In this document: positions 1 through 40,644 of the stretch, in pieces
How positions within the stretch are numbered: position 1 is the first letter of the stretch
Layout: the number at the start of each line of letters is the position of its first letter
Source of the DNA: an uncultured Candidatus Pelagibacter sp.
Lineage (GTDB): Bacteria; Pseudomonadota; Alphaproteobacteria; Pelagibacterales; Pelagibacteraceae
NCBI GenBank assembly: GCA_943841085.1
Contig: CALSWN010000001.1
Span: forward strand, 1-40,644
Direction: 5' to 3'
DNA length: 40,644 nt
Notes under the pieces: model-generated
Databases searched by the model: none
Seen by the model: the letters and a program-made list of their open reading frames with translations, nothing else
Told to the model about the DNA's origin: nothing
Translations under genes and position numbers: made by a program

Positions 1-152
1 TTTATTTATTTGTTAACAAATAATTCAAATTTAAATCTGAATCATCATTTATTATTTATCATTATCTGAAATCGATCAAAGAAAAACTGAACAAATTAGA
101 GTTATACAATCTATATATTGTGTAAATTAAAAAAGGATGAATATATATAGTA
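1..152. other. Non-coding left edge, no gene recognised
   Basis: No open frame here has both a start codon and a recognisable product. One frame near the left edge is open only as a short low-complexity stretch and another lacks an ATG. The region holds an 18-bp perfect palindrome at 6-23 and a weak inverted repeat at 106-121. It lies downstream of the minus-strand tRNA-Arg, so it may contain the tRNA 3' trailer; a T-run on the minus strand (A-run at 130-134) has no convincing stem before it. Confidence 0.5.
6..23. repeat. 18-bp perfect palindrome
   Basis: The sequence TTATTTGTTAACAAATAA is its own reverse complement, centred on GTTAAC. Nothing around it shows whether it is an operator, a hairpin in RNA, or chance in an A/T-rich spacer. 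Confidence 0.5.
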
Positions 153-229
153 TGGTGCGCTCTGGTGGACTCGAACCACCGACCCTCGGTTTAGAAAACC
201 GATGCTCTATCCAGCTGAGCTAAGAGCGC
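153..229 (-). tRNA. tRNA-Arg (anticodon UCU)
   Basis: The reverse complement folds as a complete cloverleaf. The acceptor GCGCTCT pairs with AGAGCGC, the D-arm is GCTC/GAGC, the anticodon stem is TCGGT/ACCGA around the loop TTTCTAA (anticodon TCT, reading AGA), and the T-arm is GGTGG/CCACC with loop TTCGAGT. The discriminator is A and the CCA end is genomically encoded. AGA is the natural major arginine codon in such an A/T-rich genome, so this should be a heavily used tRNA. It lies downstream of trkH on the same strand, separated by a short hairpin-containing spacer. Confidence 0.97.
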
Positions 230-240
230 ATAAAATTAAC

Positions 241-260
241 AGTATTATATTTATAATACT
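241..260. terminator. Possible hairpin/terminator between trkH and tRNA-Arg
   Basis: A perfect 8-bp inverted repeat, AGTATTAT and ATAATACT, surrounds a 4-nt loop four bases after the trkH stop. The stem is almost entirely A/T. The minus strand has only a weak T-rich tail after it, while the plus strand continues into TTTAATTTTT. It could end the ntrY-trkH transcript or be a processing site upstream of the tRNA. The A/T-only stem keeps confidence low. Confidence 0.35.
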
Positions 261-263
261 AAT

Positions 264-1673
264 TTAATTTTTAAAAAGTATTTTTTTACATATTATTAAT
301 AGAGTTAAGAGCTCAACTCTTCCTACAACCATAAAGATAATAAGACAATATTTAGTTAAAAAATGTAAATCATTAAAGCTAAAATCATTTAGTCCATACA
401 TAGATGAGTTAACAGTATTCATAAGCGTTAAAATTGATAATTTAAAAGAGTCATCAAATTTAATGCCGCTCAAAGTTAATAAATAAGTTAGAAAAAATAA
501 CGAAATAACAAAAACGATAATTGATAAAAAATATTTATAAACTTCATTAACTTGAAACGATTCTTTGGAAAAAAGATGCTTATTAACAAAAATATTTTTT
601 GGTCTACTATAGGATAGTATTTCATTAAAAGAATATTTAAATAATGAATAAATCTTTAAAAATCTTATACCAGAGCTTGTAGAAAAAAAAGAACCCCCAA
701 TTATTACTAAAATTAAGAAAACAAAATATAAATTCTTAGAGTCATTATTTAAAGAAAAACCAATATTAGAAACACTGCTAGTTAATGAAAGAAAAAGTTT
801 TATAAAATTATTATCAAAATTAAAGAATGTAAAAAAAATAATTAATAAAACCAAAAAATAAATCAGTAAATGAATATCTTCATTAAAAAAATTTATATTA
901 TGATTTTTTGTAAAGAGCAGATTGTATATTAAAAATATACTAAAAAATGAGCTTAACAATAATAACGAGGTTATTATAATTTGAGGATTGTTTATTAATA
1001 TATCTGATAGATTATCTGAAGGTAAAAAACCACCTGATGAAATAATTGTCATTGATAAATTAAGAGAGTTAAAACTTCGAATATTAAATAAATTAAGAAT
1101 TATAAAAATCACTAAAGTTATTGATGAGTATAAAAGAAAAATTTTAAAAGATTGTTTTAAAGTTTCAGCTTTGTTAAATGATATAAAATTAGTCAAAGAT
1201 TTTTTAAAACTATTATCAAAAATATCGATCAATAAAATTATAGAAAAAAGAAAATAAAGACCACCCACCCATTGAGACGAAGATCTCCATATGATTAAAC
1301 TTTGATCAATATGTTTAATATTATCGAAGATTGAAAAACCAGTTGAAGTAAACCCAGATATTGCTTCAAAATAAGAATTGATAAATGTTAAATTATAAAT
1401 GCTAAAATAAAAAGGTATAGAAATTATTAGAGGAAGAAAGAAATAGCCAAAAAGTATAGTAATAATTTTTTTATATATTGAAATTTTTTTTTCTTCGTTA
1501 GTTTTTGAGTAATAAAAAATAAAAGCAAATAATAAAGAAACAAAAAAAGTCCAAATGTACGTATTTAGATTAAGGTAAAGATTTAAATAATAAGAGTAAA
1601 TGATATTAAAAAATGAAAGAATGGAAATTAAACAACAAAAAGTACTTAAATAAATAAATTTGAAATACTTCAT
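264..1673 (-). CDS. trkH: TrkH-family potassium uptake membrane subunit
   Basis: This 469-aa hydrophobic protein is the ion-conducting subunit of a Trk-type potassium uptake system in the inner membrane; the TrkA ring encoded just upstream is its expected cytoplasmic gate. Pore-loop repeats are visible: SGFTSTGFS in the first third, ISSGGFLPS, SSVSNIGFS, and a fourth near residues 417-427. The C-terminal MVVGRVELLTLL matches the conserved GRxE segment of TrkH. The fourth loop reads NTVNSSMYGL, so the glycine expected in the filter (as in NNLGPG of other TrkH proteins) appears to be Met425. Its ATG lies 4 bp after the trkA stop, so the pair is probably co-transcribed. A sodium-translocating relative cannot be excluded. 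Confidence 0.88.
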   Translation of the reverse strand: MKYFKFIYLSTFCCLISILSFFNIIYSYYLNLYLNLNTYIWTFFVSLLFAFIFYYSKTNEEKKISIYKKIITILFGYFFLPLIISIPFYFSIYNLTFINSYFEAISGFTSTGFSIFDNIKHIDQSLIIWRSSSQWVGGLYFLFSIILLIDIFDNSFKKSLTNFISFNKAETLKQSFKIFLLYSSITLVIFIILNLFNIRSFNSLNLSMTIISSGGFLPSDNLSDILINNPQIIITSLLLLSSFFSIFLIYNLLFTKNHNINFFNEDIHLLIYFLVLLIIFFTFFNFDNNFIKLFLSLTSSVSNIGFSLNNDSKNLYFVFLILVIIGGSFFSTSSGIRFLKIYSLFKYSFNEILSYSRPKNIFVNKHLFSKESFQVNEVYKYFLSIIVFVISLFFLTYLLTLSGIKFDDSFKLSILTLMNTVNSSMYGLNDFSFNDLHFLTKYCLIIFMVVGRVELLTLLIICKKILFKN

Positions 1674-1677
1674 TTAA

Positions 1678-3069
1678 TTAGATAGAGCTTATTCGAAACA
1701 TATTTTCAACTACATCTAAAAAATCTTTTTTTGCTAAAAATACAACTATATCTTCCTTTCTAAAAATAAAATTTGATCTTGGTATAATTACCTCATCTCC
1801 TCTCAAAACTGCTCCAATTCTTATTTCTTCAGGAAGGTCAGAATTTTTTAATTCTTTATTAATTAATTCCGATGTATCTATAATTTCAGCTTCGATAATT
1901 TCATATTCTCCATTTAAAATACTATATGCATTTTCTATTGTACCTTTATGTATATGTTTCAATATACTGGATACAGTGTTCATCCTTGGATCTATTAGGT
2001 CATCAATTTTTAATGAAGATTGTAATATGGAATAATTGGGCTTGTTAATTAAAGCCATTGTTCTTTTGTCTTCTAGATTATCTTTATCTTTGTTAAATTT
2101 TTCAACTAATACACTAACCATTAAATTATCTTCATCATCATTTGTAAGAGCCAATACTGTTTGTACTTCATCTAGATTTGCCTCAGATAAAACTTCTTCA
2201 TCAAGTCCATTTCCGTTAATTATAATTGTATTATTAAGTTCTCCTGCAATAAATTCTGCTCTTTCTTTATCTTTTTCAATAATCTTAACTCTTGCAGAGT
2301 CAAAAGTTTCCTCAAGATTTTTTGCTAAGTTAAAACCTATATTTCCACCACCTATTATTAAAATTTTATTAGAGATTTTCTCATTATGTCCAAATGCACT
2401 TAAAGTATCTTGCATTTGTGAAGCATTAATAGCTATATATGCTTTATCATCTTTGAGCATTACATTATCTTTTTTTAAAACAACAAACTTTTCATTCCTA
2501 ATAACCCCCATAATGTTAGCGTCTAGTTTTGGAAATTTTTTAGTAAGGTCTTTTAGCTTAATATCAATCAAAGGGCATTGTTCATTTATTAAAACCTCTA
2601 ATAGTCTGATCTTGTTATTAGCAAAAGGAACATTATCCAAAGCACCGGGGGCTTCTAATTTTCTTTGTATTGATTTAGCAATTTCTATTTCTGGCGATAT
2701 GATTACGTCTATAGGAAGGTTTTCTTTATTATAAACTCTTGTAAATTTAGGGTTAAGATAATCTTGTGATCTAATTCTTGCAATTTTTTTTTGAACTTTA
2801 AAGATTGAAAATGCTATCTGACATATTAACATATTAATTTCATCGTTACGAGTAACTGCTATTATCATATCTGCTTCTGAAGCATTTGCCTTTTCCAATA
2901 TTGATGGATATGTCGCTTTACCAACTATTGCTTTAACATCTAAAGTATCATCAATTTTTTGAATATCTTCACTTGACTGATCAATTACAGTAATAGAGTG
3001 ACCTTGTTCTCCAAGAATTTTTGCAATCGTAAAACCAACGCGACCAGCACCACAAATAATAATATTCAT
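1678..3069 (-). CDS. trkA: Trk potassium uptake regulatory protein TrkA
   Basis: This 463-aa protein has the duplicated RCK layout of TrkA: a nucleotide-binding Rossmann motif at the N-terminus (CGAGRVGF, about residues 6-13) and a second around residue 240 (IGGGNIGF), each followed by a TrkA-C-like ligand domain. TrkA assembles on the cytoplasmic face of TrkH and gates it in response to NAD(H) or ATP/ADP. Length is normal for the family. The gene starts directly after the ntrX stop and precedes trkH by 4 bp. The ntrYX-trkA linkage is a known alphaproteobacterial arrangement and suggests one operon. Confidence 0.95.
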   Translation of the reverse strand: MNIIICGAGRVGFTIAKILGEQGHSITVIDQSSEDIQKIDDTLDVKAIVGKATYPSILEKANASEADMIIAVTRNDEINMLICQIAFSIFKVQKKIARIRSQDYLNPKFTRVYNKENLPIDVIISPEIEIAKSIQRKLEAPGALDNVPFANNKIRLLEVLINEQCPLIDIKLKDLTKKFPKLDANIMGVIRNEKFVVLKKDNVMLKDDKAYIAINASQMQDTLSAFGHNEKISNKILIIGGGNIGFNLAKNLEETFDSARVKIIEKDKERAEFIAGELNNTIIINGNGLDEEVLSEANLDEVQTVLALTNDDEDNLMVSVLVEKFNKDKDNLEDKRTMALINKPNYSILQSSLKIDDLIDPRMNTVSSILKHIHKGTIENAYSILNGEYEIIEAEIIDTSELINKELKNSDLPEEIRIGAVLRGDEVIIPRSNFIFRKEDIVVFLAKKDFLDVVENMFRISSI

Positions 3070-4425
3070 CTAATTTAATTCCTTTATCCCTAAACCTTTA
3101 AGTTTTCTATGCAAGGCTGATCTTTCCATGCCAATAAAATCAGCAGTTTTAGATATATTGCCATTAAATTTTTTTAATTGTGTAGTTAAATACTCCTTTT
3201 CGAAATTTTCTCTAGCCTCTTTTAAGGGCACAGATAAAGAGTTTTTTAAAGGCTCGTCCTTAATATCTGGTGTTTTTAACGACTCTTTAATTATATTTGA
3301 AATTTTATCTGAATTATCTGGAGAAAGAATTGCTATTCTTTCAATTAAATTTCTTAATTCTCTTACATTACCTGGCCATTCATAGTTTAGTAAATAATTA
3401 TCGTTAATATTAATGTTTAATTGTTTCAAATTATAAATTGATGAAATTTTTTTAGAAAAATATTCAATTAATAATGGAATATCAGATACTCTTTTTTTAA
3501 GTGGTTCTATATTTATCTCAAAAACATTTAATCTATGATAAAGATCTTCTCTGAAATTCCCAATTTCTATTTCATTCTTAATATCTTTACTAGATGAACA
3601 AATAATCCTGACATCAACTTTGATATCATGGTTACCATTAATTCTTTTAAATTTTTGATCAATTAAAACACGCAAAATTTTAGATTGAGTTTCAAGCGGA
3701 ATTTCAGAAATTTCATCAATCAAAAGAATTCCACTTGTAGCTTTTTCCAAGGCTCCGTAGGAAATAGAACCATTATCTTTTTCTTCACCAAATAATTCTA
3801 ATTCGTATTTTTCTATATCCAATAATGCACCGTTTAAAATTATAAAGGGACCTTTTTGTCTTTTTGATTGTTTATGTATTTTCCTTGCAATTAATTCTTT
3901 ACCAGATCCAGTTGGACCATTAATAAAAATTCTGCTTTCTGAAATTGAAATTTTGTTAATTTGATCTTTAATATCTTTTATGTTTTCACTATCTCCTACT
4001 AATTCGTACGAATAAAAAAGTTTATTTTCAAATTCTTTATTCTTATTTTTTAGATTTATGTTTTCCACAGCACGCTTAACAAAGTTTAATAATCTTTCTT
4101 GATTAAATGGTTTTTCAATAAATTCAAAAGCACCTGCTTTAAGAGCTTTAATTGCCATTTCAACATTAGCGTGTCCTGTAATAGTGATAACTGGAATATT
4201 TTTATCTTTTTTTTTAATATGGGATAACAATTCTAAGCCGTCATTATCGCCTTTATCTAATTTTATATCAATTATTGCTACGTCTGGAAGTTTTTTATCA
4301 ATTTCATTTAATGCCTGATTATAATTAGCTGCCAATCTTGTTTTGTAACCTACTTCAATAATCAAATCATTAATAATATTCCTTATATCAGCATTATCAT
4401 CAATAATTAATATTTCTGTACTCAT
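3070..4425 (-). CDS. ntrX: NtrX response regulator
   Basis: This 451-aa regulator has three domains. The receiver (about 1-120) carries acidic residues D9/D10, phospho-acceptor D53 and a lysine in IEKPF. The AAA+ ATPase domain has Walker A GPTGSGKE, Walker B ILLIDEIS and the WPGNVRELRNL segment. A Fis-type helix-turn-helix lies at the C-terminus (NISKTADFIGMERSALHRKL). The position of the sigma54-contacting GAFTGA loop reads ISYGALEKA. I recall other alphaproteobacterial NtrX proteins also lacking GAFTGA, so it probably does not act as a standard sigma54 activator. The 4-bp overlap with the upstream ntrY fits co-translation of a cognate kinase and regulator pair. Confidence 0.93.
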   Translation of the reverse strand: MSTEILIIDDNADIRNIINDLIIEVGYKTRLAANYNQALNEIDKKLPDVAIIDIKLDKGDNDGLELLSHIKKKDKNIPVITITGHANVEMAIKALKAGAFEFIEKPFNQERLLNFVKRAVENINLKNKNKEFENKLFYSYELVGDSENIKDIKDQINKISISESRIFINGPTGSGKELIARKIHKQSKRQKGPFIILNGALLDIEKYELELFGEEKDNGSISYGALEKATSGILLIDEISEIPLETQSKILRVLIDQKFKRINGNHDIKVDVRIICSSSKDIKNEIEIGNFREDLYHRLNVFEINIEPLKKRVSDIPLLIEYFSKKISSIYNLKQLNININDNYLLNYEWPGNVRELRNLIERIAILSPDNSDKISNIIKESLKTPDIKDEPLKNSLSVPLKEARENFEKEYLTTQLKKFNGNISKTADFIGMERSALHRKLKGLGIKELN

Positions 4426-6206
4426 TGTTTTATAAAGTCTATTTGTACTTTTGCTCCATTTTCAGTTGATTTAAAATTTATTGATCCATTATGGTCATTT
4501 ATAATCTTGTTAACAATGGATAAACCTAAGCCGGTACCTTTTTCTTTAGTTGTAAAATACGGGTTAAGAATATTTTTAATATTTTCAGCAAATTTCTTGA
4601 ACCCTAAACCATTATCAGTAATAATAAAATCGATATTTGATGCTTTATCACTCAATGTGATATCTATTTTTCCTTTTAAATTAACATCTTTTTTATTTTT
4701 TTCTTGAATACTTTCAATAGAATTTTTGATCAAATTAAAAAATACTCTACTTAATTGTTCATTATCTGAGTTTAACATTATTTTATCATTATCGTAGTTA
4801 AAATTTATTAAAATATTTGTATCTAATTCGTTTATTAAATTGATATTTTCTTTAATTATTAATACTAAATTATTATCTTTTAAAATAGGTTTCGGCATTC
4901 TAGCAAAGTCAGAAAATTCATTAACTAGATTTTCAATTTGTTTGATTTGTTTACCGATAATTTTTAAACTTTTATCAAATTGTGCTTTTTCATGAATATT
5001 TATTTCCTGTAAATATTTGTTTTTTAATTTATCTATAGTTAATTGTATCGGTGTGAGTGGATTTTTAATTTCATGAGCTAGTTTTCTTGCAAGATTTTCC
5101 CAGGCCTCATGTCTTTCACTTATAATCAATTTTTCTTGTTGTGTTTTTAATTTTTCAGTCATTAGATTGAAATTTTTATTTAAAATTTCCATATCTTTGT
5201 CTGATTTAATTTCTGGCACTTTAGTATTTAAATTACCCATTCCAATATTTGTAGATGCTATGATTAAATTATTGATAGATCGAAAAAATCTTGAAGAAAA
5301 CCTTATAGCAATTGAAATTGATAGGAATAATAATAATGAAACAATGACAAGATAGATAAATACAAAAGAAATCTTTATGCCTGTTTGTTTATTCAAAACT
5401 GTATAATAAAAATTAAGAGCTTCTTGGGACTCTATTAAATATTGTGAAATTTTTTTATCTAAATACTTTACTATATACAAATATTTATTCTCAAAATTTT
5501 CAAGTTTCATAATTGATGCAGATCTATTTTCATACGCATTAATAATTTTAAGCGGTCTTTTATCATTAGACACCATTTCAAGAGCATCTACCAAAGGAGG
5601 TTGATAAAAAGTTATATCTTCTAAAGTACTTAAAAAAAGGTTTCCTTTAATATCAATAATATGAACTTCATCCATATCTCGAATTATTTTTTGAGTATTA
5701 AGAAAACTTTTAAATTGATTAATATTTCTGTTCAAAAAGTTCGCACTTTTATTTAGATCATAAGCCATTAAAATTATTTCAGATTGTGTTTTTGTTCTAA
5801 CTTCTTCTGTGTAACTTTTTGCTACTTCATATGAATTATTGACAGCTGTTGTAATTTTTTTATCTAAATATTTATCAAGAGCATATGACAGTAAAAATAG
5901 AGAAAAAAGAGAAATTAAAATTGAAGGTATCAGGGTAAATAAAGCAAAAAAAGTTATATATTTTCTATTTGCTCTAGCACCGCTTATATCGATATCAATT
6001 TTTAATGAATTTTTAACTTCTTTAAATATCATGAAAAAAAGAAGAAGTAATAATGTTACGTTACCTAATAGAAGGACCTGAAGGTTTTGATCACTTAACT
6101 TTATAAAACTTTTGTCAATAAAAGTTAAAAATGTAATGAATCCCAGTAACAATGTAACAAAAAAAATACTAATTAAAAAAATATTTTTTTTGATAAATTC
6201 AATCAT
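4422..6206 (-). CDS. ntrY: NtrY membrane sensor histidine kinase
   Basis: This 594-aa kinase should phosphorylate NtrX. Membrane segments are seen at about 9-30, 42-62, 84-108 and 279-301, with an extracytoplasmic sensor region of about 170 residues between the last two. A HAMP linker follows (about 300-355), then the phospho-acceptor box LAHEIKNPL with His378, then the ATP-binding N box (NSIES), the TDNGLGF box and the GTGLGLSI box. NtrY proteins I know of are longer and carry a PAS domain between HAMP and the histidine box; here HAMP runs straight into the histidine box, so PAS is missing. The start lies only 33 bp from the divergent ispDF start. Confidence 0.93.
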   Translation of the reverse strand: MIEFIKKNIFLISIFFVTLLLGFITFLTFIDKSFIKLSDQNLQVLLLGNVTLLLLLFFMIFKEVKNSLKIDIDISGARANRKYITFFALFTLIPSILISLFSLFLLSYALDKYLDKKITTAVNNSYEVAKSYTEEVRTKTQSEIILMAYDLNKSANFLNRNINQFKSFLNTQKIIRDMDEVHIIDIKGNLFLSTLEDITFYQPPLVDALEMVSNDKRPLKIINAYENRSASIMKLENFENKYLYIVKYLDKKISQYLIESQEALNFYYTVLNKQTGIKISFVFIYLVIVSLLLFLSISIAIRFSSRFFRSINNLIIASTNIGMGNLNTKVPEIKSDKDMEILNKNFNLMTEKLKTQQEKLIISERHEAWENLARKLAHEIKNPLTPIQLTIDKLKNKYLQEINIHEKAQFDKSLKIIGKQIKQIENLVNEFSDFARMPKPILKDNNLVLIIKENINLINELDTNILINFNYDNDKIMLNSDNEQLSRVFFNLIKNSIESIQEKNKKDVNLKGKIDITLSDKASNIDFIITDNGLGFKKFAENIKNILNPYFTTKEKGTGLGLSIVNKIINDHNGSINFKSTENGAKVQIDFIKQ

Positions 6207-6227
6207 TATGAGATAAATAGAGAAATA

Positions 6228-6233
6228 TATATT
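6228..6233 (+). promoter_or_regulatory. Candidate -10 box of ispDF (leaderless start)
   Basis: TATATT ends six bases before the ispDF ATG, which would place the transcript start on or next to the start codon. No Shine-Dalgarno sequence precedes the ATG, and no clear -35 is visible in the 33-bp divergent spacer. The flanking A/T richness makes chance occurrence possible. Confidence 0.35.
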
Positions 6234-6239
6234 TTTATC

Positions 6240-7349
6240 ATGAATAGTTGCTTTATAATACTTGCTGCTGGAGAAAGTAAAAGATTTAATTCAAAAACAC
6301 CTAAGACCTACTGTGTGTATAAGGGGAAACCTTTGTTATTACACTCGGTTGATAAAGCTAAAAAATACGGAAAATTTAGTAAAATTGTATTAGTTATTAA
6401 TAAAAAACATAAGGCACTCATTAAAAAACTTAAAATTAAAGATGTTAAAATCATAACTGGTGGGAATACTAGAGCTGAATCAGCCTACAAAGCTTTAAAA
6501 AATATTGAAAAAAATAATATCAAAAATGTATTAATTCATGATGCTGCAAGACCTAATTTTTCTATAAAACTTTTAGAAAAATTAAGTAAAGAGCTTAAGT
6601 TAAATAATTGTGTGATCCCTGCAATTCAATCATCAGACTCAATTAAACAAAAAACATCTAATATAGTTAAAAATTTAAAGAGAAAAGATATTTATCTTAT
6701 TCAAACACCTCAAGCATTTAATTATAAAGAGCTATACTCACTTCAAAACAACAGAAGTGTTGAGGTTACCGATGACGCAAATTTATTTGTAAGAGCTGGA
6801 AAAAAAATAAAAATTATCAAAGGGGAAATTAATAACAATAAAATTACAATCAATTCAGATATTCAAGTTAATACATTTATAAAGTATGGAATAGGTTTTG
6901 ATGTTCATAGATTAGTGCCAAATAAAAAACTTTATTTAGGTGGAATTAAGATCCCTTCAACTCTTGGTACATTAGGACATTCTGATGGTGATCCAGTTTT
7001 ACATGCAGTTATCGATGCAATTCTAGGTGCTTGTTCTATGGGAGATATCGGAGAAAAATTTTCTGATAATAATAAAAAATTTAAAAATATTAGATCAACA
7101 ATTTTATTAGCCAAAATAATAAAACAAACTAAAAATAATAGTTTTCTAATTAACAACCTTGATATTAATATTATTTCTCAAAAACCTAAAATTCAAAAAT
7201 ATAAAAAAAAAATTACAAACTGTATTGCTAAAATATGTGAAATTTTACCTTCTCAAATTAATATTAAAGGAAAGACAACTGAAAAATTAGGTATAATTGG
7301 CAAAGAAAAGGCTATAGCATGTGAGGTGATAGCCTCAGTAATTAAATGA
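6240..7349 (+). CDS. ispDF: Bifunctional IspD/IspF enzyme of the MEP pathway
   Basis: This 369-aa fusion carries two steps of isoprenoid precursor synthesis. The N-terminal IspD half (about 1-212) transfers CMP to methylerythritol phosphate; it shows the nucleotide-binding start ILAAGESKRF, a K-containing KTPKTY segment and IHDAARP. The C-terminal IspF half (about 215-369) makes the cyclodiphosphate; it shows metal-binding DVHRL, the GHSDGDPVLHA segment and TTEKLG. The fusion is common in Alphaproteobacteria. Dxr of the same pathway is encoded at 29183-30349. The gene heads ispDF-pgpA-cinA, with a 4-bp ATGA overlap to pgpA. Confidence 0.96.
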   Translation: MNSCFIILAAGESKRFNSKTPKTYCVYKGKPLLLHSVDKAKKYGKFSKIVLVINKKHKALIKKLKIKDVKIITGGNTRAESAYKALKNIEKNNIKNVLIHDAARPNFSIKLLEKLSKELKLNNCVIPAIQSSDSIKQKTSNIVKNLKRKDIYLIQTPQAFNYKELYSLQNNRSVEVTDDANLFVRAGKKIKIIKGEINNNKITINSDIQVNTFIKYGIGFDVHRLVPNKKLYLGGIKIPSTLGTLGHSDGDPVLHAVIDAILGACSMGDIGEKFSDNNKKFKNIRSTILLAKIIKQTKNNSFLINNLDINIISQKPKIQKYKKKITNCIAKICEILPSQINIKGKTTEKLGIIGKEKAIACEVIASVIK

Positions 7350-7849
7350 TTAAAACCTTCAATTCACTATTTGTTACGATGATTGGTTTAGGTAAAATTA
7401 AATTTATACCTGGAACCTTTGGATCTTTAGCAACTACAATTATTCTTTATTATCTATTTCATACATTAAAAATTTCACCAAATATAATTTTAATAATATT
7501 AATAATAATATTTTTTTACTCATTTTATGCTGTCTCAAACTATATAGAAAATAATGAAAATAAAGATCCAAGTGAAATCATTATTGATGAATTTTTAGGT
7601 CAATCAATTCCCATATATCTTTATGAAGTATCTCATAACTCTACAACAGACTCTAGTGAGGCAATTATTTACTATACTCTATTTTTTATTCTTTTTAGAT
7701 ATTTTGATATCATGAAACCATTCCCTGTAAGTTTTTTTGATAAAAACTTTAAAAATAGCTTTGGTGTAATTATGGACGATATCTGTGCAGGATTTTATGT
7801 AGTATTAACTCTTGTATGTTTTATGATCATTAAAAATTATATTTTATGA
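7346..7849 (+). CDS. pgpA: Phosphatidylglycerophosphatase A
   Basis: This 167-aa membrane protein is expected to dephosphorylate phosphatidylglycerol phosphate to phosphatidylglycerol, downstream of CDP-diacylglycerol made by CdsA (30349-31023). Family signatures are present in order: KFIPGTFGSL near the N-terminus, the acidic SEIIIDEFLG in the middle, and FRYFDIMKPFP followed by GVIMDDICAGFY near the C-terminus. Hydrophobic stretches between them fit the usual multi-pass topology. ATGA overlaps couple it to ispDF upstream and to the cinA-like gene downstream. Confidence 0.92.
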   Translation: MIKTFNSLFVTMIGLGKIKFIPGTFGSLATTIILYYLFHTLKISPNIILIILIIIFFYSFYAVSNYIENNENKDPSEIIIDEFLGQSIPIYLYEVSHNSTTDSSEAIIYYTLFFILFRYFDIMKPFPVSFFDKNFKNSFGVIMDDICAGFYVVLTLVCFMIIKNYIL

Positions 7850-8319
7850 TGATAAATCTAGCTAACAAAGTTGTTAAGAAATTAATAAAAAAAAAACTTA
7901 AAATTTCATTTGCTGAGTCGTGTACTGGTGGAATGCTATCTAGCACAATAACTTCTATAAGTGGGTCATCTAAAGTATTTGATTTAAGTTTTATTACATA
8001 TTCAAATAAAGCAAAAATGAGTATTCTTAAAGTGCCTAAAAAGATATTAATTAAACATGGCGCTGTAAGTAAAGAGTGTTGTTTATCTATGGTCAAAAAC
8101 TTAAATAAAATTAGTAAAGCTAATATATCTGTATCAATAACAGGTATTGCTGGACCTAATGGTGGAAGCAAATCTAAGCCAGTTGGTTTAGTTTATATTG
8201 GAATTAAAAAAGGCATTAAAATTGATATTAAGGAAAAAAAATTTAAATCTAAAAAACGTAATACAATTCAAGTTTTAAGTACAAAAGAAGCTCTAAAAGA
8301 TATTTTACGAATGATTTAA
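7846..8319 (+). CDS. pncC: CinA C-terminal domain protein, nicotinamide-nucleotide amidase
   Basis: This 157-aa protein corresponds to the CinA C-terminal domain alone, the PncC type that deamidates NMN to nicotinate mononucleotide in pyridine-nucleotide recycling. Landmarks are SFAESCTGGMLSS near residue 20, the segment HGAVSKECC, and SITGIAGPNGGS followed by KPVGLVYIG. The N-terminal MoCF/COG1058 domain of full CinA is absent, so this is a natural short form. The stop abuts the stop of the convergent ratA gene with no bases between them. Confidence 0.9.
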   Translation: MMINLANKVVKKLIKKKLKISFAESCTGGMLSSTITSISGSSKVFDLSFITYSNKAKMSILKVPKKILIKHGAVSKECCLSMVKNLNKISKANISVSITGIAGPNGGSKSKPVGLVYIGIKKGIKIDIKEKKFKSKKRNTIQVLSTKEALKDILRMI

Positions 8320-8763
8320 TTAATTATATAAGTCAAATGCTCTTTTTTGAAAAGCATCAGCTATTTTATCTAAGCCAAATTGGAAAGATTTAGCCATTAC
8401 AATATTTAAAAATTTATTTTCAATTTCAAAATCTATATCAAAAGAAATTTCAGTTCCATTATCATGATCATTAAAGTGCCATGTATTTTCAAGGTGGTTT
8501 AGTGGTCCTTTAATATTAGTGACTTTTATTAAATTGTCTCTTTTATGAAATTTAACATCACTTTTGTAAGTATCTTTAAATGGACCTTTTCCTATTGTAA
8601 GATCTGCAATAATCAATGTAAGATCATCTTTTTCTTTTTTCTCATAGACTTTTGCATCCAAACAAAATGGAACAAACTCCGGATATTTTTCGATATCCAA
8701 AACTAGATCAATCAATTGATTTTTTTTACATTCAATTAATCTCTTAACTGAGGCTTTAGGCAT
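8320..8763 (-). CDS. ratA: RatA/Coq10-like START-domain protein
   Basis: This 147-aa protein matches the polyketide cyclase/START family that includes Coq10 and RatA. It begins with the typical short N-terminus, then DIEKYPEFVPFC near residue 27, and ends with the amphipathic helix ADAFQKRAFDLY. Coq10 homologues bind ubiquinone or its precursors and support respiration. The RatA toxin label comes from E. coli, and no ratB partner is visible here, so the quinone-chaperone role is the better guess. It sits last in the tpiA-lipA operon and overlaps lipA by 1 bp, the same lipA-ratA adjacency seen in other Alphaproteobacteria. Confidence 0.85.
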   Translation of the reverse strand: MPKASVKRLIECKKNQLIDLVLDIEKYPEFVPFCLDAKVYEKKEKDDLTLIIADLTIGKGPFKDTYKSDVKFHKRDNLIKVTNIKGPLNHLENTWHFNDHDNGTEISFDIDFEIENKFLNIVMAKSFQFGLDKIADAFQKRAFDLYN

Positions 8764-9680
8764 TAGCTTCTTAATCTATTTTTTTTTAATTGTGCGAAAT
8801 CTTCATCTGCGTGGTATGAGGATCTTGTTAAAGGTGTTGAAGAGACTAATAAAAACCCTTTCGATTTTGCAATAGTTTCTAATTCTTTAAATTCATCTGG
8901 ATGGTAATAACGATCTAAAGGATGATGTCTTACAGAAGGTTGTAAATATTGTCCAATAGTTAAAAAATCTACATTTGCTGCTTTTAGATCATCCATTACT
9001 TGAATGATTTCTTCTTTATTTTCTCCTAAACCAACCATTAAACCTGATTTAGTAAAAACATTTTTATTAACTAATTTAGCATTTTTTAAAAGTTCTAAAG
9101 ATGAAAAATACCTAGAGCCTGGTCTTACTTTCAGATAAAGTCTTGGAACAGTTTCAATGTTATGATTAAAAACATCTGGGTTTGCATCTAATACTTTTTT
9201 ATAAGCATCACCTTTTCTAAGAAAATCTGGAGTTAAAACTTCAATAGATGTATTTGGATTTTTTTTTCTAGTTTGGACTATAACTTCGTAAAAATGATTA
9301 GATCCTCCGTCCTCTAAATCATCTCTATCGACAGACGTAATTACAACATGTTTAAGATTTAATCTAAATACAGCTTCTGAAATTTTGATAGGTTCTAAGA
9401 GATCAAGATTTCCTGGTTTACCAGTTTTGACATCACAGAAAGCACAGGCTCTTGTACATGTGTCTCCCATTATCATGAATGTCGCATGTCTTTTGCTCCA
9501 ACACTCAGTAATGTTTGGGCAGTTAGCTTCCTGACAAACGGTCACTAAATTATTTTTATTAACAATTGTTTTGGTTAAAAAAAACTCTTTACTATTAACA
9601 AGTTTAGATCTGATCCAATGAGGTTTCTTTTTAATTGGATTTATAGGTTTGTTAATTTTTTCTGGATGTCTAATTGTCAT
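8763..9680 (-). CDS. lipA: Lipoyl synthase
   Basis: This 305-aa radical-SAM enzyme inserts two sulfurs into octanoyl groups on lipoyl domains. Both iron-sulfur cluster sets are intact: the auxiliary cluster CX4CX5C at C49, C54 and C60, and the radical-SAM CX3CX2C at C75, C79 and C82. The C-terminal RSSYHADE (Arg286-Ser288 region) supplies the serine ligand of the auxiliary cluster. Length is typical. It overlaps ftsB by 11 bp. In many Alphaproteobacteria pdhABC and lpd lie between ftsB and lipA; here they are absent, so the lipoylated complexes it serves must be encoded elsewhere. Confidence 0.97.
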
Positions 9681-9972
9681 TTTTTTTTAATATATAAAGT
9701 GTCTCACCTTCTTTGCCAAACAAAAACTTTTCTCTAATTAATATCTCAATATAATCTAAGTCTAATTTATCACTTAACAAAGAATTTTTAAATTCAAGGT
9801 TTTTAATCTGATTGGTTAGTTTTTTTTCTTTATTTTGTAAAGTTATTAAGATTTCTTTTTTTTTGAAGTAAGAAAAAAGTCCTCTTTCACCATCTAAAAG
9901 ATTAAAGAAAAAATAAAGTATTAAAAAAGTTGAGATAAGTAAAAAATAATTTTTTTTTAATTTTTTTAACAT
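9670..9972 (-). CDS. ftsB: FtsB/DivIC septum formation initiator
   Basis: This 100-aa protein has the layout of FtsB: a short cytoplasmic start rich in Lys, one membrane segment (about 9-25), and then a periplasmic coiled coil (about 45-72) ending in [17 protein letters not shown], which matches the conserved (A/G)(R)xxxxxxxxGE end of the family. FtsB links FtsL and FtsQ in the divisome. Sequence conservation in this family is weak, so the eno-ftsB order is an important part of the call. Its ATG overlaps the eno stop by 1 bp. Confidence 0.85.
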
Positions 9973-11228
9973 TAATGAATTTTATTCATTATGGCCTTTT
10001 TTCCAAGCTCTTCTTCTATACGTAATAATTGATTATATTTGGCAACACGTTCAGATCTAGCTAATGATCCTGTTTTTATTTGATTTGAATTAGTTCCTAC
10101 AGCTAGGTCTGCTATAAAAGTATCTTCGCTATCACCTGATCTATGAGAAATTATTGTTTTATAGCCAATAATTTGTGCAAATTTAATAACTTCTAGAGTT
10201 TCAGAAACTGTGCCAATTTGATTGAGTTTGATTAATATTGAATTTGACGAATTATTTAAAAAACCTTTTTTAAGCCTTTCTAAATTGGTAACATAAAGGT
10301 CATCACCAACTATTTGAACATTTTTTGTATTCTTAATCAGTTTACTCCATGACATCCAATCATTTTCTCCAAATGGATCTTCAATAGATTTAATTTTGTA
10401 TTTACTTATTATTTTTTTGTATTCTTTAATTGATTGATCTACTGAAATAAATTTTTTTGAATGAATAGAGTATTTCTTTTTTTTTATCAATTCATTTGCA
10501 GCGACATCCAAACAAATTGAAACATCTTTGCCATTCTTAAAACCTGACTTTTTAATAGCAGCTACAACTAAATCTAAAGCTTTTTCATTGTTGCTAATCA
10601 TAGGAGCAAAACCACCTTCATCTCCTACTGATGTTGATAAACCTTTCTTGATAATTAAATTTTTTAAATTATTAATTACAATAAAGCATATTCTCATAGC
10701 CTCTGAAAAATTCTTTGCTCTATCAGGTCTAATCATAAATTCTTGAATTCTTAAACCATTGTTAGCATGAGCTCCTCCATTAATTATATTCATTAATGGA
10801 TAAGGTAATTTATAATTATTTTTTACTAAAAAAGTTTTATATAAAGGAAGTCTTTTAATCTTTGCGGAAAGTTTTTTTGTAGCCATCGATACAGCTAAAA
10901 TTGCGTTGGCTCCTAAGTTTGTTTTTTGCCTAGTTCCATCTAAATTAATTAAAATTGTATCTATACGTGTTTGATCGTGTACACTTTTGCCTTTTAATTT
11001 TTTTGAAATTTTTGAATTAACTAAATAAACTGCATTAAAAACACTTTTGCCTAAATATTTTTTATTTGTACTGTCTCGTTTTTCAAATGCTTCATATGTA
11101 CCTGTTGATGCTCCTGATGGAGAAATAGCAGATGCGCTTAAATTTTTTGAATAAACTTCAGCTTCAATTGTTGGGTTTCCTCTGCTATCAAAAACTTGAC
11201 GAGCTTTAATCTTTAAAATTTTACTCAT
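9972..11228 (-). CDS. eno: Enolase
   Basis: This 418-aa enzyme interconverts 2-phosphoglycerate and phosphoenolpyruvate. Conserved elements are SGASTGTYEA near residue 39, GGAHANNGLRIQEF, the catalytic acid region SVGDEGGFAP, metal-ligand segments SIEDPFGENDW and GDDLYVTN, the lysine in ILIKLNQIG, and SHRSGDSEDTFIADLAV. It is slightly shorter than typical bacterial enolase, mostly at the C-terminus. It follows kdsA, which consumes the phosphoenolpyruvate it makes, with no intergenic base. Confidence 0.97.
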   Translation of the reverse strand: MSKILKIKARQVFDSRGNPTIEAEVYSKNLSASAISPSGASTGTYEAFEKRDSTNKKYLGKSVFNAVYLVNSKISKKLKGKSVHDQTRIDTILINLDGTRQKTNLGANAILAVSMATKKLSAKIKRLPLYKTFLVKNNYKLPYPLMNIINGGAHANNGLRIQEFMIRPDRAKNFSEAMRICFIVINNLKNLIIKKGLSTSVGDEGGFAPMISNNEKALDLVVAAIKKSGFKNGKDVSICLDVAANELIKKKKYSIHSKKFISVDQSIKEYKKIISKYKIKSIEDPFGENDWMSWSKLIKNTKNVQIVGDDLYVTNLERLKKGFLNNSSNSILIKLNQIGTVSETLEVIKFAQIIGYKTIISHRSGDSEDTFIADLAVGTNSNQIKTGSLARSERVAKYNQLLRIEEELGKKAIMNKIH

Positions 11229-12053
11229 TTATTTTTTAATTAGATTATCTATTTCAAATAATTGAGATAGTAATTTTTCTAATTTATCCAAAGGAACCAT
11301 ATTAGGCCCATCAGATGGAGCATTGTCTGGATCTTGATGTGTCTCAATAAAAACACCCGCTACACCAACTGCAACTGCAGCTCTAGCTAAGTATTCTACA
11401 AATTCTCTTTGGCCACCACTGGTCTCACCTAACCCTCCAGGTTGTTGTACAGAATGTGTGGCATCAAAAATAACTGGATAACCATTTTTTGCCATTATAG
11501 GTAATGATCTCATATCAGAAACTAAAGTGTTATAACCAAAACTGGCACCTCTTTCTGTAACTAAAATATTATTGTTACCAGAGTCTGCGATTTTTTTGGT
11601 AACATTAACCATATCCCACGGTGCAAGAAATTGACCTTTTTTAACATTAATAATTTTTCCTGTTTTTGCAGCAGCAATTAATAAATCTGTTTGCCTGCAT
11701 AAAAATGCTGGAATTTGTAATACATCTGCATGAGAAGCTACAATAGAACATTGTTCAGCATTATGTATATCAGTTAATATTGGAACATCTAATTCTTTTT
11801 TAACCTTATCAAAAATAGGTAACGATTGTTCAAGACCTGCTCCTCTTTGTCCTTTTAAGCTGGTTCTATTAGCTTTATCAAAAGATGTTTTGTAAATAAA
11901 ATCCATATTAAACTTAGAGGTAATCTCTTTAATCTTACCAGCCATATCCATAGCATGTTGTTCAGTTTCAAGCTGACATGGGCCGGCTATAATACAAATC
12001 TTATTGCTATTCGAAATTTCTATATTTCCACAATTAACTTTTATATTTTTCAT
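11229..12053 (-). CDS. kdsA: 2-dehydro-3-deoxyphosphooctonate aldolase (Kdo-8-phosphate synthase)
   Basis: This 274-aa enzyme condenses phosphoenolpyruvate with arabinose-5-phosphate to form Kdo-8-phosphate for the LPS core. Signatures are [21 protein letters not shown], the RGAGLEQSL loop, [34 protein letters not shown] and [13 protein letters not shown]4-type metal ligands cannot be assigned firmly by eye. Together with lpxABDI it shows that the cell makes a Kdo-bearing lipid A. It overlaps pyrG by 4 bp. Confidence 0.96.
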
Positions 12054-13666
12054 TTATGATTTTTTGCTGCCTTGATAAATGAAGAGAATAATGGATGTGG
12101 TGCTAAAGGTCTAGATTTAAATTCAGGGTGAAATTGAACAGCAACAAACCAAGGGTGATTTTTTAACTCAATAATCTCTGGTAATTTGTTATCTGGGGAT
12201 AATCCTGAGAAGATTAAGCCATTTTTTTCAAATTTTTCTTTATAACTAATGTTAACTTCATACCTGTGTCTATGTCTTTCTTTGATTAATTTTGATTTAT
12301 AAATCTTTTTAACTAATGAATTTTCTTTTAATTTTGCGTCATATAGACCAAGTCTCATAGTGCCGCCTAGATCTTTATCAGTTCCTTTAATTAATTTACC
12401 ATATCTATTCCATTCGTTAATTAAGCCGATAATTGGAACACCACCCGTTCCAAATTCGCTTGAATTTGCATTTTTTATATTTAATTTATTTCTAGCGAAT
12501 TCTATAATTGCCATCTGCATACCAAAACAAATTCCAAAAAAAGGAATTTTTTTCTCTCTTGCATATTTAATTGCTTCAATTTTACCTTCAGTTCCTCTTT
12601 TACCAAAACCTCCTGGTATTAAAATTCCCGAAACATCTTTTAATTTTTTTTTTATTTCAGAAACTTTTAAGGTTTCAGAGTCTATTCTCATTAAATTAAT
12701 TTTTAAATTATTATCAATTCCGCCATGAGTTAAAGCCTCATCTAATGATTTGTAAGCATCTTTAAGATCAACATATTTACCAATGATTGCAATATTAATA
12801 GATTTTTTTGTATGAAGAACAGTTTTTGTAATTTTTTTCCAAGGATTTAAATTTACTTTTTTCCTTGTTTTAATCTTAAAATATTCAAGCACCTGTTTAT
12901 CTAAATTCTCTCTATTGAAACTAATTGGAGCTTCGTAAATAGTTTTAACATCAACTGTTTGAATTACATTTTTAATATCAACATTACAAAACAAAGAAAT
13001 TTTCTTTCTGTGATCTAACGGTATAGGTCTTTCAGACCTACAAATAATAATATCTGGCTGTATACCAAGGCTTCTTAATTCTTTTACTGAGTGTTGAGTG
13101 GGTTTTGTTTTAATTTCATCTGAAGCTCTAAGGTATGGAACTAAAGTTAAATGAATAAATAGAGCATTTCTTTTATTAACATCATTTGCAAATTGCCTTA
13201 TTGCTTCAACAAAAGGAAGGCTTTCAATATCACCTACAATTCCTCCAATTTCACAAATAATAAAATCCTCTTTAGATGTGTCATTTTTTATAAAATCTTT
13301 TATACGATCTGTTATGTGTGGAATAACCTGAACTGTTTTCCCTAAGTAGCCACCTTGGCGTTCTTTTTTTAATACATCACTATAAATTTTTCCTGTAGTA
13401 ATATTGTCAGATTTTTTTGCTGATATGCCTGAAAATCTTTCATAGTGACCTAAATCTAAATCAGTTTCTGCTCCATCATCAGTTACAAAAACTTCTCCAT
13501 GTTGAAAAGGACTCATTGTTCCAGGATCAATATTTAAATAAGGATCTAATTTCCTTAATCTTACCCTATAACCTCTTGATTGAAGTAGATATGCTAAAGA
13601 AGCTGAAGAGAGACCTTTGCCTAAAGATGAAACCACGCCGCCTGTGACAAATATATATCGCGCCAT
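12050..13666 (-). CDS. pyrG: CTP synthase
   Basis: This 538-aa enzyme makes CTP from UTP and glutamine. The N-terminal synthase domain starts with [10 protein letters not shown] at residue 9, and the C-terminal glutamine amidotransferase domain (from about residue 290) carries the nucleophile motif GICFGMQ and the His-Glu pair in [11 protein letters not shown]. Length is normal. The position between secG and kdsA is the usual alphaproteobacterial order. The spacer before it is 40 bp, with a possible -10 (TATAAG) eight bases upstream of the ATG, so an internal promoter is possible. CTP also feeds CdsA and IspD in this window. Confidence 0.97.
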
Positions 13667-13706
13667 GGAATTATCTTATATCGATTAATCTATGAAATGA
13701 AAAGTT

Positions 13707-14009
13707 TTAATTGTTATTTTCTGGAATTGATGGTGTATCGTCTATTTTTTCCTCAGTTTTATCCAAAACTGAAGAGCTTGGGGTTAACTCTCCTCTTGAA
13801 ATTATCGTAAGTGCAAGACTACAAATTATAAATAATGTTGCTACTATCGCAGTAGCTTTTGTCATAAAGTTTCCGGCAGTTCTAGAAAACATAAAATTAT
13901 CTTGTGAAACACCTATTCCTAATGCACCGCCCTCAGATTTTTGGACCAGTATTAAAAGAACAAGTATTACAGCTATTATCAAATTGATTACTAATAAAAA
14001 ATTTTCCAT
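13707..14009 (-). CDS. secG: Preprotein translocase subunit SecG
   Basis: This 100-aa protein has two membrane segments (about 2-20 and 52-70) separated by the conserved loop LVQKSEGGALG, the hallmark of SecG, and then a polar C-terminal tail of about 30 residues rich in Ser, Pro, Glu and Asp. SecG sits beside SecY/SecE in the inner membrane and aids protein export. It lies between tpiA and pyrG, as is common in Alphaproteobacteria, with 5 bp to tpiA. Confidence 0.92.
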   Translation of the reverse strand: MENFLLVINLIIAVILVLLILVQKSEGGALGIGVSQDNFMFSRTAGNFMTKATAIVATLFIICSLALTIISRGELTPSSSVLDKTEEKIDDTPSIPENNN

Positions 14010-14014
14010 TGGGA

Positions 14015-14755
14015 TTAACTATACGTTTTTTTAACTATATCAATAAATTTTTTTGAATTTTGAGAGGCTCCACCTATTAAATAACCATCTATATTATTAA
14101 TTTTTTTTAAGTTTTTAATATTTTCTGAACTAACTGATCCTCCATATAAAACTCTTGGTTTTTTTTTCTTAAATTTATTTTTAATAAATTCTACTGTCTT
14201 CAAAAGATCGTTTGATTTTGGAATAATACCAGTGCCAATAGCCCAAACAGGCTCATAAGCAATAAAAATATTTGAATTGTTTTTTATATTTTTTAATCCG
14301 TTTTTGATTTGTCTAGATAAAATTAATCTTGTTTTCTTCCTCTTTTTTTCAATCAGAGTCTCACCAATACAAAAAATAACTTTTAATTTTGCTTTAAGTG
14401 CACTTTTGATTTTTAAATTAATCAAACTATCATTTTCCCCTTTTTTTCTATTTTCAGAATGTCCAATGATTACAAACTGAGCACCAATGTTTTTTAACAT
14501 GCGAGGATTAATAAATCCTGTATGAGGGCCATAATCATCATTTTCATGACAATTCTGAGCTCCAATACCAATTTGGCAATTTTGGAATTTTTTAGAAAAA
14601 GAACTAATTAAAGTGTAAGGTGGACAATAAATCAATCTACCTTTATTTATTTCTTTAGATTTAGAAAATTTGATAACTTTATCTAATGAATTTAACGAAG
14701 ATAAGTTTCCGTACATTTTCCAATTTGCTATAAAATACATATATTTATTTGTCAT
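14015..14755 (-). CDS. tpiA: Triose-phosphate isomerase
   Basis: This 246-aa glycolytic enzyme interconverts dihydroxyacetone phosphate and glyceraldehyde-3-phosphate. Active-site segments are all visible: FIANWKMYG with the catalytic Lys near residue 13, IIGHSENRK with the catalytic His, AYEPVWAIGTG with the catalytic Glu, and the phosphate-binding LYGGSVSSENI and GGASQNS near the end. It is the first gene of the tpiA-to-ratA run and is divergent from the ppiD-like gene, with 56 bp between the starts. Confidence 0.96.
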   Translation of the reverse strand: MTNKYMYFIANWKMYGNLSSLNSLDKVIKFSKSKEINKGRLIYCPPYTLISSFSKKFQNCQIGIGAQNCHENDDYGPHTGFINPRMLKNIGAQFVIIGHSENRKKGENDSLINLKIKSALKAKLKVIFCIGETLIEKKRKKTRLILSRQIKNGLKNIKNNSNIFIAYEPVWAIGTGIIPKSNDLLKTVEFIKNKFKKKKPRVLYGGSVSSENIKNLKKINNIDGYLIGGASQNSKKFIDIVKKTYS

Positions 14756-14798
14756 AATGAAAAATTTAACCTATATCTTTGTATTTTACAGATCAATA

Positions 14799-14804
14799 TA
14801 TAAT
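14799..14804 (+). promoter_or_regulatory. Candidate -10 box of the ppiD-trp operon (leaderless start)
   Basis: A perfect TATAAT lies seven bases before the chosen ATG at 14812, which would put the transcript start at about the first base of the start codon. TTGTAT at 14779-14784 resembles a -35 but is only 14 bp away, so the -35 assignment is weak. The placement also argues against the TTG start at 14779, which would lie upstream of the promoter element. Confidence 0.45.
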
Positions 14805-14811
14805 TAACATA

Positions 14812-16224
14812 ATGATTAAAAATTTTACAAAAAAGAAATTTGCAGGATTATTACTTATCTTAGTAATTATCATCGCTTTTGGTTTTGGAGGTTTTGGTGG
14901 TGGATTCAATATTGGAAATCAAAATAACATAGCTAAAATAAATAATACAAATATTTCGACTCAGGATTTTATGAATTATTTAAATCAATCAGGATTGAGT
15001 GAACAGGTTGTGAAAAAAAATATTGATAACAATATAATTGAGGAACTTTTAACGACTTTAATTTCTACAACTTTACTTAGTTTAGAAATAAAAAATTTGA
15101 ATTTAAAGATGTCAGAGAATGTTTTGATTGAAAAAATTAAAAAAAATAAAAATTTTCATGATGAAAATGGTAAATTTAGAAGAACAATTTATGAAAAATT
15201 CTTATTAACAAATAACATGAATGCACCAATTTATGAATTAAAACTAAAAGAAAATGCTCTACAAAAACAATTATTCACATATATAAGTAGTGGTGCAAAA
15301 TCACCTAATTTTTTAGTAAACAAATTTTTTAAAGAAAAAAATAAGCAAATCGACATCGCTTATGTTGGTTTAGAAAAATTTTATAAGAAAAAAAATCAAT
15401 TCACAGATATTGAGGTTCTAAATTTCATTGAAGAAAATTCTGATAAACTCAAACAAGATCATATTGACTTTTCGTTTGTAAAAATTACACCACAAAACTT
15501 ATTGGGCTTAGAAGAATTCAATCAAGCTTTTTTTGATAAAATTGATGAAATTGATAATTTAATATCCAAAAATATAGACTTCAATACAATTGTTAAAGAT
15601 CTAAATATCAAACCTACACTAAAAAAAGATTATATTAATCTCGAAAATAAAGAAACAATTGAAAATAAAATTTATAATTCTAGAGAAAATAAAATTCAAA
15701 TACTAGATTACAACGAGTCTTTTATTTTTTATCAAATAGATGTAATTAAAAATAAATTACCTAATATAGATAATTTAAAATTTAAAACACAAATCAAAAA
15801 TCTATTATTTCAAAAAGAAAAATATGAGTTTAATAAGAGAATATTAGAAGAAATTAACGAAAAAAAATTTACTCAATTATCTTTTGATAAACTTGGTGTA
15901 AATGGGATTAAGAAAATTAAATTAAACTCAATCGAAGATTACTCAACGTTTGAAGCTAACTCAATTAATGTTTTATACTCGCTTCCAATTAATTCATTTG
16001 TTTTGGTGAGTGATGAAAATAAGAAAATTTTTGTTGCAAAAATATTAAATTTTAATCAAAAAGATCTTCCTAAAGACTTAAATAAATTAAATGGAATTTC
16101 AAATCAAGCAAGTGCACAGAATAGAAATAGTATTTTAAAATCCTATGATTTGCTTCTTAATCAAAAATATAAAGTAGTAATTAATGATAAAACTCTAGAC
16201 AGAGTAAAAAATTACTTCAAATGA
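14812..16224 (+). CDS. ppiD: PpiD/SurA-N-like membrane-anchored periplasmic chaperone
   Basis: The ORF track starts at a TTG at 14779, but I prefer the ATG at 14812 (470 aa): it gives the usual Lys-rich N-terminus followed directly by one membrane anchor (about 9-24), and a TATAAT box lies just upstream. The region after the anchor resembles the SurA/PpiD N-terminal chaperone domain, with the INNTNISTQDFMNYLN stretch typical of its first helices. PpiD proteins I know are around 600 aa with a parvulin PPIase domain in the second half; I see no parvulin motif here and the protein is shorter, so it is probably a chaperone without isomerase activity. It overlaps trpE by 4 bp. Confidence 0.78.
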   Translation: MIKNFTKKKFAGLLLILVIIIAFGFGGFGGGFNIGNQNNIAKINNTNISTQDFMNYLNQSGLSEQVVKKNIDNNIIEELLTTLISTTLLSLEIKNLNLKMSENVLIEKIKKNKNFHDENGKFRRTIYEKFLLTNNMNAPIYELKLKENALQKQLFTYISSGAKSPNFLVNKFFKEKNKQIDIAYVGLEKFYKKKNQFTDIEVLNFIEENSDKLKQDHIDFSFVKITPQNLLGLEEFNQAFFDKIDEIDNLISKNIDFNTIVKDLNIKPTLKKDYINLENKETIENKIYNSRENKIQILDYNESFIFYQIDVIKNKLPNIDNLKFKTQIKNLLFQKEKYEFNKRILEEINEKKFTQLSFDKLGVNGIKKIKLNSIEDYSTFEANSINVLYSLPINSFVLVSDENKKIFVAKILNFNQKDLPKDLNKLNGISNQASAQNRNSILKSYDLLLNQKYKVVINDKTLDRVKNYFK

Positions 16225-17678
16225 TTTTAAATCGAAACTTTAAAGATTTTAAGTTTCAACACATAAGAAACAAAAATCAAATCATATACACCACTCAAAA
16301 AGTAGAAAATGACCAAGAGGTCTTAAATTTAATTGATAATTTTTTAAATGAAAAAAATAGTTTTATTTTTGAGTCGGTTGAAAAAGGGAAGATAAGAGGA
16401 AGATATACTATTTTTGGTAAAAATCCTGATAAGATTTGGGAGTTCAATAACAAAAGCTCTTATTTAATTACAAACAAATCAAAAAAAAAAATTAAAGGGA
16501 CGCCTGATAAAATTATTGAAACAATTATAGAAAATTTCAAGTTTAAGACACCATCAAGTCTTCCACCTATTTGTTCATTAATATCTGGTTATTTTTCATA
16601 TGACTCTATTAGGTATATAGAAAAAATACCTAACAAGTGTAAGGACGATTTAAATTTACCCGACGTAAGATTGTTAAGACCAAGAACATTAGTTATCCAT
16701 GATAATTTAAAAAAGAAAATTTTTTATATTATTAATATTTTTAATGATGAGAAAATTTCAAATTATAAAACTAAGTATTTAGAAATTGAGAATGAAATAA
16801 ATGATTTATTAATTCAGGCCTCATTAGAAAAAAATATTTTTTATAAAAATGACAAAGCAAATATTAAAGTTAAATCCAATACTTCTAAAAATAAATTTTT
16901 AAGAATGGTTAGTAAGGCTAAAGAATACATTAAAATTGGAGATATCTTTCAAGTAGTTTTAAGTCAAAGATTTGAAGCAAAACTTTCAAAAAAACCATTA
17001 GAAATTTATAAAAAACTAAGGGTTACGAACCCCTCTCCATTTATGTATTTTTTTAATTTCCAAGACTTTCAAATAATTGGGGCTAGTCCTGAAATTCTAG
17101 TTAGATTAAGAGATAACAAGATTACTGTTAGACCAATAGCAGGAACTAGACCTAGAGGTAAAAATTCTAAAGAAGATGATTTTTTTGCAAAAGATTTACT
17201 AAAGGATAAAAAAGAACTTTCAGAACATCTAATGCTGCTTGATTTGGGTAGAAATGATGCAGGTAAAGTTTCTGAAATAGGCACCATTAAAGTTACTGAA
17301 AGTTTTATTATAGAAAAATACTCTCATGTAATGCATATAGTTTCTAATGTAATAGGTGTTTATAATAAAAAAATTTCTAAATTTAGATCCTTGCTTGCAG
17401 GTTTTCCGGCTGGAACAGTTTCTGGTGCACCTAAAATTCGTGCTATGGAAATTATTGATGAACTAGAGACAACAAAGAGAAAAGTCTATGCTGGAGGAAT
17501 TGGTTATTTTTCAGCTAATGGTGAATTTGATACCTGTATTGCATTAAGAACTGCAGTTGCCAAAAATAAAAAATTTTATGTTCAAGCAGGTGCAGGCATT
17601 GTAGCTGATAGTAAGCCAATTAAAGAGTATGAAGAAACTGTTAATAAAGCAAAAGCACTAATGAATGCTCTAAAATAA
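16221..17678 (+). CDS. trpE: Anthranilate synthase component I
   Basis: This 485-aa protein converts chorismate to anthranilate using ammonia from TrpG, the first committed step of tryptophan synthesis. The chorismate-binding C-terminal half has GASPEILVRL, PIAGTRPRG, LLDLGRNDAGKV and FPAGTVSGAPKIRAMEII. The N-terminal half has FIFESVEKGKIRGRY, equivalent to the LLES-type feedback site that binds tryptophan, so feedback inhibition is likely. The ATG lies inside the end of the ppiD-like gene, leaving no room for a trp leader peptide or attenuator directly in front of it. Confidence 0.96.
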   Translation: MILNRNFKDFKFQHIRNKNQIIYTTQKVENDQEVLNLIDNFLNEKNSFIFESVEKGKIRGRYTIFGKNPDKIWEFNNKSSYLITNKSKKKIKGTPDKIIETIIENFKFKTPSSLPPICSLISGYFSYDSIRYIEKIPNKCKDDLNLPDVRLLRPRTLVIHDNLKKKIFYIINIFNDEKISNYKTKYLEIENEINDLLIQASLEKNIFYKNDKANIKVKSNTSKNKFLRMVSKAKEYIKIGDIFQVVLSQRFEAKLSKKPLEIYKKLRVTNPSPFMYFFNFQDFQIIGASPEILVRLRDNKITVRPIAGTRPRGKNSKEDDFFAKDLLKDKKELSEHLMLLDLGRNDAGKVSEIGTIKVTESFIIEKYSHVMHIVSNVIGVYNKKISKFRSLLAGFPAGTVSGAPKIRAMEIIDELETTKRKVYAGGIGYFSANGEFDTCIALRTAVAKNKKFYVQAGAGIVADSKPIKEYEETVNKAKALMNALK

Positions 17679-18250
17679 TGAAAATTATATTAATAGATAA
17701 CTACGATAGTTTTACATTTAATTTATATCACTACATATCTTCATTAGGGGTTAATGTTGATGTAATTAGAAATGATAAAATTACTGACATTGAGATAATA
17801 AAAAATAAATATAATAGAGTGGTTATTTCTCCAGGTCCTGGCAATCCAAATCAATCAGGTAATTGTATAAAGATAGTAAAATCTTTATATACAAAAATTC
17901 CAATATTAGGTGTTTGTCTAGGTCACCAAGTTATTGGACAAGTATTTGGTTCAAAGATTATTCAAGCTAAAAAATTAATGCATGGAAAAACAAGTATAAT
18001 AAAATCAAAAAAAATTGGTATATTAAAAAATCTTCCCTCTAAATTTGAGGCTGTAAGATACCACAGCCTAATTATTGATAAAAAAACACTTTCAAACGAA
18101 CTTGAAATTACCGCTGAAACAAAAGACGGAATTATTATGGGTGTAAAACATAAAAAATATAATATTCATGGTGTTCAATTTCACCCCGAAAGTATAAAAA
18201 CCACTATAGGCATAAAAATATTAAAAAATTTTATAAATTACAAAATTTAA
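17678..18250 (+). CDS. trpG: Anthranilate synthase component II (glutamine amidotransferase)
   Basis: This 190-aa class I glutamine amidotransferase supplies ammonia to TrpE. It starts with the family motif ILIDNYDSFTFNL, has the oxyanion stretch VISPGPGNP, the nucleophile Cys in LGVCLGHQ and the His-Glu pair in GVQFHPES. The same protein may also serve 4-amino-4-deoxychorismate synthase (PabA role), as occurs in some bacteria; no pabB is in the window. Its ATG overlaps the trpE stop by 1 bp, and its stop overlaps the trpD start by 1 bp. Confidence 0.95.
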   Translation: MKIILIDNYDSFTFNLYHYISSLGVNVDVIRNDKITDIEIIKNKYNRVVISPGPGNPNQSGNCIKIVKSLYTKIPILGVCLGHQVIGQVFGSKIIQAKKLMHGKTSIIKSKKIGILKNLPSKFEAVRYHSLIIDKKTLSNELEITAETKDGIIMGVKHKKYNIHGVQFHPESIKTTIGIKILKNFINYKI

Positions 18251-19242
18251 TGAAAAGATATCTAAAGAAACTAAGAAATAAAGAAAATCTATCTTTTGAT
18301 GAGAGTAAAGTGGCATTTGAAATACTAATGAACGGCAAAGCTTCAGATAGTGAAATATTTGATTTTTTAACTTTATTGTCTGCAAAAGGTGAAGTTTCTG
18401 ATGAAGTTGCTGGAGGTGTTTATGTACTAAGAAATAAGTCTAAAAGAGTTAATGTTAAGAATTGTATCGATACATGTGGGACAGGTGGAGATGGTATGAA
18501 TACATTAAATATTTCAACAGCTTCAGCCTTATTATTATCAAGCATGGGAATTAAAGTAGCAAAACATGGCAATAAAGCTGTTTCATCTAAATGTGGATCA
18601 GGAGATGTTTTAGAGGCTTTAAATATAAAAATCGATTTAGAGCCTAAAGATATTGAGGAACAAATTAATAAAAATAATTTTGGTTTTATGTTTGCACCAA
18701 ATTATCACAGTGCTATGAGGTTTGTTGGACCAACTAGAAAAAAAATAGGTAAGAGAACAATATTCAATATGATTGGTCCTCTAAGTAGCCCTGCCATGGT
18801 CGATAGACAAGTTGTTGGTGTTTTTGATAATAGTTTATTAAGAATTTTTGCAGATGCTCTTAGAAATTTAGGTATAAAATATGCTTGGATTGTTAATAGT
18901 GAAGATGGGTTAGATGAAATATCACCTTATGCAAAAACAAATGTTATTCAATTAAAAGACGGTGAAACTTCAGAAATAATAATAGATCCCAAAGAATTAA
19001 ACATTGGTGCAAATAAATTTGATGATTTGATTGGTGATAACGCTGAATTTAATGCAAATGAAATAATAAAAATATTTAAAGGTGAGGACAATGATTTTTC
19101 AAAAGCTGTTTGCTTAAATGCAGCAGCAGGCCTTATTGTCGCAGAACAAAATTCAAAATTTAAAGATGCTTATGAGTCTGCAAGATCACATATACTGTCA
19201 GGTCAAACCTTCGAAAATTTAAAAAAGATACAAAATGTCTGA
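18250..19242 (+). CDS. trpD: Anthranilate phosphoribosyltransferase
   Basis: This 330-aa enzyme transfers phosphoribose from PRPP to anthranilate. The PRPP-binding CGTGGDGMNTLNIST segment near residue 76, KHGNKAVSSKCGS and the GPTRKKIGKRTIFNMIGPL stretch are all clear. Length is normal. It is translationally coupled to trpG (1-bp overlap) and to trpC (8-bp overlap). TrpF, TrpA and TrpB are not in the window and must be encoded elsewhere for a complete pathway. Confidence 0.97.
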   Translation: MKRYLKKLRNKENLSFDESKVAFEILMNGKASDSEIFDFLTLLSAKGEVSDEVAGGVYVLRNKSKRVNVKNCIDTCGTGGDGMNTLNISTASALLLSSMGIKVAKHGNKAVSSKCGSGDVLEALNIKIDLEPKDIEEQINKNNFGFMFAPNYHSAMRFVGPTRKKIGKRTIFNMIGPLSSPAMVDRQVVGVFDNSLLRIFADALRNLGIKYAWIVNSEDGLDEISPYAKTNVIQLKDGETSEIIIDPKELNIGANKFDDLIGDNAEFNANEIIKIFKGEDNDFSKAVCLNAAAGLIVAEQNSKFKDAYESARSHILSGQTFENLKKIQNV

Positions 19243-20026
19243 AAACATTCTAGAGAAAATAATTAAAAAAAAAATTGAACGTATTGATTTATTAAAAAAA
19301 TCAATTTCACTAAAATCTTTAAATGAAAAAATTAATGAAAACAAATCATTCATCAATTTTAAAGACAAAATACAAAAGAATATCGATAGTAATAAAATTT
19401 CTTTAATAGCTGAAATTAAAAAAGCTAGTCCTTCTGCCGGTATAATAATAGAAAATTATGACCCTATAGAAATAGCTAAGATTTATAATCATAATAAAGC
19501 AACTTGTTTATCCATACTTACAGAAGAAGATTTTTTTTTAGGTAATCTTATTCATGTAAGCAAAATTAAAGAAAAAATAAACCTACCCATTCTTTGTAAA
19601 GATTTTTTTATAGATAAATTTCAAGTTCATCTTGCTAAAAGTTATGGTGCAGATGCTATATTAATAATAATTGCTGGTGTTTCTGATAAGTTAGCAAATG
19701 ATTTATACGAGGAGGCATTAAAACTTAACATGTCTGTGATAGTTGAAGTACATACTGTTGAAGAAGCAAAAAAAGCCCTTAACTTTAAAGAAGCATTAAT
19801 AGGAATTAATAATAGAAATCTTAAAACACTTAAGACAGATATAAATACAACTTATGATATCCATGATATTTTAATTAATCATAGTGGTCCTTTAATTTCT
19901 GAGAGTGGAATTAAAACAAAAAAAGAACTTCTTGCATTAAAAGATAAAACTAATATTAAAACTTTTTTAATTGGTGAATCACTCTTAAAAAATTTAGATA
20001 ATAATTCAATTTTTTCAGTCCTTTAG
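19235..20026 (+). CDS. trpC: Indole-3-glycerol phosphate synthase
   Basis: This 263-aa TIM-barrel enzyme closes the indole ring. Conserved strands are LIAEIKKASPSAG (catalytic Lys) near residue 57, LCKDFFIDKFQV, VIVEVHTVEEA, GINNRNLKTLKTD and the phosphate-binding LISESGI. It is the stand-alone TrpC type with no fused TrpF. It starts within the end of trpD and is the last gene of the coupled ppiD-trpEGDC run; a hairpin plus T-run follows the stop. Confidence 0.96.
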   Translation: MSENILEKIIKKKIERIDLLKKSISLKSLNEKINENKSFINFKDKIQKNIDSNKISLIAEIKKASPSAGIIIENYDPIEIAKIYNHNKATCLSILTEEDFFLGNLIHVSKIKEKINLPILCKDFFIDKFQVHLAKSYGADAILIIIAGVSDKLANDLYEEALKLNMSVIVEVHTVEEAKKALNFKEALIGINNRNLKTLKTDINTTYDIHDILINHSGPLISESGIKTKKELLALKDKTNIKTFLIGESLLKNLDNNSIFSVL

Positions 20027-20046
20027 TCAAATTACCCTTTGTTTTA

Positions 20047-20071
20047 AACAATTTTTAACTGTTGTTTTTTT
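20047..20071 (+). terminator. Candidate rho-independent terminator after trpC
   Basis: AACAATT and AACTGTT form an imperfect stem (one mismatch) around a 3-nt loop, and a run of seven Ts follows after one G. It lies about 20 bases after the trpC stop and before the lexA operator, the right place to end the trp transcript. The stem is weak, so confidence is modest. Confidence 0.4.
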
Positions 20072-20075
20072 AGGA

Positions 20076-20090
20076 GAACTTTTGTAGAAC
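20076..20090 (+). promoter_or_regulatory. LexA operator (SOS box) GAAC-N7-GAAC
   Basis: The direct repeat GAAC TTTTGTA GAAC matches exactly the alphaproteobacterial LexA site GAAC-N7-GAAC (the complement of GTTC-N7-GTTC). It starts 39 bp upstream of the lexA ATG, as expected for autorepression. Confidence 0.8.
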
Positions 20091-20097
20091 ATATTTT

Positions 20098-20112
20098 GTA
20101 CGATATTTGTTC
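20098..20112 (+). promoter_or_regulatory. Second, imperfect LexA operator GTAC-N7-GTTC
   Basis: GTAC GATATTT GTTC differs from GTTC-N7-GTTC at one base and ends two bases before the lexA start codon. With the perfect box eight bases upstream it could give a two-site operator; the GATATT inside it could also be the -10 of lexA. Confidence 0.5.
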
Positions 20113-20114
20113 TT

Positions 20115-20792
20115 ATGCTAACTAAAAAACAAAAAAACCTGCTTTTATTTATCAACAAGAAGTTGAGAGCTTCTGGTATTTCACCTTCATATGAAGAAAT
20201 GAAAGAGTCTCTCAATCTAAAATCTAAATCTGGTATTCATAGATTAATTAGTGCCCTAGAAGAGAGGGGTTTTATTAAAAGATTAGCTCATAAAGCAAGA
20301 GCTTTAGAGGTAATTAAGCTTCCAGAAACTGCTTCTGCAAATGATATCTATAATAATTTTTCACCGAGTGTAATAAAAGGTGGTTTAGATGAGCAAAAAA
20401 TTAATTCTGATGAAATAGAGATTCCTGTATTGGGTAAAATCGCAGCAGGAACACCTGTTGAAGCAATTCAAAATGAAGTATCAAGAATACCACTTCCAGC
20501 TAACCTTGAAAAAAATGGTCAATATTTTGGTTTAAAAGTGCAAGGTGACTCTATGATCGAAGCTGGAATTAATGAAGGTGATACTGTAATAATCAAGAGA
20601 TCTGATACAGCTGATAATGGAAAAATTGTAGTCGCATTAATAGATGAACATGAAGCTATGTTAAAAAGAATTAGAAGAAAAGGTAAAACAGTTGCACTAG
20701 AAAGTGCAAATAGAAACTATGAGACTAAGATTTTTGGACCAGATAGAGTTAAAGTCCAAGGTGTTTTAGTATCTTTATATAGAAACTTCTAG
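20115..20792 (+). CDS. lexA: LexA repressor
   Basis: This 225-aa protein is the SOS repressor, which cleaves itself when RecA filaments form on damaged DNA. The N-terminal winged helix-turn-helix (about 1-65) contains SPSYEEMKESL and SKSGIHRLISALEERGF. The S24-type protease domain has the Ala111-Gly112 cleavage site, catalytic Ser146 (QGDSM) and catalytic Lys184 (AMLKRI). A linker of about 35 residues joins the two. Two LexA-type operator repeats precede the ATG, so it is very likely autoregulated. gltX follows after 22 bp and may share the transcript. Confidence 0.97.
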   Translation: MLTKKQKNLLLFINKKLRASGISPSYEEMKESLNLKSKSGIHRLISALEERGFIKRLAHKARALEVIKLPETASANDIYNNFSPSVIKGGLDEQKINSDEIEIPVLGKIAAGTPVEAIQNEVSRIPLPANLEKNGQYFGLKVQGDSMIEAGINEGDTVIIKRSDTADNGKIVVALIDEHEAMLKRIRRKGKTVALESANRNYETKIFGPDRVKVQGVLVSLYRNF

Positions 20793-20814
20793 AAAAATAG
20801 TCTAAACATTCTCA

Positions 20815-22209
20815 ATGTCTAAAGTAGCAACAAGATTTGCTCCCTCACCCACTGGAGCTCTACATATTGGTGGTGTCAGAACTGCATTATTTAATTGGTT
20901 ATTTTCAAAAAATCAAAAAGGAACATTTCATTTAAGAATAGAGGATACAGATAAAGAAAGATCTAAAGATGAACATAAAATACAAATTATTAAATCTTTA
21001 AAATGGATAGGTGTCGAGCACGATGGTGAAGAGTATATTCAATCTACAAAGATTAATGATCATATAAAAATTGTAGATGAGTTACTTAAAAATGGAAATG
21101 CATATAAATGTTATTGTACAACGGAAGAAATTGAAGAACAAAAAAAAAGAGCTAGACAAAAAAAACTTCCATACATTTATAATAGAAAGTGGAGAGATCT
21201 TTCTCAAGCAGAGGTGCCAAAAGATATAAAGCCTGTAATTAGATTTAAAAGTAAAATTGATGGCACAACTATACTAAAAGATTTAGTCCAAGGAGACGTG
21301 GAAATTGAAAATAACACAATTGAAGATTTTATAATTTTAAGAAATGATGGAACACCAACATATAATTTATCTGCAACAGTTGATGATCATCAAATGAAAA
21401 TGACACACATTATTAGAGGAGATGATCACAAGATAAATACTTTTAAGCAAATGCAAATATATACAGCTATGAAATGGGATTTACCACAGTTTGCTCATAT
21501 ACCTCTGATTCATACAATTGAAGGTAAAAAGTTATCAAAAAGAGATAACGCATCTACGTTAGATGACTATTCAAAAATTGGGATAATGCCAGATGCTCTA
21601 AGAAATTATCTTTTAAGACTTGGTTGGTCTTATAAAGATAAGGAAATATTTACTATTGATGAAAGCATAAAATACTTTGATCTAAAAGGGATTGGTAAAT
21701 CTCCGTCTAAACTTGACATGAGCCGTATTCTTTCAATGAACGAACATTACATTAAATCAATTGAAGAGAATGATCTGTATAATCAATTGCTTCAATATTG
21801 TGAGCTATTTAAAGAAAAAATTAAAACAGATAAAGAGAGCAAACTTAAATCTTCTTTATCATTCCTTAAGAATAAAGCTAAGACACTTGAAGATATCTAT
21901 AATAATGCTAAATATATAATTTCTGATGAAGTTGAGCTAAGTCAAGAGGATTTTAAGCTCATTGATGAAAATGCAAAAAAAATTATATTAGATTTTTCTA
22001 AAAAATTTTCGGCTCTAGAGAATTTAACTAAAGAAACATTAGAAACAATAATAAATGATTTGATTAAATCATATAAGACAAACTTTAAAGGTGTGGGTCA
22101 ACCATTAAGAATTATATTAACTGGTTCTAAATTTGGCCCTGGTATATATGATATAATTATTTCCTTAGGAAAAATTGAAGTAGAAAAAAGATTAAACAAG
22201 TTGGTCTAA
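20815..22209 (+). CDS. gltX: Glutamyl-tRNA synthetase
   Basis: This 464-aa class I synthetase charges tRNA-Glu. It shows the nucleotide-binding SPTGALHIGGVRTAL (HIGH-type motif, about residues 10-24) and the KMSKS-equivalent KLSKRDN near residue 242. Length is typical of the bacterial discriminating or non-discriminating enzyme, and the sequence alone does not settle which. Many Alphaproteobacteria have two gltX copies; only this one is in view. It lies next to lexA and converges on lpxB with 3 bp between the stops. The gltA gene often found between gltX and lpxB is missing. Confidence 0.95.
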   Translation: MSKVATRFAPSPTGALHIGGVRTALFNWLFSKNQKGTFHLRIEDTDKERSKDEHKIQIIKSLKWIGVEHDGEEYIQSTKINDHIKIVDELLKNGNAYKCYCTTEEIEEQKKRARQKKLPYIYNRKWRDLSQAEVPKDIKPVIRFKSKIDGTTILKDLVQGDVEIENNTIEDFIILRNDGTPTYNLSATVDDHQMKMTHIIRGDDHKINTFKQMQIYTAMKWDLPQFAHIPLIHTIEGKKLSKRDNASTLDDYSKIGIMPDALRNYLLRLGWSYKDKEIFTIDESIKYFDLKGIGKSPSKLDMSRILSMNEHYIKSIEENDLYNQLLQYCELFKEKIKTDKESKLKSSLSFLKNKAKTLEDIYNNAKYIISDEVELSQEDFKLIDENAKKIILDFSKKFSALENLTKETLETIINDLIKSYKTNFKGVGQPLRIILTGSKFGPGIYDIIISLGKIEVEKRLNKLV

Positions 22210-22212
22210 TAC

Positions 22213-23343
22213 TTATAAATAATCTGATAAAATTTTAGCAGTTTTTTCAGTAGATGAAGAATCTGATTTAATATCATTTAATGTTTTTTTTATAGACTCT
22301 AATTGTGATTTAATTAAATCAGGATGATTTAAAAAATAATTTACAGAATTAAATATTTCTTTTGGATTACATTCATTTTGCAAAAGCTCTGGAATAATTT
22401 CTTTATTATTAATGATATTGATTATATTTGCAAAACGTACTTTTGCTAAAAATTTCATTAAAAAATAATTTATCATATTAATTTTATAAATAATTATAGA
22501 TGGAATATTTGCATTACAAATTTCTAAAGAAATAGTGCCAGATTTCACAACAGCAAATATAGAATTATTTAAAACTTGGGATTTTATATTTTCATCTGAA
22601 ATAACTTGAGAATTTTTTATTTTATTATCGTTAATAAAATCATTAATAAAATTTCTATTTTCATTGGTACTATGAAAAATAAAAGAATAATCATTTGATT
22701 TGTCATTCATCAGTTTGATAAATTCTGACAAAATTGGTAAAAGCACATTGATTTCAGAATTACGACTTCCTGCAAAAATTGAGATAATTTTTTTTTCTTT
22801 ATCGATTAAAGATGAAAAATCAGTTTTAACTTTATTATTTTGTTCTAGTAATGGATGACCCACAAAAGTATTAGTAATATTTTCTTTATCAAAAAAACTT
22901 TTTTCAAAATTGAATAGCAGTAGCATATGGTCTACAAATTTTTTAAATTTTTTAACTCTTCCTTCTCTCCATATCCATACTTGTGGTGCAACATAATGAA
23001 CAGTTTTGATATCTTTATTAATTTTCTTAACTCGTTCAGCGACTCTTAATGTAAAATCAGGGCTATCAACGCTAAATAAAATATCTGGGTTAAATTTAAT
23101 AATTTCTTCTACTGTTTTATCAATTTTATCTTTTATTTTTAAAATATTTAATAAAACACTTGTAAAACCGATATATGTAATTTCTTTAAGATCAAAAATT
23201 GATTTTATACCTAAAGACTCTAGATTGCTTCCCCCAACACATAAATATTCAATATCAGGGTTTATTATTTTTAATTTAGATATAGTTGTTGAGGCTAATT
23301 TGTCTCCAGATGGTTCACCTGTTAATATAAATATTTTTTTCAT
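22213..23343 (-). CDS. lpxB: Lipid-A-disaccharide synthase
   Basis: This 376-aa glycosyltransferase joins UDP-2,3-diacylglucosamine and lipid X at the inner face of the inner membrane. It starts with the family motif ILTGEPSGD, and has HYVAPQVWIWREGR, VGHPLLEQ, the nucleotide-sugar segment IFAGSRNSEI and VVKSGTISLEI. It is the last gene of the long envelope run, overlaps lpxI by 4 bp, and follows it in pathway order: LpxI makes lipid X and LpxB uses it. Confidence 0.95.
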   Translation of the reverse strand: MKKIFILTGEPSGDKLASTTISKLKIINPDIEYLCVGGSNLESLGIKSIFDLKEITYIGFTSVLLNILKIKDKIDKTVEEIIKFNPDILFSVDSPDFTLRVAERVKKINKDIKTVHYVAPQVWIWREGRVKKFKKFVDHMLLLFNFEKSFFDKENITNTFVGHPLLEQNNKVKTDFSSLIDKEKKIISIFAGSRNSEINVLLPILSEFIKLMNDKSNDYSFIFHSTNENRNFINDFINDNKIKNSQVISDENIKSQVLNNSIFAVVKSGTISLEICNANIPSIIIYKINMINYFLMKFLAKVRFANIINIINNKEIIPELLQNECNPKEIFNSVNYFLNHPDLIKSQLESIKKTLNDIKSDSSSTEKTAKILSDYL

Positions 23344-24131
23344 ATTGTTTTGATAAATATTTTATTTTTATTAGCAAAATTTATGCACTTCACTTTATCT
23401 AAAAAAATATTTTGATTAGCTTTTAATACTATCCCACCAATATTTACTTTTTTACAATCTTTTAACGTATCAAGGCCGACAGTTGGTAAATCTATACGAG
23501 TATCTTGTTTCTTTTTAGGAAATTTAATTAAAATAGCTTTTGCCTTTTTGCTTTTTTTGATTGATTGGATCATTTTTTTTGTTCCTTTTGAGGTTTCTTT
23601 AGCAATAATAAGATTATTTCTTACAATTAAACCTTGCACATGGTTATGAGGACTTAAATTTTTTAATGATTTGATACCTTTTCTTATATTAATTAAATCT
23701 ATTTTTTGTGGTTTAATTTTAGTAAAGATACCTTTTGATAGTGTTAATTCTGGATTATAAAAATTTGATTTGACAACATTAATTTTTTTTTCAGTTAAAA
23801 TCTTAATTACTACTTTTAAAATGGCTGCATCACCTAATTTTGATGCTTTAATTATTCTTGGCATATAATAAATACCTTTAATATCTAATTTTAAATTAGT
23901 TATTTTTGGCTTATCAATTTTTCCCGCAAATAAAACTTTTTTACAATTATTTTCTTTTAAAACCTGAAAAATTTTTCCAAATTGACCAATGCCAATTGAT
24001 GTTGAGTGCGGATCTTTTTTAAAAGAATTATCTTTTGATAAATCAATAATAAAATATTTTATTTTATTATTTTTGATTTTTTTTAATATAATTTTTGGAA
24101 AATCAGTACTGCCAAAAAATAATCCGATCAT
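23340..24131 (-). CDS. lpxI: UDP-2,3-diacylglucosamine pyrophosphatase LpxI
   Basis: This 263-aa protein belongs to the LpxI (DUF1009) family that replaces LpxH in Alphaproteobacteria. It cleaves UDP-2,3-diacylglucosamine to lipid X. The N-terminal domain contains SIGIGQFGKIFQVLKEN and KVLFAGKIDKP; the C-terminal domain contains the acidic ETSKGTKKMIQ region, KKKQDTRIDLPTVGL, the probable catalytic part, and GGIVLKANQNIFLD. Position between lpxA and lpxB is the usual one and supports the call. Confidence 0.92.
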   Translation of the reverse strand: MIGLFFGSTDFPKIILKKIKNNKIKYFIIDLSKDNSFKKDPHSTSIGIGQFGKIFQVLKENNCKKVLFAGKIDKPKITNLKLDIKGIYYMPRIIKASKLGDAAILKVVIKILTEKKINVVKSNFYNPELTLSKGIFTKIKPQKIDLINIRKGIKSLKNLSPHNHVQGLIVRNNLIIAKETSKGTKKMIQSIKKSKKAKAILIKFPKKKQDTRIDLPTVGLDTLKDCKKVNIGGIVLKANQNIFLDKVKCINFANKNKIFIKTI

Positions 24132-24132
24132 T

Positions 24133-24915
24133 TTATTTTAAAAAGGGAGTACAAATTGGTCTTTTTTTATCTTTATTTATAAATTCTAATACTTCTTTTA
24201 CTAAAGAGTTATTTTTAAATTCACCATTTATTTTCTTTAAATTTTCATTTAAATTTTCTGATTTAAAAATCTCTTTATAAGCATCTGTAAGACCAATTAT
24301 ATCTTTATTTTGAACTTTTTTTCTTCTTAATCCAACTATGTTAATGCCATTTAATAAATTTCTATTTCCTGTTGATAAACCATAGGGTATTACATCTCTC
24401 GAAACACCAGTCATTCCACCAATCATAGCCATTTTACCAATCCGTACAAATTGTTGTACTCCACATTTTGCACCAATTATTACAAAATCATCAATTATAG
24501 CATGGCCTGCAATCGCTGAATTGTTTGCCATAACGATGTTATTTCCTAAAATACAATCATGTGCAATATGTGCTCCAATCATAATTAAATTGTTATTGCC
24601 TACTTTTGTTATCCCACCGCCTTGAATTGTGCCAGTGTTAATAGTCACATGTTCTCTTATAGTGTTGGAGTCTCCGATTATTAATTTTGTTATTTCACTA
24701 TTATATTTTAAATCTTGAGGGTCGCTACCTATTGAACACATTGGATAAAATATATTATTTTCACCAATTAATGTATGACCTGTAATGTTCACATGTGAAT
24801 GAATTATTACACCATCTTTAATTTCAACGTTGGGTCCAATTATTGAATAAGCACCTATTTGTACATTTGGTGAAATTTTAGCTTTTGGATTTATAATTGC
24901 CGTTTTATGTATCAT
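24133..24915 (-). CDS. lpxA: UDP-N-acetylglucosamine acyltransferase LpxA
   Basis: This 260-aa trimeric left-handed beta-helix enzyme adds the first hydroxyacyl chain in lipid A synthesis. Hexapeptide repeats run through the first two thirds, with the catalytic His in IGAHIAHDCILG, the CSIGSDPQDLKY loop, and the GLSTGNRNLLNGINIVGLRR stretch before the helical C-terminal domain. Length is standard. It abuts lpxD upstream and has 1 bp to lpxI downstream. Confidence 0.96.
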   Translation of the reverse strand: MIHKTAIINPKAKISPNVQIGAYSIIGPNVEIKDGVIIHSHVNITGHTLIGENNIFYPMCSIGSDPQDLKYNSEITKLIIGDSNTIREHVTINTGTIQGGGITKVGNNNLIMIGAHIAHDCILGNNIVMANNSAIAGHAIIDDFVIIGAKCGVQQFVRIGKMAMIGGMTGVSRDVIPYGLSTGNRNLLNGINIVGLRRKKVQNKDIIGLTDAYKEIFKSENLNENLKKINGEFKNNSLVKEVLEFINKDKKRPICTPFLK

Positions 24916-25893
24916 TTATTTATTGTCTTTAATAAAGTTTCTTAAATCTTTTGCTGGGTAACCCATAACTTTTGATCCATCAGGTAAATTTTTAATCACT
25001 CCACTCCCACCTCCAATTTGAATATTATTACCAATCTTTAAATGACCAGAAATTCCTGCTTGACCACCAATCATGACATTATTTCCTATGGTAGAGCTAC
25101 CGGCAAATCCAACTTGTCCAGCAATTATACAATTGTCACCGATTTGATTATTATGTGCAATGTGAATTTGGTTATCTAAGAATGTATTTTTGCCAATTAC
25201 AGTATTTGACATTGAGCCTCTATCTATTGTATTTCCACAACCTATCTCGGCAAAATCTTTAATTATAACAATTCCTATATGAGGATACCTAATATTTTTA
25301 TCTTTATTTGGAAAAAAACCAAATCCTTTTTTTCCAATAACACAACCATCTAAAACATGAATATCATTATAAAGGATACTATTTCGGATTATAACATTTG
25401 AACCAATAGAACAGTTATTTCCGATTATAACATTTTTTTCTATAATTGAATTATGACCTATCGTACAATTTTTTCCAATTTTAACATTTTTACCTATTAA
25501 AACATTTTTTCCATACTTAACCTTTTTGTTAAACAAAGATTTGGATATATCTTTAACAGTAGTGTCAAATTCATCTTCAGCAGAATCCGGGTAAAATAAT
25601 TTTGTAATTTTTGCAGTAGCAATTAAAACATTTTTTACAATTATTTTTTTACAATCAAATGGTAAAATATTTGCTAAAGATTTCGTTGTAATGCAAAATG
25701 AAGCTTTAGTTTTAGAAGCAAGTAACTCATATTTTTTAGAATGAAAAAAAGTAATATCATTTTTTTTTGCTTCACTAAGATTTTTAATATCAGATACTTT
25801 TAATCTAGTTAAATTTTCATTTTTAACAGATAATGAATTCAAAAGTTTATCTATTTTAAAAGGACCTCTATTTTTAAAAAAAGGATTAATCAT
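24916..25893 (-). CDS. lpxD: UDP-3-O-acylglucosamine N-acyltransferase LpxD
   Basis: This 325-aa hexapeptide-repeat enzyme adds the second, N-linked hydroxyacyl chain of lipid A. The N-terminal uridine-binding domain (about 1-100) is followed by repeats with the catalytic His region IHIAHNNQIGDNCIIAGQVG and the ending GGGSGVIKNLPDGSKVMGYPA. It is preceded by a 54-bp spacer, the largest in this run, that contains a perfect TATAAT six bases before the ATG, so it probably has its own promoter. It lies downstream of fabZ, whereas the order lpxD-fabZ is more usual. Confidence 0.95.
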   Translation of the reverse strand: MINPFFKNRGPFKIDKLLNSLSVKNENLTRLKVSDIKNLSEAKKNDITFFHSKKYELLASKTKASFCITTKSLANILPFDCKKIIVKNVLIATAKITKLFYPDSAEDEFDTTVKDISKSLFNKKVKYGKNVLIGKNVKIGKNCTIGHNSIIEKNVIIGNNCSIGSNVIIRNSILYNDIHVLDGCVIGKKGFGFFPNKDKNIRYPHIGIVIIKDFAEIGCGNTIDRGSMSNTVIGKNTFLDNQIHIAHNNQIGDNCIIAGQVGFAGSSTIGNNVMIGGQAGISGHLKIGNNIQIGGGSGVIKNLPDGSKVMGYPAKDLRNFIKDNK

Positions 25894-25899
25894 TAATCA

Positions 25900-25905
25900 A
25901 TTATA
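25900..25905 (-). promoter_or_regulatory. Candidate -10 box of lpxD (leaderless start)
   Basis: On the minus strand a perfect TATAAT ends six bases before the lpxD ATG, placing the expected transcript start on the start codon. It lies in the only sizeable spacer of the bamA-lpxB run. No clear -35 is visible at 16-18 bp. Confidence 0.45.
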
Positions 25906-25947
25906 AATCAAAACTCGGATAAATTGCTCATCAATAATTATTACTGA

Positions 25948-26400
25948 TTATTTTCTATCTACTATAGTCGCTGACCACACAGCATCAGCCATTTTTTTTC
26001 CTTCTACAAAAGCCTCGCCCTTATATTTCCAAACCCTACCATGAGATCTAATTGCTTCTACATTTAATTCTAGCCTGCAGTCAGGTATCACGGGATTTCT
26101 AAATCTCGCTTTTTCAACGCCCATTAAAAAAACTAGTTTATTTTCATATTCTTTTTTATCTATTCCTGTAGCCGTAAGAGCAGCAGCAGCCTGCCCAAAT
26201 GCTTCTACAATTAAAACTCCTGGCATTACTGGATTCTCTGGAAAATGACCCTGAACAAAAAAACTATCTTTCTTAACATTTACTATTGCTGTTGCTGAGA
26301 AAAGTTTTTTTATATTTATTAATTCTTCAATTAGCAACATCGGTTCTCTATGTGGCAACAAATCAATGATTTCTTTTTTATTTAAAGTATTTTTCATCAA
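25948..26400 (-). CDS. fabZ: 3-hydroxyacyl-[acyl-carrier-protein] dehydratase FabZ
   Basis: This 150-aa hot-dog-fold enzyme dehydrates 3-hydroxyacyl-ACP in fatty acid elongation and competes with LpxA and LpxD for hydroxyacyl-ACP. The LLPHREPMLLI start, the active-site GHFPENPVMPGVLIVEA stretch (catalytic His, with the Glu in the following helix) and the RFRNPVIPGD-like segment (here RFRNPVIPDC) are clear. It starts inside the end of skp (4-bp overlap). Confidence 0.96.
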   Translation of the reverse strand: MMKNTLNKKEIIDLLPHREPMLLIEELINIKKLFSATAIVNVKKDSFFVQGHFPENPVMPGVLIVEAFGQAAAALTATGIDKKEYENKLVFLMGVEKARFRNPVIPDCRLELNVEAIRSHGRVWKYKGEAFVEGKKMADAVWSATIVDRK

Positions 26401-26930
26401 TTTAGTTTAATTTTTTTTATTTTAGCATCAAGTTGTTTTAAAATTTCATTAGTCACATCTAAATCAGATCTTCCTATAATAATATTTTTTTGATCAATAA
26501 TAAAAGTTAGTTCATTTTTATTTGAATATTCTGATAAAACTATATTTAATTCATCTAAAATTTTCTTCATTGCTTTATTTCTTTTTGATCTTAAATCATT
26601 AACTTTCTTATTTCCTTCTTTTTTAAAATTTTCAAATTCTTTATTCAATGCAATTACTTTCTTTTCAAATTCCTCTTTAGATAAAATATTTTTTTGTGAA
26701 TTAACTTTATCTTTTTTTAATGATAGTTTTTTTCTATTTTCTATATATTTATTTTTGTTTGCTTTATCTAGTTTGTCTAATTGTTGAAGCACAGATTTTC
26801 CAACTAATGATTCTCTCATTACTCTATCCATTTCTACAAATGCAATTTTAACTTCAGCTTTTCCTTGAGTAAAAATTAATGTTATAAAAAAAATTATAGC
26901 AATGGCTTTTATATTTTTAATAAAATTCAT
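26397..26930 (-). CDS. skp: Skp/OmpH-family periplasmic chaperone
   Basis: This 177-aa protein has a probable signal peptide (about 1-25, hydrophobic core AIAIIFFITLIFT followed by a small-residue site before EVKIAFVEMDRV) and then a Lys/Glu-rich coiled-coil body (about 45-120), the layout of Skp/OmpH. Skp carries unfolded outer-membrane proteins across the periplasm to BamA, encoded just upstream with a 1-bp overlap. The sequence is divergent, so the call rests on architecture and on the bamA-skp neighbourhood. Confidence 0.88.
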   Translation of the reverse strand: MNFIKNIKAIAIIFFITLIFTQGKAEVKIAFVEMDRVMRESLVGKSVLQQLDKLDKANKNKYIENRKKLSLKKDKVNSQKNILSKEEFEKKVIALNKEFENFKKEGNKKVNDLRSKRNKAMKKILDELNIVLSEYSNKNELTFIIDQKNIIIGRSDLDVTNEILKQLDAKIKKIKLN

Positions 26931-29173
26931 TAAAATGTAGTTCCTAAATTAAATCTAAAAGATTCAGTTATATCACCACTTGCTTTTGTAATTGGTTGAG
27001 CTAATGAAAAGCTTAAGGGTCCTACTGGCGTTAGTAAATCAACAGCAATACCTGTTGATGATCTAATTGAATTACCTTGATCTATAACATTTGAATAATC
27101 TACATGCCATACATTTGCTGCATCAAAAAATAAAGAAAAATCAACATTTTCAAAAGATTGAAATAAATAAGGAAGAGTAATTGATGTATTAAATGCCGCC
27201 ATATAATTACCTCCAACAAAATCTAATCCATCTTTAGGGCCGATTTTACCTGACTCAAATCCTCTTAATTTAGTTTTTGGTAAAAACATTCTTTTAGAAA
27301 CTCTGACATCATCACCTGATTGTAATGAATTAATTGCTCTTGTATACAATCCAACAGATAAAACTGAGTCTTCTATAATTTCTTTATGATTAGTTATTTG
27401 ATAACCATTTATGATTGAGTAACTGTCTGAGACTAAAGGAATTTCTTGGACTAAAGTGCTTATAAATCCATTTTTTGGTCTGTATGCTGAATCTCTTTTA
27501 TCGTAACTAAGTGAATAATTAAACAATGTATCAAAGTAAGAGCCCTCTTGTTTTTTATATGCTGCAGACGCACTAGCAGTTGTAGATAATTGTTCATGTT
27601 GTATAGAAATTCTAGGTGCAAAATATAAATTTTCGTATTGTTGAAAAGCTGTCCCAAGTGCAATTCTATTAAGTGAACTTTTATAACCAAAATCTTCTTC
27701 TTTATCTAAACTAGAGCTTTCTAAAGATGTTGTCACGCTTCTATCTGAGTAAGCAAAATTTGGGTTTGTATAAGCAAACTTTCCTCTAATGGATTCTTCT
27801 GTAAGCTGTAGATTTGCATCTAATTTGATACCCTTACCATTAAAATTGTTTTCTTTAATACCAAATGCTAAAGTAGAACCAGAGGTACCATAACCTGCAC
27901 CAGCAGAAATTTCTCCAGTAGGTTTTTCTTCTATTGTTATGTCAATATTCTTTAAACCTTTTGTATTACCATCTTTTATTTCAGATTTTACTGATTTAAA
28001 AACATTTGTACTTTTTAGATTATTAATAGTCTTATTATGAAGCAATAGATTTAATGGATCTCCTTCATCTACAACAAGTTGTTGCCTAATAAATTCCTCG
28101 TTAGTTATATTGTTGCCAAGTATATTTATACTTTCAACATAATATTTATCACCTTCTTTAATATTAAAAACAAAGTCAATTTTATCATCATCTTTTATCG
28201 TCTCATCAACGGTGACATCAATAAACTCATAATTTTCATTTGCCGCAATTCTATCTATTTCTGTTAAAATAGTTTGAATACCTTTATATGAATATGTTGA
28301 TTTTTCTAATTTTTTAAAAGTTTTTCTTAATCTATCAAAATCTTTAGTATCATAATCATCAGGCAAAATTATCTTAAAAGAATTAAATATAAATTTTTTA
28401 CCAGAGTCAATTTTATAGATTAAAGAAAAATTCTGCTCATCTAAAACTTGAGAATAAGCATCCTCAATGCTTACTTTATAATATCCATTATTTAAATAAA
28501 AGTTTTTTAATAATCTTTTGTCAAGCTCTGTTAGCTCTTTACTTAGATATTTATATCTAGAAATAAATTTCCAAAATTTACTTTCTTCAGATTTGATAAT
28601 AGAGCTAAGTTTTCTACTTTTATATTTTTTGTCACCTATGAATTTAATTTCATTGATTAAGGCTTTTTCACCCATTGAAATATCATAAATTATATTGATG
28701 GTATTATTTGAATTTGTTTGCTGTGAGACATCAACTTTTGAAAAATAATAACCAGATTTTCTTAAAACATTGGATACTCTATTTAAATCTTCTTTGAGTG
28801 TGAACTTATTAAAAGAACTTTTGGGTTTTAATTTTGTTTGTTCTTTAAACAACTCAACATGTTTTTTTGCTTTTACACCATTAAATATAATATCTTGAAT
28901 AATTGGGTATTCCTTAACATTGATTAACAACTTATTTTCAGATATCTCAACTGTGACTTTTTCAAAAAAATTTGAATTATAGATATTTTTTAAAGCCTCA
29001 TTCAAATCATTTTTTGTTAAATCAACATCTTTTTTAAGTTTAGAAAAATTAATGATAGTTTGAGTAGAAACTCTTTGATTACCCGTTACCTCAAATTCAG
29101 AAAAGATATCAGCAAAGACGTTTCCTAAAAAAAAGGAAAATATTGCAACAAATGTAATTAAACTTTTATTCAT
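26930..29173 (-). CDS. bamA: Outer membrane protein assembly factor BamA
   Basis: This 747-aa protein is the core of the outer-membrane beta-barrel assembly machine. A signal peptide ends at about NVFA-DIF (residue 22). Five POTRA repeats span about 23-400, including the repeat starts FEVTGNQRVSTQTI and INILGNNITNEEFIRQQL. The C-terminal Omp85 barrel contains the conserved loop-6 LRGFESGKIGP and ends in phenylalanine (LGTTF), the usual outer-membrane insertion signal. Gene order dxr-bamA-skp is standard except that rseP, normally between dxr and bamA, is missing. Confidence 0.97.
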   Translation of the reverse strand: MNKSLITFVAIFSFFLGNVFADIFSEFEVTGNQRVSTQTIINFSKLKKDVDLTKNDLNEALKNIYNSNFFEKVTVEISENKLLINVKEYPIIQDIIFNGVKAKKHVELFKEQTKLKPKSSFNKFTLKEDLNRVSNVLRKSGYYFSKVDVSQQTNSNNTINIIYDISMGEKALINEIKFIGDKKYKSRKLSSIIKSEESKFWKFISRYKYLSKELTELDKRLLKNFYLNNGYYKVSIEDAYSQVLDEQNFSLIYKIDSGKKFIFNSFKIILPDDYDTKDFDRLRKTFKKLEKSTYSYKGIQTILTEIDRIAANENYEFIDVTVDETIKDDDKIDFVFNIKEGDKYYVESINILGNNITNEEFIRQQLVVDEGDPLNLLLHNKTINNLKSTNVFKSVKSEIKDGNTKGLKNIDITIEEKPTGEISAGAGYGTSGSTLAFGIKENNFNGKGIKLDANLQLTEESIRGKFAYTNPNFAYSDRSVTTSLESSSLDKEEDFGYKSSLNRIALGTAFQQYENLYFAPRISIQHEQLSTTASASAAYKKQEGSYFDTLFNYSLSYDKRDSAYRPKNGFISTLVQEIPLVSDSYSIINGYQITNHKEIIEDSVLSVGLYTRAINSLQSGDDVRVSKRMFLPKTKLRGFESGKIGPKDGLDFVGGNYMAAFNTSITLPYLFQSFENVDFSLFFDAANVWHVDYSNVIDQGNSIRSSTGIAVDLLTPVGPLSFSLAQPITKASGDITESFRFNLGTTF

Positions 29174-29182
29174 CGTAAGTCC

Positions 29183-30349
29183 TTATACACATAAATCATT
29201 AATTTTTAAACGTACATATTCATTTATAGATTTAATTTGGTCAATATTTGTTGGTTTTTTTAACTTATATTTTTGAAATTCTTTTTTCTTAAGGATCCGA
29301 AATAGAATTTTTGAAATATCAAGAAATTTTATTTTTTTTTGTAAAAAATTTTCAACAAGACAATCATTTGCACTCACTAAAACTGTTTCAAATAAAGAGT
29401 CTTTTTTGGGTAAAGACTTAATTAATTTAATTACTGGAAATTTTTTTAAATTAATTTTTTGAAAGTTTAAATCATTGAGAACTTTGAAGTCAATTTTTTT
29501 TGATTTAATGTTTTTTTCATACTTAGTATATAAAGAATTAAAAATAGGAATTTTCATATCTGTTTCGTGGGCAAGAATTTTAATCAAACCATTAGAAAAT
29601 TTTATCACTGCATGTGCATAGGACTTAGGATGAATTAAAATTCCCAATTGTTTGTAATGAAGACTAAATATTTTTTTTGCTTCAATAATTTCAAAAACTT
29701 TATTCATCATTGTCGCAGAATCAATTGAAATTTTTTTTCCCATTGACCAGTTAGGATGATTAAGAGCTTGCATTATTGTTATATTTTTAAATTTATTAAG
29801 TGGATATTCCCTAAAAGGTCCCCCGGATGCTGTTATATAAATTTTTTCTATTTTTTCTTTATTCTTTTTTTTAATTAAAGACCAAATTGAAAAATGTTCA
29901 GAATCTACTGGTATAAAATTTGTATTGTATTTTTTTAAATTTTTTTCTATTAAAGTCCAGCCACAAATAATTGATTCTTTGTTAGCTATTGCAATTGTTT
30001 TTGAAAATTTTATAATATCAAGAGTGGGTTTAAGTCCATTAAAGCCTGCTATTGCACTCATTGTATAGTCAATTTTTTTTTTATTAAAAATATATTCGAT
30101 ATTATTGAAATTATTAAAGATATTTATTTTCTTGTTTCTTAAAATATTTTTAACGTTTAAATAAGCTTTGTAATCAGTAATTATTATATTTTTGACATTA
30201 AATAATTTTACTTGATTTAATAAGTCTTTATAATTTGTATTAGATGTAAGTAGAGATATTTCAATTTTTTTTTTATCTTTTTTGAGAATATTGATTAAGG
30301 TTTTGCCAATTGATCCTGTTGATCCAAGAATTGCAATTTTTTTTTTCAT
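29183..30349 (-). CDS. dxr: 1-deoxy-D-xylulose-5-phosphate reductoisomerase
   Basis: This 388-aa enzyme converts deoxyxylulose phosphate to methylerythritol phosphate with NADPH, the step before IspD. The NADPH-binding ILGSTGSIGKT opens the protein; IANKESIICG, the metal-ligand region PVDSEHFSIW, the flexible-loop segment ASGGPFRE, and HPNWSMGKKISIDSATMMNK follow. Length is typical. It overlaps cdsA by 1 bp, and 9 bp separate it from bamA. Confidence 0.96.
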   Translation of the reverse strand: MKKKIAILGSTGSIGKTLINILKKDKKKIEISLLTSNTNYKDLLNQVKLFNVKNIIITDYKAYLNVKNILRNKKINIFNNFNNIEYIFNKKKIDYTMSAIAGFNGLKPTLDIIKFSKTIAIANKESIICGWTLIEKNLKKYNTNFIPVDSEHFSIWSLIKKKNKEKIEKIYITASGGPFREYPLNKFKNITIMQALNHPNWSMGKKISIDSATMMNKVFEIIEAKKIFSLHYKQLGILIHPKSYAHAVIKFSNGLIKILAHETDMKIPIFNSLYTKYEKNIKSKKIDFKVLNDLNFQKINLKKFPVIKLIKSLPKKDSLFETVLVSANDCLVENFLQKKIKFLDISKILFRILKKKEFQKYKLKKPTNIDQIKSINEYVRLKINDLCV

Positions 30350-31023
30350 TAAATAGTGATTAAAAATTGATTAAGCATTACACCAACAGGAACAGCAAAT
30401 AAAATACCATCTATTCTATCTAAAATACCACCATGACCGGGTAATAAGTCTCCTGTATCTTTAACTTTAGCCTTACGTTTTAAGTATGAAATAAATAAAT
30501 CACCTAATTGACATGAAAATGAAACAACTATTGCCAATAATATCAAATCAAAAAGATTATTAAATTTATAACCTAAAATATAATAAAAGATGGGCACTAT
30601 GGCTAAAGATAGAATGAATGATCCAATCGAGCCTGAAATAGTTTTTTTGGGACTTATTTTTGTTAATTTTTTGCCTTTGAACATCTTACCAAAAATTAAA
30701 CCTCCAATATCAGAACAAACACAAATAGAAAATAAGTATATCATAGTAAGTTTAAAATCATTTTGTATAATTCCATCAAAAATAATAAATGAGAATATAG
30801 TTAAATAAATTAAACTAGTAGCTTTAATTGACAGTTTTAAAAAATTTGATTTGAATGTTTTTTTAATAAAAATTTTTGAAATTAATTCATGAAATTCAAT
30901 CAAAGAAATTATTGAAATAATTATCAAAGAAATAATTAAGATATAAGAGTAGTAAAAAGTTAATGCTAATAATATAATTAAAAAAATTGATGTTATAATT
31001 CTTTTTGTCATTTCTTTACTCAT
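30349..31023 (-). CDS. cdsA: Phosphatidate cytidylyltransferase
   Basis: This 224-aa multi-pass membrane enzyme makes CDP-diacylglycerol from phosphatidate and CTP, the branch point for phospholipids including the phosphatidylglycerol finished by PgpA. The CdsA signature SQLGDLFISYLKRKAKVKDTG...GHGGILDRIDGI is present near the C-terminus (here beginning SCQLGD), along with LTKISPKKTISG. It is on the short side for the family, mostly by a reduced N-terminal membrane part. It overlaps uppS and dxr by 1 bp each. Confidence 0.95.
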   Translation of the reverse strand: MSKEMTKRIITSIFLIILLALTFYYSYILIISLIIISIISLIEFHELISKIFIKKTFKSNFLKLSIKATSLIYLTIFSFIIFDGIIQNDFKLTMIYLFSICVCSDIGGLIFGKMFKGKKLTKISPKKTISGSIGSFILSLAIVPIFYYILGYKFNNLFDLILLAIVVSFSCQLGDLFISYLKRKAKVKDTGDLLPGHGGILDRIDGILFAVPVGVMLNQFLITI

Positions 31024-31700
31024 TAAATATTACCAAAATTTCTTTTTAATGATTTAAATTTATTAAGTATTTTTTTATAATCTTTATTCTTAAAATCTGG
31101 CCAAAGTTTTTTCTCAAAAAAAATTTCTGTATAGGCTAATTGCCACAACAAAAAGTTACTTAATCTTTTTGTATTACCGGTTCTAATAAGTAAATCTGGA
31201 TCTGGTATACCTTTGGTATATAAATTTTTTTCAATATTTTTTTGCGATATTGTAATATTTGATTTATTTAAAAATTTCAAAGCATTTATAATTTCAGTTT
31301 TAGATCCATAATTTAATGCTAAATTAATTTGTAATTTCTTATTGTGAATAGTTTTTTTTTCTGATATTTCAAGTAAGGTTTTTAGTTTTTTTGAAAACAT
31401 TTTTTTTTCACCAATAATTTTTAATTTAATTCCATTTTTTATGAGTTCATCAATTTTTTTAGTTAAAAAATTTTCTAACAAATCAAACAAAAATAAAATT
31501 TCTTTCTTGGGTCTTTTCCAGTTTTCCGTAGAAAATGTATATAATGTAAGATAATTAATTTTTGATTTAATTGTTTGTTTAATAATCGACTCAACAGTAT
31601 TAAGTCCAACTCTGTGTCCAGCGTTTCGAGATTGTTTGTGTTTTAAACCCCATCTGCCGTTTCCATCCATAATGATGGCAACATGATTAATTGGGTTCAT
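31023..31700 (-). CDS. uppS: Undecaprenyl diphosphate synthase
   Basis: This 225-aa cis-prenyltransferase makes the C55 carrier lipid for peptidoglycan and surface polysaccharides. Conserved regions are VAIIMDGNGRWG with the catalytic Asp at about residue 11, NAGHRVGLNTVE, LTLYTFSTENWKRP and the C-terminal IRTGNTKRLSNFLLWQLAYTE. It is coupled to frr by an ATGA overlap. The fold and motifs do not by themselves set product chain length. Confidence 0.96.
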   Translation of the reverse strand: MNPINHVAIIMDGNGRWGLKHKQSRNAGHRVGLNTVESIIKQTIKSKINYLTLYTFSTENWKRPKKEILFLFDLLENFLTKKIDELIKNGIKLKIIGEKKMFSKKLKTLLEISEKKTIHNKKLQINLALNYGSKTEIINALKFLNKSNITISQKNIEKNLYTKGIPDPDLLIRTGNTKRLSNFLLWQLAYTEIFFEKKLWPDFKNKDYKKILNKFKSLKRNFGNI

Positions 31701-32248
31701 ATGGTCATTATTTCTTTTTCTTTAGTTCCAACTTTTTCATCAATCAATTTAATATGTTCATCAGTAAAAGTCTGCACCATCTTTTCAAATTTTTTTTCAT
31801 CATCTTCACCAATATCTTTATTTTTTAATAAATTTTTTAAATCATCATTAGCTTCTCTTCGAATATTTCTGACTGAAACTTTACATTTTTCACCCATTGA
31901 CTTGATCATCTTTTTTATCTCTGCTCTTCGTTCTTCGCTCAAATCAGGAACAGGTAATCTTATTAATTGACCGTCAACCTGTGGATTTAGTCCTAGCTCA
32001 GATTTTTGAATAGCGGCATCAACTAGTTGGACATTATTAGCGTCCCATACCTGAACATTAATCATTCTTGCTTCTGGTGTTGTAATGCTAGCTACTTGAT
32101 TAATTGGCATTGCCTGTCCATACACATCAACTTTAATTAAATCGAGCATACTTGAATTTGCTCTTCCTGTTCTCAGAGAAGTTAGTTCTTTAGCAAAAAC
32201 CTCAATGGTTTTATCCATTTTTTGGCTGTAGATTTTTTCATTAAACAT
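31697..32248 (-). CDS. frr: Ribosome recycling factor
   Basis: This 183-aa protein splits post-termination ribosomes with EF-G. The family segments LRTGRANSSMLD, YGQAMPINQVASITTPEAR, LNPQVDGQLIRLPVPDLSEERR and the RNIRREANDDLK helix are complete. The start codon follows the tsf stop directly. In most proteobacteria pyrH lies between tsf and frr; here there are no bases for it. Confidence 0.97.
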   Translation of the reverse strand: MFNEKIYSQKMDKTIEVFAKELTSLRTGRANSSMLDLIKVDVYGQAMPINQVASITTPEARMINVQVWDANNVQLVDAAIQKSELGLNPQVDGQLIRLPVPDLSEERRAEIKKMIKSMGEKCKVSVRNIRREANDDLKNLLKNKDIGEDDEKKFEKMVQTFTDEHIKLIDEKVGTKEKEIMTI

Positions 32249-33100
32249 TTATTCACCAATTTTTAATCTATAAAAATCTTTAATCTTTAAATCAGTAATA
32301 CTAAGTTCTTTTACAATATCTTGCACCTTTTTTTTAGGTTCCATAACCCATGCTTGAGATAATAATGCATTTTCTTCCTTAAATTTATTAATTTTCCCTG
32401 AACTAATCTTTTGAGCTATCTCATCAGGCTTCCCTGAGCTTTTTAATTCTTCGGTAATAAGTTCTTGTTCTTTCTGTAAAACACTCTTATCGATAGAGCT
32501 TGAGTCAAGGGCTAAAGGATTTGAAGCAGCTACATGCATAGCAAGCTGTTTACCAAAAGACTTAAGAATATCTGATTCTTCTTTAGTTTCAAGTGACACA
32601 ACAACTGCTAATTTGGATAAATTATCTTTAACAACAGTGTGTAAATAATTAAAATTTTTAGTACCTACATGGTTAAATGTTTTTAATCTTCCAATGGTAA
32701 TTTTTTCACCCATTTTTGCTATTAAGGCAACAAGATTATCTTCAACAGTTTTGTTATTGGCCATTTTACATTTATTCAATTTATTAATGTCAGAATCATT
32801 TTGATTATTTAATTCACTTAATTCTTTAGCAAATGAGACAAAGTCATCATTTTTGGCAACAAAGTCTGTTTCACAATTTAATTCTAGAATTGAAGTTTTA
32901 CTTTCATCACCACTAGTCGCAACTACTCCTTCTTTCGCATCTCGTGACATTTTTTTAGAAGCTTTAGAGATTCCTTTTACTCTTAAAATTTCTACTGCTT
33001 TATCCAAATCACCAAGCGACTCTTTTATTGCTAGATTACAATCTTTAAATCCAGCTCCAGTTGCTTCTCTTAATTGTTTTACTTTTTTTATATCACTCAT
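32249..33100 (-). CDS. tsf: Elongation factor Ts
   Basis: This 283-aa protein is the guanine nucleotide exchange factor for EF-Tu. The N-terminal domain [18 protein letters not shown] and the EF-Tu contact motif TDFVAKND are clear, and the [10 protein letters not shown] segment of the core follows. Length is typical. It follows rpsB by 1 bp and is expected to be in the same transcript under the rpsB leader. Confidence 0.97.
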
Positions 33101-33101
33101 A

Positions 33102-33914
33102 TTAATTTAATTTTTTTTTTGAAAATTTAGCATCTAATTTTTCTCTATCTAGTTCTTGAACTGTTTTAGTAGATTTTTTTTTAGACTTAACTTCATCAAC
33201 TTCAGGTTTATCTTCAACTTTAGCCGGAGCAGCTTTTTTTGCATTTTCAATAGTTTCTTTTATTAAATTACAGTAAAGATCTATTGCTCTTCTTGCATCA
33301 TCGTTACCTGGTATTGGATAATCAATTCCATCTGGGTTGGAGTTGCTATCTAAAATAGCACATATTGGTATACCTAGCTTAACTGATTCTTGAATAGCTA
33401 ATGACTCATAATTTGTATCAATAATAAAAACTAAATCAGGGACTTTTTTCATTTCAGCTATTCCACCTAGTGCTCTTTCTAACTTATCTTTTTTAACACT
33501 CATTTTAAGGAGTTCTTTTTTTGTAAATCCTCTATTTTCTGCAATAAGATCAGTTTCATATTTTTTCATTTTTTTAATAGAGGCTGAAATTGTTCCCCAG
33601 TTAGTAAGCATTCCTCCTAACCATCTATAATTAACAAAATATTGCCCTGTTTCTTTTGCTACTTCTGCAATCGCCTCTGAAGCTTGTTTTTTTGTTGATA
33701 CAAAAAGAATTTTACCATTATTAGCTATAGTGTTGTAAACTTTTTCTAAAGCTACATTTGTTAATTCTAATGTTTGAGTTAAATCAATAATATGTATCGA
33801 GTCTCTTTTGCCAAAGATGTATTTTTTCATTTTTGGGTTCCATCTTAGAGTTTTGTGACCTAAGTGAACGCCAGCTTCTAATAGTTGTTGAATAGTTAGA
33901 CTTGGTATTTTCAT
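33102..33914 (-). CDS. rpsB: 30S ribosomal protein S2
   Basis: This 270-aa protein starts with the S2 family segment [28 protein letters not shown] and contains [24 protein letters not shown]-like (here [13 protein letters not shown]) and [14 protein letters not shown] Lys/Glu-rich C-terminal extension of about 40 residues follows, as in several Alphaproteobacteria. The leader in front of it can fold into a stem that covers the ribosome-binding region, which fits autogenous control by S2 of rpsB-tsf. Confidence 0.97.
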
Positions 33915-33980
33915 ATTTATTCCCGGTTAAGCCACCACAGTAATTTCCACTTAAGGACCGGAGGTTTAAAACCACAAACT
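33915..33980 (-). promoter_or_regulatory. Structured rpsB leader, probable S2 autoregulatory element
   Basis: On the minus strand CCGG-TCC-TTAAG (33961 to 33950) pairs with CTTAA-CCGG (33931 to 33923), a 9-bp stem with a 3-nt bulge closing an 18-nt loop. The 3' arm and the adjacent GGGA lie just before the rpsB ATG, so the stem could block initiation. A second small hairpin, GGTT-TTA-AACC, lies upstream. Leaders of this kind before rpsB are known in proteobacteria (the t44/S2 leader type); whether this belongs to that family was not tested. Confidence 0.65.
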
Positions 33981-33986
33981 GTGTGC

Positions 33987-34016
33987 GTATTAGTTAATTT
34001 AAACAGTTACTTACAA
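33987..34016 (-). promoter_or_regulatory. Candidate sigma70-type promoter of rpsB-tsf
   Basis: On the minus strand TTGTAA (34016-34011) and TAATAC (33992-33987) are 18 bp apart, giving a start near 33980 and a leader of about 66 nt that begins just before the structured region. Both hexamers are imperfect and the surroundings are A/T rich. Confidence 0.4.
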
Positions 34017-34045
34017 ATAATTTGAATGACAAACAAGTCTTTTTT

Positions 34046-37000
34046 TTAGTGAATTATAGTCGAAATATCCTTGTTTCTTAGGGTATTTATTGATTTTCTA
34101 TCAATATACCGTTTGTTTTTCAGTTTAAATTTTAAATCTTTATTCTTGTCTCTAATATTGATTGTAACCACTGTTGAACCTTCTTTTTTGATTAAATCAG
34201 AAATTAAATCAATATTTTTTGTAGATTTCAAATTAAATGAAATTTCTGAAACAGGCTTGTTAAATAAATCCTTCAGTGAGGCTATTTTTTGGACATTAAT
34301 TCTTTTAAATCTATTTTCATCATTGGAAATACTTTTTGCTAAAGTAATAATTAAAGAACTTCCTTCAATTAAAATTTCACGATTTGTTTCAAGTATATCA
34401 GAAAAAACAAAAAGTTCAAAAACACTAGTTAAATCTGTAAATTTAATTACACCATAGGAATTTCCTTTAGCAGTTTTTCTCTCAGTAATTTTTAATAGTG
34501 TTGCTGCAATGTTTGCCTCTATAATATTATTATCTGAATTAAATTTAATATAATCGATTATCTTATAATCATGAAAAATTTCTTTAAACTGATTTAATGG
34601 GTGATCTGAAATAAAAAAACCTACAGCTTCAAATTCACGTGATAATCTTTCCTCAAATTTCCAATCTTCAATATTGAGAACTATTTCACTATCCTGCTCC
34701 TCATCTGAAGCAAAAAGATCAATTTGATTGGCTGCTTTATTCTCAAATATATTTTTAGTTTTTAAGATGAAATTTGGAATAGAATTAAATAATGCTTGTC
34801 TATTTTTATCAATGCTATCAAAAGCACCTGCTTTTACCAATCCTTCTAATTGAAGTTTATTAATATCTTTTGGATTAACTCTATTTAAGAAATCATTTAT
34901 TGATCTAAATTTACCATTGTTAACTCTTTCTTTAACGACATTTGATATAGCTTCAAATCCTACACTTTTAATTCCACCCAAAGCATAATAAAAATTATCA
35001 TCATCAAATTTAAAATCTGCAAAACATCTATTAATATCTGGCCTCACAACATTGATATTAATTCTTTTGAGTTCTTCGTGAAATTCACTAAGTTTATTTT
35101 GATTAGACAAATCCATTGTCATTGATGCTGCAAAAAATTCTTTAGAATAATAAGTTTTTAAAAATGCAGTCTGATATGATATAATAGCATAAGCTGCTGC
35201 ATGGCTTTTATTGAAGCCATATTCAGCAAAAGGTTCAATCTTTAAAAAGATGCTTGCGGCAACATCTTTAGCTATTCCATTTTTTAATGCACCAGCTATA
35301 AAACCTTGTTTTTGTTTTTCTAGCTCTGCTCTCTTTTTTTTTCCCATAGCTCTTCTTAAAATATCTGCTTCACCAGCAGTGAAACCAGAAAGTTTTTGAG
35401 CAATTTGCATTACTTGTTCTTGATAAATAATAACGCCATAGGTCGGTTTTAAGATATCCTCTAAAAGTGGATGTAAATAATCTGGTTTTTGACGGCCATG
35501 CTTACAATCATTATATACCGGAATATTACTCATTGGTCCTGGTCTATAAAGTGCAACTAGTGCAATAATATCTTCAATATGGTTTGGTTTCATCTGCAGC
35601 AAAGCCTCTCTCATTCCAGCACTTTCAACTTGAAATAATCCCACGGTGTTTCCTGAAGATAAAAGATCAAAAACTTTTTGATCATGATAGTCAATATCTT
35701 CAATCTTAAAATCTTTAACTTTTTTATTAATTAATTTTTGGGTTCTATTAATCACTGTTAGTGTTTTTAAACCTAAAAAATCGAATTTAATTAATCCAGC
35801 ATTTTCAGCTGAGTACATATCAAATTGTGTTGAAGGCAATAATAAATTAGCACTTGTGTCTTTATATAAGGGTACACTATCGGTTAATTTTTTATCTGCT
35901 ATAACAACCCCAGCTGCATGTGTAGCAACGTTTCTATTTAAACCTTCTAGTTTTAAAGAAAGATCAGTTAGTTTTTTCACACGTGGGTCTTCATTAAGTA
36001 ATTTTTGAAGTCTAGGTTCATTATTAATGCATTCTGTTAAACTTTGAGGTCTTGAAGGATCAAATGGGATCATTTTGGATATACTATCTACAAAACCATA
36101 AGATAATCCTAAAACTCTTCCAACATCTCTAATTACCATTCTTGCTTTTAATTTTCCAAATGTAATAATGTGAGCAACACTTTCTTTATATTTTGAAGTT
36201 AAATATTTAAAAACTAAATCTCTTTTTTCTTCACAAAAATCGATATCAAAATCAGGCATAGAAATACGATCTGGATTTAAAAATCTTTCAAAAATTAAAT
36301 TAAACTTTATTGGATCAACATCTGTAATAGATAAACACCAAGCTACAAGCGAACCTGCACCAGAACCTCTTCCAGGTCCTACGGGAATATCATTTTTTTT
36401 AGCCCACTTAATATAGTCAGAAACTATTAAAAAATAACTTGGATATTTCATTTCAATAATTATTTTTAATTCATGGTCAAGTCTATCTTTATATTCTAAA
36501 AATTTCTCATTTTTATCAAGTTCTCTATCTGGAATTTTAAATATTTTTAAAAACTTTTCTTTCAAGCCTTCTAATGAATCTTTTTTTAGAATTTCGTCTG
36601 CACTTCCTTTTTTTTCAGAACTAATATTTGGTAATACAGGTTTAGACAACTGTGGTCTAAAGCTACATCTATAAGGAAGGTTAAAATTATTTTCTAAAGA
36701 CTCGGGTAAATCAGAAAACAAAGAACACATTTCTTCATCAGATTTAAGATAGTGTTGATCACTAAATTTAACTCTATTCTTATCATTAATATATGTTTTA
36801 ATTCCAATGCAAATTAGAGCATCATGAGCTTCATGCATATCTTTTGTTAAATAATAGACTTCATTGGTTGCGATGATAGGTATTTTTACTTTGGAAGAGC
36901 ATTCAAGGTTAAATTTTTCAAAAGCTATTTCATTTTGATCACCATGTCTTTGTATTTCTAAATAAAATCTATCATTAAAATTTTTTGATAAATCTTTATA

Positions 37001-37465
37001 TAATTTTATTATTTCATCAAAACGTCCCTTTTCAAATAATTTACCAAATAAGCCATGAATTGTTCCTGATAAAAGTACTACTCCTTCCGTGTCATCTAAT
37101 AATTCTTTAATATCTAAATGTGGATCGGAGGTAGTATCATTTTCTAAATAAGATTTAGATGATAATTCAATAATTCGCTTATAGCCTTTTTCATTTAAAG
37201 CAATTAATGGTAATAGACCCGTGGTATCTTCAAATTTAAAATAAATTTGTGTTCCAATAATTGGTTGGGTTCCAACCTTTGATATATTTTCAGCAAACTC
37301 TAATGCACCACATAAATTTGAAGTATCTGACAAACCTAAACTAAGAATTTCTTTTTCCTTACAATAATTTTTTAAATTTTCAATTTTAATAGCTCCTTCA
37401 CAAATTGAATATTGAGTGTGTATTTTTAAATGATTAAACTTTTGATTATTTTTTTTTTCTGGCAT
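34046..37465 (-). CDS. dnaE: DNA polymerase III subunit alpha
   Basis: This 1139-aa protein is the replicative polymerase. The N-terminal PHP domain starts HLKIHTQYS, with the degenerate metal-ligand pattern also seen in E. coli DnaE, so no PHP proofreading is expected. The palm carries GPGRGSGAGS and the catalytic aspartates in PDFDIDF. The thumb and fingers include ATHAAGVVI and YRPGPM, then helix-hairpin-helix (about 830-870) and an OB domain with ERKTAKGNSYGVIKFTD. Length is normal. Its start lies 20 bp inside lolD, an unusually long overlap for this window, and no other Met lies nearby that would shorten it sensibly. Confidence 0.97.
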   Translation of the reverse strand: MPEKKNNQKFNHLKIHTQYSICEGAIKIENLKNYCKEKEILSLGLSDTSNLCGALEFAENISKVGTQPIIGTQIYFKFEDTTGLLPLIALNEKGYKRIIELSSKSYLENDTTSDPHLDIKELLDDTEGVVLLSGTIHGLFGKLFEKGRFDEIIKLYKDLSKNFNDRFYLEIQRHGDQNEIAFEKFNLECSSKVKIPIIATNEVYYLTKDMHEAHDALICIGIKTYINDKNRVKFSDQHYLKSDEEMCSLFSDLPESLENNFNLPYRCSFRPQLSKPVLPNISSEKKGSADEILKKDSLEGLKEKFLKIFKIPDRELDKNEKFLEYKDRLDHELKIIIEMKYPSYFLIVSDYIKWAKKNDIPVGPGRGSGAGSLVAWCLSITDVDPIKFNLIFERFLNPDRISMPDFDIDFCEEKRDLVFKYLTSKYKESVAHIITFGKLKARMVIRDVGRVLGLSYGFVDSISKMIPFDPSRPQSLTECINNEPRLQKLLNEDPRVKKLTDLSLKLEGLNRNVATHAAGVVIADKKLTDSVPLYKDTSANLLLPSTQFDMYSAENAGLIKFDFLGLKTLTVINRTQKLINKKVKDFKIEDIDYHDQKVFDLLSSGNTVGLFQVESAGMREALLQMKPNHIEDIIALVALYRPGPMSNIPVYNDCKHGRQKPDYLHPLLEDILKPTYGVIIYQEQVMQIAQKLSGFTAGEADILRRAMGKKKRAELEKQKQGFIAGALKNGIAKDVAASIFLKIEPFAEYGFNKSHAAAYAIISYQTAFLKTYYSKEFFAASMTMDLSNQNKLSEFHEELKRININVVRPDINRCFADFKFDDDNFYYALGGIKSVGFEAISNVVKERVNNGKFRSINDFLNRVNPKDINKLQLEGLVKAGAFDSIDKNRQALFNSIPNFILKTKNIFENKAANQIDLFASDEEQDSEIVLNIEDWKFEERLSREFEAVGFFISDHPLNQFKEIFHDYKIIDYIKFNSDNNIIEANIAATLLKITERKTAKGNSYGVIKFTDLTSVFELFVFSDILETNREILIEGSSLIITLAKSISNDENRFKRINVQKIASLKDLFNKPVSEISFNLKSTKNIDLISDLIKKEGSTVVTINIRDKNKDLKFKLKNKRYIDRKSINTLRNKDISTIIH

Positions 37466-38135
37466 TAAGTAATTTTATATTACCATCAATCATTTCTAGT
37501 TTGCAATCAGCCATATTTGCAAAAAATCTATTATGGGTTGCATAAATTATAAGTCTATTTTTATTTTTTAATTTATATAAAACTTTAAAAACATCTTTTG
37601 CAGTGGAACGATCTAAGCTTCCAGTTGGTTCGTCTGCAAGTATAATTTCTGGTTGATTTATCAGCGCTCTAGCAATTGCTATTCTTTGCATTTCTCCACC
37701 AGATAACTGTGAAGGATAATGATTTTCCCTTGAGGAAAGGCCCATCTTTTTAATTATAATTTTAGCTTTTTTAATTGAATCTTTTTTATCATCATTCAAA
37801 GTTAGGCCTGCAAGATATACATTTTCTAAGGCTGTAAAGTCTGAAAGTAAGTTGTTTTGCTGATAAATGATGCCAATCTTTCTTGATCTAATTTTATCAT
37901 TAATAAGAGTTTCAGAGAAATTTATTTCATTATTTTCAATTTTTAATGAGCCTATAGAAGGTTTATCAATCATTGATAGAATATTTAATAAAGTAGATTT
38001 TCCAGATCCTGATGGTCCCATAAGAGAATAAATCTTTCCTTTCGAAAATGTGTAGTTAATATTTTTTAAAACTGTAATTTTTTTATTATTAGAAAAAAAT
38101 TTAGATATTTTTTTTAATGAAATCAGATTATTCAT
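37446..38135 (-). CDS. lolD: Lipoprotein-releasing ABC transporter ATPase LolD
   Basis: This 229-aa ATPase powers release of lipoproteins from the inner membrane to LolA. It has Walker A GPSGSGKST, the Q-loop IYQQNNLL, the signature LSGGEMQRIA, Walker B IILADEP followed by TGSLD, and the switch His in YATHN. The membrane partner is encoded immediately upstream (8-bp overlap). MacB-like ATPases are related, but the partner and the LolD-type sequence favour Lol. Confidence 0.93.
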   Translation of the reverse strand: MNNLISLKKISKFFSNNKKITVLKNINYTFSKGKIYSLMGPSGSGKSTLLNILSMIDKPSIGSLKIENNEINFSETLINDKIRSRKIGIIYQQNNLLSDFTALENVYLAGLTLNDDKKDSIKKAKIIIKKMGLSSRENHYPSQLSGGEMQRIAIARALINQPEIILADEPTGSLDRSTAKDVFKVLYKLKNKNRLIIYATHNRFFANMADCKLEMIDGNIKLLNARKKK

Positions 38136-39357
38136 ATTTTAAACCTATAACAGGATCTAATTTTGAAGCTTTAATTGCTGGAAAAATTGAAACTAAAATT
38201 GTCACTAAAATTGAACAAACTGAAATTACAAGAATTGAAATTGGGTTTATTTCTGAAGGCATTGTACTTAAAAAATAAATTTCTTCTGGGAATAAGGTTA
38301 TATTAAAAGTATTGCTCAAAAATTCTCTTAAATTTTCAATATAAAGTGAAAACATTATACCTAAAAAAATTCCAAAAAAAGTTGCACTCGTTCCAATAAT
38401 AACTCCGACTAAAAAAAATATTTTAGTAATAGATTTATTCAATACACCAATAGATTTTAAAATTGCAATATCTCTAGTTTTATTTTTGACCAGTATTGTA
38501 AGACCAGAGATGATATTAAAAGCAGCAACTATAATAATTAATGATAAAATTATAAACATTACATTTCTTTCAACTTTTAGTGCTGAAAATAAAGAACTAT
38601 TCATATCTGACCAACTATAAACAAAATCATCAGGAAAATTATTTTGAACAGCCTTTTTTTGATATTCAATATTTTGAGGTTTTTTTAAATAAATCTCTAA
38701 ATTTCTATTATTATCATCTAAATCAAAAAACTCTTCCAAAGTTTTTAGATTAATAAAAGCTATATTGTTGTCAAAATCAGCCAAACCGCTTTCAAAAATA
38801 GAAGAAATTACGAAGGTTTTTTGTTTAGGTAAGTTTCCAATTATAGTTTCAACTCCACTTGATGACATTATTGTTATTTTATCACCAATGTCTAGATTAA
38901 GTGTAAAACTTAACTCTTTACCTATAGAAATATAATTCTTTGATAAAATATTTTTATTACCAAAAAAAAGACCATTTTCAAAAATTTTAAGTTTTGCAAA
39001 ATCTTTACTTTTGTAACCTCTCAAAAGAATGCCTTTTAAAGTATCATTTTTGATTATTATTGCTTCTCCTGAATTGCTTAAAATTAAATCTTTTGAAATC
39101 TTTTGGACATTTTGATTAATTTCACTTATCGATATTTTATTTTGGTAAGATTTAACAGTAATATGTGAATTAAAGCCTACTATCTTATTAATAAGTTCTG
39201 ATCTAAAACCATTCATTACAGACATTACTATTATTAAAACAGCCACACCTAAGCTAATGCCTATGAATGAAAAGATGGAAATAATATTTAAAAAACCATC
39301 TTTTTTTCTAGTTTTTAGGTATTTAAATGCAATTTCTTTTTCTAAAGTGGAAATCAA
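38128..39357 (-). CDS. lolC: Lipoprotein-releasing transporter permease LolC/LolE type
   Basis: This 409-aa permease has one N-terminal membrane segment (about 25-48), a large periplasmic domain (about 49-265) and three C-terminal membrane segments of the FtsX type. The motif FSFIGISLGVAVLIIVMSVMNGF is typical of the LolC/LolE/LolF family. Only one permease gene is present, so the transporter is probably a homodimer of the LolF kind plus LolD, as in bacteria that lack separate LolC and LolE. It overlaps proS by 4 bp. Confidence 0.9.
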   Translation of the reverse strand: MISTLEKEIAFKYLKTRKKDGFLNIISIFSFIGISLGVAVLIIVMSVMNGFRSELINKIVGFNSHITVKSYQNKISISEINQNVQKISKDLILSNSGEAIIIKNDTLKGILLRGYKSKDFAKLKIFENGLFFGNKNILSKNYISIGKELSFTLNLDIGDKITIMSSSGVETIIGNLPKQKTFVISSIFESGLADFDNNIAFINLKTLEEFFDLDDNNRNLEIYLKKPQNIEYQKKAVQNNFPDDFVYSWSDMNSSLFSALKVERNVMFIILSLIIIVAAFNIISGLTILVKNKTRDIAILKSIGVLNKSITKIFFLVGVIIGTSATFFGIFLGIMFSLYIENLREFLSNTFNITLFPEEIYFLSTMPSEINPISILVISVCSILVTILVSIFPAIKASKLDPVIGLKYE

Positions 39358-40598
39358 TTATTTGCTTTTTGTTCAGTTAATATTTTAATAATTTGTTCTA
39401 TTGTTAAATTTTGAGTATCTTTACCTATTTCCTTGAATTCTATAGTGTCACCTTCTGATTTTTTCCCAATAATAATCTGATTAGGAACACCTATTAAATT
39501 AAATTTTTTTATTTTAGAAGATAGATTTTCATCTGTATCATCAATAATTGTATCTATATTGTTGTTTTCTAGGTGTTTTAAAATTTTTGATGCTTTTTCT
39601 AAAGTTGATGTATCGTTTTTATTAATCATCGGTATTATAGCTAACTCATAGGGTGCAATTGACAATGGCCACTTCATTATTTCTTTTTTATCATCATACT
39701 TTGCTTCTATTATAGCTCCGACCAATCTAGATACTCCAATTCCATAAGACCCCATTTTAACGTAATCCTTCTTACCATCTGGAAGATCAACTGCTGCATT
39801 TAATGCTTTTGAATATTTGTCACCAAAATAGAAGATGTGACCAACTTCAATTCCTTTAGTGATCAATCTATTTTCTTTATCTACTTCTTTTTCAAATTCT
39901 TCTTTATCAAATTTTTCATCTGTTACAGAATAAAATCTTTCATATTTTTTTCTTAGATTTTCTAAAGATTTTTTTTCAATAATTGAACCTTCGCTGTCAA
40001 GATCGAAAATTCTTTTATCAGTAAAAATTTTACTTTCACCTGTATCTGCTAAAATGATAAATTCATGAGAAAGATTACCACCAATTGGTCCAGTATCAGC
40101 GGCCATTGGAATAGCTGTAAGTTCTAATCTTTTAAAAGTTTTTAAATAAGATAAAAAAAATTTATTATAAGAAAAAACTGCTTCATCATCATTTAGATCA
40201 AAAGAGTATGCGTCCTTCATATAGAATTCTCTACATCTCATAATTCCAAATCTTGGTCTTACCTCATCTCTGAACTTCCATTGAATGTGATATAATAGTT
40301 GAGGTAAAGATTTATAGGATTTAATACTAGATCGAAATATATCAGTAACCAATTCTTCATTAGTTGGACCATAAAGCATTTCTCTATCTTGACGATCTTT
40401 AATACGAAGCATCTCATCTCCATAATCGTCATATCTACCACTTTCTTTCCAAATTTCACTTGATTGTATAGTAGGCATTAAAATTTCTTGTGCTCCAATT
40501 TTATTTTGTTCCTCTCTAACGATTTTTTCAATTTTTTTCATTACTTTAAACCCAAGGGGTAACCATGAATAAATACCTGCGGATGATTGTTTTATCAT
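39354..40598 (-). CDS. proS: Prolyl-tRNA synthetase, 5' part interrupted by an in-frame TGA
   Basis: The 414-aa frame from the ATG at 40598 encodes most of a class II prolyl-tRNA synthetase. Motif 2 FRDEVRPRFG, the MKDAYSF segment, the TGPIGG stretch and motif 3 MGSYGIGVSRLVGAI are intact, and the C-terminal anticodon-binding domain is complete. No editing insertion lies between motifs 2 and 3, as in the short alphaproteobacterial form. The family normally begins about 30 residues earlier. Upstream, the same frame reads SEAKIKSHQLML, then TGA, then VG and this Met, where other ProRS proteins read SHQLMLRAGMI. The gene is thus disrupted at a conserved Arg, re-started at the internal ATG, or affected by a sequence error. 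It runs off the window. Confidence 0.88.
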   Translation of the reverse strand: MIKQSSAGIYSWLPLGFKVMKKIEKIVREEQNKIGAQEILMPTIQSSEIWKESGRYDDYGDEMLRIKDRQDREMLYGPTNEELVTDIFRSSIKSYKSLPQLLYHIQWKFRDEVRPRFGIMRCREFYMKDAYSFDLNDDEAVFSYNKFFLSYLKTFKRLELTAIPMAADTGPIGGNLSHEFIILADTGESKIFTDKRIFDLDSEGSIIEKKSLENLRKKYERFYSVTDEKFDKEEFEKEVDKENRLITKGIEVGHIFYFGDKYSKALNAAVDLPDGKKDYVKMGSYGIGVSRLVGAIIEAKYDDKKEIMKWPLSIAPYELAIIPMINKNDTSTLEKASKILKHLENNNIDTIIDDTDENLSSKIKKFNLIGVPNQIIIGKKSEGDTIEFKEIGKDTQNLTIEQIIKILTEQKANN

Positions 40599-40644
40599 TC
40601 CAACTCATAGCATCAATTGGTGTGATTTAATTTTAGCTTCAGAT
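40599..40644 (-). other. proS: Upstream in-frame remnant of proS with a TGA codon
   Basis: The 15 codons before the ATG at 40598, in the same frame, read SEAKIKSHQLML-stop-VG. This is clearly homologous to the ProRS N-terminal region (SHQLMLRAGMI in E. coli). The stop is the TGA at 40605-40607, minus strand. The true start of the ancestral gene lies beyond the window edge. Confidence 0.85.

Follow-up and report, generated by a model that had tools for sequence, protein, structure and literature searches.

Leaderless genes recognized by a TANNNT hexamer about 12 bp before the start account for 19% of genes in Actinobacteria and 39% in Deinococcus-Thermus, and leaderless signals were reported in just 2 of 117 alphaproteobacteria (Zheng et al. 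2011, PMC3160421). In the alphaproteobacterium Zymomonas mobilis, 119 of 2,675 start-gene pairs had leaders of 5 nt or less, and the mean 5' UTR was 111 nt (PMC7566282). Where one symmetric −10 element is shared by two divergent transcripts, the starts are usually 18 bp apart (PMC10268837). SAR11 bacteria rank with the ocean's most abundant cells, and their intergenic spacers are very short. A search of the open-access literature turned up no paper dealing with leaderless mRNAs or with mapped transcription starts in SAR11, and none that maps how promoters and ribosome loading fit into SAR11 spacers. Leaderless initiation is already known in kind, and its use by SAR11 would be a new instance.

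We analyzed a 40,644-nt stretch of Candidatus Pelagibacter DNA (the window), in which an earlier note had proposed leaderless mRNAs for ispDF, ppiD, lexA, and lpxD. Our results suggest that in this streamlined SAR11 genome a small minority of genes have a promoter box so near the start codon that the mRNA probably begins right at the coding sequence or a few bases from it. Such genes resemble the class of Zheng et al. (2011, PMC3160421) in having a −10-like hexamer placed so that +1 would fall on the start codon and in showing no Shine-Dalgarno (SD) sequence, though that is the norm in every gene class here. However, that class is large in Actinobacteria and Deinococcus-Thermus, whereas the excess found here is ~9% of spacer-preceded genes and concerns predicted transcripts. 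They also resemble the leaderless genes of Z. mobilis (PMC7566282), likewise an alphaproteobacterium with a similarly small minority, although leaderless transcripts were mapped by experiment there and are predicted here, and SAR11 spacers are far shorter.

Genomes and confirmed start codons

The window comes from a 0.9-Mb metagenome-assembled genome of 73 contigs, and its gltX is 86% identical to gltX of Candidatus Pelagibacter ubique HTCC9565, which puts it in the Pelagibacteraceae (SAR11). Pfam bore out the gene names for the NtrY-like kinase, IspDF, triosephosphate isomerase, the SurA-N/PpiD-like protein, LexA, GltX, LpxD, and FabZ. A gene finder was run on 0.72 Mb of the window's genome, 0.8 Mb of a complete genome of the same genus (G011), and 0.8 Mb from six more species, giving eight species overall. 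Start codons were kept only if orthologs had ATG at the same aligned position (n = 1,228). Two classes of gene were compared, operon-internal genes and spacer-preceded genes, the latter with an upstream spacer that was divergent and at least 18 bp or co-directional and at least 15 bp. After weighting of orthologs, hexamers differing from TATAAT by no more than one base were tallied by their distance to the ATG (the gap) across 184 ortholog groups of the eight species. The features of the window are listed in Table 1.

Table 1 Upstream features of the five genes considered in the window.
Feature	Position	Strand	Basis
Divergent spacer, ntrY-like kinase (4422-6206, −) / ispDF (6240-7349, +), 33 bp	6207..6239	.	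Sequence, Pfam
TATATT, candidate −10 of ispDF, 6 nt before ATG at 6240	6228..6233	+	Sequence
Divergent spacer, tpiA (−) / ppiD (+), 56 bp	14756..14811	.	Strongly conserved in Pelagibacter
TAGGTT, candidate −10 of tpiA, 12 nt before tpiA ATG	14768..14773	−	TAGATT there in 28/31 distinct relatives
TTGATC, candidate −35 of tpiA, N17 from −10	14791..14796	−	27/31 distinct relatives
TATATA, 9 nt before ppiD ATG, overlapping TATAAT	14797-14802	+	Equals aligned conserved element TAWATW
TATAAT, ppiD box of the earlier note, 7 nt before ATG at 14812	14799-14804	+	Sequence
TTGTTT, candidate −35 of lexA	20062..20067	+	TTG at this site in 43/43 distinct relatives
LexA operator array (GAAC-N7-GAAC-N7-GTAC-N7-GTTC) with its end 2 nt from lexA ATG	20076..20112	+	Each element in 43/43 distinct relatives
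TAGAAC, candidate −10 of lexA, N17 from −35	20085..20090	+	43/43 distinct relatives
GATATT, lexA box of the earlier note, 7 nt before ATG at 20115	20102..20107	+	In N7 of last LexA box
fabZ-lpxD spacer, 54 bp	25894..25947	−	Stem-loop abutting lpxD ATG in most relatives
TATAAT, lpxD box of the earlier note, 6 nt before ATG at 25893	25900..25905	−	Not conserved

Position of −10-like hexamers across genomes

Among spacer-preceded genes, a TATAAT-like hexamer lay at a gap of 5–8 nt in 45.9 of the 184 ortholog groups, compared with 29.9 expected from a shuffle that kept in-frame triplets (z 4.4). This was the only enriched 4-nt window, as all others to 28 nt had z values from −0.7 to +0.9, and no comparable excess was present among operon-internal genes. 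The earlier note had anticipated a peak at 6–7 nt; the one that emerged was modest and spanned 5–8 nt, while the count at 6–7 nt alone was not significant (16.5 vs. 14.5 expected, z 0.7).

At gaps 5 and 8, some of the signal was in phase with in-frame TAA triplets. A null based on dinucleotide shuffling by itself was dropped because the peaks at these two gaps share that phase, and the frame-keeping triplet shuffle and a count of hexamers free of stop triplets were therefore used instead; the latter gave 17.4 at gap 5–8, with 11.6 expected (z 2.6). When spacer-preceded genes were scored with an E. coli −10 matrix, peaks appeared at gaps 5, 6, and 8 (z 2.6, 3.6, and 2.4), and nothing similar was found in internal genes. 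Among 20 anagrams, TATAAT ranked first when co-directional spacer-preceded genes were scored and 13th when internal genes were. In a noisier replicate based on unconfirmed starts, divergent genes showed no excess (29 vs. 38) and co-directional genes a weak one (45 vs. 34, z 2.3). No clear −35 signal accompanied the boxes in TTGACA tests. An EM motif search returned two candidate motifs, one TATA-like at gap 5–8 and the other SD-like (AAGGAG) at gap 4–5. The excess at gap 5–8 is real but small, and the view that genes following a real spacer have such boxes was too strong, since only ~9% of them do so above chance.

Promoter candidates in the window

All four hexamers lie where the earlier note had placed them. 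A TATAAT-like hexamer at gap 6–7 preceded 4 of the 10 spacer-preceded genes in the window, compared with 0.96 expected from frame-keeping shuffles (P ~0.01), and exact TATAAT occurred there twice, compared with 0.16 expected (P ~0.01), both P values being post hoc because the gap was picked after looking. The fourth of these genes is 38128-39225 (TTTAAT, start unconfirmed) and not lexA, whose GATATT has two mismatches to TATAAT. A −10-like box about 5–8 nt before the start, above background, was supported genome-wide and not at lexA or lpxD. Conservation of the hexamers among orthologs differed by locus: it extended to all relatives at ppiD and was absent at lpxD and lexA, while at ispDF a box occurred in half of the species, not significantly more than expected. 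Of the four named loci, one is a good case, one is possible, and two have other explanations.

The good case is ppiD, for which the leaderless call was supported in a near-leaderless form. TAWATW preceded the ppiD ATG in 57/57 relatives, at a gap of 9 nt in 50 of them, 8 nt in five, and 7 nt in two. The bases between this element and the ATG vary, and TAWATW itself is better conserved. On this evidence ppiD is the likeliest near-leaderless gene in the window, with a start predicted 0–3 nt upstream of the ATG. The remaining conservation of the spacer is explained by the candidate divergent tpiA promoter, whose pattern TTGATC-N17-TAGATT occurs in ~90% of relatives, and tpiA looks short-leadered, with a predicted leader of ~5–7 nt. 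The ispDF gene is a possible case: its spacer is 24–46 bp long in 16 species of the genus, and a TATAAT-like box at gap 4–8 was present in 8 of the 16 compared with 5.3 expected (P 0.12), which is compatible with leaderless initiation and not significant.

The alphaproteobacterial SOS box is GTTC-N7-GTTC. The GAAC-N7-GAAC part of the lexA array is its reverse complement, whereas the second repeat, GTAC-N7-GTTC, differs from it and stops just 2 nt short of the start codon. The array is 11-bp-phased, and bases −40 to −1 are nearly invariant. Further upstream, TTG at −53 and TAGAAC at −30 (TTG-N20-TAGAAC) were present in 43/43 distinct relatives and overlap the first operator. This candidate promoter, with a spacing of 17 nt, predicts a lexA leader of ~17 nt. 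The leaderless call is not supported for lexA, because GATATT falls inside the operator array and a better promoter candidate lies upstream of it.

The hexamer before lpxD is private to the window, with a TATAAT-like box at gap 5–8 in only 1 of 71 relatives. It is quite likely that some of these genes lack a dedicated promoter and that lpxD is one of them, being cotranscribed with fabZ and having an RNA stem-loop as its start region in relatives. The genes fabZ, lpxD, lpxA, lpxI, and lpxB all lie on one strand, and a stem-loop (TTGCTTT-GNTA-AAAGCAA) abuts the lpxD ATG in most Pelagibacter (fabZ-lpxD spacer, loci L173-L251). The mean longest stem of the spacer was 7.4, compared with 5.0 after shuffling, and 4 of 9 pairs were changed on both sides in hand-chosen sequences. 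However, the window's own spacer has no clear stem (longest 6), and lpxD could have gained a promoter here. No Rfam match was found in the four loci scanned, and the stem-loop may take part in RNA control of lpxD translation or in mRNA processing. Operon-internal after fabZ, with a private hexamer where relatives have a stem-loop, lpxD is probably not leaderless.

Shine-Dalgarno sequences

None of the four genes has an SD sequence, as the earlier note had pointed out, and none was found in relatives of ppiD (0/57), lexA (0/78), or lpxD (0/71). This absence is not diagnostic, because internal genes, which cannot be leaderless, lack an SD sequence as often. In the eight genomes, an SD-like tetramer preceded 13% of confirmed starts (7% by chance) and 11% of internal genes (8% by chance). 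Within divergent spacers of 18–49 bp, it was found in 0/29 groups, compared with 15% for longer divergent spacers, which fits short leaders in the former, although no more than 0.5 was expected by chance. A search for the anti-SD with a 16S tail pattern gave no match in 41 genomes, and an L127 match once taken for 16S was ruled out as not rRNA.

Short divergent spacers outside the window

Of 23 divergent pairs whose confirmed starts lie 16–36 bp apart, nine had a TATA-like box at gap 4–10 on both genes, compared with 4.2 after shuffling (P 0.004). The clearest pair encodes a pyridine-nucleotide oxidoreductase (TrxB-like) and an ELM1-like protein, with a spacer of exactly 21 bp reading CAT-N6-CTATATAG-N7-ATG. 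It was kept in 29 of the 33 species having the ELM1 gene, in 12 distinct sequences (L088:986-1012 and 28 other genomes). The central TATATA is invariant, 7 and 8 nt from the start codons, and the flanks vary.

An identical 21-bp CAT-N6-CTATATAG-N7-ATG layout was observed at another locus in four species (G009:C10:3732-3758, G010:C4:48308-48334, G012:C3:36362-36388, and G017:C7:17148-17174). Separately, ten genomes of the neighbouring (f2) family share a conserved TATCAATGACTATATAGGCTARTAATG, e.g. G037:C1:349338-349364. A search pattern for a 28-bp divergent spacer was dropped as too A/T-rich for specificity.

If starts are 18 bp apart, as is usual for a shared symmetric −10 (PMC10268837), 21 bp between start codons leaves a leader of 1–2 nt on each side. 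The 21-bp spacer of the 29 species combines a symmetric −10 with a spacing that fits such starts. It is similar to the bidirectional promoters of Warman et al. (2021, described in PMC10268837) in the symmetric TATA box and in the match between 18-bp starts and spacers of 20–21 bp. The promoters described there mostly serve one mRNA and one non-coding RNA, whereas two nearly leaderless protein-coding mRNAs are predicted here. We tentatively propose, at a little short of an even chance, that the 20–21 bp divergent spacers of Pelagibacter are complete bidirectional promoters, in which a symmetric −10 centred 7–8 nt from each start would produce two leaderless mRNAs. The idea that leaderless starts help to reduce spacers has its best support in these conserved spacers outside the window, where it is drawn from geometry and conservation.

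Discussion

From the observed hexamers, their spacing, enrichment, and conservation, we infer sigma-factor binding, start positions, and leaderless translation as follows. The 5' ends of Pelagibacter mRNAs would be short and mostly without SD sequences. In perhaps 5–10% of genes that come first in a transcription unit, the −10 would end 5–9 nt before the start codon, with transcription predicted to start at the ATG or no more than ~3 nt from it. In the window, ppiD would be the likeliest example and ispDF a possible one, while lexA and tpiA would have their longer predicted leaders and lpxD would probably be transcribed as part of the operon upstream. Where divergent spacers are tightest (20–21 bp), one symmetric −10 would serve both genes with a leader of 0–2 nt per side. 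Taken as a whole, this explanation is the one we lean towards. The leaderless interpretation of the earlier note is partly supported, by the modest 5–8 nt peak and by ppiD, and fails for lexA and lpxD.

Initiation without SD sequences on short leaders, with starts 5–20 nt upstream, ribosomes loading on A/U-rich unstructured leaders, and leaderless mRNAs rare, is a serious possibility that we hold to be somewhat improbable. The conserved promoters of lexA (~17-nt leader) and tpiA (5–7 nt) are of this kind, and SD use is low in every class, including the internal genes. However, such initiation leaves the specific 5–8 nt peak unexplained, and the 20–21-bp divergent spacers are too short to fit two such leaders. 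That the hexamers are A/T-rich coincidences, from which the earlier note picked a local run, is unlikely: spacers of ~80% A+T do give a near-TATAAT at any given gap in 4–6% of genes, the window P values are post hoc, gap 6–7 alone is not enriched, and the lpxD and ispDF boxes are private and not significant, respectively, but the gap 5–8 excess persists under dinucleotide as well as frame-keeping shuffling, with no counterpart in internal genes, and the ppiD box and the 21-bp spacer are conserved.

If the favoured explanation is true, a class of near-leaderless genes, together with divergent pairs that share one −10, would provide SAR11 with a concrete route to spacer reduction. Were the smallest divergent spacers complete bidirectional promoters, the TrxB-like/ELM1-like spacer would be near the shortest regulatory spacer able to serve two genes, held at exactly 21 bp genus-wide.
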